DNA from: Streptomyces phaeolivaceus
Lineage (GTDB): Bacteria; Actinomycetota; Actinomycetes; Streptomycetales; Streptomycetaceae
Assembly: GCF_009184865.1 (NCBI RefSeq)
Contig: NZ_CP045096.1
Span: 5,208,001-5,272,000 of the forward strand
DNA length: 64,000 nt
Direction of reading: 5' to 3'
Made by a program: the position numbers and the translations under genes. Positions within the stretch are counted from its first letter, which is position 1, and each line of letters starts with the position of its first letter. Below are positions 1 to 64,000 of this stretch, one piece after another. A model generated the notes under the pieces. The model searched no databases. It saw only the letters and a list, made by a program, of their open reading frames with translations, and had not been told where the DNA came from.

Positions 1-108
1 TCCGGGGTGAGGGACAGGGTGAAGGCCGCCGTGCTGGAGGAGCACTTCACGGTGGTGGCGGAGGAGCGGGGGCACGGGCGGCGGGTGCTCGTGTACGAGC
101 GGCGATGA
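1..108 (+). CDS. C-terminal end of an unidentified protein (5' end outside window)
   Basis: Only the last 35 codons are present, in the frame starting at base 1 and ending with TGA at 106-108. The visible peptide ends in a basic stretch (GRRVLVYERR). This is too short to assign a family. A strong hairpin begins 35 bases downstream, fitting a transcription unit that ends here. Confidence 0.6.
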   Translation, partial: SGVRDRVKAAVLEEHFTVVAEERGHGRRVLVYERR

Positions 109-142
109 GCGGGCGGGGAGTCGTTGAATTCCGGTACGGTAC

Positions 143-189
143 GGCCGGGCCCGAAGCCGCAACTTGGATTTGCGACTTCGGGCCCGGCC
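143..189. terminator. Bidirectional hairpin terminator
   Basis: A 20-base arm (143-162) pairs with 170-189 with one mismatch around a 7-base loop. It lies between the plus-strand gene ending at 108 and the minus-strand BRO-N gene ending at 286, so it could stop transcripts from both sides. Confidence 0.7.
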
Positions 190-220
190 TATGTGAGCCG
201 CTTCGTCACGGCGTCAGTGC

Positions 221-284
221 GTGACCGCGTGACCGCGTGACCGCGTGACCGCGTGACCGCGTGACCGCGTGACCGCGTGACCGC
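221..284. repeat. Eight perfect copies of an 8-bp tandem repeat (GTGACCGC)
   Basis: The unit GTGACCGC is repeated eight times without interruption, ending one base before the stop codon region of the BRO-N gene on the opposite strand. A degenerate copy (GTCACGGC) carries that stop codon. Arrays like this can change length by slippage. The unit is not a multiple of three, so growth into the gene would change the frame. Confidence 0.85.
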
Positions 285-285
285 G

Positions 286-1200
286 TCACGGCAGGACGAA
301 AACCGGTGCGCTGTCGACCGTGCGGCCTGCCGGGCGGACGCAGCCCTGTTCGAACAGCAGCTCCATGCAGTGGCGTACGCGCTCCTGCGACAGCCCCGTA
401 CGGGTCGCGATCTCCTCGACCCGGTAGGCGGCGCCTCCGTGGAGCAGCGCCGGTGCCAGATAGGCCGCCACGGTGTGGACGTCGTCGGTGACGACGAGGT
501 TCTTCGCCTTCCAGTTGGCGAGGAGCTGCCGGGGTGTCAGCTCCGGCGCCGGGGAGGGGCGAGGACTGTCGGCCGGGTGCCTGAGAGCCTGGGCGATGTC
601 CCGGAGGCTCCGGCTGATGTCCCTCAGGAGATCGTTGCGCACCTCCTGGAACGCAGTCAGCATCTCGTCCGCCCGGATGTTCCGCTCTTCCAGCCGGACG
701 ATGGCGTCGGCCACCTGTGGGGGCATGGCGTAGGCCGTGGTGCCGGTGGGGGTGGGTTGTACGGGGGACGGTTCGAGGGAGTAGGAGCCGTCGCGCTGGA
801 TGGTGGCGATGACTTCGGAGACCCAGGTTTTGAAGGGGGTGCACTCGGGTTTGGAGCAACCGTTGACGAGTGCGATGAGCCCGCGCAGGTTCACCATCTT
901 CATCGACCTTTGCAGCCTGTGATCTGCAAGTTTGCGTGAGGTGTCTGTTGTATAGACGCCTTGTGCAATCTCATTCAGCCGCTTTGCGCAATCCGGTGCA
1001 ACGTGCCAGATGAGCGCTTGACGCGTGTTCGCGTAGCCGAGGTCCGTGGCCACGTCCGCCGCTACGAACCAGTGCTCGCCGTCCGGGGTCGTCAGCCTTC
1101 GGATGCGTGCTCCCGTCGCCGCGAAGACGAAGTCGTTGATGTCGATCGCGTCCTGGTGTGCCGTCGGTTCTTCCGGCGGCGTGTTGTTCTGCTCGTGCAT
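286..1200 (-). CDS. BRO-N (phage antirepressor-like) domain protein
   Basis: A 304-residue protein starting at ATG 1200. Residues about 20-130 match the BRO N-terminal DNA-binding domain seen in phage and baculovirus antirepressors: the motif DGEHWFVAADVATDLGYAN, the RLNEIAQG segment, then NLRGLIALVNGCSKPEC and an FKTWVSEVIATIQRDGSY end. A proline-rich linker follows, then a coiled segment and a C-terminal region (about 225-304) that looks like a winged helix (YRVEEIATRTGLSQERVRHCMELLFEQG). It probably binds DNA and regulates transcription. Many actinomycetes carry such genes outside prophages, and no phage genes lie nearby. Target unknown. Confidence 0.8.
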   Translation of the reverse strand: MHEQNNTPPEEPTAHQDAIDINDFVFAATGARIRRLTTPDGEHWFVAADVATDLGYANTRQALIWHVAPDCAKRLNEIAQGVYTTDTSRKLADHRLQRSMKMVNLRGLIALVNGCSKPECTPFKTWVSEVIATIQRDGSYSLEPSPVQPTPTGTTAYAMPPQVADAIVRLEERNIRADEMLTAFQEVRNDLLRDISRSLRDIAQALRHPADSPRPSPAPELTPRQLLANWKAKNLVVTDDVHTVAAYLAPALLHGGAAYRVEEIATRTGLSQERVRHCMELLFEQGCVRPAGRTVDSAPVFVLP

Positions 1201-1348
1201 CGAGCATCACCTCCGCTTCGGAAGCCAGGCAGAGGGGGGTGCAACTCGTGTCCGTGGCAAGGATGTTCACTCGATGGGGGACAGGGCATCGATTCTGCGG
1301 TCGTCGTACGCCGTTTGAGGTCGGGTCACCCGGGCGGGGTGTCATCCC

Positions 1349-2431
1349 GTGGCAGGGGTGTTCGGGGCGTGGTCCGCTGGGGGTGTGCAGTTGCTCCCCG
1401 AACCCGTGCGGCGTGTGGCCGCGTGGTGTGCCGTCGTGCTGCTGGTGGCCGGGGTCGGGTATGTCGGGGTCCGCCTGTGCGTGGAGTTCCGGACGGCGGT
1501 GACGCCGGTGCTGCTCGCGCTGCTGGGGACCGCGCTGCTCGGGCCGTTGCACCGGAGGCTGGTGAAGGCGCGGGTGCATCGGTCGGTGGCGGCGGGGCTC
1601 ACGTGCGTGGCCGTGGTCGGGGTGGTCGGCGGGGCCGTGTACATCGTGGTCGCGGCGCTCATCGAGACCGGCGATCAGATCATCGCCTCGCTGCGGAACG
1701 CGGCCGGGGATCTGACCTCGCGCTTCGGGGCGGCGGGGACCTCGCTGGACGATCTGGCCGCCAACGCGAAGGAGTTGCTCAGCAGGTTCGGGGGGACGGC
1801 GGCGTCCAACGTCATCAGCGGGGTGAGCGTCGTCGGGGAGGCCCTCGCCATGGCCGTACTCGCGCTGTTCCTCGTCTTCTTCTTCCTGCGGGACTCCCAC
1901 CGGGCCGTGGACGTGATCCGGGCGCTGTCGCCGCGTGGGGGAGCGGACATGGTCGAGGCGATCGCGCGGCGGGCCTACGAGGGGGTCGAGGGCTTCATGC
2001 GCGGTACGACACTGATCGCGCTCATCGACGCGGTGTGCATCACGGTGGGGCTGTTGGTGCTGGATGTGCCGGGGGCGGTCGGGCTCGGCGCGCTGGTGTT
2101 CGTGGGGGCGTACATCCCCTATCTCGGGGCGTTCGTCTCGGGGGCGGTGGCCGTGCTGGTCGCGCTCGCGGACCGGGGGGTCGCGATCGCGTTGTGGGTG
2201 CTGGGGGTGGTGCTCGCCGTGCAGGTGCTGGAGGGGCATGTGCTGACGCCGGTCATCCAGAGCCGGACCGTGCAGATGCATCCGGCGGTGGTGATGCTCG
2301 CGATCACGGCTGGGGCTTCGGTGGCCGGGGTCCTCGGCATGTTGCTGGCGGTGCCGCTGACGGCGGCGGCGTTCGGGGTGGTGCATGAGCTGAGGGGGCG
2401 GTACGGGGCGGAGGGGGACGGGGATGGGTGA
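1349..2431 (+). CDS. AI-2E family (PerM/YdiK-like) membrane transporter
   Basis: A 360-residue integral membrane protein, GTG start at 1349. The arrangement is that of the AI-2E exporter family (DUF20): two N-terminal membrane helices (about 22-60), a third near 75-95, a soluble stretch with an amphipathic region (about 100-160), then five hydrophobic helices with the family signatures YIPYLGAFVSG and the VLEGHVLTPVIQSRTVQMHPAVVM block near 290-320. The substrate of this family is mostly unknown; autoinducer-2 export was shown for one member only. It converges on the PP2C gene with a 34-base gap. Confidence 0.85.
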   Translation: MAGVFGAWSAGGVQLLPEPVRRVAAWCAVVLLVAGVGYVGVRLCVEFRTAVTPVLLALLGTALLGPLHRRLVKARVHRSVAAGLTCVAVVGVVGGAVYIVVAALIETGDQIIASLRNAAGDLTSRFGAAGTSLDDLAANAKELLSRFGGTAASNVISGVSVVGEALAMAVLALFLVFFFLRDSHRAVDVIRALSPRGGADMVEAIARRAYEGVEGFMRGTTLIALIDAVCITVGLLVLDVPGAVGLGALVFVGAYIPYLGAFVSGAVAVLVALADRGVAIALWVLGVVLAVQVLEGHVLTPVIQSRTVQMHPAVVMLAITAGASVAGVLGMLLAVPLTAAAFGVVHELRGRYGAEGDGDG

Positions 2432-2465
2432 GGCGGTCGGGGACCGTGTCCCGCGCGGGGCGTGG

Positions 2466-5117
2466 TCAGCTCGGTAGCCGTCCGTCCGAGCCGTCCGGCG
2501 GTGTGGTCTCGTGCAGTTCGAACCAGATGCTCTTGCCGTCGCCCCGGGGGTCCACGCCCCAGGCGTCCGCGAGCATGTCCATGAGCACGAGGCCGCGGCC
2601 GGAGGAGGCGAGTTCGCCGGGGTGGCGTTTGTGGGGCAGGGCGTCGCTCGCGTCGGTGACCTCGACACGCATCCGGCGCCTTCCGCTCTCACCGGTCATC
2701 TCGGCGACGAGGAGCGCGTCGGCGTCGGTGTGGACGAGGACGTTGGTGAGCGTCTCGGAGACGAGGAGGACGGCGGAGTCGACCTGGTCGTCGCAGTTCC
2801 AGTCGTGGAGGAGTTCGCGTACCTGCTGGCGGGCGCCGGCGATGCGTTCGGGCTCCGCCTGGGCGATGGTCAGGGCGGTACGGCGTACGGGCGGGCGTAC
2901 GGCCGAGGCGTCGTCGCGGTCGCATCCCTCGCTCTCCCGGCACAGCAGCAGCATCGCTATGTCGTCCTCGCGCCGGTCGGCGAGGGGGCCGGGCGTGTGG
3001 TGGGACGAGGGGCCGTGCACCCCCTGGACGAGCGCGTCGGCCAACGCCTCCAGCCGACCCGGCGCGAGACCGACGGGTTCCGGACGGGCCGGGGGGAGGG
3101 CGGCCGGCGCGAGCGGGGTCTGCCGGGGGGCCTTCGGCGCGCCGTCACCAGGTGCCGGTTGGCCCGGTTGGCCCGGTGCGAGGTCGCCGGGTTCCGGACG
3201 TCTCGGCGTGAGGTCGCCGGGTTCCGAGCCGTTGGGTGTGACGGCCCCACGCTGCGCGGCACCTGCCGCGAGTGTCGGTGTCTCCAGGCGACTCGTGTCC
3301 ATGTCGACGAGCGGGCCCACGCTGTTCGCCCCGCCGCCGCCGCCGCCGCCGCCACCACCGGCACCGGCACCGCCACCGGCAGCGAGCCTGTCGGCCTCCA
3401 CCCCGTCGGCGCCCGACCCCTCTCCGCCCAGTCCTTCTCCGCCCAGCCCCTCTCCCTCCAGGCCCTCAACAAGCGACCGCCCCTCCCCCGCCGCAGCCCC
3501 GGCCTCGGCCCCGTCGCCCGTTCCCGTGCCCGTCGGCGTCGCCGCCGTCCCCTGTGGGCTCGGGTCGAAGGACTCCAGGATCGTGCGGATGCGGCGCCAG
3601 CCGGTGTCGAGGTCGTGGCCGCCGGTTTCGATGAGGCCGTCGGTGCAGAGGAGCATGGTCTCGCCGGGTTCGAGGACCAGACGGGTGGTGGGGTAGTCGG
3701 CGTCGGGGTCGATGCCCAGGGGGAGGCCGCCCGGGGTCGGGCGGACGAGGACCGTGCCGTCGGCCATGCGGATCACCGGGTCGGGATGCCCGGCGCGGGC
3801 GATGTCGAGCACGCCGGACACCGGGTCGACCTCGACATAGAGGCAGGTCGCGAAGCGCAGGTCGGCCAAGGCGTCCGCGGAGGAGTTCGTGATCCCGTGC
3901 AGGAAGCGGGAGGCACGGGAGAGCACCGCGTCCGGGGGATGTCCCTCGGAGGCGTAGGCGCGCAGGGCTATCCGGAGCTGGCCCATCAGGCCGGCGGCGC
4001 GTACGTCGTGCCCCTGGACGTCGCCGATGACCAGGGCGAAGCGCCCGCTGGGCAGGGCGATCATGTCGTACCAGTCGCCGCCGACCTGGAGTCCGCCCCC
4101 GGTGGGGACGTACCGCGCGGCGACGCTCATCCCGGGTATCTCCGGGCCCAGCGTGGGCAGCATCGTGCGCTGGAGGCCGTCCGTCAGCTCGCGTTCGGTC
4201 TCGGCGGCGCCCGCCCGGGAGAGGGCCTGGGCGAGCATGCGGGCGACGGTGGTCAGGACCGAGCGCTCGTCGGGGGTGAAGGTGACGGGATGGGTGAAGC
4301 CCGCCATCCACGCGCCCATCGTGCGGCCGGCGACGGTCAGCGGCAGGAACGCCCAGGACTGGCGGTTGAACTGTTCCGCGAGCGGCCAGGCCGTGGGGTA
4401 GCGCGCCTTGTAGCCCTCGGGGGAGGAGAGATAGACGGCCCGGCCGGTGCGGACCACCTCGGCGGCCGGGTAGTCCGTCTCCAGCGGCATATGGGTGAAG
4501 GGGCCCTCGGCGCCCTGGTTGTGCCCGTGGTGTCCGATGACGGTGAGGCGGTCGGCCTCCACCCCGAAGACCGCGAGTCCGTCCGGTGAGAAGCCGGGCA
4601 TCGCCAGGCCCGCCGCGACCCGCAGCACCTCCGCCGTGGACCGTGCCTCGGCCAGCGCCCGGCCCGCGTCCAGCAGGAACGCCTCGCGCGAGCGCCGCCA
4701 GTCGCCGGTGACGGACGGGGCGCGGGCGGCGGTCGCCGGTGAGGGCTCGGCGACCTCCTGGATGGTGCCGATCAGCTCGAAGGACTTGTGCACCGGGTCG
4801 AAGGTCGGCTTGGAACGGCTACGGACCGTGCGGAGCACCCGGCCCCGGTCGTCCATGACCCGGATCCGTACCTCGGCCAGGGTGTCCTCGGCGACGGCGA
4901 GCTGCACGACCGAGACGATCTCGTTCCAGTCGACGGGGTGCAGCCGGGCCCGTGCCCCGGCCTGGGTGAGCGTCGTCGGTTCCGTGGGCAGACCCAGGAG
5001 CCGGGCGGCCTCGGCGTCCAGGGTGACGGTTCCGGCAGCGCTGTCCCAGGTCCACAGTCCCGTCGCTAGGGCGGACAGGACGTCCCCCACAGTGGGCGGG
5101 GGCTCACCAGTGCGCAT
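2466..5117 (-). CDS. PAS-GAF-PP2C(SpoIIE)-HATPase regulatory phosphatase
   Basis: An 883-residue cytoplasmic multidomain protein. In order: a PAS domain (about 10-125), a GAF domain (about 150-300), a SpoIIE-type PP2C phosphatase domain (about 310-515, with VGGDWYDMI and VIGDVQGHD metal-binding blocks and CTDGLIE near the end), a long low-complexity Gly/Pro linker (about 515-720, including an uninterrupted run of glycines), and a C-terminal GHKL anti-sigma-type ATPase domain (about 745-875, with LVSETLTNVLVH and SSGRGLVLMDML). Proteins like this control anti-anti-sigma factors by combining a kinase and a phosphatase in one chain. No membrane segment is visible. The linker is unusually long and is encoded by imperfect tandem repeats. 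Confidence 0.9.
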   Translation of the reverse strand: MRTGEPPPTVGDVLSALATGLWTWDSAAGTVTLDAEAARLLGLPTEPTTLTQAGARARLHPVDWNEIVSVVQLAVAEDTLAEVRIRVMDDRGRVLRTVRSRSKPTFDPVHKSFELIGTIQEVAEPSPATAARAPSVTGDWRRSREAFLLDAGRALAEARSTAEVLRVAAGLAMPGFSPDGLAVFGVEADRLTVIGHHGHNQGAEGPFTHMPLETDYPAAEVVRTGRAVYLSSPEGYKARYPTAWPLAEQFNRQSWAFLPLTVAGRTMGAWMAGFTHPVTFTPDERSVLTTVARMLAQALSRAGAAETERELTDGLQRTMLPTLGPEIPGMSVAARYVPTGGGLQVGGDWYDMIALPSGRFALVIGDVQGHDVRAAGLMGQLRIALRAYASEGHPPDAVLSRASRFLHGITNSSADALADLRFATCLYVEVDPVSGVLDIARAGHPDPVIRMADGTVLVRPTPGGLPLGIDPDADYPTTRLVLEPGETMLLCTDGLIETGGHDLDTGWRRIRTILESFDPSPQGTAATPTGTGTGDGAEAGAAAGEGRSLVEGLEGEGLGGEGLGGEGSGADGVEADRLAAGGGAGAGGGGGGGGGGANSVGPLVDMDTSRLETPTLAAGAAQRGAVTPNGSEPGDLTPRRPEPGDLAPGQPGQPAPGDGAPKAPRQTPLAPAALPPARPEPVGLAPGRLEALADALVQGVHGPSSHHTPGPLADRREDDIAMLLLCRESEGCDRDDASAVRPPVRRTALTIAQAEPERIAGARQQVRELLHDWNCDDQVDSAVLLVSETLTNVLVHTDADALLVAEMTGESGRRRMRVEVTDASDALPHKRHPGELASSGRGLVLMDMLADAWGVDPRGDGKSIWFELHETTPPDGSDGRLPS

Positions 5118-5456
5118 TGACCCACTCTAAGAACAGCTGATCGGACCGTGCCACCGAAGCCGTACCGGACACCGAGCGGGGCCGGAGGCCATGACGAACA
5201 ACCACGACCGGCGGCGGCAACGGAGGTGACGACAATCGACGCTAGCGACAGTAACCGCTTACGGTCCTGCCCATGGCTATGACCGTGCGTATCCGGTCAG
5301 GGTTGCGTTCGCCGCTGGGGAGAGGGCCGGTCCGACAGTGGTAAATGGTGGGGTGGTGATCTCGGGGTGCCCGGTACCCTTGGCGTTGTTTCACGTGAAA
5401 CATCGGCCAGATTCCCTACCCCACATCCCCGATCAGCGAAGGCTGGATGAACGACG
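5118..5456. other. 339-base intergenic region between the divergent PP2C gene and aspS
   Basis: The region separates divergent genes and should hold both promoters. The clear element in it is the parS site at 5387-5402. I see no convincing T-box, no hairpin of note and no -10/-35 pair that I would call. Confidence 0.6.
5387..5402. other. parS: parS chromosome-partitioning site (ParB binding)
   Basis: The 16-base perfect palindrome TGTTTCACGTGAAACA is identical to the bacterial parS consensus bound by ParB; the 14-base core GTTTCACGTGAAAC is the form described for Streptomyces. It lies 54 bases upstream of the aspS start. Streptomyces chromosomes carry many parS sites clustered around oriC, so this site places the window in the origin-proximal core. 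ParB spreading from here could affect aspS transcription, which is inference. Confidence 0.93.
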
Positions 5457-7220
5457 ATGCATCGGTACAGGTCCCACACCTGCGGCGAGCTCCGCGCCTC
5501 TGACGTCGGCACCGACGTCCGGCTGAGCGGCTGGCTGCACAATCGGCGCGACCTGGGCGGCATCCTCTTCATCGATCTCCGCGATCACCACGGCATCACG
5601 CAGCTGGTGGCCCGTCCGGGCACCCCGGCGTACGAGGCGCTGGACAAGATCTCCAAGGAGTCGACCGTCCGCGTCGACGGCAAGGTCGTCTCGCGCGGCG
5701 CCGAGAACATCAACCCGGACCTGCCCTCCGGCGAGGTCGAGGTCGAGGTCGGCGAGGTCGAGCTGCTCGGCGCCGCCGCCCCGCTGCCCTTCACGATCAA
5801 CGCCGAGGACGGCGTCAACGAGGAGCGGCGCCTGGAGTACCGCTTCCTCGACCTGCGCCGTGAGCGCATGCACCGCAACATCATGCTGCGTACGGCCGTG
5901 ATCAGCGCCATCCGTCACAAGATGACGGCGCTCGGCTTCAACGAGATGGCGACCCCGATCCTGTCCGCCACCTCCCCCGAGGGCGCCCGCGACTTCGTCG
6001 TGCCCTCGCGCCTCAACCCGGGCAAGTTCTACGCCCTCCCCCAGGCCCCGCAGCAGTTCAAGCAGCTGCTGATGATCTCGGGCTTCGACCGGTACTTCCA
6101 GATCGCGCCCTGCTTCCGCGACGAGGACGCGCGCGCGGACCGCTCGCCGGGCGAGTTCTACCAGCTCGACGTCGAGATGAGCTTCGTGGAGCAGGAGGAC
6201 GTCTTCCAGCCCATCGAGAAGCTCATGACCGAGCTGTTCGAGGAGTTCGGGGGCGGTCGTCACGTCACCTCGCCCTTCCCGCGCATCCCGTTCCGCGAGG
6301 CGATGCTCAAGTACGGCTCGGACAAGCCGGATCTGCGGGCCCAGCTGGAGCTGGTGGACATCACCGATGTCTTCGAGGGCTCGGAGTTCAAGGCGTTCGC
6401 CGGCAAGCACGTCCGCGCGCTCGCCGTGCCGGACGTCTCCGCCCAGCCGCGCAAGTTCTTCGACCAGCTCGGCGAGTACGCGATCGAGCAGGGCGCCAAG
6501 GGTCTGGCCTGGGTGCGTGTCGCCGAGGACGGTTCGCTGTCCGGCCCGATCGCCAAGTTCCTCACCGAGGAGAACGTCGCCGAGCTGACCAAGCGGCTCT
6601 CCCTTGCCGCCGGTCACGCCGTCTTCTTCGGCGCGGGCGAGTTCGAGGATGTCTCGAAGATCATGGGCGCGGTGCGGGTCGAGGCCGCCAAGCGCGCCGG
6701 GCACTTCGAGGAGGGCGTCTTCCGGTTCTGCTGGATCGTCGACTTCCCGATGTACGAGAAGGACGAGGAGACCGGGAAGCTCGACTTCTCGCACAACCCG
6801 TTCTCCATGCCGCAGGGCGGTCTGGAGGCCCTGGAGACCCAGGACCCGCTGGACATCCTCGGCTGGCAGTACGACATCGTCTGCAACGGCGTCGAGCTGT
6901 CCTCCGGCGCGATCCGGAACCACGAGCCCGAGATCATGCTCAAGGCCTTCGAGATCGCGGGCTATGAGCGGGACACCGTCGAGGAGCAGTTCGCGGGCAT
7001 GCTGCGCGCGTTCCGCTTCGGCGCTCCGCCGCACGGCGGTATCGCCCCCGGCGTCGACCGCATCGTCATGCTGCTCGCCGACGAGCCCAACATCCGCGAG
7101 ACCATCGCCTTCCCGCTCAACGGCAACGCCCAGGACCTGATGATGGGCGCGCCGACGGAGCTGGAGGAGGCGCGGCTGCGCGAGCTGCACCTGTCGGTGC
7201 GGAAGCCGCAGCCGAAGTAA
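5457..7220 (+). CDS. aspS: Aspartyl-tRNA synthetase
   Basis: A 587-residue class II synthetase that charges tRNA-Asp in the cytoplasm; the length is normal for the bacterial type. The N-terminal OB-fold anticodon-binding domain (about 1-105) has [19 protein letters not shown]. The catalytic core has motif 2 ([15 protein letters not shown], then YQLDVEMSF), a bacterial GAD insertion (about 290-420), and motif 3 ([13 protein letters not shown]) near 535. The start ATG at 5457 gives the family's usual [12 protein letters not shown] opening. The sequence appears complete and without lesions. A strong terminator follows 28 bases after the stop, so the gene is probably transcribed alone. Confidence 0.97.
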
Positions 7221-7247
7221 GGCAAGCCTGAACAAGCGCTTTCCCGG

Positions 7248-7286
7248 AAAGGGACCTGAAATCGTCCGTCGATTTCAGGTCCCTTT
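7248..7286 (+). terminator. Rho-independent-like terminator after aspS
   Basis: A perfect 17-base stem (7248-7264 with 7270-7286) and a 5-base loop, with T-rich sequence at the end of the second arm. It sits just after the aspS stop and before the first dioxygenase. A similar hairpin precedes the second dioxygenase gene. Confidence 0.85.
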
Positions 7287-7354
7287 CGTGTGTGCGGGGA
7301 AAAGAGGACCTTTTCTCAGCTCGTTGACAGGCTTCATATCTAACTTCCCGGCGC

Positions 7355-8278
7355 ATGACAGCCAATCAACAGGGTCGAGATGTGACGCGGCGCAAGGTCG
7401 TCGTGGTCGGTGCGGGTGCTGCCGCGGCGGTGGGTCTGGGCGGCGCGATGGCGGCGAACGCCTTCGCGGGTGAACAGGGGAGAAAACGGGGTGGTCCCGC
7501 TCCTGTCCCGGAGGAGTGCTATCTGCTGACTTCGGAGACCACCGAGGGCCCGTACTACATCGACGCGGACAAGCTCCGCCGGGACGTCACCGAGGACCGG
7601 GAGGGCATCCCGCTCCTGCTCCGGCTCAAGGTGATCGACAACGAGACCTGCCGGCCCGTCCGCGACGCCGCCGTCGACATCTGGCACTGCGACGCGGTCG
7701 GCGTCTACTCCGGCTACGAGGACATGGGCAACGGCGGAGGCGGTGGCGGCCCCGCCCCGACCGGCCCGCCCCCGGGCGGCGACCTCTCCGGCCCGCCCCC
7801 GGGCGGCGGCCACCAGGAGCCGACCGACGACACCCGCTATCTGCGCGGCACATGGCGCACCGACCGGCAGGGCTTCGTCACGTTCAAGACCGTCTTCCCG
7901 GGCTGGTACCTGGGCCGCTGTGTGCACATCCATGTGAAGGTGCACGTCAACGGTGAGTGGACGGACGCCGGTTACGAGGGCGGCACCACCTGCCACACCG
8001 GCCAGTTCTTCTTCGACGAGGAGTCCGTCCTCGCCTCCGCGGTCGTGGAGCCGTACGTGTCCAACACGGACGACCGTACGACGCTCGACGAGGACACCAT
8101 CTACGACGGCAGCGGCACCCAGGGCGGGCTGCTGAAGCTCCGTTACGACAAGCGGGACATCGCCAAGGGCGTCCGGGCCTCGCTCACGGTCGGCGTCGAC
8201 CCGGAGGCGACCAACGACGGGACGGGGACGCCGCCGCAGCCGAGCGCCTCGGCCTCGCCGTCGGCCTCCGCGAGCTAG
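7355..8278 (+). CDS. Secreted intradiol ring-cleavage dioxygenase (copy 1)
   Basis: A 307-residue protein with a twin-arginine-like signal (TRRKVVVVGAG, residues 11-21) followed by a hydrophobic stretch, so it is probably exported folded by Tat. The catalytic domain matches non-haem Fe(III) intradiol dioxygenases, which open catechol-type rings between the hydroxyls. The four expected iron ligands can be seen: Tyr118 (in WHCDAVGVYSGY), Tyr185 (PGWY), His191 and His193 (HIH). A Gly/Pro-rich insertion (about 127-155) and a Ser/Ala-rich tail are extra. No carbohydrate-binding module is present. No ribosome-binding site precedes the ATG, and a TTGACA lies only 32 bases upstream of it. A close paralogue follows directly. 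Likely substrates are lignin- or plant-derived catechols. Confidence 0.88.
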   Translation: MTANQQGRDVTRRKVVVVGAGAAAAVGLGGAMAANAFAGEQGRKRGGPAPVPEECYLLTSETTEGPYYIDADKLRRDVTEDREGIPLLLRLKVIDNETCRPVRDAAVDIWHCDAVGVYSGYEDMGNGGGGGGPAPTGPPPGGDLSGPPPGGGHQEPTDDTRYLRGTWRTDRQGFVTFKTVFPGWYLGRCVHIHVKVHVNGEWTDAGYEGGTTCHTGQFFFDEESVLASAVVEPYVSNTDDRTTLDEDTIYDGSGTQGGLLKLRYDKRDIAKGVRASLTVGVDPEATNDGTGTPPQPSASASPSASAS

Positions 8279-8337
8279 GACGACCGGCCCCGGGCCGCGG
8301 CGTAAGTCAGGTAAGGCTATCCAGAGTTTTACCGAAT

Positions 8338-8371
8338 AGGGGCCTGAAATAGACGGCGATTTCGGGCCCCT
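8338..8371 (+). terminator. Hairpin terminator between the two dioxygenase genes
   Basis: A 13-base stem (8338-8350 with 8359-8371, one G-T pair) followed by a T-run. It resembles the hairpin in the same position before copy 1, so hairpin and gene appear to have been duplicated as one unit. Confidence 0.75.
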
Positions 8372-8463
8372 TTTCCCTGCGCATGGGAATCTCCACGGGA
8401 ATGCGGGGCAAACCACAGTGCTTTCTTACGGCTTTGACAGTCTGCCTCCCTAATTTCCTGCTC

Positions 8464-9441
8464 ATGACGGGAAACCAGACCGGAAACGAGAACGTGAAGG
8501 CCCAGGGGCCGAAGCACAAGCGGGACCTGACGCGCCGCAAGGTCGTCGTGGCGGGCGCGGGCGCCGTGGCCGTGGTCGGTGTGGGCGGAGCGGTCGTGGC
8601 GACCGCGAGCGCGGACACGACCAAGAAGAGCGGGGCCGAGCCGCTCGCCTCCACCAGCGCCGGTGAGGAGTGCTACAAGCTCACCTCGGAGACCACCGAG
8701 GGCCCGTACTACATCGACGCGGACAAGCTCCGCCAGGACATCACCGAGGACAAGGAGGGCATCCCCCTCACCCTGCGCCTCAAGGTGATCGACAACGAGA
8801 CCTGCAAGCCGGTCCGCGACGCCGCCGTCGACGTCTGGCACTGCGACGCGCTGGGTCTGTACTCGGGCTACGAGAGCTTCTCCGGCGGCGGTGGCGGCGG
8901 CACTCCCCCCACCGACGCCCCCTCGGGCACCCCCACCGACGTGCCGACCGGCGAGCCCCCGGCCGGTGGCGGCGGTGGCGGCGGGCACGAGGAGCCGACC
9001 AGCGACACCCGCTATCTGCGCGGCACCTGGAAGACCGACCGGCAGGGCTTCGTCACCTTCAAGACGATCTTCCCGGGCTGGTACCAGGGCCGCTGTGCGC
9101 ACATCCATGTGAAGGTGCACGTCAACGGTGAGTGGACGGACGCCGGTTACGAGGGCGGCACCACCTGCCACACCGGCCAGTTCTTCTTCGACGAGGAGTC
9201 CGTCCTCGCGTCCGCAGAGGTCGAGCCGTACTCGACGTCCACGACCGAGCGCACCACCCTCGACGAGGACACGATCTACGACCAGAGCGGCGCCCAGGGC
9301 GGGCTGCTCAAGCTGAAGTACAAGAAGAACGACATCGCCAAGGGCGTCGTCGGCTCCCTCACGGTCGGCGTCGACCCGGACGCCACGAACACCGGCACGG
9401 ACGACGCGGCCCAGCCGAGCACTTCGGCCTCGGCGAGCTGA
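8464..9441 (+). CDS. Secreted intradiol ring-cleavage dioxygenase (copy 2)
   Basis: A 325-residue paralogue of the preceding gene, nearly identical in the catalytic core. It has a Tat-like signal (LTRRKVVVAGAG, about residues 22-33) and iron ligands Tyr133, Tyr207, His213 and His215. The internal Gly/Pro/Thr insertion (about 139-175) differs completely in sequence from copy 1, so that loop is evolving fast. An upstream in-frame ATG at 8383 would add 27 residues that do not look like signal sequence. The start at 8464 was chosen because it matches copy 1 in position relative to the conserved TTGACA...TAA(C/T)TTCC element. Confidence 0.88.
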   Translation: MTGNQTGNENVKAQGPKHKRDLTRRKVVVAGAGAVAVVGVGGAVVATASADTTKKSGAEPLASTSAGEECYKLTSETTEGPYYIDADKLRQDITEDKEGIPLTLRLKVIDNETCKPVRDAAVDVWHCDALGLYSGYESFSGGGGGGTPPTDAPSGTPTDVPTGEPPAGGGGGGGHEEPTSDTRYLRGTWKTDRQGFVTFKTIFPGWYQGRCAHIHVKVHVNGEWTDAGYEGGTTCHTGQFFFDEESVLASAEVEPYSTSTTERTTLDEDTIYDQSGAQGGLLKLKYKKNDIAKGVVGSLTVGVDPDATNTGTDDAAQPSTSASAS

Positions 9442-9467
9442 CGGACGGTCGCGCACGGTCCGCCACG

Positions 9468-9505
9468 AGGCCCGGAACCCCTCCCTCTTGGGTTCCGGGC
9501 CTTTT
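9468..9505 (+). terminator. Terminator after the dioxygenase pair
   Basis: A perfect 13-base stem (9468-9480 with 9490-9502), a 9-base loop and a TTTT tract immediately after. It closes the dioxygenase transcript. Confidence 0.85.
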
Positions 9506-9692
9506 GGTGTGCGCCGGGCGCCGCGCCGGGTACCCGCTGGGGAAGTCATCAGCGGACGCACAGGTTTCTCGTCGGACGATCACAGCGGGAGGCGGTGTGA
9601 TGGGACGTACAGGGTGAGAAACCCGTACGGGTCTTAGGGGTTGTACGGGGCGTAAGGGTTGTCGTGGTCGTAAGGGAACGCTGGAGGAGGCC

Positions 9693-10217
9693 ATGAAGCT
9701 GGCCGTGCTGGTGGCAGTGCTGCTGATCGTCGGGGCGGTGGTCGCGATCGTCGCGCAGCGGCGGTCCGTGGCCGAGCCCGGTCCGTCGTCCGACCTGGAC
9801 GCGGAGGCCGACGCCAACCGCTGGGTGGTGCGGCTGGGCGGCAGCCTGGCCGGTATCGACGTACGGGCGCAGGCCGGGGCGGGCGGCAGCGCCGCCGAGT
9901 CCCTGACCGACGCCACCGAACGCCTCCGCACCGCCCGCGCCCAGCTGAACCGGGCCCGCACACCCGACGAGTACGCGCGGGTCACGCGGACGGCGGTCGA
10001 GGGGCTGCGCCATGTGCACGCGGCCCGTACGGCGCTGGGCATGGAGCCGGGCACGGGTCCGGGGAGGCCGGGCGGGGACGGTCAGCTCGCGGTGCCGGTG
10101 GTGGTGCCGCCGGTCCGTACGGCGATCAGCAGCCCGCTCGACCAGGTCAGCCGGGTCGTCCGGAAGTCCGAGCGGCCCTCCAGAACGGCGAGCAGATCGG
10201 TCACCGCCGCCTCGTGA
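9693..10217 (+). CDS. Small membrane-anchored hypothetical protein
   Basis: A 174-residue protein of unknown function with an excellent ribosome-binding site (GGAGGAGG) before ATG 9693. Residues 4-21 form one hydrophobic anchor; the rest is soluble and helical, with an Asp/Arg-rich centre (about 70-115, ATERLRTARAQLNRARTPDEY). The last 45 codons overlap the 3' end of the convergent methyltransferase gene by 136 bases, and that stretch looks like a shadow of the other gene. The original stop codon may have been lost. Confidence 0.6.
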   Translation: MKLAVLVAVLLIVGAVVAIVAQRRSVAEPGPSSDLDAEADANRWVVRLGGSLAGIDVRAQAGAGGSAAESLTDATERLRTARAQLNRARTPDEYARVTRTAVEGLRHVHAARTALGMEPGTGPGRPGGDGQLAVPVVVPPVRTAISSPLDQVSRVVRKSERPSRTASRSVTAAS

Positions 10218-10690
10218 CCCTCAGGCCGGCCGGGGGCGGGTGTCAGGTCGTCGACGAGGTATGTGCCGCCGGCTGCCACCAGGTCCAGGGCGGCGGCGAG
10301 ATGGGTGAACTTGCCGGGCCAGGTGTCCGCGAAGACCAGGTCGAAGGGGGCGCCGTCGTACTCCTCCAGCCAGCGTCCGCCGTCCCCGGTGACGAAGGCG
10401 ACCCGTTCGTCGTCGCCGAACCGCTTGCGGGCGACGGCCTGGACGGAGTCGTCCAGCTCGACGGTGACCAGGGTCGCCGTCTCGTCCATCCCGTCGAGGA
10501 GCCAGGCGGTGCCCTCGCCGACACCGGTACCGAGTTCGAGGATCCGGCCTCCGGGGCGGCCGGCGGCGAGCGTGGCGAGCAGACTGCCGGTGCGGGGTTC
10601 GCACGACATGGTGAACCCGGCGGCGCGGGCCTCCTGCTGCAACTCGGTGAGGGAGGTGGGGAGTTGACTGAGCCTGGGAAAGTCGTCCAT
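10082..10690 (-). CDS. Class I SAM-dependent O-methyltransferase
   Basis: A 202-residue cytoplasmic enzyme with the Rossmann-type fold of the CaffeoylCoA/COMT O-methyltransferase family. The SAM-binding motif I is GRILELGTGVGEGTAWLLDG (about 48-67), followed by the acidic end of strand 2 (LVTVELDD) and motif IV (FDLVFADTWPGKF, about 116-128). The substrate cannot be told from sequence. It is divergent from the GPP34 gene and overlaps the convergent membrane-protein gene at its 3' end. Confidence 0.82.
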   Translation of the reverse strand: MDDFPRLSQLPTSLTELQQEARAAGFTMSCEPRTGSLLATLAAGRPGGRILELGTGVGEGTAWLLDGMDETATLVTVELDDSVQAVARKRFGDDERVAFVTGDGGRWLEEYDGAPFDLVFADTWPGKFTHLAAALDLVAAGGTYLVDDLTPAPGRPEGHEAAVTDLLAVLEGRSDFRTTRLTWSSGLLIAVRTGGTTTGTAS

Positions 10691-10773
10691 GGGGGGGATT
10701 CTGGGAGCGCGGGGGCGGCGGCCTCAACCGGATTGTTCGGAACCGGTGGCTTCCGGCCCACGTCGTATTGATC

Positions 10774-11478
10774 ATGACCATGTCGCCCGGTGCCACGCCC
10801 GCCCCCGCCCCCGTTCCCGCACCCGTTCCCGCCCCCGCCCCCGCCCCCGTTCCCGCACCCGCGACGCTCGGCGAGGAGATCCTCCTTCTCTCCCTCGACG
10901 ACACCACGGGTGAGGCCCGGCTCCCGCTGCGGACGCCCTACGCGATCGCGGCGGCGGCCCTGCTGGAGCGGTCGCTGTCCGGCGACGCCGACGGCTCCGG
11001 CGACGCCGACGGCTCCGCCGACGCGGTCCTCCCGGAGGACGCCGGGAAGTGGATCCACGCGCACAGCACCCGGGAGTACGAGACCGCGCTGCGGGGCGTG
11101 CTGGACAAGGGCCTGATCCGTGCGGAGAAGCGCCGTGTCCTGCTGGTCTTCCGCACGACCCGCTACCCGGAGGCCGACGGCACCGTGGAGTCCGCGTTGC
11201 GTGGGCGGCTGGCGGAGGTGGTGCTGAAGGGCGTCGAACCGGACCCCCGCACCGCCGCCCTGATCTCCCTCCTCCACCACGGCGACCTGCACACCCTCGC
11301 CTTCCCGGACGCCGACTCCGACGACTCCCCGGCGAGGCGGCGGATGGCCGAGATCGCCGAGCGCCACTGGGCCGACCCCGCGCTGCGCCGGATGGCCGAG
11401 ACCGCGGCGGCCACGGCGGCGGCCCTGACGGCGGCGTCGATGGTGACGACGGTGGTCATCATCACGGCGGTGACCTGA
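10774..11478 (+). CDS. GPP34 (GOLPH3-like) family protein
   Basis: A protein of about 234 residues. After an N-terminal Pro/Ala/Val low-complexity tract (about 5-32, encoded by hexamer repeats) comes the GPP34 phosphoinositide-binding fold: EEILLLSLDDTTGEARL, AIAAAALLERSLSGD, KGLIRAEKRRVLLVFRTTRY, and RTAALISLLHH. Actinomycetes have many GPP34 proteins, often next to conservon-type genes; their biochemical role is unknown. The C-terminus is hydrophobic (about 207-234). No ribosome-binding site is visible; ATG 10774 and ATG 10780 are both possible starts. Confidence 0.75.
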   Translation: MTMSPGATPAPAPVPAPVPAPAPAPVPAPATLGEEILLLSLDDTTGEARLPLRTPYAIAAAALLERSLSGDADGSGDADGSADAVLPEDAGKWIHAHSTREYETALRGVLDKGLIRAEKRRVLLVFRTTRYPEADGTVESALRGRLAEVVLKGVEPDPRTAALISLLHHGDLHTLAFPDADSDDSPARRRMAEIAERHWADPALRRMAETAAATAAALTAASMVTTVVIITAVT

Positions 11479-11505
11479 ACGCCACGCCTGCGCCTGAGCT
11501 CGTAT

Positions 11506-11551
11506 CGGTGCCGGTGCCGGTGCCGGTGCCGGTGCCGGTGCCGGTGCCGGG
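11506..11551. repeat. CGGTGC hexamer microsatellite
   Basis: A run of about seven GGTGCC/CGGTGC hexamers lies between the stop of the GPP34 gene and the stop of the convergent nucleotidyltransferase gene. Similar hexamer runs occur elsewhere in the window. Confidence 0.8.
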
Positions 11552-11563
11552 GTCGGCGTCCGC

Positions 11564-12325
11564 TCACTCGGTGTCCTCCTCCGGCGGGGACGCCAACGCC
11601 TCCTCCTCCAGGAGGCGTTCGGCGATGTCGTCGGCCCAGGTCTGGGCCCAGCGGCGGAGCCCGAGGACGGCCTCGGCGTCCAGGCCGTGGCGGGTGAACT
11701 CCCGGTCGTCGAGCCACTCGGTGCCCTCCAGACGGGACTGGAGGTCGGTGAGGTCGAAGGTGCCGGACGTGGCGGAGGTGTGGCGGCGGGCCAGTTCCTC
11801 CAGTTCGGCGACGGTCCGGTGGGCGCCGGCCGCGTGCACGGCGATCAGGTCGCGGGCCTCGCCCCGGTCGGCCACCGCCCGCACCTTGGTGCCGACCACG
11901 TCCTCCAGGGAGAGCGTGGGACCGAGCGCGGTCTCCACCGGCGGGTGCCAGAGGGTCTCCTTCAGCAGGTCGAGGGTGCGTTCCTCGGCCGTCGTGGGGT
12001 CGGCGACGAGGAGACGGGCGGAGAGCGGGGCCGTCTCCGCCGGGCGCACCAGCCAGCCGCGCTCCGTCAGACCGGCCCGGACCGCGGCGGCGATCCGCTC
12101 CATCGGGGCGGCGTGCTCCGTCGCCACCTCCAGGTCCCGGCCCGGCGGGCTCGCCTCGACCAGTCCGTGCGCCTGCGCCGCGAGGTCGCCGGTGAGGGCG
12201 AGACCGTAGGGGGCGCCGACGGCCAGCACGTCGGCGAGGAGATGACGGAGCTGGTCCGGGAGGAGCCGGTCGGGGAGGTGCTGGTCCGGGAGGAGCGGAC
12301 GGTGCCGGTCGGGGAGGTCGCTCAT
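11564..12325 (-). CDS. Nucleotidyltransferase-fold (AbiEii-like) protein
   Basis: A 253-residue protein from ATG 12325 (MSDLPDRH). The reading frame stays open far upstream, but this start fits the family. The core resembles the nucleotidyl transferase AbiEii/AbiGii-type superfamily seen in many actinomycetes: YGLALTGDLAAQAHGL, an RDLEVATEH segment in the position of the usual D-x-D metal motif, then LSLEDVVGTKVRAVADRGEARDLIAVHA. The motif here is D-L-E, so catalysis is uncertain. No partner antitoxin is seen next to it, so a toxin role is not supported. Confidence 0.6.
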   Translation of the reverse strand: MSDLPDRHRPLLPDQHLPDRLLPDQLRHLLADVLAVGAPYGLALTGDLAAQAHGLVEASPPGRDLEVATEHAAPMERIAAAVRAGLTERGWLVRPAETAPLSARLLVADPTTAEERTLDLLKETLWHPPVETALGPTLSLEDVVGTKVRAVADRGEARDLIAVHAAGAHRTVAELEELARRHTSATSGTFDLTDLQSRLEGTEWLDDREFTRHGLDAEAVLGLRRWAQTWADDIAERLLEEEALASPPEEDTE

Positions 12326-12399
12326 GGACGGATTATCACGGCCCCGGAGGTGGTTCCCCCGCCTTTCCCGGGCCGTACGGCCGTGGGCGCACCGGCCCG

Positions 12400-12996
12400 T
12401 CAGTACGGGCGTCGCCCCAGCCAGTTCCCCGGGGGATCGAAGTTGGCGACCACGTACGTCCAGCCGTCCCCGCACCTGGCCTTGGCCGCGCCGACGCGGG
12501 TCGAGGAGCGCCAGACCAGCTGGGTGTAGTGCAGGCACTCCCGGCCGTTGACACAGGCGTTGGCGGGGCGGTCGTAGTCGGGCTTCTCGTCGAGCCACAG
12601 ACGGGCCGCGTCCGCCAGGGAGTAGCGGGGGTTCGACCCCTTGGCCAGGTTCTCGCCGTACCGGCTGTTCGAGTGAACGAGTTCGCAGTCGGCGACCCGT
12701 ACCCTCGCCCAGGACCGGGCGTGCTCGGCGACGGACTCGTCCCAGACCAGCGGGGGGACGCCGACGTCGGCCCGTGCCTTGTTGACGACCGTCAGGAAGC
12801 CGCTGATCTCCGGCTTCCGCACGGGCCGCATGACCGGCGCGGTCGGTACGGCGCCGGTCACCCCGGCCGCCGTCGCCGTGACCGCCTCCACGACCGTGGG
12901 CCGGGGACCGACCGCCTGCGCCGCCCCCGGAGCGAGCGCCAACGTCGCCGCCGCGGTCGCCGCGGCCATCGTCCGCGCCCTGTCCCGTCGCACCAC
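12400..12996 (-). CDS. Secreted CAP/SCP (PR-1-like) domain protein
   Basis: A 198-residue protein. GTG 12996 is preceded five bases upstream by AAGGAGGA, which decides this start over the longer open frame. A signal peptide (about 1-28) is followed by a short linker and a CAP domain (about 65-198). The domain shows the His and Glu of the CAP cavity (HSNSRYGENLAKG), HYTQLVWRSSTRVGAAKARC, and a plant PR-1-like ending (GNWLGRRPY). CAP proteins are secreted, and the role of bacterial ones is not well defined. It is unlike the second CAP protein at 16049, which is of the YkwD type. Confidence 0.85.
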   Translation of the reverse strand: MVRRDRARTMAAATAAATLALAPGAAQAVGPRPTVVEAVTATAAGVTGAVPTAPVMRPVRKPEISGFLTVVNKARADVGVPPLVWDESVAEHARSWARVRVADCELVHSNSRYGENLAKGSNPRYSLADAARLWLDEKPDYDRPANACVNGRECLHYTQLVWRSSTRVGAAKARCGDGWTYVVANFDPPGNWLGRRPY

Positions 12997-13426
12997 TCGT
13001 TCCTCCTTCTGCTCCAACTTCCTTACTGGCGCTGCTACTTGTAGGCCAGGAAGGGGGTGGGCCGGGGGCGGCGGGAGCACCTGCCACCCCATCGGGGGAA
13101 TCGGGGCGGTTCCAGGTTTCGCGCCGGAGTGATCCGCCCGACTCGACGACGCCGACGTACCGTTCGCCGCGTGTCGCCTGCGGCCACTCCACCACGACCG
13201 ACGGCCGGCCGCCCGCCGAGACGGTCCGTTCGGCCGAGGTGACCGTGGGCGTGCCGGCCGGCTCGGTGGCCCGTCGGCCGGTGAGGCGGGTGGCGAGCCG
13301 TTGAACCAGATCCCCCGTCGAAGTCGGCGTGGTTCACCCGTCGTTGGCTCCGAGAACTTCTCAAGTTCAGTTAAGGGAAGGCAAGGCAAGGCAAGCTCAA
13401 AGGTCGACCCTCGATTGTCTTTTGAC
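12997..13426. other. 430-base region without an intact gene
   Basis: The right part holds a short AAGGC tandem repeat (about 13376-13395) just before the DUF4956 pseudogene. The central part holds what looks like the tail of a lost peptidase gene on the minus strand (separate entry). I see no complete gene. Confidence 0.6.
13095..13312 (-). pseudogene. Possible remnant of the C-terminus of a secreted S8-type peptidase
   Basis: In one minus-strand frame this region reads as a continuous beta-rich fragment with VTSAERTVSAGGRPSVVVEW and ATRGERYVGVVESGG. This resembles the pre-peptidase or fibronectin-like tails found at the end of Streptomyces subtilisin-like peptidases. There is no start, no catalytic domain and no proper end. 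The recognition is from memory of the family and is weak. Confidence 0.35.
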
Positions 13427-14042
13427 ATGGACCAGACCCTTCTCGTGGTCGCCGATCTGGCCGCCATCTCCGTGCTGACCTTCGCGGTCTACTTCCCGCG
13501 CCACCCACCGCCGGGACCTCATCGCCGCCTTCCTCGGCGTCAACGTCGGTGTCCTCGCGGTCGCGATGACGCTCAGCTCCTCGTCGGTCGGTATCGGCCT
13601 CGGGATGGGGCTGTTCGGCGTGCTGTCGATCATCCGGCTGAGGTCCAACGAGATCGCCCAGCACGAGATCGCGTACTACTTCTCCGCGCTCGCCCTCGGC
13701 CTGCTGGCCGGACTGCCGGAGGAGGTCAACGTCCTGTCGACCCTCCTCATGGCGCTGATCGTCGCCACGGTGTACGTCGGCGACCACCCGAGGCTCCTCG
13801 GCCGCTACCGGCAGCGCAGCCTGCGCCTCGACGCCGCCTACACCGACGAGGACGCCCTGCGCGCACACCTCGAAGTGCTGCTGGGCGGCCGGGTGGTGAA
13901 CCTGTCCGTGCAGAGCGTGGACCTGGTCAACGACATGACCCTGGTCGACGTCCGGTACGTCGTCACCGGCGACGAGGGCGCGCGGGCGCCCCGGGAGGCC
14001 GCCGGGCACCGGGTCGAGCAGGGGCCGGGGGTCCGGGCATGA
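13427..14042 (+). pseudogene. DUF4956 membrane protein, frameshifted by a 4-base duplication
   Basis: Reading starts at ATG 13427 (MDQTLLVVADLAAISVLTF) and is normal up to YFPRH. CCAC is then present twice in a row (13501-13504 and 13505-13508). Removing one copy restores a single 203-residue frame that continues RRDLIAAFLGVNVGVLA and runs to TGA 14042. The restored protein has about four membrane helices and the DUF4956 signature GLGMGLFGVLSIIRLRSNEI. In Streptomyces this gene normally precedes a VTC polyphosphate polymerase gene, and here ATGA at 14039-14042 overlaps that gene's start. As written the gene is broken. Confidence 0.85.
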
Positions 14043-15160
14043 CGGCCCTGGACTCCGTCGCCCCCGTGGTCGGGGCGCTGCGCCCCATCGGCCTCGACGA
14101 ACTCGTCGACCGTGCCGAGCTGCTGACCCGTCTGGACCGCAAGTACATGCTGCCGCTCATCGATCTTCCCCTCGTGGTGGGTGGGATGGATGAGGACATG
14201 CAGGTCCTGGAGGCGAACGCGGCCCTGTACAGCGCGGGCGACCTGACGATCGGCGGCAGCGGCTCGCTGACCGTGAAGGGGAACGGCAACGACGCGATCG
14301 CCGGGAAGGACGGGCTGGTCGTCGAGGGCGGGAACATCACCGTCGAGGCCGCCGACGACGGCATCCGGGGCAAGGACTACCTGGTCGTGAACGGCGGCAC
14401 GGTCGCCGTGACGGCGAAGGGCGACGGCCTGAAGTCCGACAACGCGGACGAGGAGGACACGGGGTACATCGCCGTCGCGGGTGGCACCGTCTCCGTGACG
14501 GCCGGCGGGGACGCCGTGGACGCGGACGGGAAGGTGGTGGCGTCGTACGTCACCTCGAAGACCATCCAGAACGTCGTCTACTCGGGTGCCGCGATCAAGT
14601 CCGGCGAGGAGTACACGGTCTACTCCGGCGGCACCACCTCCGGCACCGACACGGGCGGCCTCGCCGCCTCCGGCAGACTCGGCTCGGCGAAGAAGCTCAC
14701 CACGGTCACCGCGGGCGAGGCTCCGCAGGGCGGCGGCTTCGGGGCGGGCCGGGGGGTGGGGGCGGAGACCGGGGGTGAGGGGCTGAGCCGAGGAAGGAAG
14801 CCGGAGACCGCCGTCGCCGCCGGGCCTTGCCGACCCGGCGGCGACGGCGGTGCCGCCACCCGCGCCGGAACTCAGCCGCTCACCTCTGAGCCCGCCGGGT
14901 CCTCCGCGTTCCCCACGCCCTCCACGCCCTCCACGCCCTCCGGGTCCTCCGGGTCCTCCGCGAAGAGCTCCTCCGCGTGCGCGACCGTGCCGGCCAGGTC
15001 GAGCCAGGTGCTGACGCGGGTGGGATCGGAGCATGTGGTGATGCGTTCGCGGATATCGTCGGTGACGGGAATGCCACGCACCTCCAGGACGCGCAGAACC
15101 CCCTTGGCCTCCCCCTTTGCCTCCCCCTTTGCCTCCCCCTTGGCCTCCCCCTCCAGGTAA
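14039..15160 (+). pseudogene. Chimera: start of VTC polyphosphate polymerase joined in frame to the end of a carbohydrate-binding (Cthe_2159-like) protein
   Basis: Codons 1 to about 44 are the opening of a VTC-domain polyphosphate polymerase (GLDELVDRAELLTRLDRKYMLP). Without its catalytic tunnel residues the sequence then switches to the right half of a carbohydrate-binding domain protein of the Cthe_2159 type, with repeated GKDGLVVEGGNITVEAADDG and GKDYLVVNGGTVAVTAKGDG beta-helix turns. The two families are neighbours in the usual operon, so one internal deletion of about 2 kb would explain it. The frame lacks a normal stop and runs on into the 3' part of the convergent nuclease-like gene, overlapping it by 289 bases. 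Neither original activity is likely. Confidence 0.8.
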
Positions 15161-15849
15161 GCCGTCTCGCGGACTGTCCCCCGACCGGGGAAGTAGCTGA
15201 CGAAGCTCATGATGTCCCTCCACTTTTCTCCGGCGGGAGTGCCCCGCAGATTGACTTCCAGGAACTCGTAGAAGTAGTCGGCTGCCTTCCCGTCCGTCTC
15301 CTGAAGAGCGCGGCCCATCGCGTCCAGTATGTCCTCGATCTGAGCGCTACGGGCGTGTGCGAGAGCGGAGAAGGCGGCCATTGCGAGGCTGTTCGCCGCG
15401 GTCCGCGCGTCGGTGATCGCCGGAATGTTGTCCGGTCCGACGACCATGGGGTGGGTGCGCTGGGTGATCCAGCCGCGCGTGCCGCAGTCGAAGGGGCCTG
15501 ACGCCCACTTCGCGGTGCGCCGGTCCTGGCAGACGACGAGCAGCAGTACGGGCAGACGGTACTTGGACTGGAGGTACGAGACGTAGTACGGCCAACTCCT
15601 CCCCTTGTCCGGCTTTCGCTCGCCCTGTACTTCGACGGCGAGCATGAAGTCCTCCCCGTCGGACGGGCCGATGCGCAGCACGGTGTCGACGCGCCGCTCC
15701 AGCGGTTTGGTCTCCGTCACGTCGGTGGTGAGCGCGTCCACGGTCGCCTTCTCCGGAAAGGGGAGGCCCAGGACTCCGAAGACGGGTGCGAGGATCTCGG
15801 GCTTCTCCTGGAAGATGCGGTGCAGACCCTCATGGGCTGAAGTGACCAT
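14872..15849 (-). CDS. PD-(D/E)XK nuclease-like (Rpn/DUF4351-type) hypothetical protein
   Basis: About 325 residues from ATG 15849 (MVTSAHEGLHRIFQ); a GTG at 15906 in the same frame would add 19 residues. The region around VDTVLRIG...DFMLAVEVQGERKPDKG has the spaced D and E-x-Q of a PD-(D/E)XK nuclease, as in Rpn/PDDEXK-family proteins. Near the C-terminus are four to five tandem Glu-Ala-Lys-Gly units (encoded by a 12-base repeat at about 15100-15160), then a helical region. Such proteins are common orphans in Streptomyces and their role is unclear. The acidic tail (EDPEDPEGVEGVEG) is also repetitive. Confidence 0.65.
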   Translation of the reverse strand: MVTSAHEGLHRIFQEKPEILAPVFGVLGLPFPEKATVDALTTDVTETKPLERRVDTVLRIGPSDGEDFMLAVEVQGERKPDKGRSWPYYVSYLQSKYRLPVLLLVVCQDRRTAKWASGPFDCGTRGWITQRTHPMVVGPDNIPAITDARTAANSLAMAAFSALAHARSAQIEDILDAMGRALQETDGKAADYFYEFLEVNLRGTPAGEKWRDIMSFVSYFPGRGTVRETAYLEGEAKGEAKGEAKGEAKGVLRVLEVRGIPVTDDIRERITTCSDPTRVSTWLDLAGTVAHAEELFAEDPEDPEGVEGVEGVGNAEDPAGSEVSG

Positions 15850-16048
15850 GAGGCGGAACCTACGGCCCATCTCACCCCGAAATGAGCCCACTTGGGGCGT
15901 GGTCACTCATTCGAGCGAGGAAGAAACGTTCACATCAGCGCGGGTGACTGCGCTCCGGCGAAGGAGTGGGAGGACGCGCCCCCGCTCCCGCAGGCACCCG
16001 CTCCCCCGCAGCCGCCCCACCGCCGTCGCCAAGCGCGGCGCCCGGTGG

Positions 16049-16951
16049 TTACGCCGGTGAGCCGAAGTTCTGGGTCCAGTAGTTGCCGGGGCCCGCCAGG
16101 CCGATGCCTATTTCCTTGAAGGCGCAGTTGAGGATGTTTGCCTTGTGGCCGGGGCTGTTCATCCAGCCGTCCATGACGCTGTCGGCGGTGCCGTACCCGG
16201 CGGCGACGTTCTCGCCCGCGGTGCTGAACCTGTAGCCGACGCGCGCGAGCCGGTCGGTCATGGAGGAGCCGTCGGAGCCGGTGTGGGACATGTTCTGGTG
16301 GTCGGCCATGTCCTGGCTGTGGTCCCGCGCGGCCTTGGTGAGCTTGGTGTCCACGGTCACCGGCGAGCAACCCGCCTTCTCACGCTCGGCGTTGACGAGG
16401 GTCAGCACCCGTGCCGTGGGACCGGAATCCGTGTCGTCGTCGGAGGCGGCGGGCGCGGTGGTGTCGGACCGCGCGGCCTTCGTCGCCTTGGGCGCGACCG
16501 GCGTCGAGGTGGTCCGGTCCGGGGTGTCGGCGGCCTCGGGCGTGGACTTCGCCGCCGGGCTGCCGGACTTCGAGGGGGACGCGCTCGGGCTCGCGGAGCG
16601 CGACGGGCGCTTCTTGCGCGAGGGGGTGGGGGAGGCGCTCGCGGAGGCCTCCGTCGCGGTCGGGGTGGGGGTGCGCGAGGGCTCCCGGGCGGCGACCGTG
16701 TCCGCCTTGTCCCCTCCCCACCACGAGGACGCCACACCGCTCAGGTCGCCCAGCCCGACGCCACCGGCCAGCGCGACCGTGGGTATCCCGACCGCGCCCA
16801 CCATCAGCAGCACCGCGCCGGCGACGGCAGTCTTGCGGCGCCTCGTCCTCGCGCGTGCCGTCCCCGGGCGCCGGGCCCCCGAACGGGTCGTCTCCGAACG
16901 GGTCGTCTCCGAGCCCTTCGTCTTCCGGCGATGGCTGTTCGAACGTGACAT
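16049..16951 (-). CDS. Secreted YkwD-type CAP domain protein
   Basis: A 300-residue protein from ATG 16951 (MSRSNSHRRK). A basic N-terminus precedes one hydrophobic segment (about 42-63), giving a membrane anchor or signal peptide. A long Ser/Thr/Pro/Lys-rich linker follows (about 85-175). The CAP domain (about 180-300) is of the bacterial YkwD type: LTLVNAEREKAGCSPV, ARDHSQDMADHQNMSHTGSDGSS, GENVAAGYGTADSVMDGWMNSPGHKANILN, GLAGPGNYWTQNFG. The His and Glu residues of the CAP cavity are present. It probably acts at the cell surface; its ligand is unknown. Confidence 0.9.
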   Translation of the reverse strand: MSRSNSHRRKTKGSETTRSETTRSGARRPGTARARTRRRKTAVAGAVLLMVGAVGIPTVALAGGVGLGDLSGVASSWWGGDKADTVAAREPSRTPTPTATEASASASPTPSRKKRPSRSASPSASPSKSGSPAAKSTPEAADTPDRTTSTPVAPKATKAARSDTTAPAASDDDTDSGPTARVLTLVNAEREKAGCSPVTVDTKLTKAARDHSQDMADHQNMSHTGSDGSSMTDRLARVGYRFSTAGENVAAGYGTADSVMDGWMNSPGHKANILNCAFKEIGIGLAGPGNYWTQNFGSPA

Positions 16952-17515
16952 GAGTGGCCTCACTGAGTGGTCCGGCTTCGGTCCGGCTTCGGTACGACTT
17001 CGGCCTGAATGACCCCCTGGCTGGCCTCGGCCCTGACGAGCCCGGTCATTATGGGGACCGTCCGGCGACCGGGGCAACGAACGCCCGTGCGACCGTCGGG
17101 GCGGCGTCGAGAGCCCCCGCCGGGGCCGGGAGGACGTACGACCGCGGCCGTCGCCGCATCCGCCCGGACCCCCATGTGCCGCCGGGACCAGGTGGAAAGC
17201 CGTTTCGTCGGGACGGTGGGCGAAGGTGTCGCCGGCCCGGATTCTCGGTCCGGTTGGCGACCTTGGCGCCAAGTGCCCCTATTGGGGCGTGGAAGTCATC
17301 AATTGCCGCTTTGGTAAAGCGGGTCGATCGATTCCATCGTGCGCATTTCGGTCGTGACACATGTCACGCAAGTGAGAGGTGTGCAAGGGGTGGGTGTGGA
17401 ACGGCCGCCCAAGAAGTTCGGTTCGGCGGCAACCAATCCCCGATCCGCGACCACACAGAGCCGTAACTCCCTTCGCGGGAGCCTCACATGAACCACGTTA
17501 CGTAAGGACTCATCC
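16952..17515. other. 564-base divergent intergenic region between the CAP protein and pectate lyase genes
   Basis: Next to the CAP gene are short repeats of GTCCGGCTTCG (about 16971-17003). The right half is less G+C-rich and should hold the pectate lyase promoter and the Crp-like site at 17354-17367. I see no convincing small gene here. Confidence 0.6.
17354..17367. promoter_or_regulatory. Candidate Crp-type binding site upstream of pectate lyase
   Basis: GTGACACATGTCAC has GTGAC and GTCAC arms around four bases and fits the GTG-N6-GNCAC pattern reported for Streptomyces Crp. It lies about 150 bases before the pectate lyase start, in the divergent region, so it could act on either gene. This is a pattern match only. 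Confidence 0.4.
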
Positions 17516-18871
17516 GTGGCCTCTGCCTCCTCGCGCCCCTCCCACCGCCGGTCCCTCCGCAAGCGTCGGACCCTCGTGGTCTCCGCCGCCGCCGTGGCCG
17601 CGGCCGTCGGCGTCGGCGCCGTCGTGATGAACGCCAGCGCGACCGCGACCGTGGACCTGTACCACCAGGTGCTGCCCGCCAAGGACGGCTGGGCGGCGTC
17701 CGGTTCCGGTACGACCGGCGGGACGAAGGCCGACGCGGCGCACACCTTCACGGTGTCGACCCGGGCGCAGCTGGTGAAGGCGCTGGGCTCCGCGACCGAC
17801 ACCACACCCCGGATCATCAAGGTCAAGGGCACGATCGACGCCAACACCAATGACTCCGGCAAGAAGCTGACCTGCGCGGACTACGCCTCAGGCACCGGCT
17901 ACTCGCTCTCCGCCTACCTCAAGGCGTTCGCCCCGTCGACGTACGGCAAGAAGGCGCCCAAGGGCACCCAGGAGACCGCCCGCGAGGCCGCCGAGACCAA
18001 GCAGAAGAAGAACATCGTCTTCAAGGTGCCCGCCAACACCACCGTCGTGGGCGTCCCCGGCACCAAGGCGGGCATCCTCGGCGGCAGCCTCCAGGTGCAG
18101 AACGTCAAGAACGTCATCGTCCGCAACCTGACCTTCGCGGACACCCGGGACTGCTTCCCGCAGTGGGACCCCACCGACGGCTCCTCGGGCGAGTGGAACT
18201 CCAACTACGACTCCGTCACGCTGCGCGGCGCGACCAACGTCTGGGCGGACCACAACACGTTCACCGACGCGCCGACCTTCGACAAGACCGAGGCGACGTA
18301 CTACGGCCGCAAGTACCAGGTCCACGACGGCGCGCTGGACATCACCAACGGCTCCGACCTGGTGACCGTCGAGCGCAACCGGTTCCTCAACCACGACAAG
18401 ACGATGCTGATCGGCTCCAGCGACACCGACTCCACCGGCAAGCTGCGCGTGACGATCCACCACAACCTGTGGAAGGGCATCGTGCAGCGGGCGCCGCTGG
18501 CCCGCATCGGCCAGATCCACCTCTACAACAACGTCTACGACATCACCACGGTCAACGGCTACGCCCCCAAGTACAGCCTCGACTCCCGCGCCAAGGCCCA
18601 GGTCGTCGCCGAGCGCAACGTCTGGAAGACCCCCGCCGACGCGAAGGTCGCCAAGCTGCTGAGCGGCGACGGCACCGGCTCGGTCGCCGGCACCGGCAAC
18701 CTGGTCAACGGCAAGGCCACCGATCTCGTCGCCGCGTACAACGCCGCGAACTCGAAGAAGCTGAAGAAGACGGTCAATTGGACCCCGCCCCTCACCGCCG
18801 GCCTCCAGACCGCGGTCACCGCCCTCCGCACCGACCTGTCCGGCACGACGGGCGCCGGCGCCCTCTCCTGA
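17516..18871 (+). CDS. Secreted pectate lyase (polysaccharide lyase family 1)
   Basis: A 451-residue protein, GTG 17516 preceded by AAGGA. An N-terminal basic region and hydrophobic segment (about 20-45) target it for export. The mature part is a parallel beta-helix pectate lyase that cleaves polygalacturonate by beta-elimination using calcium. Landmarks are NVIVRNLTF, the Ca-binding/catalytic block WNSNYDSVTLRGATNVWADHNTF (vWiDH motif), DGALDITNGSDLVTVERNRF, HHNLWKGIVQRAPLARIGQIHLYNNVY (catalytic Arg). The length is typical. A strong terminator follows 30 bases after the stop. Pectin degradation suggests growth on plant material. Confidence 0.93.
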   Translation: MASASSRPSHRRSLRKRRTLVVSAAAVAAAVGVGAVVMNASATATVDLYHQVLPAKDGWAASGSGTTGGTKADAAHTFTVSTRAQLVKALGSATDTTPRIIKVKGTIDANTNDSGKKLTCADYASGTGYSLSAYLKAFAPSTYGKKAPKGTQETAREAAETKQKKNIVFKVPANTTVVGVPGTKAGILGGSLQVQNVKNVIVRNLTFADTRDCFPQWDPTDGSSGEWNSNYDSVTLRGATNVWADHNTFTDAPTFDKTEATYYGRKYQVHDGALDITNGSDLVTVERNRFLNHDKTMLIGSSDTDSTGKLRVTIHHNLWKGIVQRAPLARIGQIHLYNNVYDITTVNGYAPKYSLDSRAKAQVVAERNVWKTPADAKVAKLLSGDGTGSVAGTGNLVNGKATDLVAAYNAANSKKLKKTVNWTPPLTAGLQTAVTALRTDLSGTTGAGALS

Positions 18872-18901
18872 CACCGCCCCCGCTTCCTCCCCCCCCAGTA
18901 C

Positions 18902-18946
18902 GTGACGCCGTCCGGCCACCCTTCTCCGGTGGCCGGACGGCGTCAC
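18902..18946 (+). terminator. Terminator after the pectate lyase gene
   Basis: A perfect 19-base stem (18902-18920 with 18928-18946) and a 7-base loop, 30 bases after the stop codon. Confidence 0.85.
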
Positions 18947-19057
18947 CCTGTCGCCCTGGCGCCCGCCGATTCACCCCAACGCCGTGCGCAGCGCCGTCAC
19001 GGCGGCCCGAGGTCTGCCCTTGACCTGTTTTGACTGATATTGTCCGCCCCGCCGCTG

Positions 19058-19145
19058 CGAGTCCATCGAGTCCATCGAGTCGGTCGGGTCCATCGAGTCG
19101 GTCGGGTCGGTCGCATCGGGTCGGTCGAGTCGGTCGGGTCGGGCG
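19058..19145. repeat. Degenerate GAGTC(C/G)(A/G)TCG tandem repeats
   Basis: About nine imperfect units of the type GAGTCCATC and GAGTCGGTCGGGTC precede the saccharopine dehydrogenase-like gene, in the stretch that would be its 5' untranslated region. Confidence 0.7.
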
Positions 19146-19161
19146 AAAGGGGTGCTGCGCT

Positions 19162-20406
19162 GTGCGAGTTCTCATGGTGGGTGCGGGTGGAGTGGGTGGT
19201 GCCGTCGCGCGGATCGCGGCGCGGCGGTCGTTCTTCGCGCACATGGTGGTCGCCGACTACGACGTGACGCGGGCGGAGGCGGCGGTCGAGGCGCTCGGCG
19301 CGGACGGGCGGCGGTTCACGGCGGTGCGGCTGGACGCCTCGGACACCGGCGCCGTACGCGCCGCCCTGGCCGCGCACCGCTGCGACGTGCTGCTCAACGC
19401 CACCGATCCCCGGTTCGTGCTGCCGCTGTTCGAAGCCGCGCTCGCGCACGGCGCCCACTACCTGGACATGGCGATGTCCCTGTCCCGGCCGCATCCGACC
19501 CGCCCCTACGAGGAGTGCGGGGTCAAGCTGGGCGACGCCCAGTTCGCACGGGCCGACGAGTGGGAGGCGGCCGGGCGGCTCGCGCTGGTCGGCATGGGCG
19601 TCGAGCCGGGGCTGTCGGACGTCTTCGCCCGCTACGCCGCCGACGAGCTCTTCGACGAGGACGGCATCGACGAGATCGGCATCCGCGACGGCGCCGATCT
19701 CGTCGTCGACGGCTACGACTTCGCCCCCTCCTTCAGTATCTGGACGACCATCGAGGAGTGCCTCAACCCGCCGGTCGTTTACGAGCAGGGCCGGGGCTGG
19801 TTCACCACCCCGCCCTTCAGCGAGCCGGAGGTCTTCGACTTCCCCGAGGGCATCGGGCCGGTCGAGTGCGTCAACGTCGAGCACGAGGAAGTCCTGCTGG
19901 TGCCCCGGTGGTTGAAGGCCAAGCGGGTCACCTTCAAGTACGGCCTCGGGGACGAGTTCATCGGCGTGCTCAAGACCCTGCACAAGCTGGGGCTCGACCG
20001 GACGGACCCGGTCACCGTCGCCTCCGGCGCGGGCCCGGCCGCCGTCTCCCCGCGGGACGTCGTCGCCGCGTGTCTGCCCGATCCGGCCGGCCTCGGCGAC
20101 CGGATGCGCGGCCGGACGTGCGCGGGCACCTGGGTCAAGGGCGTCAAGGACGAGCGGCCCCGCGAGGTGTACCTGTACCACGTGGTCGACAACCAGTGGT
20201 CGATGCGGGAGTACGGCTCCCAGGCCGTCGTCTGGCAGACCGCGATCAACCCCGTCATCGCCCTCGAACTCATCGCCTCCGGAGCCTGGCGGGGAACCGG
20301 CGTCCTCGGCCCCGAGGCGCTGCCGCCCCGCCCCTTCCTCGATCTGCTGACGGAGTACGGCTCGCCGTGGGGCATGCGCGAGGAGCTCACAAGACCGACT
20401 GAATAG
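19162..20406 (+). CDS. Saccharopine dehydrogenase-family oxidoreductase
   Basis: A 414-residue enzyme. GTG 19162 was chosen because the N-terminus then starts directly with the nucleotide-binding strand (VRVLMVGAGGVGGAVARIAARR), with AAAGGGG about ten bases upstream. It has a Rossmann domain (about 1-125, with DVLLNATDPRFVLPLFEAALAHGAHYLD) and a large saccharopine dehydrogenase-like C-terminal domain (about 150-390, GMGVEPGLSDVFARYAADEL). Relatives include lysine pathway enzymes and carboxynorspermidine dehydrogenase; the substrate is not clear. It is followed after 59 bases by an APC permease and then a universal stress protein, so a role in amino acid or amine metabolism is plausible. Confidence 0.85.
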   Translation: MRVLMVGAGGVGGAVARIAARRSFFAHMVVADYDVTRAEAAVEALGADGRRFTAVRLDASDTGAVRAALAAHRCDVLLNATDPRFVLPLFEAALAHGAHYLDMAMSLSRPHPTRPYEECGVKLGDAQFARADEWEAAGRLALVGMGVEPGLSDVFARYAADELFDEDGIDEIGIRDGADLVVDGYDFAPSFSIWTTIEECLNPPVVYEQGRGWFTTPPFSEPEVFDFPEGIGPVECVNVEHEEVLLVPRWLKAKRVTFKYGLGDEFIGVLKTLHKLGLDRTDPVTVASGAGPAAVSPRDVVAACLPDPAGLGDRMRGRTCAGTWVKGVKDERPREVYLYHVVDNQWSMREYGSQAVVWQTAINPVIALELIASGAWRGTGVLGPEALPPRPFLDLLTEYGSPWGMREELTRPTE

Positions 20407-20465
20407 CGTAGAAAGTCCCTTAGCCCCCTGTTGTCTGGATTCACGCACAACCGGAGAGAGGGACC

Positions 20466-21974
20466 ATGGCCAACGACACCGCCGAAGCCCGCCCGCCCGA
20501 CGGCGAAGGCCTGAAGCCGAACGCGATCGGCTTCGTCGACGCGCTCGTCATCGGGCTCAACTCCACCTCCCCGGCGTACTCGTTGGCGGCGGTGATCGGC
20601 CCGGTCGTGGCGCTCGTCGGCATCTACGCCCCCGGCGTGATGGTTGCCTCCTTCGTGCCGATGCTGCTGATCGCGTCCGCGTTCTACTACCTCAACAAGG
20701 TCGACCAGGACTGCGGCACGACCTTCTCCTGGGTCACCCGGGCGATGGGACCGTGGACCGGCTGGCTCGGCGGCTGGGCCATCGCGATGACCGGCGTCCT
20801 GGTCGTCGGCTCGCTCGCGGACGTCGCCGTGAGCTTCGCCCTGCTCGCCTTCGGCCTCGACAGCTGGGTCGACAACGACGCCGTACGCCAGACGCTCACC
20901 GTGCTGCTCATCCTCGTGATGACGGCCGTCTGCGTCATCGGCACCGAGGTCTCCGCCAAGGTGCAGAACGTCCTCATCCTCGCCCAGGTCGTCTGTCTGC
21001 TCGCCTTCGCGGTCGTCGCGCTCTACCGCGTCTACGCCGACACCGGCACCCTCGACTCCATCGACCCGTCGATCACCTGGCTGGACCCCTTCGGACCCGG
21101 CGGCGCGTCCCTCACCAGCGCCCTGCTGCTGGGCGTGTTCATCTACTGGGGCTGGGAGTCGGCGGTCAACCTCACCGAGGAGGTCGAGGACTCGGCGACC
21201 GCCCCCGGCAAGGCGGGCCTGTGGTCCACGGTCATCCTGCTGGTGACGTACGTGTCGGTCGGCTACGCGGTCGTCGCCTACGCCGGCACCGAATACCTCA
21301 CCGAGAACGCCGACGACGAGGAGTACATCTTCGCGCTGCTCGCCGGTGAGGTGATGGGCGGCTGGGACTGGGTCGTCCTGCTGGCCGTCTCCACGTCCGC
21401 GCTGGCCTCCACCCAGACGACGATCATCCCGGCCTCCCGCACCGCGCTGTCCATGGCCCGACGGCACGCGCTGCCCCGGCACTTCGCACACATCAGCCAC
21501 CGGTTCCGCACACCCGACGTGAGCACCTGGTGGGTCGCCGGCATCGCCATCACCTGGTACGTCGTCGTCAACGAGATCAGCGAGAACGCCCTCTTCGACT
21601 CGCTCACCGCGCTCTCCCTGCTGATCTCCTTCTACTACGCGCTCACCGGCCTCGCCTGCGCGCTCTACTACCGCCGCCATCTCACCGAGAGCCCGCACCA
21701 CTTCCTGCTCATCGGCCTCGGCCCGCTGGTCGGCGCCGGACTGTTGGCCTGGCTGCTCGTCGAATCGGTCTCCGACATGTCCGACCCCGCCAACTCCTAC
21801 AGCGGCGTCTCCTGGTTCGGGCTGGGCCCACCGCTGGTCATCGGTATCGGCATCGCGCTCATGGGCGTGGTGATCATGCTCGTCCTGCGGTTCGTGACAC
21901 CCGCCTTCTGGTCGGAACGCCCGAGCGTGGCCGACCCCGCACTCGTCCATGACACGCACGGCAAGGAGTCCTGA
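20466..21974 (+). CDS. APC-superfamily amino acid/amine permease
   Basis: A 502-residue integral membrane protein with about 12 hydrophobic helices. Ribosome-binding site GGAGAGAGG precedes ATG 20466. The first helix carries the family opening (IGFVDALVIGLNSTSPAYSLAAVIGPVVALVG), and helix 6 has the conserved IYWGWESAVNLTEEVEDSA segment typical of bacterial APC transporters. It probably imports an amino acid or polyamine with protons. It is in an apparent operon with the upstream saccharopine dehydrogenase-like gene and the downstream universal stress protein. Confidence 0.9.
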   Translation: MANDTAEARPPDGEGLKPNAIGFVDALVIGLNSTSPAYSLAAVIGPVVALVGIYAPGVMVASFVPMLLIASAFYYLNKVDQDCGTTFSWVTRAMGPWTGWLGGWAIAMTGVLVVGSLADVAVSFALLAFGLDSWVDNDAVRQTLTVLLILVMTAVCVIGTEVSAKVQNVLILAQVVCLLAFAVVALYRVYADTGTLDSIDPSITWLDPFGPGGASLTSALLLGVFIYWGWESAVNLTEEVEDSATAPGKAGLWSTVILLVTYVSVGYAVVAYAGTEYLTENADDEEYIFALLAGEVMGGWDWVVLLAVSTSALASTQTTIIPASRTALSMARRHALPRHFAHISHRFRTPDVSTWWVAGIAITWYVVVNEISENALFDSLTALSLLISFYYALTGLACALYYRRHLTESPHHFLLIGLGPLVGAGLLAWLLVESVSDMSDPANSYSGVSWFGLGPPLVIGIGIALMGVVIMLVLRFVTPAFWSERPSVADPALVHDTHGKES

Positions 21975-21979
21975 CGGAT

Positions 21980-22402
21980 ATGGCGATCGTTCTCGGATAC
22001 GACGAGTCGCCGGGCGCGCTGCGGGCGCTGCGGGTCGCGATCGAGGTGGCGGCCGTGTACGGCGAACCCCTGGTGCTCGTCTACGGGGCGGCTGCCCCCG
22101 GCGGCAAGGGTGAGGAGTACCGGACCCACCGCGAGGCCCTTCACCAGGCCGGACGGGTCGCACTCGACCACGCGGTGGCGGCGGCCGACGAGGCCGGCGT
22201 ACCGACCACCGTCGAACTCGTCGACGAGAAACCGGCCCAGGCCCTGCTCGACGCCGCCGCGCGCCACGGCGGGCGGCTCATCGTCGTCGGCACCTGGGGC
22301 GAGAGCCCGATGCGCGGCGCGCTGCTCGGCTCGACCCCGCACAAGCTCCTCCACCTCTCCCGCCTTCCCGTTCTCTGCGTGCCGGACGACGAGGAGGGAT
22401 GA
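21980..22402 (+). CDS. Universal stress protein (UspA family)
   Basis: A 140-residue single-domain Usp. It starts five bases after the permease stop, with AAGGAG within the permease end as ribosome-binding site, so translation is probably coupled. The fold is IVLGYDESPGALRALRVAIEVAAVYGEPLVLVYG, then VELVDEKPAQALLDAAARHGGRLIVVGTWGESPMRGALLGSTPHKLLHLSRLPVLCVP. The G-x2-G-x9-G-(S/T) ATP-binding signature is present only in part (TWGESPMRGALLGST). It probably modulates the permease or responds to starvation. Confidence 0.92.
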   Translation: MAIVLGYDESPGALRALRVAIEVAAVYGEPLVLVYGAAAPGGKGEEYRTHREALHQAGRVALDHAVAAADEAGVPTTVELVDEKPAQALLDAAARHGGRLIVVGTWGESPMRGALLGSTPHKLLHLSRLPVLCVPDDEEG

Positions 22403-22432
22403 GGGGAGGCGGCGGCCATCAGGTCAACTTGT

Positions 22433-22461
22433 CAACCCGTCAACCCGTCAACCCGTCATCG
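22433..22461. repeat. GTCAACCC tandem repeat
   Basis: About four units of GTCAACCC(C) lie between the Usp stop and the end of the convergent PH-domain gene, running into its stop region. Confidence 0.7.
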
Positions 22462-22821
22462 GGCCACGAACTGCGTGAGGATCGCCTGCACCTCGTAGAT
22501 GTCCACACCCTTGGTGAACGTCTTCTGGATCGGTTCGTGCGTGCCCGACAGCCAGATCTTCAGCTCGGCGTCGAGGTCGAAGTGACCGGCCGTCTCCACC
22601 GAGAAGTGCGTGATGCTCCGGTACGGGACCGAGTGGTACTCCACCTTCTTCCCGGTCAGCCCCTGCTTGTCGACCAGGATCAGCCGCCGGTCGGTGAACA
22701 GGATCGTGTCCCGGATCAACAGGAACGAGGCCTGAACCTGCTCCCCGTGCCCCAGAAGCCGTCCGTAGTCCTGCTGCGCCTTGCCGGGACTGACGGTGTG
22801 CGCGTTTCCGAACAGTGCCAT
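22456..22821 (-). CDS. Bacterial PH-domain protein (bPH/YvbH-like)
   Basis: A 121-residue single-domain protein. The sequence fits the bacterial PH domain family (DUF1696): an opening helix, then beta strands with EQVQASFLLIRDTILFTDRRLILVDKQG, YHSVPYRSITHFSVETAGHFDLDAELKIWLSG and a C-terminal helix (VDIYEVQAILTQFV). The length is typical. The function of these small proteins is not established; some are envelope-stress related. Confidence 0.88.
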   Translation of the reverse strand: MALFGNAHTVSPGKAQQDYGRLLGHGEQVQASFLLIRDTILFTDRRLILVDKQGLTGKKVEYHSVPYRSITHFSVETAGHFDLDAELKIWLSGTHEPIQKTFTKGVDIYEVQAILTQFVAR

Positions 22822-22873
22822 GCACGGGGAGACGCGCGGCCGGGCGTACGGGTTGCTTTCCGCCCAAGCCGCG

Positions 22874-23290
22874 CTATTCGCTCGCGCCGTCCTCGGCCTT
22901 GCTCGCGTAGCGCGGCAGGTTCTCGGTCGAGATGGTCCAGTCCCCGATGGTGACGTCCTCGCCGTAGACGAAGTCCTTGCGGGTCGCGTAGCGGGGGCCG
23001 TCCGGGGTGGAGTGGATGTCGGTGAGGACGGCGCCGTCTCCCGCGCGGGGGTCGAAGATCGCGTAGACGGCGATGCCCATCAGCGGGTAGTCGCGCATCT
23101 TGGTGACCCGGTCGTTGTCCGGGTTGGAGCGGGAGACGACCTCGATGGCGGCCACGAGGGCGCGCGGGTCGAAGGAGCCGGGGACGTCCATGTCCGCCAT
23201 CGCGATCACCATCACATCGGGGCGGCGCATGATGCCTTCGGCCTCGTCCTCGACATCGGGCTCGCCGGTGTGGGCCACGATCTCTTCCAC
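22874..23290 (-). pseudogene. C-terminal two-thirds of a Uma2-family (PD-(D/E)XK) gene
   Basis: The frame ending at 22874 reads EGIMRRPDVMVIAMADMDV, then LVAAIEVVSRSNPDNDRVTKMRDYPLMGIAVYAIFDPR, which is the catalytic core of Uma2 (DUF820) proteins (P-D-x-V, E-V-x-S, D-x-x-x-K-x-x-x-Y). Upstream it merges at about 23284-23295 into the 3' part of metG in another frame, with no start of its own. It is a remnant produced by the deletion that truncated metG. An intact, divergent Uma2 gene is at 51790. Confidence 0.8.
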
Positions 23291-24560
23291 GGCTCCTGCT
23301 CCGTGATGTAGCCGTTGACCTGCTTGACGAAGTCGAAGACGGCGAGGATGCCGCCCTGGAAGTCCAGCTCGTCGCCGATCTTCCGGTCGGCCTCGGCGAC
23401 CGCCTTGGCCAGGCCGTCGTGCAGCGCCTTCTCGGCCTCGCCGTCGGCCGTGGCCTCCGGCAGGGTGCCCTCGAAGTACTTGCCGACCATGGCCGCGACG
23501 CGGGAGGCGAGGTTGCCGTAGTCGTTCGCCAGCTCGCTCGTGTAGCGGGCGGAGAAGTCCTCCCAGGAGAACGAGCCGTCCTGGCCGAAGGCGATCGCGC
23601 GCAGGAAGTACCAGCGGTAGGCGTCGACACCGAAGTGCGAGGTCAGGTCCTGCGGCTTGATGCCGGTCAGGTTCGACTTCGACATCTTCTCGCCGCCGAC
23701 CATCAGCCAGCCGTTCGCCGCGATCTTCCCGGGGAGGGGCAGGCCCTGCGCCATCAGCATCGCCGGCCAGATCACCGCGTGGAAGCGGAGGATGTCCTTG
23801 CCGACGAGGTGGACGTCCGCCGGGAAGGTGGCCTCGAACTTCTCCAGGTTCTCGTTGTAGCCGACCGCCGTGGCGTAGTTGAGCAGCGCGTCGACCCACA
23901 CGTAGATCACGTGCTTCTGGTCCCACGGGATCGGGATGCCCCAGTCGAAGGTCGAGCGGGAGACCGACAGGTCCTGAAGGCCCTGGCGGACGAAGTTCAC
24001 CACCTCGTTGCGCGCGGACTCGGGCTGGATGAAGCCGGGGTTCGCCTCGTAGTGGGCGAGGAGCTTGTCGCCGTACTCGCTCAGCTTGAAGAAGTAGTTC
24101 TCCTCGCTGAGGATCTCCACCGGCTTCTTGTGGATCGGGCAGAGCTTCTGACCCGCGAAGTCGCCTTCGCCGTCGAGCAGTTCGCCCGGAAGCTTGTACT
24201 CCTCGCAGCCGACGCAGTACGGGCCCTCGTAGCCGCCCTTGTAGATCTCGCCCTTGTCGTACAGGTCCTGCACGAACTCCTGGACGCGGTCGGTGTGCCG
24301 CTTCTGCGTGGTGCGGATGAAGTCGTCGTTCGCGATCTCCAGGTGCTCCCAGAGGGGCTTCCACGCCTCCTCGACGAGCTTGTCGCACCACTCCTGCGGA
24401 GTCACTCCGTTGGCGTCGGCGGTGCGCATGATCTTCTGACCGTGCTCGTCCGTGCCGGTGAGGTACCACACCTTCTCGCCGCGCTGGCGGTGCAGTAGTA
24501 AATGGGGGTGGAGACGTAGAACGCCTTGCCACCCTGCTTCTCGGTTCCAGTGGCCGCCAT
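23284..24560 (-). pseudogene. metG: Methionyl-tRNA synthetase gene with an internal deletion and a lost 3' end
   Basis: ATG 24560 opens as normal MetRS (MAATGTEKQGGKAFYVSTPIYY). At about 24491-24495 the sequence then jumps to HRQRGEKVWYLTGTDEHG in a different frame. About 20 codons are missing, including the HLGH (HIGH-type) ATP-binding motif. The rest of the catalytic domain is present in frame: zinc-knuckle cysteines (CVGCEEYK), WVDALLNYATAVGY, and the KMSKS motif (GGEKMSKSNL). The 3' end stops at NGYITEQEPWK, where it joins a Uma2 remnant, so most of the anticodon-binding domain is gone. As written it cannot make active enzyme. MetRS is essential, so another gene must exist or the sequence is wrong here. 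Confidence 0.88.
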
Positions 24561-24611
24561 GCCGAAATCCTGCTGGCCGAGTGAAGATCGACTCACACGC
24601 GTTTCGGGTGG

Positions 24612-24645
24612 CGGACGGGCCCCGGCCTTCGCCTGGGCCCGTCCG
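24612..24645 (-). terminator. Hairpin between the vWA gene and metG
   Basis: An 11-base stem (24612-24622 with 24635-24645) around a 12-base loop, 11 bases after the stop of the vWA gene. It probably ends that transcript. Confidence 0.65.
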
Positions 24646-24655
24646 ACCTGTGTGG

Positions 24656-27250
24656 CTACGGGCGCCAGGTGGCCAGGATGCCTTCGTAGACCTCGGCGTC
24701 GGTGAGTTCGCGGGGGGTCTCGCCGGCCAGGAAGTGGGATGTGTTGTCCGACTTCAGCTTGCGGAGGTAGTCGAAGGCCTTGTTCTCCGGGTCGCCGAAC
24801 GCGACGAACGCGAAGTGGACGGCCGGGTGGTTCTTGGCCGCGTCCGCGAGCGCCTGGTTGGCCGGGGTCTTGGCGTCCGGGGCGCCGTCGGTCTGGAAGA
24901 CGACCAGGGCGGGGGTGCCGGGGGCCGACTTCTGGTGCTGGGCGAGCACCTCCTCCACGGCCACGTGGTAGCTGGTGCGGCCCATGCGGCCGAGGCCGGC
25001 GTGCAGGTCGTCGACCTTGTTCTCGAACGCGTCGAGGGTCAGCTCGCCGGTGCCGTCCAGTTCCGTGGAGAAGAAGACGACGGGGACGGTGGGGGGCGTC
25101 TCGGGGTCCAGGTGGGCGGCGAGGGCGAGGGTCTGCTCGCCGAGGGCCTGGGCGGAGCCGTCCTTGTAGTACGCCCGCATCGACGCGGAGCGGTCCAGCA
25201 CGAGGTACACCTTGGCGCGGGCGTCGGTGAGGGTGTGCTTCGCGAGGGCGTCCTGGGCGGCGCGGTAGGCGGTGCCGAGCCCGGCCGCCTCGGCTGCGCC
25301 TTCGCCCTCACCGGTTGTCCCACTCGCACCACCCGTGCGGCTCGCGTCGTCACCTGCGGGTACGACCAGCGGGGCGCTCTCGCCGTCGGCGACCGCGGGT
25401 TCGGGGGTGGGGGATTCAGAGGGGGTGGGGGCGGTCGCGGTCGTGGCTGCGGCCACTGCCACTGCCACTGCCACGGGTTCGGGGGCGACGGTCGGCTCTG
25501 GGGCGACTTCGGGTTCGGGGCCGACTTCCGGCTCAGATGCTTCGGCCGGTTCCGGAGTGGCTGCCGCTTCGAGAACGACGGTCGCTTCCGGGGCGGCGGC
25601 AGTCACCGGCTCGGGAACGGTGGTCGGCTCAGGAGAGTCTTCGGCGGCAGCGGCGGCTTCGCGCTCGACCGTGGTCTCCGGCTCCGCCTCGGGGGCGGTC
25701 GCTACGGCTTCCGGCTCCGGCGCGGTCTCGGGCTCCGGCGTGGCGTCGTCCTCGGAGACAGCCACGGGCTCGGGGGTGGCTTCGGAGGCGGAGTCCGCTT
25801 CCGTCACTGCTTCCGCTTCGGGCGTCGTCTCAGCGATTGGCTTCGCCTCGGCTGCGGGCTCGGAAGCGGCCTCGGGGGCCTCGACGGCGGCCGACTCCTC
25901 CGTCGACTCCGTCTCCGGCTCGTCCTTCGGCTCGGCTTCGGTCACAGGCTCGGCGCCGGACGCGGCGGCGGGCTCCGGCGTCTCCACGTCGGCAGGCTCG
26001 GCCTCGGCGACCGGCTCCGGCTCGGCTTCCGCGACGACCTCAGGCTCCGCCACGACAGCCGACTCGGCCTCGGCGACCGGTGCCTCGTTCTCGGCGTCCG
26101 CCTTCGCCTCGGTCTCGGCAGCCGGGGCCGTGGCCTCGGCGTCCGCTTCCGGCTCGGCATCGGCAACCGGTGCCACCGGCTCAGCCACAGCCTCCGTTTC
26201 CGCCTCCGCCTCGCTCTTCGCGGCGGCAGCGGTAGCAGCAGCCGCAGGCTCGGCCTCGGCGTCCGCCGCGACAGACTCCGCGCCGGCTTCCGCGACGACC
26301 TCAGGCTCCGCCACCACAACCGACCCGGCTTCGGCGGCGGCCGGTGCCTCGTTCTCGGCGTCCGCCTTCGGCTCGCCCTCGCCCTCGCCCTCGGCGACCG
26401 GCGCCGCAGCCTCTCCCTCGGCCTCAGCCGACACCTTGGCCTCAGCCGACACCTCGGGTTCAGGCTCAGCCACCGGCTCAGGCTCCGCCACCGAAGCAGC
26501 CGCCTTCACCTCGGCCGGAGTCTCCACCTCGGCCGGAGTCTCCACCTCGGCCGGAGTCTCCACCTCGGCCGGAGTCTCCACCTCGGCCGGAGTCTCCACC
26601 TCGTCCGGAACCGTTGCCTCGTCCGGAACCGTTGCCTCAGGCTCGGCCGACACCACGGTCTCCGCCTCGGCGACCGGCGCGGGCGCGGCCTCCGCAGCGG
26701 GCTTGACCTCAGCCTCCGCAGCCGACTCCACCTCGACCTCAGCCGAGGCCTCCACCGAACCCGAATCCGACGTCGAAGCCTCAGCCGACCCCGAATCCGA
26801 CCCCGAATCCGACGTCGAAGCCTCAGCCGACCCCGAATCCGACCCCGAATCCGACCCCGAATCCGACCCCGAATCCGACCCCGAATCCGACGTCGAAGCC
26901 TCAGCCGACCCCGAATCCGACCCCGAATCCGACACCGAGCCTGCCCCCGACGCCTCCCCATCCCGCGGCTTCGGCACCGTCACATTGTCGAAAGCCGCCG
27001 AGACGAGTTCGTCGGCGACGGAGACGGGGGCGGGGGCGGGGGTAGTCGAGGAGGACGGCGATGTGGGGGTCGCAGGAGTGGGCGGGGTCGGATCGGTCGC
27101 CGGGGCCGGAACCCTCGGCTCGGCGGCCTCCCCCTGGGAAGCGGAGGCGTCCTCCGTCGAGGAAACCCGCTCCGCCTCCTGCGAAGGAACCGTGTCGCGC
27201 CCCTTGCGTGAGCGGCTGAACGCATTCCGCAGGAGAGAGAGAATGCCCAT
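24656..27250 (-). CDS. vWA (TerF-like) protein with a very long acidic repetitive linker
   Basis: An 864-residue protein; ATG 27250 ([17 protein letters not shown]) opens it, in the divergent region shared with the PhoX gene. Residues about 30-640 are Ala/Glu/Pro/Ser-rich low complexity: [12 protein letters not shown] repeats (DNA about 26755-26935), VETPAE hexapeptides (about 26507-26640), and many AEAE(S/P) variants. The C-terminal domain (about 650-864) is a von Willebrand A domain with an intact MIDAS ([11 protein letters not shown], then [11 protein letters not shown] and FQTDGAP) as in tellurite-resistance TerF-like proteins. The N-terminal and C-terminal parts are normal for Streptomyces homologues near metG; the linker length is extreme. 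Function is unknown; vWA domains mediate metal-dependent protein binding. Confidence 0.85.
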
Positions 27251-27403
27251 GTGCGCAACCCTTCGGGTGAGTTGAAGCCCGTCAATCCCTGGCCAGGACG
27301 GACACGTAAGGTTAGCGGCCGGGCGTGGCGATCTTGGGGTGGGGCGGGCGCCTTTCACTATCCCCGCCACCCTGACCTGTCAACACCGCCTCAACTGCCG
27401 CAG

Positions 27404-27436
27404 GTTCACCCCCTGTTCACCTTCCGTCCCCGTTCT
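27404..27436 (+). promoter_or_regulatory. PHO box (PhoP operator) for the PhoX gene
   Basis: Two contiguous 11-base direct repeat units, GTTCACCCCCT and GTTCACCTTCC (27404-27425), match the Streptomyces PhoP operator; a weaker third unit runs to 27436. A possible -10 (TAGCGT) is at 27453-27458, the spacing expected for a PhoP-activated promoter. The gene start is at 27504. It predicts induction under phosphate starvation. Confidence 0.8.
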
Positions 27437-27503
27437 CGAACACACACCCCCCTAGCGTCGCGCTCACACCAAAAATGCACAAAAAAGCATCGAGGAGCGC
27501 GCT

Positions 27504-29594
27504 GTGCGCAAGCTGCTGCCCATGATCGGCTCGCATCCCGGCGGCCGTTCCGCCATGACCTGTCGGTTCCGCTGTGGTGACGCCTGCTTCCACGAGGTGC
27601 CCAACACCAGCACCAACGAATACGTCGGCGATGTCATCGCGAGCGCGCTGAGCCGCCGCTCGGTGATGCGCGCCGCCGCCGTGGTCTCCGTGGCCGGCGC
27701 CGCCGGTACGGCCGTATCGCTCGGCACCGCCCTGCCCGCCGCCGCGGCCACCCCGTCGGACGCCGCCGAGGCCGCGAAGGCCGCGGCGGACGCCAAGTCG
27801 AAGTTCCGGCCCAAGGGCGCCCGTGGTCTGCGGTTCACCTCCGTCGAGCCCAACACCGCCGACACCGTGACCATCCCCGACGGGTACAAGCAGAACGTCG
27901 TCATCCGCTGGGGCGAGCCGATCCTGCGCGGCGCCCCCGCCTTCGACCCGGAGAACCAGACGGCCAAGGCCCAGGCCGGCCAGTTCGGCTACAACTGCGA
28001 CTTCCTCGCCCTGCTCCCGGTCCCCGGTGAGCGAGGCCGCCAGCTTCTCGTCGCGAACCACGAGTACACCGACGAGATCCTGATGTTCCGCGGCTACGAC
28101 GCCGCCAACCCGACCCGGAACCAGGTCGAGGTCGCCTGGGCCGCGCACGGCCTGGCCGCCGTGGTCGTGGAGGAGGACAAGCGCACCGGCAAGCTCACCG
28201 CCGTGCCCCGCCACCACCTCAACCGGCGCGTCACCGCCACCACCGAGTTCCGGCTGACCGGCCCCGCAGCCGGCTCCGACCTCCTCAAGACCTCCGTCGA
28301 CCCGACCGGTACCAAGGTCTTCGGCACCCTCAACAACTGCTCCGGCGGCACCACCCCCTGGGGCACCACGCTGCACGGCGAGGAGAACTTCAACCAGTAC
28401 TTCGCCAACAGCAGCCGCGCGACCGACAAGCGCTACGGCATCGGCACCGGCGCCACCGACCGCAAGTGGGAGCGTTTCGACAAGCGGTTCGACGTCGCCC
28501 AGGAGCCGAACGAGGTGCACCGCTTCGGGTATGTGGTGGAGCTCGACCCGTACGACCCGTCCTCCACGCCCCGTAAGCACACCGCGCTCGGACGGTTCAA
28601 GCACGAGGCCGCGACCATCCGGCTGACCTCGGACGGGCGTCCGGTCGTCTACTCCGGTGACGACGAGCGCTTCGACTACTTCTACAAGTTCGTCAGCAGC
28701 AAGCGGATGAAGAAGGGGTCGGGCCGCTCCGTCCGCGAGCACAACCTCTCGCTGCTCGACGAGGGCACGCTCTACGTCGCCAAGCTCACCGGCGACTCCC
28801 CGGCGATCGAGATCGACGGCACCGGCAAGCTGCCGAGCGACGGTGAGTTCGACGGTGCCGGCGAGTGGATTCCGCTGGCCACCGCGACCGCCAAGGGCGC
28901 CGTCTCGCACGTCGACGGCATGACCGCCGACGAGGTCTTCGTCTTCACCCGGCTCGCCGGTGACAAGGTCGGCGCGACGAAGATGGACCGCCCCGAGGAC
29001 ATCGAGCCCAACCCGGTCACCGGCAAGGTCTACGTCGCCCTCACCAACAACACCAACCGCGGTGTCGGCTCCAACGCCAAGGCGGACGAGGCCAACCCGC
29101 GCAACTCCAACAAGCACGGCCAGATCCTCGAACTCACCGAGCACCGCAACCGCCCGGAGAGCACCAAGTTCGGCTGGCTGCTGTTCCTCGTCGCCGGCGA
29201 CCCGGACGACCCGGCGACCTACTTCGCCGGCTTCCCGAAGGACGACGTCTCCCCGATCTCCTGCCCGGACAACGTCGCCTTCGACCCGTACGGCAACCTG
29301 TGGATCTCCACCGACGGCGCCCAGCTCGGCTCGCACGACGGTCTGTTCGGTGTCGCGACCCGTGGTCAGCGGCGCGGTGAGCTGAAGCAGTTCCTGACGG
29401 TGCCGAGCGGTGCCGAGACCTGCGGCCCGATCATCCAGGACCGCCGTGTCCTGGTCGCCGTCCAGCACCCGGGCGAGCTCGACGGCGCCACCGTCGAGAA
29501 CCCGAAGAGCGCCTGGCCCGACGGACCGGGCAAGTACGTCCGCCCGGCGGTCGTCGCGGTGTGGCGCGCGGACGGCAGCGACATCGGCGTCTGA
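27504..29594 (+). CDS. PhoX-family alkaline phosphatase (DUF839), Tat-exported
   Basis: A 696-residue protein, GTG 27504 with GAGGAG upstream. The Tat-type signal is internal, as usual for this family: about 50 residues, including a cysteine-containing segment (MTCRFRCGDACFHE), precede LSRRSVMRAAAVVSVAGAAG (about 50-69). The catalytic part has the PhoX landmarks NHEYTDEILMFRGYD, TLNNCSGGTTPWGTTLHGEENFNQYF, KHEAATIRLTSDGRPVVYSGDDERFDYFYKFVS, MDRPEDIEPNPVTGKVYVALTNN, and a late DPYGNLWISTDG. PhoX enzymes are calcium- and iron-dependent phosphomonoesterases that release phosphate outside the cell. The PHO box upstream agrees with this. Confidence 0.93.
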   Translation: MRKLLPMIGSHPGGRSAMTCRFRCGDACFHEVPNTSTNEYVGDVIASALSRRSVMRAAAVVSVAGAAGTAVSLGTALPAAAATPSDAAEAAKAAADAKSKFRPKGARGLRFTSVEPNTADTVTIPDGYKQNVVIRWGEPILRGAPAFDPENQTAKAQAGQFGYNCDFLALLPVPGERGRQLLVANHEYTDEILMFRGYDAANPTRNQVEVAWAAHGLAAVVVEEDKRTGKLTAVPRHHLNRRVTATTEFRLTGPAAGSDLLKTSVDPTGTKVFGTLNNCSGGTTPWGTTLHGEENFNQYFANSSRATDKRYGIGTGATDRKWERFDKRFDVAQEPNEVHRFGYVVELDPYDPSSTPRKHTALGRFKHEAATIRLTSDGRPVVYSGDDERFDYFYKFVSSKRMKKGSGRSVREHNLSLLDEGTLYVAKLTGDSPAIEIDGTGKLPSDGEFDGAGEWIPLATATAKGAVSHVDGMTADEVFVFTRLAGDKVGATKMDRPEDIEPNPVTGKVYVALTNNTNRGVGSNAKADEANPRNSNKHGQILELTEHRNRPESTKFGWLLFLVAGDPDDPATYFAGFPKDDVSPISCPDNVAFDPYGNLWISTDGAQLGSHDGLFGVATRGQRRGELKQFLTVPSGAETCGPIIQDRRVLVAVQHPGELDGATVENPKSAWPDGPGKYVRPAVVAVWRADGSDIGV

Positions 29595-29596
29595 GT

Positions 29597-29653
29597 CACA
29601 TAGGTACAGACGCAGATAGCAGATATAGATACAGATATAGGTACAGATACAGA
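29597..29653. repeat. A+T-rich AGATA/TACAGA repeat after the PhoX gene
   Basis: A 57-base stretch made of imperfect GTACAGAT, AGATATAG and AGATACAG units, strikingly A+T-rich for this genome. It lies between the PhoX stop and the terminator hairpin. Confidence 0.8.
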
Positions 29654-29689
29654 TGCGGGCCGCCCTCCTGTCGGAGAGGGCGGCCCGCA
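29654..29689 (+). terminator. Terminator after the PhoX gene
   Basis: A perfect 14-base stem (29654-29667 with 29676-29689), an 8-base loop and a GTTTT tract. It can also serve the convergent small-protein gene. Confidence 0.85.
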
Positions 29690-29711
29690 CGTTTTCGCGC
29701 CGGGGCGAGGC

Positions 29712-29927
29712 TCAGGGGGCCAGGCAGCTGACGCCCGGGAGGCCCGCCGGGTCGACGAGAGCGGCCGGGTCGAGGAGCGCGGCCGGGTCGACGAGCTCCG
29801 TCACGCCGGCCGGGGTCTCGGCGACACAGGTGACGGTGGCAACCGGGTCCGGGATCGCGTGGGCGGCCGGGGCGAGGGTGCCGGCCAGGGCGAGGGTTCC
29901 GAGCAGGACGGTCGCGGTGCGACGCAT
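29712..29927 (-). CDS. Small secreted protein with LVDPAAL-type repeats
   Basis: A 71-residue protein with AAGGGGA seven bases before ATG 29927. Residues 1-24 are a clear signal peptide ending AAHA. The mature part of about 47 residues has two cysteines and repeated Val-Asp-Pro-Ala-Ala-Leu units. It is not a recognisable chaplin or rodlin. It is probably secreted or cell-wall associated; function unknown. Confidence 0.7.
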   Translation of the reverse strand: MRRTATVLLGTLALAGTLAPAAHAIPDPVATVTCVAETPAGVTELVDPAALLDPAALVDPAGLPGVSCLAP

Positions 29928-30097
29928 GAAAAATCCCCTTATTGGTCTTATAGGTAGGGCGGTTGAACTGGATTGATCATGGCTGCTTTTCGGCTGCGAA
30001 TTCGCCCCGCGTCACTCGTGCGGGGATGACGTAACGATTCAGCGCCCTGCGCCGGGTTGACCTGGGGAGGAGCCGGGGAGGAGCCGGGGCCTCGGCC

Positions 30098-32092
30098 TCA
30101 ACGGGACGGTGAAGTGATCGTCCGGGCCGCCGCCACCTCCTGGCGCAGCGGCTCCAGCACGCTCCCCGGCGGCCCGCTGAGGTCGGAGCGCACCTCGTAG
30201 AGGGTCTCCGTCCTCCGCAGTCCCTCCGCCAACTCCCGCAATTGCAGGGTGACCTGCTCGATCTCGCCGAGGGAGGGCGGTTCGGCGCCCTGTTTGACGC
30301 GGACCCGTGCGGCCGTCGTCGCGTCGACGATCCGCTCGACCGCCACGACCAGCGGCCACCAGGCGGCGGCCCGCCGTCCGACGGGCGGCGGTTCGGTCAG
30401 GGCCCGCTGGAACTCCGTACGGATGGCGGACAGATCGCGGTAGAGACGGCGGCGCATCCGGATTCGTTCGGAGATGTCGGCCGGGGTCGGATTCTTCCCG
30501 AAGGCGCGTTCCACGTACGCGGCCGTGTCGGCGACGGCGTCGGCGAGGCGGGCGCCGACCCGTGCGTGCCAGCTCTCCGGCCAGAGCAGATAGCCCGCGA
30601 CGAGGGCGATGCCGCAGCCGATGAGGGAGTCGACGAGCCGTGGCACGAGCAGGCCGGTGCCCTGGTGGTTGAGGATGTCGGAGAGAAGCAGGATCACCGG
30701 GGTGATGGCGGCCGTCTGGTAGCCGTAGCCACGGGGGGTGAACACCGGGATGAGCGGCGCGAGCAGCAGCATCACCGGCACGTCCCCCCAGCCGCGCGGC
30801 ACCTGTGTGAGGATCCCGGCCGCGACCACCAGCCCCACGACCGTGCCGAGCGCCCGCAGCAGCGCCCGGGAGAACACCGAACCGAAGTCCGGCTTCAGGA
30901 CGAACGTGATGGTCAGCGCCACCCAGTACGAGCGCGGCACCGCGACGAGCGAGACGAGGGCCTGGGCGATGCCGATGCAGAGCGCGAGGCGCAGGCCGTA
31001 GCGCCAGGAGGTGCCGGAGAGGGCGACGTTCCGCGCGACCCGGGCGGCGCGCACTCCCAGCGGGGCGGGGCGCCCGGCCCGGTCGCCGGCTTTCTTCAGC
31101 GCGTCCGGCGACTTCTCGCCGGCCACGTCGGCGGCGTGCCGCAGCGCCTGGTCGACCGCCTTGCCGATCGCGCTCCGGGGCTCCGGCAGCCGCAGCCCCA
31201 GCGGCCCCGAGTACCCCGTCTCCACGGCCTCCGCGAGATGCCGTACGGCCACCGGGATCTCGGCGGGCAGCGGGCGCCCGGACAGCCGGACCGCCGGGGC
31301 GGCCTCCACCAGCGGGGTGATCGCGTTCAACTGGGCCAGCAGCCGCACCAGTTCGGGGCTGCGGCCGTGGTGGCGGGCGCGGCGGGCGAGGACGAGGTCG
31401 TAGGACTGGTTGAGGGACTGGGTGACGCTGTGGCGGGCGTCGTCGTAGGTGTCCGCCGTGGCCGTGGCCGTGGCCGTGGCCGTGGCCGTCTCCGTCTCCG
31501 TGGACATCGTCGCGAGGAGGTCGGCGACCTTGCGGTAGGTGTCGGCGACGGCGGCCCGTTCCGGTACGCCCGCGCGGAGGGGCCAGGCGAGCAGGGCCAG
31601 GGCGAGGACGAGGAAGCCGCCGCCGGTCATCAGCAGCGGGGCCAGCCACCACTGTCCGGGCATGGGCAGGCCCGCGCCGATCACCGAGTTGAGCAGCAGG
31701 AGCAGCCCCGACACGGAGGCCACGGCGCCGATCGACGAGATCATCCCGGAGACCAGAGCGACCCCGGTGAGGACCCCGACGGTCACCCAGCCCTGCCCGT
31801 ACACCAGCGAGCCGAGCGTGATGCCCACGGCGGCGAACAGCTGCGGGACGGCGATGTTGAGCAGGCGCATCCGGTACGCCGCCGCCGTGTCGCTGATGAC
31901 GCCGGAGAGGGCGCCCATGGAGGCGAGGGCGCCGTACTCGGGCCGGCCGGCGGCGAGACCGAGGACGAGCGGCAGGGTCAGCGCGATCGCCGCGCGGGCG
32001 ACGGCCGGCCGGTTGACCGGGGCGGGCTGCGGCTGGAGGTTCCGCACCAGCCAGTCGGGCGGGGCGAGACGGCTGGGGAACGGGCGGGCCAT
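30098..32092 (-). CDS. FUSC-family membrane protein (aromatic-acid/fusaric-acid efflux type)
   Basis: A 664-residue protein with two clusters of about five to six membrane helices (about 25-160 and 370-510), separated and followed by soluble regions, the FUSC/YccS layout. Landmarks are LPLVLGLAAGRPEYGALASMGALSGV near the start and SYWVALTITFVLKPDFGSVFSRALLRALGTVVGLVVAAG around 385-425. Relatives export aromatic acids or act in resistance. A run of about six Ala-Thr pairs (near 195-210) is encoded by a GGCCGT hexamer repeat. Nothing nearby indicates the substrate. Confidence 0.85.
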   Translation of the reverse strand: MARPFPSRLAPPDWLVRNLQPQPAPVNRPAVARAAIALTLPLVLGLAAGRPEYGALASMGALSGVISDTAAAYRMRLLNIAVPQLFAAVGITLGSLVYGQGWVTVGVLTGVALVSGMISSIGAVASVSGLLLLLNSVIGAGLPMPGQWWLAPLLMTGGGFLVLALALLAWPLRAGVPERAAVADTYRKVADLLATMSTETETATATATATATADTYDDARHSVTQSLNQSYDLVLARRARHHGRSPELVRLLAQLNAITPLVEAAPAVRLSGRPLPAEIPVAVRHLAEAVETGYSGPLGLRLPEPRSAIGKAVDQALRHAADVAGEKSPDALKKAGDRAGRPAPLGVRAARVARNVALSGTSWRYGLRLALCIGIAQALVSLVAVPRSYWVALTITFVLKPDFGSVFSRALLRALGTVVGLVVAAGILTQVPRGWGDVPVMLLLAPLIPVFTPRGYGYQTAAITPVILLLSDILNHQGTGLLVPRLVDSLIGCGIALVAGYLLWPESWHARVGARLADAVADTAAYVERAFGKNPTPADISERIRMRRRLYRDLSAIRTEFQRALTEPPPVGRRAAAWWPLVVAVERIVDATTAARVRVKQGAEPPSLGEIEQVTLQLRELAEGLRRTETLYEVRSDLSGPPGSVLEPLRQEVAAARTITSPSR

Positions 32093-32178
32093 GGGCCCAT
32101 TATGGCCGCGTGCGATCCGGGTTCCCGGGGGTGCTTACAGGGGTTTTCGGAGGGGGCTTCGGAGGGGGCTTTGGAGGG

Positions 32179-33300
32179 TCATCCGCGTCGGTGCAGGGCG
32201 AGATCCACGGTGACGGCGTTGTGGTCGGTGCCGGACAGCTCCCGGAAGCGGACCTCGCGGGCGGAGAAGTCCTCGGCGGAGACCAGGACGTGGTCGATCT
32301 GGGTGCCGAACCTCGGGACCGTCCGGGACGGCCAGGTCGCCCTGCGGTCCTGTCCGGTCAGCCGGGCGGCGTCGTTCAGACCCGTGTCGAGGATCGCGCG
32401 GAAGGCCGCGTGGTCCTGGGAGGCGTTGAAGTCCCCGGCCAGGATGGTCGGTGTCCGGGTGTCCTTCGCCGCGTAGGCCCGCAGCGCGCCCAGCTCCCGC
32501 CGCCAGGTGTCCAGTTGCCCCGGCAGCGGTGGCATGGGATGCGCCAGCTGGAGCCGTACGGGGCGGCCCTCGACGTCGGCGATCGCACCGGGCATGCCCA
32601 TCGAGCCGGGGATCGGGTCGGCGGGCTTCAGGGGGTAGCGGCTGAGGATGACGGAGCCGGTGGAGCCGTAGCCCTCGACGGCCTGCCGATACGGATAGGC
32701 CGCGTCCTTCCTGTCCTGCTCGCCCTTCCCGCCCTGTTCATTGTTCTTGCCGTTCTTGCCGTTCTCGGCGTTCTCGGCGTTCTCGTCCGCCACGCTCAGG
32801 TCGCCGACGGTGTCCCGGAGGGTGGCCGAGCAGGTGACCTCGCACTCCTCGACGAAGACGATGTCCGGGCGGTCGCGCTCCAGGGCCTTGACCAGGGCGT
32901 CGGTGCCCTGCCCGAACTGCACGTTCGACGTCATCACCCGCACCTCGGCGACCACCTCCCCACCGGGCTCGCTCGCCTTCCCGTACGGCTCGATGTACCA
33001 GGCCAGCGCGCCCAGTACGACCACGCCCCAGGTCAGCCCGATCCACCAGCGGGCCAGCAGCGCGAAGAGCATCGCCAGGCCGGTGGGGACGAGCAGCCAG
33101 GGCAGGAACGCGAGCAGTTGGGGGATCGGGGTGAACGCGTCGATGTCGACTGCCCGGGAGGCGACGACGAGAGTGACGCCGAGGAGGAGCAGACCGGCGA
33201 GGAAGGCCTTGCCGCGGTGCGACCTCCGTCGTGTCGCCGCGGGCGGGGTCGGGGGCGGTTCGGGCATGGGGTCCGGCCGTTCGATGGTCGTGCTCTCCAC
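32179..33300 (-). CDS. Membrane-anchored endonuclease/exonuclease/phosphatase-family protein
   Basis: A 373-residue protein, GTG 33300 with GAAAGG nine bases upstream. Three hydrophobic helices (about 30-105) are followed by an EEP domain outside or at the membrane (about 120-373). The fold's active-site blocks are present: VRVMTSNVQFGQ, IVFVEECEVT, TPTILAGDFNASQDHAAFR, GTQIDHVLVSAE and the terminal GTDHNAVTVDL. Members hydrolyse phosphodiester or phosphomonoester bonds. A polar NAENAENGKNGKNN insert (about 175-190) is repetitive. Confidence 0.85.
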   Translation of the reverse strand: MESTTIERPDPMPEPPPTPPAATRRRSHRGKAFLAGLLLLGVTLVVASRAVDIDAFTPIPQLLAFLPWLLVPTGLAMLFALLARWWIGLTWGVVVLGALAWYIEPYGKASEPGGEVVAEVRVMTSNVQFGQGTDALVKALERDRPDIVFVEECEVTCSATLRDTVGDLSVADENAENAENGKNGKNNEQGGKGEQDRKDAAYPYRQAVEGYGSTGSVILSRYPLKPADPIPGSMGMPGAIADVEGRPVRLQLAHPMPPLPGQLDTWRRELGALRAYAAKDTRTPTILAGDFNASQDHAAFRAILDTGLNDAARLTGQDRRATWPSRTVPRFGTQIDHVLVSAEDFSAREVRFRELSGTDHNAVTVDLALHRRG

Positions 33301-33366
33301 GGCCGGTGCCTTTCGGTTTTTGTTGGCGGGTCCTCTTGAGGACGGCTGGGGTGGGGGGAAGGTTGC

Positions 33367-33400
33367 GTGGGTGGGTGGGTGGGTGGGTGGGTGGGTGGGG
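33367..33400 (+). repeat. GGGT tandem repeat (potential G-quadruplex)
   Basis: About eight consecutive GGGT units on the plus strand, more than enough guanine runs for an intramolecular G-quadruplex. It lies between two minus-strand genes, upstream of the GTG at 33300. Confidence 0.8.
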
Positions 33401-33418
33401 TGCGTCGTGGTTGCTCTC

Positions 33419-33462
33419 GCGGTTCCCCGCGCCCCTGAGAAAGCAGGGGCGCGGGGAACCGC
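33419..33462 (-). terminator. Long perfect hairpin of a type common in Streptomyces intergenic DNA
   Basis: A perfect 19-base stem (33419-33437 with 33444-33462), loop AGAAAG. The arm sequence (GCGGTTCCCCGCGCCCCTG) is one I associate with a hairpin repeated many times in Streptomyces chromosomes. It sits 17 bases after the stop of the DUF7144-like gene and probably ends its transcript. Confidence 0.75.
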
Positions 33463-33478
33463 GCGGCCGGCGTTCGGA

Positions 33479-33928
33479 CTACGGCGTCGGGTCCGGGGAC
33501 GTTGCCAGGGACCAGATCACGAAGACCGCGATGCCGATGCAGATGACGGACCAGACGGGGGCGTACGGGAGGAACATGAAGTACTCGATGGCGAAGAGCG
33601 AGGTCAGGGCGATACCGACCGCGCGGGCCCAGTCGCGGCCCTGGATGACGCCCCAGCCGGTGATCAGGACGGCGACGCCGAACGCCAGGTGGATCCAGCC
33701 CCAGGTGGTGAGGCTGAACTCGAAGACGTAGCTGCCGATGTTCGTGTACACGTCGTCCGTGGCGATCCCGGCGATGCCGTTGAGGATGCCCATGACGCCG
33801 ATGACCATCATCAGGACACCGGCGAAGACCATCCCGCCGAGGGCCCACTCCGCGCTGGTGTCGCCGTGGGGTGTCCGTGTCTCCTGCGAGGCGGGGTTCG
33901 GACGTGGTGTCGTGCTGTGCTGGGCCAT
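33479..33928 (-). CDS. Four-helix membrane protein (DUF7144-like)
   Basis: A 149-residue protein with GGAGGAGG before ATG 33928. A short polar N-terminus is followed by four hydrophobic helices. The motif pattern (EWALGGMVFAGVLMMVIGVMGILNGIAGI, then WGWIHLAFGVAVLITGWGVIQGRDWARAVGI) is that of a small actinomycete membrane protein family of unknown function. Confidence 0.75.
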   Translation of the reverse strand: MAQHSTTPRPNPASQETRTPHGDTSAEWALGGMVFAGVLMMVIGVMGILNGIAGIATDDVYTNIGSYVFEFSLTTWGWIHLAFGVAVLITGWGVIQGRDWARAVGIALTSLFAIEYFMFLPYAPVWSVICIGIAVFVIWSLATSPDPTP

Positions 33929-34089
33929 GAGGGCCTCCTCCGACGGATGGAGAGCGTATGGACAGCTCATCCGCATGGTCACGCGGGTGGGGGAGGGGCG
34001 CATGTGCTGTAGGCCGAATGGGTGAAAATGGGGGTAAGTGGGATAATTTGGTGGGTGGGGGGAATGGAGGGCCGGTCTCTGGGGGCGGC

Positions 34090-34890
34090 TCAGTCCACGC
34101 GGGCCAGGAAGGTCGTCAGGGCCTTGTTGAAGTCGTGCGGGCGTTCCAGGTTCGGGAGGTGGGCGGCGCCCTCGACGATGTGCAGGGTGGAGTCGGGGAG
34201 CGCGGCGTGCATGGCCTCCGCGTCGGGGACGGGGGTGTACTCGTCGTCGGCGCCGACGACGACCAGGGCCGGGACGGTGACACGGGTGAGCAGGTCGCGG
34301 TAGTCGGGGCGCTCGGCCCGGCCGCGCAGGGCCGCCGCGGCGCCCTCGGGGTCGGTGGCCGTCATCATGCGGCGCACATGGGCCGCGACCTCGGCGTCCG
34401 CGTACGGCGCGACCATCTTGTACAGCACCTCGTCCGCGTATCCCGTCATGCCCTCGCGCAGCAGTCGGTCGGCCGTCGCGTTCCGGGCGCGTCTGCCCTC
34501 CTGCGTCTCGGCGGCCGGGAAGGTGTCGGCGAGGAGGAGGCCGCGGACGCGGTGCGGGTGGAGGCGTACGCATTCCATCGCGATCTGGCCACCCATGGAG
34601 AGGCCTCCGAGGACGAACTCGGACACCCCGAGGTCGTCGAGGAGCGTCGCGATGTCCTCGGCGAACGTCGAGAGCGGGGTGACGCCCGGGACGACCGGGG
34701 AGCGGCCGTAGCCGCGCAGGTCCGGGGCGATGACACGGCGGGTCGCGGCGAACTCGGTGATCTGGGGGTGCCACATCGTGCGGTCGAAGGGGTGGCCGTG
34801 GATGAGGACGAGAGGGAGGGGGAGAGGGAGGGGGAGAGGTGACAGAGGGGAGGGGGCCCCTTTGTCCTCGTATGCGAGGAAGGTGGTCAT
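34090..34890 (-). CDS. Alpha/beta-hydrolase
   Basis: A 266-residue enzyme from ATG 34890; the frame is open further upstream but no other start fits. The catalytic triad is visible: nucleophile Ser in GGLSMGGQIAM, Asp in VGADDEYTPVPDAE, His in GAAHLPNLERP. The oxyanion region is LVLIHGHPFDRTMW. A Pro-Leu repeat near the N-terminus (about 15-27) comes from a GGGAGA-type microsatellite. It is divergent from the MocR regulator at 34999, which is likely its regulator. Confidence 0.88.
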   Translation of the reverse strand: MTTFLAYEDKGAPSPLSPLPLPLPLPLVLIHGHPFDRTMWHPQITEFAATRRVIAPDLRGYGRSPVVPGVTPLSTFAEDIATLLDDLGVSEFVLGGLSMGGQIAMECVRLHPHRVRGLLLADTFPAAETQEGRRARNATADRLLREGMTGYADEVLYKMVAPYADAEVAAHVRRMMTATDPEGAAAALRGRAERPDYRDLLTRVTVPALVVVGADDEYTPVPDAEAMHAALPDSTLHIVEGAAHLPNLERPHDFNKALTTFLARVD

Positions 34891-34916
34891 GGGAACGACC
34901 CTAGGGTTCCCCAACT

Positions 34917-34951
34917 CCTCGGTGCAATAAGATCTTTGCCCTCGGTGCAAT
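34917..34951. promoter_or_regulatory. Candidate MocR operator: two perfect 12-base direct repeats
   Basis: CCTCGGTGCAAT occurs at 34917-34928 and again at 34940-34951, 23 bases start to start (about two helical turns), in the 108-base gap between the hydrolase and the MocR regulator. MocR-family regulators typically bind direct repeats in such divergent promoters. Confidence 0.65.
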
Positions 34952-34998
34952 GTGGTGGAGGCCGGGGCAGGGGACGGTGGGAGTGGAGGGGGACGGCC

Positions 34999-36402
34999 GT
35001 GGCCGACTACCGGCGGATCGCCGATCGCATCGCGGACGACATCGCGGCCGGGCGGCTGAAGCCCGGTGACCGGCTGCCGCCGCAGCGGGTGTTCGCGCGG
35101 CGGCGCGGGATCGCCGGGTCGACCGCCGGGCGGGTGTACACGGAACTGGTGCGGCGCGGGCTGGTGGTGGGGGAGGTCGGGCGCGGGACGTTCGTCCGGG
35201 CGGCGCCTGCGGGGTCGGCGGGGCGGGCGCTGGCCGAACCGGCCGGGTCCGCGCCCGTGAACCTGGAGCTCAACTACCCTTCCGTGCCCGGTCAGTCGGA
35301 GCTGGTGGCCGCCGGGATCGCGCCGCTGCTGCGGCCGGATGTGCTGACGGACGCGCTGCGTACGGCCCCCGCGACCGGTACGGCCGCCGCGCGGGAGGCG
35401 GCGGCCGGGCTGCTCGCCACGGCCGGCTGGCGACCGGACCCGGAACGGTTCCTCTTCGCCGGGAACGCCCGTCAGGCCATCGCCGCGGCCCTCGCCCATC
35501 TCGTACGGCCGGGGGGCCGGGTCGGGGTGGAGTCGCTCACGTATCCGCTGGTCAAGGAGATCGCCGGGCGGCTGAAGGTGACGCTGGTGCCGCTCGCCAC
35601 GGACGGGCAGGGGGTGCGGCCGGAGGCCGTGGCCGCCGCGCATCGGGCGGCGCCGCTGTCGGCGGTGTATGTGCAGCCGACCCTGCACAACCCGACGTCC
35701 GTGACGATGGGGGCGGGGCGGCGGGCCGAACTCGCGGGTGTGGTGCGGGAGTTGGATCTGCCGGTGATCGAGGACCGGATCTGGTCGTTCCTGGCCGACA
35801 GGGAGGAGAGGGACGGGGACGGAGATTCGAGGGTGGGGGTGGGGGTGGGGGCGGGGGTGCCGCCGCCGTTGGCCGCGTACGCGCCCGAGCGGGTGTTCGT
35901 CGTGGACGGGCTGTCCAAGCGGGTGGCACCCGGGCTGACGGTCGGGTTCCTGGTGGTGCCCGAGGGGCGGGTCGAGGGGGTGGCGGACGCGTTGCGGTCG
36001 GGGGGCTGGGCGGCGGGGCGGTTCGCGCTGGAGGCGGGGGTGCGGTGGATCGGGGACGGGACGGTCGGACGGCTGGTCGCGGCGAAGCGGGCGGACGCGG
36101 CGGTGCGGCAGGGGCTGGTGGGCGAGTGGCTCGCGGGGTTCTCCGTGCGGGGGGACGCGCGGGCGTACTACGTGTGGTGGGAGTTGCCGGAGGGGTGGCG
36201 CGCGGACACGTTCCGCGCGGCGGCGGCGGAGCGGGGGGTGGCGGTGACTCCGGGGGTGGCGTTCAGCGTCCCTGGGCTGGGCTTCGGCGGGGCCGGGGCG
36301 GGGGCTGTCGATTGCGTCAGACTTGGGCTCGCGTCGGTTTCTCCGCCGGTGTTGGCGGGGGCGTTGCGGACGCTCGGTGAAGTCGCGCGAGGTGGCCCGT
36401 GA
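34999..36402 (+). CDS. MocR-family (GntR-HTH plus aminotransferase) transcriptional regulator
   Basis: A 467-residue protein. GTG 34999 is preceded by GGAGGGGG and gives a normal GntR start (VADYRRIADRIADDIAAGRLKPGDRLPPQR). The winged helix (about 1-75) ends GLVVGEVGRGTFV. The rest is a fold-type I aminotransferase domain (about 95-460) with the PLP-binding lysine in DGLSKRVAPGLTVGFLV and Asp/Arg landmarks. MocR regulators sense PLP or an amino compound. A low-complexity VGVGVGAGVP insert (about 275-290) is unusual. The 3' end overlaps the convergent membrane gene by 86 bases. Confidence 0.9.
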   Translation: MADYRRIADRIADDIAAGRLKPGDRLPPQRVFARRRGIAGSTAGRVYTELVRRGLVVGEVGRGTFVRAAPAGSAGRALAEPAGSAPVNLELNYPSVPGQSELVAAGIAPLLRPDVLTDALRTAPATGTAAAREAAAGLLATAGWRPDPERFLFAGNARQAIAAALAHLVRPGGRVGVESLTYPLVKEIAGRLKVTLVPLATDGQGVRPEAVAAAHRAAPLSAVYVQPTLHNPTSVTMGAGRRAELAGVVRELDLPVIEDRIWSFLADREERDGDGDSRVGVGVGAGVPPPLAAYAPERVFVVDGLSKRVAPGLTVGFLVVPEGRVEGVADALRSGGWAAGRFALEAGVRWIGDGTVGRLVAAKRADAAVRQGLVGEWLAGFSVRGDARAYYVWWELPEGWRADTFRAAAAERGVAVTPGVAFSVPGLGFGGAGAGAVDCVRLGLASVSPPVLAGALRTLGEVARGGP

Positions 36403-37384
36403 GCCAGGCGATCGCGGCGACGGTCGTGCCGAGGAGCAGCAGGCCCCAGGTCACGGTGCGCAGCGTGGCGGTGAGGGCGTCGTAGACGGCACCCGCGGCG
36501 GCCGGGGAGACGTCCGGCGGCAGGTCCGCGAGGGTGAGATGGCGGCCGAGGGCGACGGCGACGCCCAGCAGCGCGCCGCCGAGCGCGGTGCCCACGCCCG
36601 TCGCACAGATGGCCCGCCGGCGTCGTGTCGCGACGAGAATGCCACCGGCGGCCAGGGCGAGCGCGCCGACCGGGAGCCAGAACGCGGCGATTTCGAGCAC
36701 GCGATATCCCTTCCGAAGCTGAACGAGTTCCGCGGCCGACAGCACCTCGACCTCGGTGTGCGCGACCGGGATGCGATGGGCGAACGGCACGTGGTCGCGC
36801 ACGAGTTGACGCTTGACGCGTTCGCCGACGGGCGCGAGGTCGAGCGTCACCGCCCGTACCTCGCCGGTGGCGGCCCCGGCGCCGTGCCCGTCGCCGTCCG
36901 CGCCGTACGCGCCGTCCTCACGCACCGCCGTCAGCACCGCGTCGTGCGCCGCGCGGTTCGCCGTGTGCCAGGCCGTGCGGAACGCCTCGGTCCGGGTGAA
37001 GGAGCGCGCCGCGTCGTACGTGAAGTCCCGCACCGGCCGCCGCAGCCGTGGCCCCACCCGGACCTCGCGCAGAATCCCGGCGGCGACCGCGTTGGCGAGC
37101 GCCTCCCGTACGGCCGGGTCGGCGGCCAGGGGTGCCATGACCGCCTCGTACCGGGTCCGGTCCGCCAGCTCGTACGTCGCCCACGCGGCCAGCGCGCCCA
37201 GCGGCGCGAGCAGGCAGGCGAGGACGGTGAGCACGGCCGACAGGGCGCCGCGGGCACGAGGGGGCACCCCTCCAGGCAAGACCCCCGCCCACCACCGCGC
37301 GAGCGCTCGCGCGGTGCGTGACTGCGAATGGCCCCGCAGGACAAGCCGTACGGGGAGACCGGGGGCCGTACCGCGCCACCCCAC
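36317..37384 (-). CDS. Hypothetical membrane protein (four helices)
   Basis: Up to 355 residues. Helices lie at about 47-70, 225-250, 255-285 and 315-335, with an extracytoplasmic region in between (about 75-220) that includes RYEAVMAPLAADPAVREALANAVA and FTRTEAFRTAWHTANRAAHDAVL. This resembles actinomycete DUF-type proteins with an alternating helix and Ala-rich extracellular domain. The GTG start at 37384 is uncertain: the first 40 residues look like translated repeat DNA, and a later GTG is possible. The gene overlaps the end of the MocR gene. Confidence 0.65.
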   Translation of the reverse strand: MGWRGTAPGLPVRLVLRGHSQSRTARALARWWAGVLPGGVPPRARGALSAVLTVLACLLAPLGALAAWATYELADRTRYEAVMAPLAADPAVREALANAVAAGILREVRVGPRLRRPVRDFTYDAARSFTRTEAFRTAWHTANRAAHDAVLTAVREDGAYGADGDGHGAGAATGEVRAVTLDLAPVGERVKRQLVRDHVPFAHRIPVAHTEVEVLSAAELVQLRKGYRVLEIAAFWLPVGALALAAGGILVATRRRRAICATGVGTALGGALLGVAVALGRHLTLADLPPDVSPAAAGAVYDALTATLRTVTWGLLLLGTTVAAIAWLTGHLARLHRASATPPPTPAEKPTRAQV

Positions 37385-37439
37385 CGGTCGACGGCGCGTC
37401 GTCCGCGCGTCGCCGGCCGCCTCGTGGGTCCTCGGAGGG

Positions 37440-37922
37440 TCAGGCCGGCCGGTGGCCCGTGGCGTCCTCGTGGGTGTAGTAGCGGTAGAAGTTGATCGAG
37501 AAGACCGCCGCCGCGATGGCGAGGGACATCGCCGCGGAGCGCAGGACGCTGTGCTGGGACGCCTGGCTGTAGAGGAAGCCGAAGGCGCAGCCCGCGAAGA
37601 CGGCCCAGAGGAGGGCGTGGAGCTCGCGACGCAGACGGGGCGCGAACGTCAGGACGGCGATGTGGACCGCCGCGAACACGAACGCCGTCACGAATCCGAA
37701 GAGGAGGTTCCAGCCGGTGATGGGACCCGCGTCGCGGTTCATGGCCGCCGCCCAGTAGCCGTAGACCAGGCCGAGGGCCACCGGCACGAGCAGGTTCGCG
37801 AGCGCGTGCGCGCGCTCGCCGAAGACATCGGGTGTGGCGCCGTGCGTGGCGCTGTGCGTGGCCGTCCCGGCCGTCCTGCCCGGAATCACCGGCCGGCCCG
37901 GAGTGGGTGCCGCTTGAGCCAT
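37440..37922 (-). CDS. Hypothetical four-helix membrane protein
   Basis: A 160-residue protein with GAGAGGAG before ATG 37922. A polar Thr/Ala/His N-terminus of about 40 residues is followed by four hydrophobic helices (LLVPVALGLVYGYWAAAMN, WNLLFGFVTAFVFAAVHIAVL, LHALLWAVFAGCAFGFLYS, AAMSLAIAAAVFSINFYRYY). It is recognisable as a Streptomyces orphan family; function unknown. Confidence 0.7.
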   Translation of the reverse strand: MAQAAPTPGRPVIPGRTAGTATHSATHGATPDVFGERAHALANLLVPVALGLVYGYWAAAMNRDAGPITGWNLLFGFVTAFVFAAVHIAVLTFAPRLRRELHALLWAVFAGCAFGFLYSQASQHSVLRSAAMSLAIAAAVFSINFYRYYTHEDATGHRPA

Positions 37923-38093
37923 CGGAGCACTCCTCTCTTCCCTCCCCCGTCTACCAGAGCACACCTGGGGAGGGCCGCGGGCAAGTCGGGACGCAGAGGT
38001 CGTGACACAGAGGTTCGTGACACAGGGGCGGGACGTGGGGGGCGCGGCGGGGCCGGGATGCGGTGCGACCGGGGGCGTGTTTCGCTGTGGGGC

Positions 38094-39320
38094 ATGCGGA
38101 TGCGGATGCCGGTGCCGCGTGTGCGCCGGGAGCCGGACCCCGCCGAGCGGCAGCTGCTGCTGCGGGTCCGCGGGCGCGACATCGCCTGGCTTCCGCCGCT
38201 GGTGGTGCTGCTCGCCGTACCCGTGCTCGACTGGTTCACCGGCGGCGACTTCCGGGTCATCTCCTGGCTGGTGCTCGTCCCGGGCACGGCCGCCGCCGTC
38301 TGCGGGGTGCGCACGACGGCGCTGTTCGCGGCCCTCGCGATGATCATGTACGTCGCCGGCGACAACTCCTGGCCCCACCAGGTACGCACCGGACTCCCCG
38401 ACTTCATCCTCGTCGCCCTCGGCGGCATCCTCTCCGTGCTGGCCTGCGCGGTCCGGCTGCGTGGACAGGAGCGGCTGCTGCACATGCGGGCCGTCGTCGA
38501 CACCACCCGCCGCATCCTGCTGCGCCAGCTCCCGCCGGACGTCGGCGGCCTCGACCACGCGGAGATCTACCTCGCCGCCGACAGCCAGGCCCGGGTCGGC
38601 GGCGACTTCTACGACATCCAGCCCAGCCCGCACGGCACCCGCGTCGTCATCGGCGACGTCCAGGGCAAGGGGCTCGCCGCGGTGGAGGCGGCGTCCGTGC
38701 TGCTCGGCACGTTCCGTGAGGCCGCCTACTACGAGTCCGACCCGGTCACCGTCGCCGAACGGCTGGAGACCCGGATGGTGCGGCACGTACGGTACTGCGC
38801 GCACGTCGGCCGCGACGACGCCGAACGCTTCGCCACCGCCGTACTGCTCGACTTCCCCGAGCTGCGCAGCGCCCGGACCGACTGGGGCCCGGACCTCACC
38901 GGGCTCGGCGCGGTCACCGTGGACGTCGTCAACTTCGGCCACGAACCCCCGCTCCTGGTCCGCCCCGACGGCGTGCGCGCCCTGCCGATGCGGGAGGGAC
39001 TGCCGCTGGGGCTCGGCGAGTTGGTGCCCCGGACGCCCGTGACGGCCAGGGTGCGGCTCGCCGCCGACGAGACGTTGCTGCTGGTCACGGACGGGGTGAC
39101 GGAGGCGCGCGACGGGCGGGGCGCCTTCTTCCCGCTCCGCGAGTACCTCTCCCGCGCCCTCGCGGCCGGGACGCCCGCCCTCGACCCCGAGTCCCTGGTC
39201 CGGCTCGTCCGCGACGGTGTCCTCGCGCACACCGGGGGCGGCCTCGACGACGACACCACGATCTTCGCGGTACGGCGGGCGACGGAGCCGATGCGGCGTG
39301 GGCCGGGTGCGCCGGAGTGA
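38094..39320 (+). CDS. Membrane-bound SpoIIE-type PP2C phosphatase
   Basis: A 408-residue protein. Three to four hydrophobic helices at the N-terminus (about 30-120: WLPPLVVLLAVPVLDWF, VISWLVLVPGTAAAVCGV, ALFAALAMIMYVAG, FILVALGGILSVLACAVR) anchor a SpoIIE/RsbU phosphatase domain (about 150-400). Metal-binding residues are in VGGDFYDI, VIGDVQGKG, LVTDGVTEARD and GLDDDTTIFAV. It probably dephosphorylates an anti-anti-sigma factor in response to a membrane signal. Another ATG at 38058 is in frame; the chosen start matches the family better. Confidence 0.88.
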   Translation: MRMRMPVPRVRREPDPAERQLLLRVRGRDIAWLPPLVVLLAVPVLDWFTGGDFRVISWLVLVPGTAAAVCGVRTTALFAALAMIMYVAGDNSWPHQVRTGLPDFILVALGGILSVLACAVRLRGQERLLHMRAVVDTTRRILLRQLPPDVGGLDHAEIYLAADSQARVGGDFYDIQPSPHGTRVVIGDVQGKGLAAVEAASVLLGTFREAAYYESDPVTVAERLETRMVRHVRYCAHVGRDDAERFATAVLLDFPELRSARTDWGPDLTGLGAVTVDVVNFGHEPPLLVRPDGVRALPMREGLPLGLGELVPRTPVTARVRLAADETLLLVTDGVTEARDGRGAFFPLREYLSRALAAGTPALDPESLVRLVRDGVLAHTGGGLDDDTTIFAVRRATEPMRRGPGAPE

Positions 39321-39465
39321 GCGCCCGGCCTCTTTCACGCGCGCTCGCGTCCGTGCTCCTTCCTGCCCCTTTCCCCGTTTGCACGCGCAGCGGTTACCGT
39401 GCTGGCTGGGGTACGTGATCGACGGGGGGTCGGCGGGAGCCGACGGGAAGCGAGGGGAGGGAACG

Positions 39466-40671
39466 ATGCCCGGAACAGTGCTGCTGCTGGCGGCCTCACC
39501 CATGGGCAAGGGGTGCCTGGTGGATGCGGCCTCCGTGCTTCCCGTGCTGGCGGCCGTCACGCCCGAGGTGCTGTCCGGCACGGGTACGGCGAACATCGTC
39601 GAGCTGGTCGATCCGCTGGAGCCGCAGGCGGTGCTGACCCGGTTGCGGGCCGCGGCGACCGCGCCGGGGCCGCTCACCGTGTATCTCGTGGGGCAGCTCC
39701 AACTCGACCGCAAGCAGCGGCTCGTGCATCTCGCGCTGGCGCGTACGACGCCGGCGACCGTGCGCTACACGGCCTTTCCCTGGCACTGGATCGTGGAGGA
39801 GCTGCGGTTGCGGGCGCCGGGGTCGACGACGCTGTTCGTCGATCTGCACGCGGATGCGGAGGTGTGGCGGCAGTTGGCGGGGCAGCCGCTGGTCGTGGGG
39901 CCCGGGGTGAGTGTGTACGGGCGGGTCGCGGGGCCGGTGGGCGGGATACGGCGGGGGGTGGGGGTGCCGGGGTACATGAAGGCCTTGGCGACGATACTGC
40001 GGAGTGGGCAGCGGCCGGGGGCGGCGGTGCTGCACGAGCAGGTGCTCGCGCGGACGGGGCTGCATGGGGATCTGATCCTGGCGTACGACGCGGGGGGTGT
40101 GGGTGTGGGTGCCGTGCCCCGGGTTCCCGTGAGTGGTTTCGCCCCCGCCGCCCCTACCCTCCCCCACCATCGCCCCGCGGGCTCGTCCTCGAACGCCGGA
40201 CGGGCCGAAGAGCCCGTCGATCCCCATGAGGCGATCACCCTCGCCGTCGAGGCCGGGCGGCATCGGGAGGCCGATGTGTTGGCGGCTCGGTGGGAGGAGG
40301 GGGCCTTGCGGGAGTTCGGGGACGGGTCGGAGGAGGTGTTGCACTGGCGGGAGGTGCGGGCCGATCTCGCGATGTTCGCGGGGGACGCGGCGGGGAGCTG
40401 CGCGGTGTGGATGGGGGTCGCCCGCGATCGCCTCGCGGCGGGGCGGTCGGCGCGGGACCCTGCCGTCGAGGCGGCCGTCGACCGGGCGCACCATCAGTGG
40501 GGGCTGGTCACGGACCCGGCACGCGCCCAGGAACTCGGCGTCGAGTTCGTGGAGTTGCGCGGTCTGGTCCCGGGGCGGCGGGCCGGGGCCCTGGAGCACG
40601 CCCGGCAGCGTCTGGCCGAACTGCGGCGGCGGGAAGCGGAGTTGAGGTCGGCCCAGCACGTACCCGGTTAG
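39466..40671 (+). CDS. Hypothetical protein with a TPR-like C-terminal domain
   Basis: A 401-residue protein with a strong ribosome-binding site (GAGGGGAGGGA) before ATG 39466. The N-terminal half (about 1-215) is an alpha/beta domain with LLLLAASPMGKGCLVDA, PGPLTVYLVGQLQLDRKQRLVHLALART and TTLFVDLHADAEVWRQLAG, perhaps a caspase- or GTPase-like domain, but I cannot name it. The C-terminal part (about 250-395) is helical, with AITLAVEAGRHREADVLAARWEEGAL and HARQRLAELRRREAEL. The linker (about 235-250) carries what looks like a Streptomyces interspersed repeat read in frame. Confidence 0.6.
   Translation: MPGTVLLLAASPMGKGCLVDAASVLPVLAAVTPEVLSGTGTANIVELVDPLEPQAVLTRLRAAATAPGPLTVYLVGQLQLDRKQRLVHLALARTTPATVRYTAFPWHWIVEELRLRAPGSTTLFVDLHADAEVWRQLAGQPLVVGPGVSVYGRVAGPVGGIRRGVGVPGYMKALATILRSGQRPGAAVLHEQVLARTGLHGDLILAYDAGGVGVGAVPRVPVSGFAPAAPTLPHHRPAGSSSNAGRAEEPVDPHEAITLAVEAGRHREADVLAARWEEGALREFGDGSEEVLHWREVRADLAMFAGDAAGSCAVWMGVARDRLAAGRSARDPAVEAAVDRAHHQWGLVTDPARAQELGVEFVELRGLVPGRRAGALEHARQRLAELRRREAELRSAQHVPG
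40180..40206. repeat. REP-like Streptomyces interspersed repeat inside a coding sequence
   Basis: The bases GGCTCGTCCTCGAACGCCGG and the following GACGGGCC resemble, on the reverse strand, a short dispersed element (GTCCGGCG...GAGGACGAG) that I know from intergenic DNA of many Streptomyces genomes. Here it is read through as the linker of the 39466 gene. Confidence 0.5.
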
Positions 40672-40933
40672 CCGAGCCGGTCGATGAGCCGTCGTCCGTT
40701 CGTCGTAGATCGATGAGCCGTCGATCAGGGCGAGTACCGGGCCGACCTCGGAGGGGAGATTGTGCGAGGTCACCCCGTGTACGCCCCATGGGTACACGGG
40801 GTATACGCGACGGACATCGCACGTTGATCACTTAAGCGGGCGCACTTCCGGAACTGATCGGAGTTTGATCAGAGAATGATCAGAAACTCCCCATCCGTCG
40901 GCAAAGTCCACCTCCCGTCACAACCCCGGTGTG
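40672..40933. other. Convergent intergenic region with hairpins and TGATC repeats
   Basis: A 9-base stem (40773-40781 with 40793-40801) may act as a terminator. Next to it, TGATC occurs at 40825, 40855, 40866 and 40877, the last three exactly 11 bases apart. GGAGTTT and AAACTCC arms (40860-40890) enclose the last two. No gene is apparent. Confidence 0.55.
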
Positions 40934-42409
40934 TCATGCGGATGCCGACACCGACACCGACACCGACACCGATGCCGACGCCGGGATCCGCACCCGGAAC
41001 CAGGCACCCCGGTGCGACGGATGGGACGGCTCCAGGGTGACCGTGCCGCCGTGGGCCGTCGCGATCGACGCGACGATGCTGAGGCCGAGCCCGCTGCCGG
41101 CGGCCCGGGTCTCCTCGCCGCGGACGAAGGGGTCGAAGAGCCGGGCACGGAGTTCGCCGGGTATCCCGGGGCCGTCGTCCAGCACCTCGATGACCCGGTG
41201 GCCGTCCTCCGTACCGAGCCCGAGCGTGGTCGTCGTCCCCGGCGGTGTGTGGACCCGGGCGTTGACCAGCAGGTTGGCGACCAGCTGGTGCAGCCGCAGC
41301 GGATCCCCGGTGACCGTGTGGTCCCCGGGCGCGAGCAGCAGCCGTACGGGGTGGCCGGGGTGGCAGTCACGGGCGGCGGAGGCCGCGTCGCGGCACAGCT
41401 GGGCCAGGTCCACACGGGTGAGCTGGAGCGGCTGGCCGAGGTCGAGGCGGGTCAGCAGCACGAGTTCGTCGATGAGGGTGCTCATCCGGCCGACCTCGGT
41501 GGCGATCCGGCCGAGCGCCTCCTGCCGCATGGGCTCGTGCGTGGGGTCGCCGGCCCGGGCGAGTTCGGCGTAACCGGAGATCGTGGTCAGCGGGTTGCGC
41601 AGTTCGTGCCCGGCGGCGGCCATGAACTCGCGCAGCCGTCGCTCGCCGTCCCGCCGCTCCCTGACCTCCCGGCGGCCGAGGCGGCGGGCGCCGATCAGGA
41701 CGCTGGCGAGGAGGGGGAGCGCGGCGGCCGTCTCGAACTGCAGGAGGCGGGCGACCGCCCGCCGGTCGTCGGCCACGGACCGCGCCGTGACGATGTACCC
41801 GCCCCCACCCTCGCCCTCGCCGGCCTTGTCGCCCTCGCCGCCCACGCCGCCCTCCTGGTCCCGGCCCGTCCCCGGCGCCCGCACCGCGTTCGTGCGGACC
41901 ACCTTCGCCCGGTAACTCTCCCCGAACGCCGCCGGGTTCGCCCGTGCCGCGTACGCCTTCAGCCGGGCCGGCGTCAGCGCCGGGAACGCGGGGAGGCCGT
42001 CGGAGCCCGGGTGGCGCTCCACGACCTCGCCCCGGTCGTCGAGGACGAGGATCAGGAGGTTCTTGTCGAGGATCCTCTTGTCGAGGGTCGAGGTCTCCGC
42101 GAGGGCGGGAGCGGGAGTGCGGGCGGGGACGCGCTCGGTCGCGCCCGCGCTGAGCATCGCTATCTCCTGGTCGGTGCGGGCGTCCAGGTGCTGGGCGAGC
42201 GTGTGCGCGGAGAGGGCGGCGACCGCGCCCAGCGTGGCGAGGGTGGCGATCAGCCAGAAGCCGACGGTGCGCTGGCCGGTGCGGTGCGGGCGGATCGGCT
42301 GCTCTACGGGAGGCACCGGGCGCCCGGGGTGGGGGCGGCTGCACGTGTCACTCGGCGCGAGCGGCCCCGCCGCCCTGATCGTCTCGCCCAGCCCGGTGAA
42401 CCCACTCAT
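40934..42409 (-). CDS. Sensor histidine kinase of a two-component system
   Basis: A 491-residue membrane kinase. The first helix is at about 48-68 and the second at about 225-243, bounding an extracellular sensor region (about 70-225) with a Gly/Glu-rich loop. The dimerisation/phosphoacceptor site is FMAAAGHELRNPLTTISGYAELA (His at about 271), followed by a GHKL ATPase domain with LVANLLVNARVHTP (N box), DDGPGIP (G1), LFDPFVRG (F box) and GSGLGLSIV (G2). The C-terminus is a Ser-Val-Ser-Val run from a GACACC hexamer repeat. It is 103 bases downstream of its response regulator, in the same direction, so they form a pair. Confidence 0.92.
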   Translation of the reverse strand: MSGFTGLGETIRAAGPLAPSDTCSRPHPGRPVPPVEQPIRPHRTGQRTVGFWLIATLATLGAVAALSAHTLAQHLDARTDQEIAMLSAGATERVPARTPAPALAETSTLDKRILDKNLLILVLDDRGEVVERHPGSDGLPAFPALTPARLKAYAARANPAAFGESYRAKVVRTNAVRAPGTGRDQEGGVGGEGDKAGEGEGGGGYIVTARSVADDRRAVARLLQFETAAALPLLASVLIGARRLGRREVRERRDGERRLREFMAAAGHELRNPLTTISGYAELARAGDPTHEPMRQEALGRIATEVGRMSTLIDELVLLTRLDLGQPLQLTRVDLAQLCRDAASAARDCHPGHPVRLLLAPGDHTVTGDPLRLHQLVANLLVNARVHTPPGTTTTLGLGTEDGHRVIEVLDDGPGIPGELRARLFDPFVRGEETRAAGSGLGLSIVASIATAHGGTVTLEPSHPSHRGAWFRVRIPASASVSVSVSVSASA

Positions 42410-42512
42410 CCGCCCAGCCCGTCCACTCGGCCCGTCCTCCGTCGCCCCGCACGCCCGTCGTCCGGACCCGCGACCCCTGCCCGCCCGTTCCCCAAGTCCC
42501 TCTACCTGTAGG

Positions 42513-43271
42513 TCAGTTGGCCCAGAGCTGGTACCCGACTCCCCGGACCGTCCGGATCAGGGACCGGCCCGGCTCCCCCAGTTTGCGGCGCAGGTAGTAG
42601 ATGTAGGTGTCGACCACCCCGGAGCCCTCGTCGCGGTGGTTCCAGACGCGCTCCTGGATCTGGCCCCGGGACAGCACACGGCCCGGGTTCTCCATGAGGT
42701 AGCGCAGCAGGGCGAACTCGGTGGTGGTGAGATCGACGGGGCGGCCGGCGGCCCACACCTGGTGGGCGTCGGCGTCCAGTTGGACCGCACCCGCGCGCAG
42801 CCGGTTGCGGTCGGGCACGGGATGGCCGCCGCCCGCCCGGCGCAGCAGGGCCCGTACCCGCGCGGCGACCTCCTTCAGCTCGAACGGCTTGGTGACGAAG
42901 TCGTCGCCGCCCATGTCGAGCCCGCGTACCCGGTCGTCGACACCGCCGAGCCCGGTGAGGAAGAGCACGGGGACGGCGTTGCCCCGGTCGCGCAGGGTCC
43001 GGCAGACCTCGAAGCCGCCCAGATCGGGGAGGTTGACGTCGAGGAGGATCAGATCGGGGCCGTACCGGGTGACGGCCTCCAGGGCCTGACGGCCGGTGGC
43101 GGCGGCGGTCACCCGGTAGCCGAGGAATTCCAGCGCCATGGTCAGCATGGAGCGGATGCCCTCCTCGTCGTCCACGACGAGCAATCGCCCGGCCGACGTG
43201 GAGGAGGTGGCCGGGGCGGGCGAAGTCGCTGGTGGGGAGGTGGGGAAGGCGGAGGGCACAGGCGTGGTCAT
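42513..43271 (-). CDS. OmpR/PhoB-family response regulator
   Basis: A 252-residue protein with AAAGGAACAGG before ATG 43271. After a Pro/Ser/Thr-rich N-terminal extension (about 25 residues), the receiver domain starts GRLLVVDDEEGIRSML; the phosphorylated Asp is in DLILLDVNLPDLGGFEV, and the Thr and Lys are in VLFLTGLG and FVTKPF. The C-terminal winged helix (about 155-250) has LTTTEFALLRYLMENPGRVLSRGQIQERVWNH and DTYIYYLRRKL. It is the partner of the kinase at 40934. Confidence 0.94.
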   Translation of the reverse strand: MTTPVPSAFPTSPPATSPAPATSSTSAGRLLVVDDEEGIRSMLTMALEFLGYRVTAAATGRQALEAVTRYGPDLILLDVNLPDLGGFEVCRTLRDRGNAVPVLFLTGLGGVDDRVRGLDMGGDDFVTKPFELKEVAARVRALLRRAGGGHPVPDRNRLRAGAVQLDADAHQVWAAGRPVDLTTTEFALLRYLMENPGRVLSRGQIQERVWNHRDEGSGVVDTYIYYLRRKLGEPGRSLIRTVRGVGYQLWAN

Positions 43272-43421
43272 GTCCTGTTCCTTTGCGACCGTGACCTCGG
43301 AGGCGAGGTCTCACGTTTCGAACAGGGCCGTATCGTCACACGTACCGGCAGGTAAGGGAGAACGGTTTCCCCTACATTCGGAATGACGCGTTCACTTCGG
43401 CTGACCACGCCTGCGCGCGTC

Positions 43422-45389
43422 CTACTTGGTGAAGATGAAGTACTTCCAGGCGCCGTACGTCGTGGTGTTCACGTTGTCGCCGGAGGTCGTGTCGTGGTAC
43501 TCCGACCGGAACCGGAATCGGATGTCCGTGGTCGGGGTGCCCGTGAGGGTCACGTGCGACTTGCCGGAGGTGCCGAGGGGGAAGTACTCGGAACCCGCGT
43601 CGTGCCAGGCGCCGTCGTAGTGGAACTGCAGCTGCAGGCGCTGCTTGCGGTCCTTGTAGTACGTCATCGAGGTCTTCAGGACGGGGTCCTTGGACTTGCG
43701 GACGTAGTGGTACTTCTGGCCCCAGACCGTCCGCGTCTTGTAGTGGCCCGAGATCGACGACGAGATGGCGACCTTGGTGTAGACGGTGTTGGTGACCGTC
43801 CTCGCCCTGTAGCGCGAGTCGCCCGCGAACTTCACCGAGATCTTGGTGTCGCGCTTGAGGTCGACGGTGGCCGACAGATCGCCCTTGGAGTTGACCGTCC
43901 CCGACTTCACCAGCTTGTTCGGCCTGTCCGGGCCGTACGGGTCGGCCCAGATCTCGACCTTGCGGTTCTTGTACGTCTTGCCGAGGTGCGCGGTGAACTT
44001 CACGTCCGCGCCGTACGCGTAGGTCTTGCGGTTCTTGTCCAGCGAGAGCGCGGCGCCGGCGCGGGAGACCTCGACCTTGGTGGAGGCGGACGCGGCGGTG
44101 TGCTCGGCGTCGCCCGCGTACGTGACCTTGTAGGTGACCTTGCCGCCGGACGGCGGGGTGTCCTGGAAGGAGAACTTGCCGTCCGCGCCCAGCGACTTGG
44201 TGCCGAGCGACTTGCCCTTCGGGGACTCCATGTCGGTGCGGGTGACCGTGAGCGGGGTGCCGGCGGGCAGGGCCAGGTTCGAGGTGAGCGTGCCCTTGAC
44301 CGTGAGCGCCTTGGCGCGGGTGGCCGTGGCCGGGGCGCTCACGGTGATCCTGTTGGTGTACTTGCGGGGCTCGTCGACGACATGGAACGTGGTCGCGCCG
44401 GACGACGAGGTCAGCGCGAACAGCTTCTGGCCGTCGGGGGCCCACACCACGCCGTTGTCGTTCCACAGCACCGAGGGGTGCAGATCGCGGACGCTCGCGG
44501 GCTGGTCGGCGCCCTTGGTGAAGACGTAGGTGTCGCCCGCGTCGTCGAAGTCGAAGATCGTCGCCGCGACCGTGCCGTCCGGGGCGATGTCGACGCCCAT
44601 CGGCTCGTCCGCCACCGGGAACGTGCGCGTCTGCTCCAGGTCGGAGAGGCGGTACTCGGTGAGCGCGCGGCTGTTGTTGCCCGCCACCACCAGGTGGGTG
44701 CCGTCCGGGGTGAGCGCGGCGTCGTTGGGGAAGCCGCCCTTGTCCGCGGAGACCCGGATCACCGGCGTACCGGAGGAGACGTCGTAGACGATGACCGGGC
44801 CGGAGCTGATGCCCGCGTCGAGCGCGACGAGGGTGCCCGGGTTGTCCGGGTCGGCGTACAGCCGGGGCGGGCTGGCGTAGTCGTGGCCCCCGGAGAGGTC
44901 CAGCGTGACCGTGGGGGTCTCGGCGGTCAGGTCGACCGCGCCGAGACCGGAGTCCCACTGGTCGCCGTAGGCGAACCACAGCTTGCCGCCGGCGAGGGCC
45001 AGCCGCGACGGATCGGTGTTCGCGCCGGTCGGGTACTCGGCGGTCTGCGTCCGGGTCTCCGTGTCGATGGCGACGATCTTGTCGGCGCCGGACACGGCCG
45101 CGTACAAAGTGGTGCCGTCCGGGCTCAGTTCGAGGTCCCTGACCTGCGGCAGACCGGTGAGCTGGGTGACGACCACACCGGCGTACGTGGTGACGACGAT
45201 CTTGCTGTTGCCCGGGTCGCTGATGAACAGCCGCTGGTGCCCGGCGTCCACCACCGTGTCGGACGGATCGGAGACGGCGATGGACCTGCTGCTGTCGGCG
45301 GCGGCCGGTGCGACCGTGCCGACCGCGAGCGCGGCCGAGCTGAAGAGGACCGCCAGGGCTGTGGCAGCCGGAAGAGTGCGCATACGCAC
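43422..45389 (-). CDS. Secreted beta-propeller protein with Ig-like repeats
   Basis: A 655-residue protein from GTG 45389 (ATG 45383 is an alternative). A signal peptide (about 1-32, ending APAAAD) is followed by a YVTN/NHL-like beta-propeller (about 38-345) with DPSDTVVDAGHQRLFISDPGNSKIVV, LELSPDGTTLYAAVSGADKIVAID, and ADEPMGVDIAPDGTVAATIFD. Two or more Ig-like (bacterial Ig3-type) domains follow (about 350-555), and a Tyr/Lys-rich C-terminal region (about 560-655). No anchor is visible. It is probably a cell-surface or extracellular binding protein. Confidence 0.85.
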   Translation of the reverse strand: MRMRTLPAATALAVLFSSAALAVGTVAPAAADSSRSIAVSDPSDTVVDAGHQRLFISDPGNSKIVVTTYAGVVVTQLTGLPQVRDLELSPDGTTLYAAVSGADKIVAIDTETRTQTAEYPTGANTDPSRLALAGGKLWFAYGDQWDSGLGAVDLTAETPTVTLDLSGGHDYASPPRLYADPDNPGTLVALDAGISSGPVIVYDVSSGTPVIRVSADKGGFPNDAALTPDGTHLVVAGNNSRALTEYRLSDLEQTRTFPVADEPMGVDIAPDGTVAATIFDFDDAGDTYVFTKGADQPASVRDLHPSVLWNDNGVVWAPDGQKLFALTSSSGATTFHVVDEPRKYTNRITVSAPATATRAKALTVKGTLTSNLALPAGTPLTVTRTDMESPKGKSLGTKSLGADGKFSFQDTPPSGGKVTYKVTYAGDAEHTAASASTKVEVSRAGAALSLDKNRKTYAYGADVKFTAHLGKTYKNRKVEIWADPYGPDRPNKLVKSGTVNSKGDLSATVDLKRDTKISVKFAGDSRYRARTVTNTVYTKVAISSSISGHYKTRTVWGQKYHYVRKSKDPVLKTSMTYYKDRKQRLQLQFHYDGAWHDAGSEYFPLGTSGKSHVTLTGTPTTDIRFRFRSEYHDTTSGDNVNTTTYGAWKYFIFTK

Positions 45390-45735
45390 GGTTTCGAACC
45401 CCCCGGAACGAAAGAAATGGGTGCGTCATGGCGTGCCGTCGCGCGGGGCCGGTGTGTTCGACCTGTGCCGCGTGTGTGACACCTGTGACACGTGTGACGC
45501 GTGAGCGAAGACTAAGTCATGGCTCCGACAAGAGGGTCACAGGGGGTGGTGGAGAACTCAACGTATTTACGTCCCGTACGTCCACGCGGGCGCACGCGCC
45601 GTCCGCGCACCTCGCGCGCGGTCACCCGAACGGCCCTGAGCCGCGCCGTCACCCGGTCGGCCCCCTGCTATCCACAAGGGGAGGGGACGTGCCGAGAGGA
45701 CGTACCCGACGTACCCGTGAAGGGAAGAACCACCC
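45390..45735. other. 346-base divergent intergenic region
   Basis: It lies between the beta-propeller gene and the TM-helix channel gene. Near 45473-45500 are three TGTGAC(A/G)C-type direct repeats. Otherwise I see no feature I can name. Confidence 0.5.
45473..45500. promoter_or_regulatory. TGTGACAC-type direct repeats
   Basis: TGTGACAC, TGTGACAC and TGTGACGC follow each other about nine to ten bases apart, about 85-110 bases before the beta-propeller gene's start. They could be regulator half-sites. The identity of the regulator is unknown. Confidence 0.35.
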
Positions 45736-46545
45736 ATGGTCAGCCTGTCCGTCGACGTGTCCGTCGACTTCACCCAGGGCCTGAACGACGCCTGGTCCAA
45801 GGTCGCGCAGTTCGCGCCGAAACTCGCCGCCTTCCTCGTCGTCCTGGTCGTCGGCTGGTTCGTCGCGAAACTGGTCGCCCGCGTCCTCGACCGCGTGCTG
45901 CGCAGAATCGGCTCCGAGCGTCTCTCGGAACGTGCCGGAACGTCTCGCCTGCTCCGGGACTCCGCGTACGACCTGACCGGCATCCTCCGCGGGATCGTGT
46001 ACTACGCGCTGATGCTGATGACCCTCCAGTTCGCGCTGGGGGTCTTCGGCGCCAACCCCGTCAGCGCGCTGATCAACGACATCGTGGCCTGGCTGCCGCG
46101 CGCGATCGTCGCCGTCGTCCTCGTGGTCGTCGCGATGGCCGTGGCGAACGCGGTGCGCGGGATCGTCGGGGGCGCGCTCGCCTCCGTCTCCTACGGCCGG
46201 GCCCTCGCCACCGCCGTCTGGGCGTGCGTCGTCGGCCTCGGCGCCATCGCGGCGCTCGGCCAGGCCGGTATCGCCCAGGACGTCACCCGGCCGGTGCTGT
46301 ACGCGGCGCTCGCCACGGTCGCCGGGATCCTCGTCGTCGGCGTCGGCGGGGGTCTCATCGGCCCGATGCGGCAGCGGTGGGAGCGGATGCTGACGACAGT
46401 GGAGCGCGAGACCGCGCAGGCCCGGGGCAGTGTGGCCGCGTACCGGGCGGACCGCGAGGAGGCCCTGCGCGGCGACGCGGAGGTCGGGCAGGGCGCGGGC
46501 ACGGTCACGGGGCCGGGCAGCCCGCGGCGGTCCGCGGACGTGTGA
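45736..46545 (+). CDS. TM-helix / mechanosensitive channel-like membrane protein
   Basis: A 269-residue protein starting at ATG 45736. Four to five hydrophobic helices with the TM_helix repeat pattern: FTQGLNDAWSKVAQFAPKLAAFLVVLVVGWFVAKLVARVLDRVLRR, then LNDIVAWLPRAIVAVVLVVVAMAVANAVRGIVGG. These resemble CmpX/MscS-related proteins. The beta domain of MscS is missing, so channel activity is uncertain. The C-terminus is soluble and charged. A terminator follows at 46577. Confidence 0.8.
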   Translation: MVSLSVDVSVDFTQGLNDAWSKVAQFAPKLAAFLVVLVVGWFVAKLVARVLDRVLRRIGSERLSERAGTSRLLRDSAYDLTGILRGIVYYALMLMTLQFALGVFGANPVSALINDIVAWLPRAIVAVVLVVVAMAVANAVRGIVGGALASVSYGRALATAVWACVVGLGAIAALGQAGIAQDVTRPVLYAALATVAGILVVGVGGGLIGPMRQRWERMLTTVERETAQARGSVAAYRADREEALRGDAEVGQGAGTVTGPGSPRRSADV

Positions 46546-46576
46546 CACCGGCCCGTCCGAACGGCCCGAACGGGAT

Positions 46577-46619
46577 GCGGCCCGGCCGCGCACACGGAAG
46601 GTGTGCGCGGCCGGGCCGC
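46577..46619. terminator. Terminator between convergent genes
   Basis: A perfect 19-base stem (46577-46595 with 46601-46619), loop GGAAG. It lies between the TM-helix protein and the convergent NLP gene. Confidence 0.85.
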
Positions 46620-46631
46620 GTCGCGTCGGGA

Positions 46632-47474
46632 TCAGCCGGCGCCGTTCGGGTCGAAGGCGATCCCGTCGGGCTTCGCACGGGTCAGTTCCGTGGGGAAGCG
46701 GCCGTCCTTCAGCGGGAAGTTGGCGTCGCCCCAGCTGGCGCCGTTCAAACGGCTCTGGAGGCTCGCCGTCCACCTGTTGTCGCCGCCCGGGAAGCTGTTC
46801 CAGCTGATCAGACGCGGGAAGTCCCAGCCGCCGTCGCTCCAGGCCTCCGCTCCCTCACCCGGGTCGGCGAAGCGGAACGAGTGGGTGTCCCACAGGTTGC
46901 CCCCCTTGTGGTAGACGACCTTGACGCGGACGCCGTCCTTCTGGACGGAACTCCACGCCTTGGTCGTGTACTCGCCATGGGCGGAGACGGACGCGTACGA
47001 CGGTGTCGCCGCACCCTGCCGCACCCAGAGGACGGCGGCCTCCCAGTCGTGGCGGTGCGAGGTGGGGGTGCAGTCGTCGCAGCTCATGTCCTTCTCGAAG
47101 TAGAGCGTGTAGATGATGGCGCACCAGCCGTTGTTGCACTTCACCCGTGAGTAGGTGTTGGCCTTGCCGAGATGGTTCGTGCGGCACTGGCCGGTGACCG
47201 ACCCACTGTCGTCGAGGCCGCCGTTGAGGGTGCCGTTCTTGTCGATCGCCGCGACGGGCAGGCAGCCGTCGCTGTCGTAGTCGAAGTACGGTTGGAACGT
47301 CTTCTGGAAGGAAGTCGTGCTCTCGGCCAGGGGTGTCAGCACGGCGGCGTGGGCACTGCCGCTCAGCGCGACGGTCAGCGCGGCGGCGGTGGACCCGACG
47401 AGGGCCACCCGACCGAGTCGCCCGAAGCGCGAGGCCAGGGACTTCCGTGTCGACTTCTTCGGTGCTTTGGACAT
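46632..47474 (-). CDS. NPP1/NLP (necrosis- and ethylene-inducing-like) secreted protein
   Basis: A 280-residue protein; ATG 47474 with GTGGAGAA about 12 bases upstream. The basic N-terminus and hydrophobic stretch (about 1-43, ending SGSAHAA) form a signal peptide. The mature part has the NPP1 fold: a conserved heptapeptide region SHRHDWEAAVLW (consensus GHRHDWE), preceded by YTLYFEKDM and followed by ASVSAHGEYT and KVVYHKGG. Most NLPs bind plant sphingolipids and lyse dicot cells; some actinomycete members are not toxic. It is divergent from the nSTAND protein. Confidence 0.9.
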   Translation of the reverse strand: MSKAPKKSTRKSLASRFGRLGRVALVGSTAAALTVALSGSAHAAVLTPLAESTTSFQKTFQPYFDYDSDGCLPVAAIDKNGTLNGGLDDSGSVTGQCRTNHLGKANTYSRVKCNNGWCAIIYTLYFEKDMSCDDCTPTSHRHDWEAAVLWVRQGAATPSYASVSAHGEYTTKAWSSVQKDGVRVKVVYHKGGNLWDTHSFRFADPGEGAEAWSDGGWDFPRLISWNSFPGGDNRWTASLQSRLNGASWGDANFPLKDGRFPTELTRAKPDGIAFDPNGAG

Positions 47475-47719
47475 CAGCGGTTCTCCACTTGCTCTGAGGC
47501 GGGGGACACCAGTGATCCGTTCTGCGACACAGAGGCTGGCAAGCGGAGAATTGATCGGCACCTACTTCCACCGGGGCAATCAATTCGGAGCCGTAGTTCC
47601 GGATTGTTCGGCGGGGCGTCCGACCGCTGTCATCAACACCACATTTCGTGTGCTCAGGGTTACGCCCGTGTACAGGGCTACGTATGTTGACGCCTCCCAA
47701 GCGCGAAGTGGGTGCAACC

Positions 47720-50700
47720 GTGGGACGTCCTGAAAGACCGCTGGACCCGGCGACCGGGCCCGTGCAGCGCTTGGCCCACGAACTGCGGGAGCTGCGCCGG
47801 GCCGCCGGCGGCCCGTCCTACCGGGCGATGGCCGAGGACGCCGGTTTCTCCGCGACGACCCTCTCCCAGGCGGCGGGCGGCGAACGACTGCCCTCCCTCG
47901 CCGTCGTCCTCGGATACGTACGGGCCTGCGGCGGCGACCCCGGCGAGTGGGAGGCGCGCTGGAAGGAGGCCGGCGCGGCGGCCGTGGACGGCGGCGGGGA
48001 CGCCCCGGCGCCGTACCGGGGTCTCGCCCGCTTCGAACCCGGCGACCATGCGCTGTTCTTCGGCCGCGACCGGCTGGTGGAGGAGCTGTGCGACCTGGTC
48101 GACGCGCACCGCTTCGCGGCCGTGTCCGGCGCCTCCGGCAGCGGCAAGTCCTCACTGCTGCGCGCCGGGTTCCTCCCCCGGCTCCGCGAGCAGATCGCCG
48201 GGCGGGAGTGCGAGGCGGTGCTGCGGGTGTTCACCCCGGGCGTCCGGCCGGCGGAGACGTACGGGCATCTGCTGACCGTCGCCGAGGGCGAACCGGACAG
48301 CTGGGTCGTGGTGGACCAGTTCGAGGAGGTGTTCACCCTCTGCCGGGACGAGACGGAACGGGCCCGCTTCCTCGACCTGCTGCTGACCGCCCGCGACCCG
48401 GACTCCCGGCTGCGGGTCCTCATCGCCGTCCGCGCCGACTTCGACGCCCGCTGCGCCGAACACCCGGGCCTCGCGGACGCGCTGCGCGACGCCCGTCTCG
48501 CGGTCGGCCCGATGACCGCGGACGAACTGCGCGAGGCGGTGGTACGGCCCGCGCAGGCGGCCGGACTCCTGGTCGAACGCTCCCTCGCCGCGACCGTCGT
48601 CGAGGAGGTCCACGACCGGCCCGGCGCGCTGCCCATGCTGTCGCACGCCCTGTTGGAGACCTGGCGCCGCCGCAGGGGCCGCATGCTGACGACGGCCGCG
48701 TACGAGGCGGCCGGCGGCATCGACGGCGCGATCGCGGCGAGCGCCGAGACGGTGTACGGGCAGCTGTCCGCGCCCCAGGCCGTCGCCGCCCGGCAGTTGC
48801 TGCTGCGCCTGGTGGAACCGGGCCGGGGCACCGTCGACACCGGGCGCCCGCTCACCCGGGAGGAACTGCTGGAGTGCGTCCATCCCGATGTGCCGGTGGT
48901 GGTGGAACGGCTCGCCCGCGCCCGGCTGCTGACCGTCGACGCGGAGGGCGTACGGCTCGCCCACGAGTCGCTGATCGGCTGCTGGCCCCGGCTGCACCGC
49001 TGGATCGACCGGGACCGCGAACGGCTGCGGCACCTCCGGCAGCTCACCGAGGCCGCCCGCGCCTGGCTGGAGCACGACCGCGACCCCGGCACCCTCTACC
49101 GGGGCACCCGGCTGGCCCGTACGGAGGAGGTGTTCCCCGACCACGCCCGGGACCCGGGGCTCACGGAGGGGGAACGGGCCTTTCTCACCGCCGCGTTCGA
49201 CGCCCGCGCGGCGGAGCGCCGGGCCGCCGCCCGCTCCACGCGGCGCGCCCGGACCCTGGTGGGCGCGCTCTCGGCGGTCCTCGCGGTGGCGCTCGTCGCG
49301 GGGCTCGCGGCCTGGCGGCAGCACGACGACAACCTGCTCCAGCGGACGCAGAACACCGCGCGCCGGGTGGCCGCCGTCGCGGACGGCCTGCGCACCACCG
49401 ACCCCCGCTCCGCGCTCCTCCTCGGGGTCGCCGCCTGGCGCATGGCCCCGCTCCCGGAGACCCGCCGCGCCCTCCTCGGCTCCCTCGCCCAGCCGGAGGT
49501 GGAGGCATTCTCCGACCCCGCGTCCGGCTTCCGCTCCCGGCGGTTCCTCGCCGACTCGGGCCGGGTCCTCCTCAGCGTCGACGACCGCACCTGGCAGACC
49601 TGGAACCTCGGCACCCGCCGCACCACCGCCTCCGGCGTCCTCCCCGAGGGCGAGGTCCTGGCCGCCGGCCCCGACGCCCGCGTCCTGGCCGTCGAGACGG
49701 GGGACGGCCGGATAGGCCTGTGGGACCTGCGAGCCGCCGACTGGACCGGTGGTCCACTGCCGGTGGCGGGGCGGGACGGGATCGCTTTCGGGGCTAGCGG
49801 GGACAGCTTCGTGCTGGCCGAGCCCGGTGCGCGTGCGGACGGCGGTGCGGGTTCGGCTGCCGGTGCCGGTGCGGACGGCCCGGCGGGTTCGGCTGCCGGT
49901 GCCGGCACAGGTGCCGATGTGGCTTCCGGCTCCGGTGCGGTCTCCGGTTCCGGTGCTGCCTCCGCTTCTCCCCCTGCCTCCGCCTCCGCCCCTGCCTCCG
50001 TCCCCGCCTATAGAACCGGCTCGGACGCCGGTGTCGTACGGGTGCGGTCCGTCGGGGACGGGCGGGTGCTGTTCGAGGAGCGGGGGGTCACGACGGCGAA
50101 TGTGGCGGTGAGCGGGGACGACCGGCTGGTCGCCGTGTGTCCGGCGGGGGAGGCGCCGGAGGTCCGGGAGGTCGCCGGGCGGCGGGTGGTGCACGGGGCG
50201 TGGGAGCGGGCCCACGGGGTCTGCGGCGCCGGCTCGATGCTGGAGTTCGGCGCCGACGGCCGGTTCGCCCTCGTCGGCGAGGGCCGGGCGCGGGTGTGGG
50301 ACGTCCGTACCGGTGACCGGGTCGCCGAGGTGCGCGACCCGGGTGTGCTGCGCGGGTCGTTCAGCGAGGACGGACGGTTCCTCGCGACCTTCGGCTCCGC
50401 CGACGAGATCAGGGTGTGGCGGCTCTCCGCCCCGGACGCCCCCGTCCTGCGCCATCCCCTCAACAACCAGAACGTGCACGGCCGCCTCGCCTGGGACCCG
50501 GGCGCCCCCCTCCTGCGCTACACGGAGGGCAGCACCGCCCACACCCTCGACCTGACGGCCACCGTCACCGCCGCCTGGCGCGACCGGCCCCTGGCCGGCG
50601 TCCTGATCAGCCCCGACGGCCGGGTCTACGCCACCGCCGAACGCACCGGCACCGGCCTCGCCTTCGCACTCCGCGCCACCGGCGACGGCCGTCTCGTCCG

Positions 50701-51655
50701 CACCCTGCCCACGCCGCCCCGGCCCGCCCCGGTGGACCATGTGTCGCCCCCGCCGCTCGCCCCGGGGGACGTCGTCCCGCGGATGGCGTTCAGCCCCGAC
50801 GGCAGCCGGTTCGTGTACGGGGTCACCGCGCCCGGCAGACGGTCCGCACCGCAGCGGTTCACCGTCTGGAACCTGGACCGGGACCGCTGGCAGAGCGCGC
50901 TGGACCTGGGGCGGACCCAGTCCGGCACGGCGGTGACGGCCCTGGCCCTGAACCGCGACGGCAGCACCCTCTTCACCACCCGGACCCCGGCCGCCGGCGA
51001 ACAGAGCAACGAGCGGTGGAACACCGTGACCCGCCGCCGGGCCGCCTCCCTCACCGGACCGGACCTGGCCAGCTCACGTCTCGCGCTCAGCCCCCGCGCC
51101 GAACTCGTCGTCGGCGACAACCGCGTATCCCGTCGCGTCACCGAGCGCGGCGCCGCCCTGGACCTGGTCCAGGGCGACCACATCAGCGCGCTGGCGTTCA
51201 GCCCCGACGGGAGTCGGCTGGCGGCGGGCGACCGTACCGGCCGGGTAGCCCTGTGGGACGGGGAACTGCGCCGCCGGGCCGGTGTCCTGCGCAACGTCTT
51301 CCCGGCCCCGCTCGGCCGGACCGCGGAGGCGGTCACCGCGCTCGCCCTGAGCCCCGACGGCCACACCCTCGCCGTCGGCGGCGACGCCGGCACGGTCCAG
51401 CTCTGGGACACCACCACCCAACAGCCCCTCGGCGGCCCGCTGCCCTCCCCCGGCGAACCCATCGCCTCCCTCGCCTTCAGCCCCGACAGCGCCACCCTCT
51501 ACGCCGCCGGCACCCACGTCCCCCTCCACCGCCACACCATCGTCCCCACCCGCACCCTCACCCACATCTGCGCCCGCGCCGGGAACGAGAACCTGACCCG
51601 GGCCGAGTGGTCCACGTACGTCCCGGACGCGCCGTACCGGAGGGTGTGCGACTGA
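47720..51655 (+). CDS. HTH-nSTAND1-WD40 signalling protein
   Basis: A protein of about 1311 residues from GTG 47720 (VGRPERPLDPATGPVQ); an upstream ATG (47684) is also in frame. N-terminal HTH domain (about 10-75, YRAMAEDAGFSATTLSQAAGGERLPSL), then a novel STAND P-loop NTPase (about 95-430) with Walker A GASGSGKSSLLRAG and Walker B SWVVVDQFEEVF. A transmembrane-like segment (about 525-545, TLVGALSAVLAVALVAGLAAW) separates it from a WD40 beta-propeller (about 600-1305) with repeats such as LAFSPDGSRLAAGDRTGRVALWD. An Ala/Gly/Ser low-complexity insert breaks the propeller at about 705-770. STAND proteins are switch-like signal proteins; the trigger is unknown. Confidence 0.88.
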   Translation: MGRPERPLDPATGPVQRLAHELRELRRAAGGPSYRAMAEDAGFSATTLSQAAGGERLPSLAVVLGYVRACGGDPGEWEARWKEAGAAAVDGGGDAPAPYRGLARFEPGDHALFFGRDRLVEELCDLVDAHRFAAVSGASGSGKSSLLRAGFLPRLREQIAGRECEAVLRVFTPGVRPAETYGHLLTVAEGEPDSWVVVDQFEEVFTLCRDETERARFLDLLLTARDPDSRLRVLIAVRADFDARCAEHPGLADALRDARLAVGPMTADELREAVVRPAQAAGLLVERSLAATVVEEVHDRPGALPMLSHALLETWRRRRGRMLTTAAYEAAGGIDGAIAASAETVYGQLSAPQAVAARQLLLRLVEPGRGTVDTGRPLTREELLECVHPDVPVVVERLARARLLTVDAEGVRLAHESLIGCWPRLHRWIDRDRERLRHLRQLTEAARAWLEHDRDPGTLYRGTRLARTEEVFPDHARDPGLTEGERAFLTAAFDARAAERRAAARSTRRARTLVGALSAVLAVALVAGLAAWRQHDDNLLQRTQNTARRVAAVADGLRTTDPRSALLLGVAAWRMAPLPETRRALLGSLAQPEVEAFSDPASGFRSRRFLADSGRVLLSVDDRTWQTWNLGTRRTTASGVLPEGEVLAAGPDARVLAVETGDGRIGLWDLRAADWTGGPLPVAGRDGIAFGASGDSFVLAEPGARADGGAGSAAGAGADGPAGSAAGAGTGADVASGSGAVSGSGAASASPPASASAPASVPAYRTGSDAGVVRVRSVGDGRVLFEERGVTTANVAVSGDDRLVAVCPAGEAPEVREVAGRRVVHGAWERAHGVCGAGSMLEFGADGRFALVGEGRARVWDVRTGDRVAEVRDPGVLRGSFSEDGRFLATFGSADEIRVWRLSAPDAPVLRHPLNNQNVHGRLAWDPGAPLLRYTEGSTAHTLDLTATVTAAWRDRPLAGVLISPDGRVYATAERTGTGLAFALRATGDGRLVRTLPTPPRPAPVDHVSPPPLAPGDVVPRMAFSPDGSRFVYGVTAPGRRSAPQRFTVWNLDRDRWQSALDLGRTQSGTAVTALALNRDGSTLFTTRTPAAGEQSNERWNTVTRRRAASLTGPDLASSRLALSPRAELVVGDNRVSRRVTERGAALDLVQGDHISALAFSPDGSRLAAGDRTGRVALWDGELRRRAGVLRNVFPAPLGRTAEAVTALALSPDGHTLAVGGDAGTVQLWDTTTQQPLGGPLPSPGEPIASLAFSPDSATLYAAGTHVPLHRHTIVPTRTLTHICARAGNENLTRAEWSTYVPDAPYRRVCD

Positions 51656-51789
51656 GGGGTGCGTTCGGAGTCGGACACCGCTCGGCACAGAAACGTAACG
51701 GCACAGTCGTTCGAGTGAACGGCTCCGGATTCCCTCCGCGAGCTTCCGGCCTAAGCTGAGACGTCGTGCTGAGCGAACGGAGGTCTGTC

Positions 51790-52446
51790 ATGACGACGGC
51801 GGAGCCGATCATCATGCCGGGATACCAGGGCGAGTACGTTTCCGGTCCCTACGACGATCCCGACGATCCCGATGGTGACGACGAGGGGCGCTTGCCCATG
51901 GGCGGCGCGAGTGTGCAGCAGGCCTTCGCCTTGTTCAGCGCGGCGGCCCCCGAGGGTTGGCGCGTGGAGCTGATCGAAGGGGAGATCTGTGTGACACCTC
52001 CGGCCAACGGGGAGCACGAGGAGATTGTGTCGGAGGTCAACCACCAGGTGGGCCGGAAAGCCGGCGACGCTTCCTTGCGCAACTACACCGGCATCGGCCT
52101 GGATGTTCCCGGCGCCTCCGAGACAGGTCATGTCATCCCCGACCTGGTCATCGCTCCCAAGGGGAGCTTCGGCGACCAGGGGGAGTGGCACGACCCGTCC
52201 GCCGCTCTCCTCGTCGCGGAGGTCACCTCGGACAGCACGGCCGTCAAGGACCGGGACAGGAAGATCCATGGCTACGCCCGGGCGAACATCCCCGTCTACC
52301 TCCTCATCGACCGCGAGGAGGGCCAGGTGATCGTGTACTCGGAGCCGTCCGGCGACGAGTACACCAAGGGCGCGCAGCACAAGATGGGCCTCGTCGTCCC
52401 CCTGCCCGCCCCCCTCGGCTTCGAGCTGGACACCGCCGAGTTCTGA
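51790..52446 (+). CDS. Uma2-family PD-(D/E)XK endonuclease-like protein
   Basis: A 218-residue protein. The start at ATG 51790 has GGAGGT six bases upstream. An acidic N-terminal extension (about 20-35, GPYDDPDDPDGDDEGR) is followed by a Uma2/DUF820 domain: FSAAAPEGWRVELIEGEICVTPPANGEHEEIV, then IPDLVIAP, AALLVAEVTSDSTAVKDRDRKIHGYARANIPVYLLIDREEG. The catalytic-type residues are D in PDLVIA, E in VAEVTS, and K in DRKIHGY. Uma2 genes are abundant in Streptomyces with no agreed function. Confidence 0.85.
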   Translation: MTTAEPIIMPGYQGEYVSGPYDDPDDPDGDDEGRLPMGGASVQQAFALFSAAAPEGWRVELIEGEICVTPPANGEHEEIVSEVNHQVGRKAGDASLRNYTGIGLDVPGASETGHVIPDLVIAPKGSFGDQGEWHDPSAALLVAEVTSDSTAVKDRDRKIHGYARANIPVYLLIDREEGQVIVYSEPSGDEYTKGAQHKMGLVVPLPAPLGFELDTAEF

Positions 52447-52566
52447 GCCGGTGGCGATCTGAGTGGTTGAGCAGGCGACTTGAGCGTACTTGACGCGTCG
52501 CTCAACGTAAGACTCCGGTCTCTCAACGGCAAGAGTACGGAGGGGAGTTGGGGTAAAGCGGCCGGT

Positions 52567-52580
52567 GTAACCGGGGTTAC
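52567..52580. promoter_or_regulatory. Inverted repeat before the HTH-TPR regulator gene
   Basis: GTAACC-GG-GGTTAC is a perfect 6-base inverted repeat with a 2-base spacer, ending 15 bases before the start codon. Its position suggests an operator, possibly for autoregulation. Confidence 0.5.
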
Positions 52581-52595
52581 TGGCATGCTTACGCC

Positions 52596-53948
52596 ATGGC
52601 AGGTACGGCCGAGCGTGACGATCCCGAGGTCATCGGGCGCAGAGTGCAGCAACTGCGGACGGAACGGGGCCTCACACAGCGTCAGTTGGCGGAACCGGCG
52701 TACACCCCGGCGTACATCTCGACCCTGGAGGCCGGCCGGGTCCGCGCCTCCGAACCCGCCCTGCGGCACATCGCCGAACGCCTCGGCGTCGGCTACGAGG
52801 AACTGGCCACCGGCCGCCCCGCCGGCTTCGCCACCGAGCTGCGGCTGCGCCTGACCGGCGCCCAGCGCACCCTCGCCAGCGGCGCCACCGAGGCCGCCGC
52901 CGAGGGGTTCACGGTCGTCCTCGCGGAGGCGGAGGAGTACGGCCTCGTCCCCGAACAGGCCGACGCCCTGCTCGGCCTCGGCGAATGCGCCCTGGAGACC
53001 GGCGACCTGGAGACCGCCCAACTGCGGTTCGAACAGGTCGAGCAGCGCCTCGGCGACGCCCCGCTCCCGGCCCGCGTCCCCGCCCTCCGGGGCCGCGCCA
53101 CCGCCCACTACCTCGCCGGTGAACTCCGCTACTCCTGCTACCTCTACGAGTCCACCCTCGACGAGCTGAACCGCAACGGCCTGCACGACCCCGACGCGTT
53201 ACTGCTCCTCTACACCGGCGTCATCGCCCCCTACATGGACATGGGCGCCCACGCCCGCGCCGCCCAGGCCGCCGAACTGGCCCTCGCCCTCGCCCCGCGG
53301 TCCGGCGACCCCGCCCTGGTCGCCCGGATGCACCGCTCGGTCGCCCGGACGATGATCGCCGAGGGCCGTGTCGCCGAGGCCGACGCCTCCCTCGCCAAGG
53401 CCTCCGAGCTGTACCGCCAGCTCCAGATCCGCACCGAACTCGCCAACTGCCACTGGATGCGCGGCTATCTGCACGCCCAGAACGGCGACTACGCCCGCGC
53501 CGAGGAGGAGCTGCGCGAGGCCCGCCGCATGCTCTCCGCCAAGCGCGCCGCGCTCTACACCAGCCAGGTCGCCGTCGAACTCGCCGACGTCCTGCACCGC
53601 CGCGGCAAGTCCGAAGAGGCCGCCGAACTGCTCCGCGAGGTCCTCAGCGACCTCAGCTCCGAGCGCGGCGCCCTGCACTCCGCCGCCGCCCACCGCCTCC
53701 TCGGCATCATCGCCGAGGACGCCCGGAACGCGGACACCGCCGAGGAGCACTACGTCCGCGCGCTGAGCCTGCTGGAACGCGCGGGCGCCGCCGGTGACCT
53801 GGCCGACCTGTGCCGCCTCCTCGGCGACCTGTACCGCCGCACCGGCCGCGTCGAGGCCGCCCTCGACGCCTACCGCACCGGTCTCGGCCACCGCACCGCC
53901 CCCGGCACCACCACCCTCGGCCCGGCCCCCGCACAGCCCCCTCTTTGA
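52596..53948 (+). CDS. XRE-family regulator with tetratricopeptide repeats
   Basis: A 450-residue protein from ATG 52596. The N-terminal Cro/C1-type HTH is at about 10-70 (VIGRRVQQLRTERGLTQRQLAE, YISTLEAGRVRASEPALRHIAERLGV). The rest is a series of TPR-like helical repeats, such as LLGLGECALETGDLETAQLRFEQVEQRLGD and AEEHYVRALSLLERAGAAGDLADLCRLLGDLYRRTGRVEAAL. This layout is common for Streptomyces regulators that bind a peptide or protein ligand. No ribosome-binding site is visible; the leader is short. Confidence 0.88.
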   Translation: MAGTAERDDPEVIGRRVQQLRTERGLTQRQLAEPAYTPAYISTLEAGRVRASEPALRHIAERLGVGYEELATGRPAGFATELRLRLTGAQRTLASGATEAAAEGFTVVLAEAEEYGLVPEQADALLGLGECALETGDLETAQLRFEQVEQRLGDAPLPARVPALRGRATAHYLAGELRYSCYLYESTLDELNRNGLHDPDALLLLYTGVIAPYMDMGAHARAAQAAELALALAPRSGDPALVARMHRSVARTMIAEGRVAEADASLAKASELYRQLQIRTELANCHWMRGYLHAQNGDYARAEEELREARRMLSAKRAALYTSQVAVELADVLHRRGKSEEAAELLREVLSDLSSERGALHSAAAHRLLGIIAEDARNADTAEEHYVRALSLLERAGAAGDLADLCRLLGDLYRRTGRVEAALDAYRTGLGHRTAPGTTTLGPAPAQPPL

Positions 53949-53991
53949 CGATTCCGGGCCACCGCACAGCCCCGCTCCATAGTTTCCTCAT

Positions 53992-54440
53992 GTGGAGACC
54001 GCGGAGCAGCACCGGAGCACAGGGGAGCGCGGAGGCGTCCTCGCGGGCGTACGACCCGCCGTCCGCGCCCTGCTCCACGCCGTACCCGGCGGCCTCGCCC
54101 TCCTCGCCATCGCGACCGCCGCCTCCGTCCTCGGCCCGGTGGTCGCGCTCGACCTGGCCACGCCCGCGATGGCCGCCTGGTGGACCGTCTTCACGGCGAT
54201 CGTCGTCCAGGGCGTGCCCTTCCTCCTCCTCGGCACCCTCGTCTCGGCGGCGATCGCCGCCTTCGTGCCCGAGCGGGTCTTCACCCGGCTGCTCCCCCGC
54301 AACCCCGCGCTCGCCGTGCCCGTCGCGGGCGCGGCCGGTGTCGTCCTGCCGGGCTGCGAGTGCGCCTCCGTCCCGGTGGCCGGAAGCCTGATGCGACGCG
54401 GGGTCGCGCCCGCCGCCGCCCTGGCCTTCCTCCTGGTAAC
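53992..54440 (+). pseudogene. Permease (YraQ/DUF318-like), truncated at the 3' side
   Basis: From GTG 53992 the frame codes about 149 residues of a permease of the YraQ (DUF318) type with three to four hydrophobic segments: FTAIVVQGVPFLLLGTLVSAAIAAFVP, LPRNPALAVPVAGAAGVVLPGCECASVPVAGSLMRRGV, and AAALAFLL. In this family the GCEC motif and following helices should continue for another 150-200 residues. Here the sequence joins the tail of a TIGR03943 protein in another frame; the old frame continues nonsensically to 54738. The permease is therefore lost. Confidence 0.8.
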
Positions 54441-54658
54441 TCACCCGCCTCCTGGTCTCCTGCTGCGCCGCCGACGCCAGCCCCTACAAGGTCGAGATCC
54501 GGGACGCCGGCGCCCCCACCGCCGACGCCTGGGTCACCGTCACCGGCGTCTGGCACCCCAAGGGGGAGCCGGGCTCCGAGAAGTCCTGGCCGCCGGTCCT
54601 GGACGCCGGGTCGGTACGACGGGTCGCCGAGCCGGACAACCCGTACGAGAAGCGCTGA
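54440..54658 (+). pseudogene. C-terminal tail of a TIGR03943-family protein
   Basis: In the frame ending at TGA 54658 the peptide begins LTRLLVSCCAADASPYKVEI and ends PVLDAGSVRRVAEPDNPYEKR. The Cys-Cys-Ala-Ala-Asp-Ala motif and this ending are typical of TIGR03943 proteins, which are encoded directly after such permeases. The N-terminal two-thirds is missing. A deletion has joined the two neighbours. Confidence 0.75.
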
Positions 54659-54689
54659 CTCCGGGGCGGTCAGGGGCGGGGGAGGGGGC

Positions 54690-55616
54690 TCAGGGGCCGA
54701 AGTCCATCTCGGCGATCACCTTGCCGTTCGCGTCGTAGACCGCGACCTCGTGCACGGGGTCCTGGAAGTCGAGGGAGCGCGCGAGTTCCTCCGGGACCTT
54801 CACATGGCCGTAGTAGACGCCCCAGCCGGTGTCGCCCCTCAGGCGCAGGACGGTGCCGTCGACGACCGTGCCGTCGTAGGCGGTGATCCGCACCCCGGCG
54901 GCAGCGGTCCGGACGCCGTAGAAGAGGCCGTGGACGGTGTAGCCGCTGGTGGCGGAGCCCGAGCCCTGCATGGTGAGGCCGGGTTCGGTGGTGTCGAGGT
55001 TGCCGTCGACCAGGCTGCGGAACTCGTCCGGGCCGAACGCCCCCGTGTCCGGGTCCGGATCCCGCCAGTGCTTGCCGTCCTCCGTCAGCCACAGTTCCGT
55101 ACCCTGCTCGGTGGTCACCCGCTCGTCGACCGCGACGATCCGCACCTGCCCGGCGCCCGGCGTGAAGACCCCGGTGGCGCCGGTGGACCCGGAGCCGCCG
55201 GTGGATTCCGAGGACCTGGTGGGCGTGGGTGTGGATGTCGGTGTCGGTGTCGGCGAGGGGGAACGGTCGGCGCTCGCCTGCGGTGGGGCCATCGGCTGGA
55301 CCGTGGAGGAGGGATCGTCGGGGCGGAGGGTCAGCGCCACGACGAGCGGGATCAGCAGCAGTCCGCAGCCCGCGCCCACCGCGGCGGTCCGGCGTCGCCG
55401 CCGGCGCCTGCGGCCGTCCCGCTCGATCGCCTCCAACGGCACCGGCGGCGGCGTGAACCCGTACGCGGCCTCGGCGAACGCCTCCCGCAGCAACTGCCCG
55501 GTGTCGGCACCGTGTTCGCCGGCCACGCCCGCGCCGGTCTCGGTCTCGCTCTCTGTCTCTGAGTCTGTGCCGGTCCCGGTCCCGGTCGGGCCGGTCCCGG
55601 AGGTCGGGTGGTTCAT
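54690..55616 (-). CDS. Membrane protein with a large extracellular domain, partner of the SigE-type sigma factor
   Basis: A 308-residue protein. ATG 55616 overlaps the sigma gene's TGA by four bases, so translation is coupled. A Thr/Gly/Glu N-terminus (about 1-40) precedes a helical cytoplasmic part and an Arg-rich stretch (about 68-76), one membrane helix (about 77-98), a Ser/Pro/Thr linker (about 105-145) and an extracellular domain (about 155-305). That domain shares ELWLT-x2-GKHW-x-DPD, FRS-x-VDGN, PG-x-T-x-QGSG and GWGV-x-Y with the secreted protein at 56379. It lacks a recognisable zinc anti-sigma motif, so the anti-sigma role is inferred from position and topology. Confidence 0.75.
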   Translation of the reverse strand: MNHPTSGTGPTGTGTGTDSETESETETGAGVAGEHGADTGQLLREAFAEAAYGFTPPPVPLEAIERDGRRRRRRRRTAAVGAGCGLLLIPLVVALTLRPDDPSSTVQPMAPPQASADRSPSPTPTPTSTPTPTRSSESTGGSGSTGATGVFTPGAGQVRIVAVDERVTTEQGTELWLTEDGKHWRDPDPDTGAFGPDEFRSLVDGNLDTTEPGLTMQGSGSATSGYTVHGLFYGVRTAAAGVRITAYDGTVVDGTVLRLRGDTGWGVYYGHVKVPEELARSLDFQDPVHEVAVYDANGKVIAEMDFGP

Positions 55617-56239
55617 GGGCGGGCTCCGGGGACGGGCGAGGGGGGCGCCTGGGCGAACGGGGGAGAGGGAGCGGAGGTGTGGGTGTCCCGGGCGCCGTCC
55701 CCGTGGGGGGCGGCGGCGAACGAGGGGTGCGCGCGCAGGGCCTGAAGGCCGCGTCGTACATGGGTCTTGACCGTGCCGAGCGAGCAGCCGAGCAGCTGGG
55801 CGATCTCGTTCTCGCTGAGGTCCTCCCAGAACCGGAGCACCAGCACGGACCGCTGCCGGGCGGACAGTTCGGCCAACGCCTGGGTGACGGCGGCCCGTTG
55901 GGCGATGGAGTCGGCGTGTCCCGCGTGCCGCTCGTGCACCCGTTCCGGCAGGAACGGTGTCAGCAGATGGGCCACGCGTCTCTTCCGTACGCGGCTGATG
56001 TTGTTGTTGACCAGCGAGCGCCGCACATAGAAGTCGACGTCGTCGCGCGGGATGCGCCGCCAGCGGGCGTACACCTTCGCCAGCGTGGTCTGCACGAGGT
56101 CCTCGGCCTCGTGGAAGTCGCCGGTCAGCATGTGCGCGGTACGCACCAGGCGCGGCCAGGCCGCGGTGGTGTACGCGGCGAAGTCACCGCCCTCGGGTGG
56201 TCCGGGGTTCTCGTGCGGTCCGGAGTTCTCGTGCGGCAC
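55613..56239 (-). CDS. SigE-family ECF RNA polymerase sigma factor
   Basis: A 208-residue protein, GTG 56239 with GAGGA nine bases upstream. Region 2 (about 15-85) reads FAAYTTAAWPRLVRTAHMLTGDFHEAEDLVQTTLAKVYARW and FYVRRSLVNNNISRVRKRRV. Region 4 (about 125-175) reads LSARQRSVLVLRFWEDLSENEIAQLLGCSLGTVKTHVRRGLQAL. This is the SigE-family actinomycete ECF group. The C-terminal extension (about 178-208) is proline-rich. The coupled downstream membrane protein probably controls it. Confidence 0.92.
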   Translation of the reverse strand: MPHENSGPHENPGPPEGGDFAAYTTAAWPRLVRTAHMLTGDFHEAEDLVQTTLAKVYARWRRIPRDDVDFYVRRSLVNNNISRVRKRRVAHLLTPFLPERVHERHAGHADSIAQRAAVTQALAELSARQRSVLVLRFWEDLSENEIAQLLGCSLGTVKTHVRRGLQALRAHPSFAAAPHGDGARDTHTSAPSPPFAQAPPSPVPGARP

Positions 56240-56329
56240 GGACGACGGTCCTCGAAGTCGGGAGTGGGGGAGCGTGCCGTGCGGACGGGGGAGTGGTCAA
56301 GTCCCCCGCCCCCACGGTCACTTCGAGCG

Positions 56330-56390
56330 TCAGGTCAGGTCAGGTCAGGTCAGATCGGGTCGGACGGAATCGGTCGGGTCAGGTCAGCGG
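56330..56390. repeat. AGGTC pentamer repeats
   Basis: About five perfect AGGTC units (56333-56357), then degenerate GGTCGG units. They lie in the leader of the sigma gene and at the end of the 56379 gene. Confidence 0.7.
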
Positions 56391-56975
56391 CAGCTGGGCG
56401 TAGACGCGGCCCTTGGTGTCGAGGACGGTGACCTTGCGGAGGAAGTCCTCCGAGCCGCCGTCCGAGGGCAGGTCCGCGATGGCGTACCAGACGCCCCAGC
56501 CCGGCTTCCCGGCCAGCTCGATCAGCTTGCCGTGGACCTTGCCCGTGCTGGTCGCGATCTCCACACGGGAGGCCGTGCCCTTGCCGCCGTAGTAGAGGCC
56601 GGAGAGGTAGTAGTGCCCTTCGAAGCCGCTTCCCTGGAGGGTCACTCCGGGCACGCTCGGGTCGACGTTGCCGTCGACGATGCTGCGGAACTGCGGGAAG
56701 TCGGGCATGTCCGGGTCCGTCCAGTGCTTGCCCTCGGCCGTCAGCCACAGCTCGAACCCGGGCGCGGCGACGACATGCTCCCCCGGCGCGACGATCCGCG
56801 CGGTCGGCGCCTTCGTGGCCTTGGCGGCCTTCGCCGCCACCGCGGCTGCCGCCGCCGCGCCGGTGCCGTGCGCCGTCTCCCCCCGCGAGACGGCGTACGA
56901 CATCGTCGGCGCCCCCGCCAGCAGCGTGGTCAGCGCGGCGACGGCGACGTATGTGTGCATCCGCTTCATGGTCAT
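56379..56975 (-). CDS. Secreted protein sharing its domain with the sigma partner protein
   Basis: A 198-residue protein; GGGGGG precedes ATG 56975 (MTMKRMHTYVAV). A signal peptide (about 1-27) and an Ala/Lys-rich stretch (about 38-55) lead into one domain (about 60-198) that aligns with the extracellular domain of the 54690 protein (ELWLTAEGKHWTDPD, FRSIVDGNVDPSVPGVTLQGSG, LSGLYYGG, GWGVWYAIADLP). No anchor is seen. It might compete with or be a soluble form of the sensor domain, which is inference. It is 139 bases upstream of, and codirectional with, the sigma gene. Confidence 0.75.
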   Translation of the reverse strand: MTMKRMHTYVAVAALTTLLAGAPTMSYAVSRGETAHGTGAAAAAAVAAKAAKATKAPTARIVAPGEHVVAAPGFELWLTAEGKHWTDPDMPDFPQFRSIVDGNVDPSVPGVTLQGSGFEGHYYLSGLYYGGKGTASRVEIATSTGKVHGKLIELAGKPGWGVWYAIADLPSDGGSEDFLRKVTVLDTKGRVYAQLPLT

Positions 56976-57086
56976 GAACGGACACCCCCCTGGTGTGCAT
57001 GGTCGGTGTGTTGGTCTGACACTCCTGGAAACTCCTGAGGTGCCCGGGACGGATGACACCGGCGTACGACTTTTTTCGCCGCCTTC

Positions 57087-58124
57087 TCAGTTCAGCGCGC
57101 TGCCGTCCTTCCACCGCTCCCAGCTCAGGTTCCAGTCGCCGTACCCGTTCCCGACGGCCACGGTCTCCGCGGAGCCGGTCACCTTCACCACGTCACCGGG
57201 GACGACCTGGTCGTAGAACCGTTTCGCCGTGCCGTCGGCCGCGAGGCCCACACACCCGTGGGTGACGTTCCGCCGGCCCGCGTACGTATTCGCCTTCGGG
57301 TTCTCGTGGAGGTAGGTGCCGGAGGCGGTGAGATGGACGGCGTAGGAGTACCAGTCGGCGTACGAGTCGCCGTAGCCGACCGTGCGCGAGTCCATGAAGA
57401 CCTTGGGCTGCTTGTCGGAGACGACCATCGTGCCGTTCCAGGTCTCCATGCCGGGCGCGCCCGCGGTGACCGGGACGCGCTCGGTCGAACCGTCCTTCTC
57501 CACGGTCATGGTGTGGCGGCGCACATCGACCGTGGCGATCAGCGACCGGCCGACGCCGAAGTGCCGGGTGAGGCCCTCGCCGACCTGGACGGTGACCTTC
57601 GTACCGGGCTTCCAGTAGGCGCGGGGACGGAAGTCGACGCGCTGTCCGTCGGCGAGGTCGCGGTCCTTCACCCAGCTCCAGGAGCCCTCGGTGCCGGGGT
57701 CGGTCGTGACCTTCAACCGCCGTTCCACATCTGCCCGTTCGGCCTCCGGGACCGGACGGTCGAAGGTGACGGATATCGGCATGCCGACACCCACGGTCTG
57801 CCCTTCCGCGATGTTCACACGCGCGCCGTCGAACGCCTCCGCCGCGCTCGGGCTCGGGCTCGGCCTCACGTCCACGGCCTCGGTGCCGCCCCCGCCCCCG
57901 GTCCCCGCGCCCGCCCCCGTCTCCGCGTCCGTCTCCGCGTCCGTCTCCGCGTCCGCGCGGGCGTGGGTCTCCGGTATCGCGCTCGGCCCCTCGACCCGTA
58001 CGCCTTCCCCGCTCCCCGCACAGCCCGTGAGCGCGAGCGCGACCGCGCACGCGGCCGTCGCGGCGAACAGGTGCGCGAGGCGCCGGGCCCGCAGGGTCCC
58101 GGTGGCTCTTCTCCCCATGGTCAT
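57087..58124 (-). CDS. L,D-transpeptidase lipoprotein (Ig-YkuD type)
   Basis: A 345-residue protein; GGGGGAG precedes ATG 58124. The lipoprotein signal (about 1-33) ends in ALTGC. An Ala/Glu/Thr repeat stretch (about 55-75) is followed by one or two Ig-like domains (about 95-220: NIAEGQTVGVGMPISVTFDRPV, ADVERRLKVTTDPGTEGSWSW) and a YkuD catalytic domain (about 225-345). The active site is THGCVGL with Cys291. This is the layout of the mycobacterial LdtMt2 group. The enzyme makes 3-3 cross-links in peptidoglycan. It is divergent from the sigma gene at 58259. Confidence 0.93.
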   Translation of the reverse strand: MTMGRRATGTLRARRLAHLFAATAACAVALALTGCAGSGEGVRVEGPSAIPETHARADAETDAETDAETGAGAGTGGGGGTEAVDVRPSPSPSAAEAFDGARVNIAEGQTVGVGMPISVTFDRPVPEAERADVERRLKVTTDPGTEGSWSWVKDRDLADGQRVDFRPRAYWKPGTKVTVQVGEGLTRHFGVGRSLIATVDVRRHTMTVEKDGSTERVPVTAGAPGMETWNGTMVVSDKQPKVFMDSRTVGYGDSYADWYSYAVHLTASGTYLHENPKANTYAGRRNVTHGCVGLAADGTAKRFYDQVVPGDVVKVTGSAETVAVGNGYGDWNLSWERWKDGSALN

Positions 58125-58258
58125 GGTCTCCCCCAGATGTCTTTCCCGTGATGTGTTTCGATGAGCGGCGTACGGCGGCGTACGTACGGGACCTGTACGC
58201 ACGACGGGGGCGACCGGGTTGCACGGCGATCCAAGGGACTTCGGACAACGGCGGGGGC

Positions 58259-58762
58259 ATGACCGAGGAAGAGTTCGACGCGTTCTACGCCACCGCGTTC
58301 CCCCGGCTGACCGGCCAGCTCTACGCCTTCACCGGGGACCACGGCGAGGCGCAGGACGTCGTGCAGGAGGCCTTCGTCCGGGCCTGGGACCGGCGGCGGG
58401 ACTTCCTCGCGGAGGGGGCGCCCGAGGCGTGGATCCGTACCGTGGCGATGCGGCTCGCGGTGAGCCGGTGGCGCCGGGCGCGCCGCTGGCTGGAGCTGGT
58501 GCGCCGCGATCCGCCCCCGGATCACACGCCGGGACCCGATCCCGAACGGGCGGTGCTGGTCGAGGCGTTGCGCAGGATTCCGGAGGCACAGCGGATGGCG
58601 GTGGTTCTGCACCATCTGTGCGACTTGAGTGTGGAGCAGGTAGCCTCCGAGACCGGCGCCCCCGTGGGCACGGTCAAGGCCCGGCTGTCCCGTGGCCGGG
58701 CGGCGCTGGCGCGCGAACTGGCCCCCGGCGCGGGTGCGAAGGAGGACGGCCGTGTCCGATGA
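58259..58762 (+). CDS. ECF RNA polymerase sigma factor
   Basis: A 167-residue sigma factor from ATG 58259 (MTEEEFDAFYATAFPRLTGQ); a longer frame starts upstream, but this start fits the family. Region 2 is YAFTGDHGEAQDVVQEAFVRAWDRR and WIRTVAMRLAVSRWRRARRW; region 4 is IPEAQRMAVVLHHLCDLSVEQVASETGAPVGTVKARLSRGRAAL. This is another member of the SigE-like group. The next gene overlaps its end by 11 bases. Confidence 0.9.
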   Translation: MTEEEFDAFYATAFPRLTGQLYAFTGDHGEAQDVVQEAFVRAWDRRRDFLAEGAPEAWIRTVAMRLAVSRWRRARRWLELVRRDPPPDHTPGPDPERAVLVEALRRIPEAQRMAVVLHHLCDLSVEQVASETGAPVGTVKARLSRGRAALARELAPGAGAKEDGRVR

Positions 58763-59615
58763 ACTGACCGTCCGGCTGCGCGAGTTGGCGGAGTCCGTCG
58801 AGGCCCCGCCGCCCGGGTCCGGCGCCGAGATCCGCGCCACCGCCGGCCGCCGTCGGCGTCGCCGCCGTACGACCGCCGCCGTCGCGGGCGGCTGCGTGGC
58901 GGCGGGCATGGCCGCCGTCCTCACCCTGAACGTCGCCTCCCACGGCAGCGAACAGCACCCGCCGACGGCGTCGCGCACCACACAGAGCGCCACGCGAGCG
59001 GTTCCCGACGCCACGGTGGACCTCTCCCGCCGCGTCCTCACCGTCGCCGGCCGCGAGCTGCCGGTCTCCACCGGCACGGCCCGGACACCGACACCGACCG
59101 GCCTGATGACCGTCACGCTCAAACGCGGCTCCAAGGTCGTCCCCGCCACGACCGTCGGCCTCGGCCTCGGCGACGAGTACGACCTGAAGCTGTCGTGGGT
59201 CCTGGAACTGACCCCGATCGACAAGACCACCGGAAGGGCCGGGGCAGAAGCGGCGGAGGCGCCGGCGGAGGCGACGGCGGAGGCGCCGACGGAGGTGGCG
59301 GCGGAGACGGCGGAGGCGCCGGAAGCGACCGATGGAACTGACGGGACCGGTCCGACCGAGGACACCAGCCTCAGCCCCAGCCCCAGCCCCACTCCCAGCC
59401 TCGGCCCCGCCGCGAACGCGATCTGGATCGCGGCCCTCACCTACAACGAGAAGGCCCCCGGCGCCCACGACACCACCTCCGGCTGGATCGGCCTGCGGAG
59501 CACCGACGCGCAGTGGCTCTACCGGCGGCTGTCGGAGGGCGCGCTGGTGGAGATCCGGGGCACGGCGCCGACCGCCCCCGCCACGGACCCCGTGCCGACC
59601 CCCGGCCTGGGGTAG
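58752..59615 (+). CDS. Membrane-anchored sigma partner with a degenerate L,D-transpeptidase-like domain
   Basis: A 287-residue protein; GTG 58752 with GAAGGAGG upstream. A cytoplasmic N-terminus (VSDELTVRLRELAESVEAPPPGS), an Arg-rich cluster and one membrane helix (about 43-61) match ECF partner proteins of this type. Outside is a domain (about 85-287) with RRVLTVAGRELPVSTGTARTPTPTGLMTV and GAHDTTSGWIGLRSTDAQWLYRRLSEGALVEIRG. This follows the YkuD fold pattern, but the position of the catalytic Cys in S/T-x-G-C is Trp245. The domain is interrupted by an Ala/Glu-rich insertion (about 160-205). I infer a non-enzymatic sensor that controls the sigma factor. Confidence 0.7.
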   Translation: MSDELTVRLRELAESVEAPPPGSGAEIRATAGRRRRRRRTTAAVAGGCVAAGMAAVLTLNVASHGSEQHPPTASRTTQSATRAVPDATVDLSRRVLTVAGRELPVSTGTARTPTPTGLMTVTLKRGSKVVPATTVGLGLGDEYDLKLSWVLELTPIDKTTGRAGAEAAEAPAEATAEAPTEVAAETAEAPEATDGTDGTGPTEDTSLSPSPSPTPSLGPAANAIWIAALTYNEKAPGAHDTTSGWIGLRSTDAQWLYRRLSEGALVEIRGTAPTAPATDPVPTPGLG

Positions 59616-59731
59616 CCGCCGGGGGAGCCGTACGAGGGAGTCGCTCACCCGTACGCCCTCGTGCGCTGGTGGGCGGGCCCGAGCGGTGCTGGCGTAGGAG
59701 CGGAAACGTCGTGCTCCCGGGAGGCTCCGCC

Positions 59732-60547
59732 ATGCGTCGTGCGTACCGTGTTCTCGCCCGGGTCGTGGTCCTCGGGATGCTCGCGGGGGCGACGGCCTGC
59801 GTCGCGAAGGACCCCGGGCATCCGCGCGGCTTCCCGGAGGCGGCCGTCGTCGACGACCCGGCCACCGCCTCGCCGTCGGCCCGGCCGAAGCCCACCCTGA
59901 CCGACGCGCGCGCCCGCAGCGCGCTGCTCCGCCAGGACGACCTGGGCGAGGCCTGGGCCGGCACCCAGGGCGCGGCGACCTGGCGGGACGGTCTCCTCAA
60001 GGGCCGCACCGACCGCCCCGAGTGCCAGGAACTCCTGGACGCGGTGTACGCCGAGGACGTCCTCGGCAAGCCCAGGGGCGGCACGGCCGTCACCGGCTTC
60101 GACGACTACGAGTACGGCGCCCAACTCCGCTACCAGGTGGGCGAGTACGACAGGGCCGACGTCGACGCCCGCCTCGGCCGGCTCCGCCGGATCGTCGACA
60201 AGTGCGGGGAGTTCACCATCACCGGGATCCAGGGACAGGAGTACGGCGCCGAGGTCGTCCCCGTCGAACTCCCCGGCGACCTGGGCGACGCCCGGCAGGG
60301 CCTGCGGCTGATCGTCAGCGGGGCGGTGGAGGGCGAGGACAGCGCCCTCACCCTCGACCTCGCCACCGTGCGCGTCGGCGACACGGCCGCCCTCCTCACC
60401 CACGGCGGCCTCTACGGCATCGACGACACCGCCACCCGAGAAGCGGCCCAGGCCGGCACCCAACGCCTCCAGGACCTCCTGAAGAAGGAACAGCAGGAGA
60501 AGAAGGGCAAGAAGAAGCCGAAGCCCCCTCCGCCCTCGGCGGCGTGA
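59732..60547 (+). CDS. Probable lipoprotein of unknown function
   Basis: A 271-residue protein; ATG 59732 with GGAGG seven bases upstream. A signal (about 1-24) ends in a lipobox-like AGATAC. The mature part (about 45-245) has LLRQDDLGEAWAGTQ, CQELLDAVYAEDVLGKP, YQVGEYDRADVDARLGRLRRIVDKCGEFTI and LATVRVGDTAALLTHGGLYG, which is like the extracellular sensor (PknH-type/DUF4333-like) lipoproteins of actinomycetes. The C-terminus is Lys/Pro-rich. Remnants of two other genes lie directly downstream. Confidence 0.75.
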   Translation: MRRAYRVLARVVVLGMLAGATACVAKDPGHPRGFPEAAVVDDPATASPSARPKPTLTDARARSALLRQDDLGEAWAGTQGAATWRDGLLKGRTDRPECQELLDAVYAEDVLGKPRGGTAVTGFDDYEYGAQLRYQVGEYDRADVDARLGRLRRIVDKCGEFTITGIQGQEYGAEVVPVELPGDLGDARQGLRLIVSGAVEGEDSALTLDLATVRVGDTAALLTHGGLYGIDDTATREAAQAGTQRLQDLLKKEQQEKKGKKKPKPPPPSAA

Positions 60548-60665
60548 CGCATGTGGTAGCCGGTGCCCGCGAAGCCGTCCGCCGCGGAGGGGACCACGCG
60601 GATCGTCACGTTCTCCCTCTCGGAGGCCCTCAGGAGGTGTTCCAACTGCGCGCGGGCGACCTTCG
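60545..60665 (-). pseudogene. Fragment of a DUF5753-domain HTH regulator
   Basis: The minus strand reads QLEHLLRASERENVTIRVVP, then SAADGFAGTGYHM, the most conserved part of DUF5753 domains found at the C-terminus of Streptomyces XRE (Scr1-type) regulators. No start and no HTH domain remain; the peptide runs into the 3' end of the neighbouring lipoprotein gene. Confidence 0.65.
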
Positions 60666-60881
60666 GTCCGCCGGGGGTTGTGGCTCGTCCACTCGCTCAC
60701 CGAGGGGCGCTGGGGCACCGCCCCGGCCGTACCCGTACCCGTACCCGTACCCCAGGGCCCGCCCTGCCCCGACGGCAAGGCCGTGTGGTTCGACCTCGCC
60801 GCGCCGCTCAGCCCCGTGCGGCCGACCGTTCCGTGCCCGGCTTCACACCCCACACATACACCTCGTCGCCCTCGTGCATGA
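60660..60881 (+). pseudogene. Tail of an anti-sigma-type GHKL ATPase gene
   Basis: The plus strand reads RRGLWLVHSLTEGRWGTAPAV and GKAVWFDLAAPLSP, matching the final strand of HATPase_c (RsbW-like) proteins, which often lie next to DUF5753 regulators. It begins where the DUF5753 fragment ends, so a deletion has removed most of both genes. The frame runs on to 60881 inside the convergent L,D-transpeptidase gene. A CCGTAC/ACCCGT hexamer run (about 60728-60752) is inside. Confidence 0.6.
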
Positions 60882-61545
60882 TCCGCCACAACCGCTCCGC
60901 GTCGGCGTAGCGGAGGTTCACGCAGCCGTGGGAGCCGCCTCGGAAGAGGTCGTCGAGGACGCCGTGGAAGGCCTGGCCGTCGTTGAAGAACTGGGCGAAC
61001 GGCATGGGCGCGTTGTCGTACAGGTCGGAGTGGTGGTCACGGTTCTTCCAGTAGACCGTGTGCCAGCCGGTGCGGGTCTCCTGCCCGTCCCGGCCGGTGC
61101 GCGCGGGCACCGGCCGGTAGATCACGCGGTCGCCCTGCTGTACCCACACCAGCTGCCGGTCGAGGTCCACACAGGTCACCTGGTAGGTCCGCACCGGGCA
61201 CTTCCCCGCCGCGTTCGGGTTGGCGCGGGCCTGCACCACCAGCATCGTGCGGTAGGTGGCGAGCCCCGCGTACCCGTCGGCCGGTTTCACGCCCGCGCGC
61301 TGCTGGAACGCGCGGATCGCCACACAGTCGGCGGTGGACTGCCGGCCGTCCGCCACCAGCTTGAGGTGGCGTTCCAGGTCCCACTGGTAGGGGCCGGTCC
61401 GCGCGGTGCACTCCGGCGCGGGCGCCGACGCGAGGGGCGCCGACGCGATGGCGGGTGCCGTCGTCCAGCCCAGCAGGGCGGACGACAGCACCGCGACCAC
61501 CTTCACCCGTATCCGGGTCTTCCGTGTCCTTCGTCGGGTCGTCAA
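60808..61545 (-). CDS. Secreted L,D-transpeptidase (YkuD)
   Basis: A 245-residue protein from TTG 61545 (LTTRRRTRKTR), which has GGAGG five bases upstream; a GTG at 61572 is in frame but lacks this. A signal peptide (about 1-38) is followed by a peptidoglycan-binding-like region (about 48-100, LKLVADGRQSTADCVAIRAFQQRAGVKPADGYAG) and the YkuD domain (about 110-245). The catalytic site is complete: HGVLDDLFRGGSHGCVNL with Cys208. It is the second active-looking L,D-transpeptidase in this island. Confidence 0.9.
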   Translation of the reverse strand: MTTRRRTRKTRIRVKVVAVLSSALLGWTTAPAIASAPLASAPAPECTARTGPYQWDLERHLKLVADGRQSTADCVAIRAFQQRAGVKPADGYAGLATYRTMLVVQARANPNAAGKCPVRTYQVTCVDLDRQLVWVQQGDRVIYRPVPARTGRDGQETRTGWHTVYWKNRDHHSDLYDNAPMPFAQFFNDGQAFHGVLDDLFRGGSHGCVNLRYADAERLWRIMHEGDEVYVWGVKPGTERSAARG

Positions 61546-61680
61546 CGCGGCCTCCGGTACTCGCTCGCACACTCACTCGCCGAACCCCTTCTCAGAGATA
61601 CGGCATCGCGAGCGCCCCGGAGACGTCGTGCTGGGCCGAACGGGCACGTCGGCCCAGCAGTCCGTCAGCGCGTCAGAGCG

Positions 61681-64000
61681 TCAGCACTTCTTGCCCTTGC
61701 ACGGCTCGCCGCGCACGTTGAAGAGCTTCACGGTCAGCCCGTCGCCGGCGGAGGCGTTCCTCGGGGTGAGGACGTACGGCCCGGTGACCGGCTGCTTCGG
61801 CTTGAGATAGCCCTCGGGGACATCGGTCTCCACCAGGTGGTACGTGCCGGGCAGGAGCGAGCCGAACGAGCAGCGGCCGGTGCGCGAGCTGGCGCAGTCG
61901 TTGACGAACCGGTCCTTCCTCAGGCCGTACCGCTGGAGGCCGCGCACCCCGTTGGTGTCCTGCCACAGCTCGAACACCGCGCCCGGCAGCGGCTTGTCGC
62001 TCTTCTTGTCCAGCTTCACCAGCGTCAGCCGCACCGACTTGGTGAGGCCGGCGTCGACCGTGTGGTTCACATGGCCGGGGTCGCCGACCCGGACCGTGGT
62101 CCGGCCGTACGCGTCGACGTCGGAGTCGATCGCGCGGTTCGAACCGGCGTCCTTCACCGTCCACTTGAGGGAGGCCCGGCTCGGCTTGCCCGGCAGCGTG
62201 CTGGTGTCGACGCCGCCGTAGTCGAAGGAGACCCGGTAGGTGGTGTTCGGCTTCAGGCCCTGGGCGCTGCCGATGTAGTACTCGCCGCCCGCGTCGGTGA
62301 CCGCGGTCAGACCGCGGTCCGACAGCGACGACGTCGTGTCGAGCTTCACCCTCACGCCCTTGACCGGCGGTTCGGACGGGTCCTGGACGCCGTTGCCGTT
62401 GACGTCGTACCAGACCCGGTTGCCGATCTGGACGGGCGCCCGGTCGCAGACCAGCTCCAGGTCGGCGAGGCCGTTGCCCTTGCCGAAGAGCAGGGCGCGG
62501 CCCGCGGCCTTGTCGCTCCAGGTCCGCTGGACCGTGAGGTTGCCCTCCGTCTTGCCCTTGTCCGCGTTCCAGCGGCGGACGCCCTGCTCCCAGGGGTGCG
62601 GGTCGAACGGGTCGTAGACCGTGCTCCACAGCCTGTTCCGGTACGGCTGGAGGGCCGTGCCGCCCTGGGTGACCTGGTCCTCGTGGGCGCCGTCGAGCCG
62701 GGTCGAGTCGGCGTAGAACTCGCCGTGGCCCGGCCCCTCGTCGTTGTTCGGCAGCGCGCCGTAGAGCGCGTCGCAGCGGGCGTTGTTCTCCAGCGTGTAC
62801 GTCGTCCGGGACGTGCACACCCGCAGGACGTCACCGGCGGCGATGGCCCTGACCAGGGTGTTCTTGCGGGCGTTGAAGGGGTACGTCGCCGTGCCCTGCA
62901 TATCGGCGAAGCGGTCCCGGAAGCCGAGGATCAGGTCGCCGTTGTCGGCGATCTCGATGTTGGCCAGGATCGGCTGCGGCGCGGAGACGAAGGAGAGGGG
63001 GCCGGGCTCGGGGACCCGCTGGTTCCAGGCCTCCCACATGGCACTCAGCGGCTGGCCGACGGTGGAGGGCTTGAAACAGCCGTGGCCGCCGGAGGCGGGA
63101 CCCGTACGGGGTGCGGGGACCGTCTGCGGTGCGGTGCTCGTGTGCGGCGCGGTGCTCGCGTTGGGGGCGGGGGCCGTGTGCGACCCGGTGTCCGACCCCG
63201 TGTGTGAACCCGTGTGCGAGCCGGTGTGCGGGCCGGTGTGCGGGCCGGTGTGCGACCCCGGCTGTGAACCGGAGTGGGCCCCGTCGACCCGGTAGGCGCA
63301 GCCGCGCGGGTAGTTCATCGCCGTGTGGAACAGGGGACTGAACGACCCCTTGGTGAACTCGTAGACGTGCGAGGTGACTTGCGACGGGTCGCCCCACGGC
63401 ACCTTCCTGGTGACCGTGTTCTCCGCGCCGCACACCCCGCCGACGAGCACCCGCCCACCGCGCACCCCGATGCCGTACGGGTGCCACGAGCCGGCGCACT
63501 CCTCCGGCCGGGGGATGACGTGCGACCGGTAGCGGCCCGGGTAGACCCCGTCGCCGTTGCCGTGGATCGGCACCGCGTACAGCCGGGAGTCGTTGAGGCT
63601 GACCGCGTACAGGGTCCTGCCGTCACCGGAGACGTCGACGTCGCCGATGCCCTCCCGGCCGACCCTGCTGTAGACCGGGTTGTCGCGCAGCCAGTGGTCG
63701 GCCTCGTCGTGCTCGGTCAGCAGGCCCGGCAGGGTGACGAAGGTGGTCACCCCGGAGGCGCTGTTGCGGCGGTAGATCGTGTTGGTCGCGCCCGCCGGAC
63801 CGTACGCCGCGTGCCGCTTGACCAGCGTGCCCATGTACGTGTTGCCGGTCCGGTCGTTGCCGATCCCGAACACGGCCCCCTGCTGGGTGTTGTTGGTCAG
63901 CGTCTCGACCGTGCCGCCGGGGTGGGCGCCGGAGAAGTTCCCCGGGAACCGCGTCAGACCCTTGTGGGTGTCGGGCGCGTCGCCCTTGGTGAGGTTGCAG
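61681..64000 (-). CDS. Large surface protein with SdrD_B and SpaA-like domains (5' end outside window)
   Basis: At least 773 codons, open to the window edge. The visible N-terminal part (about 1-290) is a propeller-like domain with VFGIGNDRTGNTYMGTLVKRHAAYGP, GVTTFVTLPG and GDVDVSGDGRTLYAVSLNDSRLYAVPI. A Gly-Ser-His-Thr-Gly-Pro repeat linker is at about 250-280. Then comes a region with RVCTSRTTYTLENNARCDALYG, an SdrD_B domain (IGNRVWYDVNGNGVQDPSEPPVKGVRV), an Ig-like segment and a SpaA/prealbumin-type domain (VRLTLVKLDKKSDKPLPGAVFELWQD, LLPGTYHLVETDVPEGYLK). It ends CKGKKC without LPXTG or a membrane anchor. It is probably a secreted or surface-exposed matrix or adhesin-like protein. Confidence 0.85.
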   Translation of the reverse strand, partial: CNLTKGDAPDTHKGLTRFPGNFSGAHPGGTVETLTNNTQQGAVFGIGNDRTGNTYMGTLVKRHAAYGPAGATNTIYRRNSASGVTTFVTLPGLLTEHDEADHWLRDNPVYSRVGREGIGDVDVSGDGRTLYAVSLNDSRLYAVPIHGNGDGVYPGRYRSHVIPRPEECAGSWHPYGIGVRGGRVLVGGVCGAENTVTRKVPWGDPSQVTSHVYEFTKGSFSPLFHTAMNYPRGCAYRVDGAHSGSQPGSHTGPHTGPHTGSHTGSHTGSDTGSHTAPAPNASTAPHTSTAPQTVPAPRTGPASGGHGCFKPSTVGQPLSAMWEAWNQRVPEPGPLSFVSAPQPILANIEIADNGDLILGFRDRFADMQGTATYPFNARKNTLVRAIAAGDVLRVCTSRTTYTLENNARCDALYGALPNNDEGPGHGEFYADSTRLDGAHEDQVTQGGTALQPYRNRLWSTVYDPFDPHPWEQGVRRWNADKGKTEGNLTVQRTWSDKAAGRALLFGKGNGLADLELVCDRAPVQIGNRVWYDVNGNGVQDPSEPPVKGVRVKLDTTSSLSDRGLTAVTDAGGEYYIGSAQGLKPNTTYRVSFDYGGVDTSTLPGKPSRASLKWTVKDAGSNRAIDSDVDAYGRTTVRVGDPGHVNHTVDAGLTKSVRLTLVKLDKKSDKPLPGAVFELWQDTNGVRGLQRYGLRKDRFVNDCASSRTGRCSFGSLLPGTYHLVETDVPEGYLKPKQPVTGPYVLTPRNASAGDGLTVKLFNVRGEPCKGKKC

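Follow-up and report, generated by a model that had tools for sequence, protein, structure and literature searches.

The window analysed here, a stretch of 64,000 nucleotides from Streptomyces phaeolivaceus, sits on a 10.1-Mb contig of a two-contig, 99.95% complete assembly. It holds a metG gene, encoding methionyl-tRNA synthetase (MetRS), that is interrupted at two points between its usual neighbours; the features of the locus, together with those found elsewhere in the genome and in relatives, are collected in Table 1. The metG locus has 80 named relatives, 77 of them labelled Streptomyces. The gene upstream of metG contains a long low-complexity region rich in Glu, Ala, Pro and Ser, with near-tandem repeats.

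Table 1. Features of the metG locus (window coordinates), of the second MetRS gene and its surroundings (contig and locus coordinates) and of comparison loci. G000 is the window genome.
Feature	Coordinates	Strand	Basis
metG 5' segment, 22 codons including the start codon (ATG, 24558-24560)	24495..24560	-	alignment to intact relatives L043-L046, L053
Lesion 1, junction lacking 65 nt that include the HLGH (HIGH) motif; frame lost	24493..24495	-	BLASTN segments and alignment
metG body, open frame without a start of its own; zinc-knuckle CVGC...CPIH and KMSKS intact	23284..24493	-	PF09334, 1.6e-87
Lesion 2, metG/Uma2 gene junction	23279..23288	-	alignment
Uma2-family gene, 3' part (5' part lost), fused to metG	22874..23283	-	PF05685, E 1.2e-9
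Upstream neighbour, presumably von Willebrand A-like; also adjoins metG in relatives and marks the native locus	24656..27370	-	
Downstream neighbour, presumably a PH-like small protein; likewise downstream in several relatives	22456..22821	-	
cMetRS, intact, 521 aa	G000:C2:6171143-6172708 (L009:8144-9709)		PF09334 profile search
AsnRS-like class II synthetase paralogue, 378 aa, first in cluster	G000:C2:6161490-6162626 (L200:17991-19127)		PF00152
S66 peptidase	L009:1272-2297		PF02016 and PF17676
Conjugation-type genes adjoining the cluster	G000:C2:6179393-6199957 (L009/L201)		
A-/B-type MetRS locus, examples	L043:3996-6461; L191:7684-10855; G199:C6:22789-26077; G232:C3:424872-428191		

The first-pass annotation had described metG as broken twice, with the HIGH-motif segment deleted out of frame and the 3' end lost by joining to another gene, and both lesions were found on comparison with intact relatives. 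At lesion 1, window positions 24493 and 24495 correspond to positions 4979 and 4913 of the intact relative L043, and base 24494 has no counterpart, giving a net loss of 64 nt and a frameshift; the BLASTN segments stop at these same two positions in every one of the 15 relatives listed from the 80 loci. At lesion 2, homology to metG ends at 23284 (L043 6188), again in all 15 listed relatives from the 80 loci, and as the coding part of the L043 gene runs to 6461, about 91 C-terminal codons are gone and are replaced from 23284 by the Uma2-family tail. The five nucleotides GGAAG at this junction occur both in metG and in the Uma2 genes that L085 and L103 carry, which makes the joint of a short-homology deletion a likely origin of lesion 2. 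Five of the 80 loci (L075, L080, L085, L092 and L103) have a relative of the Uma2 stretch (77-85% identity across 126-133 aa) downstream of metG on its own strand, and two more have short matches; as gene order nearby differs among relatives, this is a possible ancestral arrangement.

Between the lesions, the KMSKS motif and the zinc residues that the annotation had reported as intact are indeed both present. The remnant is 90-96% identical at the protein level to the 80 retained loci, a set biased towards intact genes because its members were selected by how well they matched the full 394 residues. Chance is excluded as an explanation for the lesions, as the breakpoints are sharp and shared and the body is conserved. 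With its reading frame disrupted and its catalytic motif lost, metG at 23284-24560 is, judged from its sequence, a recent pseudogene.

How recent was gauged from substitution patterns in 79 of the 81 B-type MetRS sequences (the window genome and 78 of the 80 loci). The mean dN/dS of the remnant against its eight nearest relatives is 0.152, compared with 0.161 among those relatives (28 pairs), and the remnant carries one private replacement at otherwise invariant sites, a number equalled or exceeded by 20 of the other 78 sequences. metG was thus under normal constraint until very recently: the remnant has no excess of replacements, and the two large deletions are already present, events too recent for relaxed selection to show in the substitutions. 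The same figures bear out the earlier reading of the damage as recent. A long neutral decay was considered and finds no support in the dN/dS values or the count of private changes. The remnant allele was not found in other deposited strains among the best 120 of 268 proteins.

Such damage had been taken to imply either a second MetRS gene or a wrong assembly, and a search of the rest of the genome had been proposed. A PF09334 profile search returned a single other MetRS, intact and about 0.94 Mb from the window metG, which we call cMetRS. The remaining PF09334 matches, in open frames of 474-1101 aa, were considered as a possible third MetRS and were read instead as putative related class I synthetases.

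cMetRS has the features of a working synthetase. HLGH and KLSKS are present in all of the six core cMetRS sequences, and the methionine-pocket residues Trp237, Ala240, Leu241, Tyr244 and Phe276 (S. aureus numbering) are likewise kept in all six, with Ile273 replaced by Val; across the methionine pocket cMetRS keeps the Trp, Ala, Leu, Tyr, Phe and His. It carries an anticodon-binding domain (PF19303, E 3e-8), exceeds the TIGR00398 metG cut-off (451 versus 336 bits) and aligns over residues 5-517 with solved MetRS structures (E 1.7e-128), of which 4dlp, 2x1l and 6ax8 are nearest. Its top NCBIfam model is PRK12267 at 544 bits, under the cut-off of 598, and PRK00133 gives 334.5 bits against a cut-off of 587. 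On our assumption of which NCBIfam models and PDB entries stand for type 1 or type 2 MetRS, neither the models nor the solved relatives place cMetRS in the type 2 sequence class, that of the inhibitor-insensitive MetRS2 of some Gram-positive pathogens.

The window metG DNA matches the cMetRS gene in just two short patches of 68-75% identity, so the latter is not a recent duplicate of metG, and its GC3 (0.837, versus 0.977 for the metG remnant) fits a foreign origin. Between the window genome and a second Streptomyces genome, G085, cMetRS is 86% identical, with a dN of 0.077 against a dS of 0.39, which indicates purifying selection; two Actinomadura species carry versions 79-80% identical, and Actinomadura viridis and A. 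keratinilytica are among the named genomes with a close cMetRS. As the sole intact MetRS in two genomes, cMetRS presumably charges tRNA-Met in vivo.

The auxiliary pocket of type 1 MetRS is lined in S. aureus by the strand from Asp51 to Ile57, as outlined in PMC9071491. This strand reads D-E-N-S-L-K-N in cMetRS versus D-E-H-G-Q-K-I in the B-type housekeeping MetRS, and positions 272-273 read G-V versus D-I. The changes (H53N, G54S, Q55L, I57N, D/E272G and I273V in S. aureus numbering) occur in all six close cMetRS sequences. Among relatives of 60-65% identity (n = 57), Asn53, Leu55, Asn57, Gly272 and Val273 are present in all 57 and Ser54 in 52, and every one of the 13 relatives of 50-54% identity has all six altered residues. 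Of 80 B-type sequences, numbered through an alignment of the B-type to S. aureus, 78 have the standard pocket residues (L131, which gave no protein, was left out of this alignment). G54S and I57N, which we took to be laboratory resistance changes to REP8839, found no support in that role in the literature searched. Taken at face value, the pocket substitutions suggest that cMetRS would be resistant to a MetRS inhibitor.

The cMetRS gene lies in a biosynthetic cluster of about 20 kb (6161490 to about 6182236) that is collinear with a cluster in G085, most genes having 69-89% protein identity; in the stretches compared, similarity between the two genomes is nearly absent outside it. The exception is an aminotransferase fusion, of which G085 has just a 45% relative, elsewhere in the order. 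A distant version of the cluster occurs in G023. By Pfam or PDB matches, its members include several methyltransferases, an S66 peptidase, a PhyH oxygenase, an FkbM-type protein, a radical SAM/SPASM protein, a PIG-L deacetylase, a DXD glycosyltransferase, the class III aminotransferase fusion, two APH-type kinases and a DUF4915 protein; the AsnRS-like paralogue that stands first may be an amide-forming biosynthetic enzyme. Cluster genes have a GC3 of 0.78-0.86, compared with 0.87-0.97 for 9 of 12 upstream genes, all as predicted by a gene caller that discarded open frames of GC3 below 0.78, such that the cluster range describes the retained genes. Conjugation-type genes (T4SS-DNA_transf, TraG-D_C (TraG/TraD coupling ATPase), AAA_10, TcpC and an M23/NlpC hydrolase) adjoin the cluster, which makes its transfer plausible and suggests, from the gene content, an integrative conjugative element next to it. 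No tRNA genes as integration sites were found in five loci.

A comparison of 100 of 120 listed MetRS with 54 of 94 aminotransferases gave 21 pairs in which a homologue of cMetRS and one of the aminotransferase fusion come from contigs of identical size. One pair was dropped, as 3546 nt could not hold the two genes; of the 20 usable pairs, 11 have contigs under 50 kb. The sources are Streptomyces, Kitasatospora, Streptacidiphilus, Nocardia, Plantactinospora and Actinomadura. On the strength of this pairing, the cluster is a conserved actinobacterial unit and not a chance neighbourhood.

The S66 peptidase of the cluster resembles MccF, the S66-type self-immunity hydrolase of microcin C7: MccF is its closest match in the PDB, residues 13-337 align with MccF structures (E 3.9e-57), and the Ser, Glu and His positions, which we take to be the MccF catalytic triad, align together with the WSDE..W loop. 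It is thus a putative MccF-type immunity hydrolase. Microcin C targets AspRS, whereas the gene neighbouring the MccF homologue here points to MetRS.

Genome G085, which carries the same cluster, has also lost its housekeeping MetRS. The gene there is of the A-type, about 26% identical to the B-type. One deletion, of about 97 nt, has taken its start and the HLGN motif, a second has taken about 255-262 nt, and it also carries a 1-nt frameshift and a nonsense codon. The cluster-borne enzyme is the only other MetRS in that genome at E <= 1e-12. The remnant, analysed in two parts, gives a dN/dS near 0.19 when compared with an intact gene; this second loss must therefore also be recent, and with other lesions in another MetRS type it appears to have been independent.

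The wider distribution was surveyed with a B-type query on 392 genomes of the genus and an A-type query on 300, whose listed members (G000-G312) all fall within the 392; a match at E = 0 served as a proxy for a near-full-length gene, and match coordinates came from the best 150 or so. Of the 300 genomes, 160 have the A-type only, 111 the B-type only (obtained by subtraction, the 93 genomes without an A-type match being unlisted and taken as the same set), 25 both and four neither: G000, G085, G017 and G155. The last two are assemblies of about 1140 and 1010 contigs with weak MetRS matches only, and gaps are the likely reason. Fourteen of the 300 genomes carry an accessory MetRS, and its presence is associated with a missing housekeeping match (Fisher's exact p = 0.012).

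Among 52 accessory carriers (18 + 34) searched with PF09334, the housekeeping gene is missing or broken in three (G000, G085 and G346) and near full length in 48, and in G720 the housekeeping match begins at profile position 28; from one listing of 21 carriers besides G000, four were examined, and G408 (41%) was omitted as housekeeping-like. G346, a 90-contig assembly, has an accessory MetRS of 64% identity and no other MetRS at E <= 1e-12. G023, with an accessory MetRS of 62% and the related cluster, and G457, also 62%, both keep an intact housekeeping MetRS, and possession of the accessory enzyme or the cluster does not, therefore, force the loss. The accessory family extends beyond the cluster. 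The accessory MetRS of G345, G190, G300 and G133 (L202, L203, L204 and L205) are 73-80% identical to one another and about 53% to cMetRS, with no neighbour in common; in G345 and G346 (L195) a related MFS transporter (46%) lies close to the accessory gene. The accessory MetRS of these five genomes are possibly acquired resistance genes.

The first-pass annotation had not foreseen that the second MetRS gene would belong to a biosynthetic cluster and encode an enzyme of the resistance type. We consider it probable that metG is dead, that the acquired, cluster-borne cMetRS took over its function, and that cMetRS began as the enzyme that protects the producer of a MetRS inhibitor made by this cluster. 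Replacement of the housekeeping MetRS by cMetRS is the well-supported part of this reading. The available data support the entry of a mobile cluster carrying its own resistant-type MetRS into the chromosome as the first step. cMetRS, if expressed well enough, would then have charged all host tRNA-Met, and the sensitive metG would have become dispensable, or even harmful if the product was loaded by it; its destruction by two deletions is seen directly, and its cause would lie in this change of circumstances. That acquisition preceded the loss of metG is the order we infer. The product itself would inhibit MetRS, plausibly as an aminoacyl-nucleotide mimic, perhaps a methionyl or methionyl-like one, because the cluster encodes an MccF-type immunity hydrolase. 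We give roughly even chances to a broader proposal, in which actinobacteria make a new natural class of MetRS inhibitor (a methionyl-nucleotide or Trojan-horse compound cleaved by the MccF homologue) and producers swap their MetRS, repeatedly and independently, until the native gene is deleted.

It is also conceivable that the accessory MetRS is an ordinary xenologue that made metG redundant, its location in the cluster being incidental and no toxic product being involved. The 53%-identical accessory enzymes without common neighbours would fit this, as would G346, which seems to live on an accessory MetRS that lies among transporter and regulator genes, outside any such cluster. However, incidental location sits poorly with the 20 cases of pairing with the aminotransferase fusion and with an MccF homologue in the same cluster, and nearly the same altered auxiliary-pocket residues recur throughout the accessory family; we regard plain redundancy as unlikely. 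Rather improbable, in our judgement, is a dominant poisoning, in which the product is a methionine mimic loaded onto tRNA by the housekeeping MetRS, so that removal of that enzyme was needed and a bypass was not enough. Both genomes examined with a close cluster did lose the housekeeping gene, by different lesions, and both remnants still have a normal dN/dS, as poisoning would have it, but G023 keeps an intact housekeeping MetRS with its related cluster, and immunity of the MccF type favours an adenylate mimic over a substrate analogue.

The essential nature of MetRS is what speaks for an error of assembly or consensus, with metG intact in the cell. Against this, the two deletions are long and sharp, one with a joint of 5 nt common to both genes' relatives, which is atypical of consensus noise; a second copy of the region is absent from the nearly complete genome, which does have an intact alternative MetRS; and G085, with the same cluster, has its housekeeping MetRS broken by different lesions. 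We therefore hold such an error to be very improbable. That the broken metG makes a useful non-canonical protein of 419 aa by re-initiation at GTG 24471 is scarcely credible, since the remaining open frame, with its conserved codon usage and lack of excess substitutions, is accounted for by recency alone, whereas the HIGH motif is absent, the anticodon domain is cut and the tail runs out of frame into the Uma2 gene.

The preferred reading, replacement of metG by a self-resistance copy, has partial precedents. TrpRS and SerRS are known self-immunity cases in antibiotic producers. IleRS2 of mupirocin-producing strains is described with other self-immunity synthetase genes of producers in PMC7916415. 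Like IleRS2, cMetRS is a second, divergent synthetase with inhibitor-site changes and biosynthetic linkage; unlike in those cases, the putative target is MetRS, and the housekeeping gene has been destroyed in two strains and not kept beside the resistant copy. In platensimycin and platencin producers, PtmP3 and PtnP3 replace FabF and FabH as targets (PMC6332302), and cMetRS would similarly be a cluster-borne insensitive enzyme that takes over an essential reaction. That account names a resistant housekeeping FabF and apparently mentions no pseudogene, whereas here the housekeeping gene is a pseudogene in two strains. Another MetRS relative from a Streptomyces cluster, Spb40, is presented in PMC11429834 as a cupin-MetRS fusion for hydrazine biosynthesis; unlike this biosynthetic fusion, cMetRS spans the full length of a MetRS and includes the anticodon-binding domain. 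A KEGG analysis lists metG among the synthetase genes lost in one Streptomyces clade (PMC12889140), apparently without offering replacement from a cluster as the explanation.

No natural MetRS inhibitor, or MetRS-targeting cluster with a cluster-borne MetRS, was recognised in the literature searched, and a search combining self-resistance, pseudogene and synthetase returned no paper. Resistant synthetase copies and target replacement in producers are already known. If the reading is true, it would mean that in nature, and more than once, a resistance gene has irreversibly supplanted the essential synthetase that was the target. Death of the housekeeping gene is strong genomic evidence that its cluster-borne counterpart functions in vivo, a sign that ordinary resistance-guided mining is without. 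The product of this conserved cluster, not recognised in the literature searched, should hit MetRS, one target of current antibacterial programmes, and the accessory family provides natural enzymes already changed at the auxiliary pocket of synthetic MetRS inhibitors.

Finally, one and the same locus, marked by a shared upstream gene, holds an A-type (about 575 aa) housekeeping MetRS in some species and a B-type (about 540 aa) in others. Where both types occur together (25 of 300 genomes), some are arranged in tandem, for example in G199 and G232, as if an ancestral A/B pair had been lost differentially.
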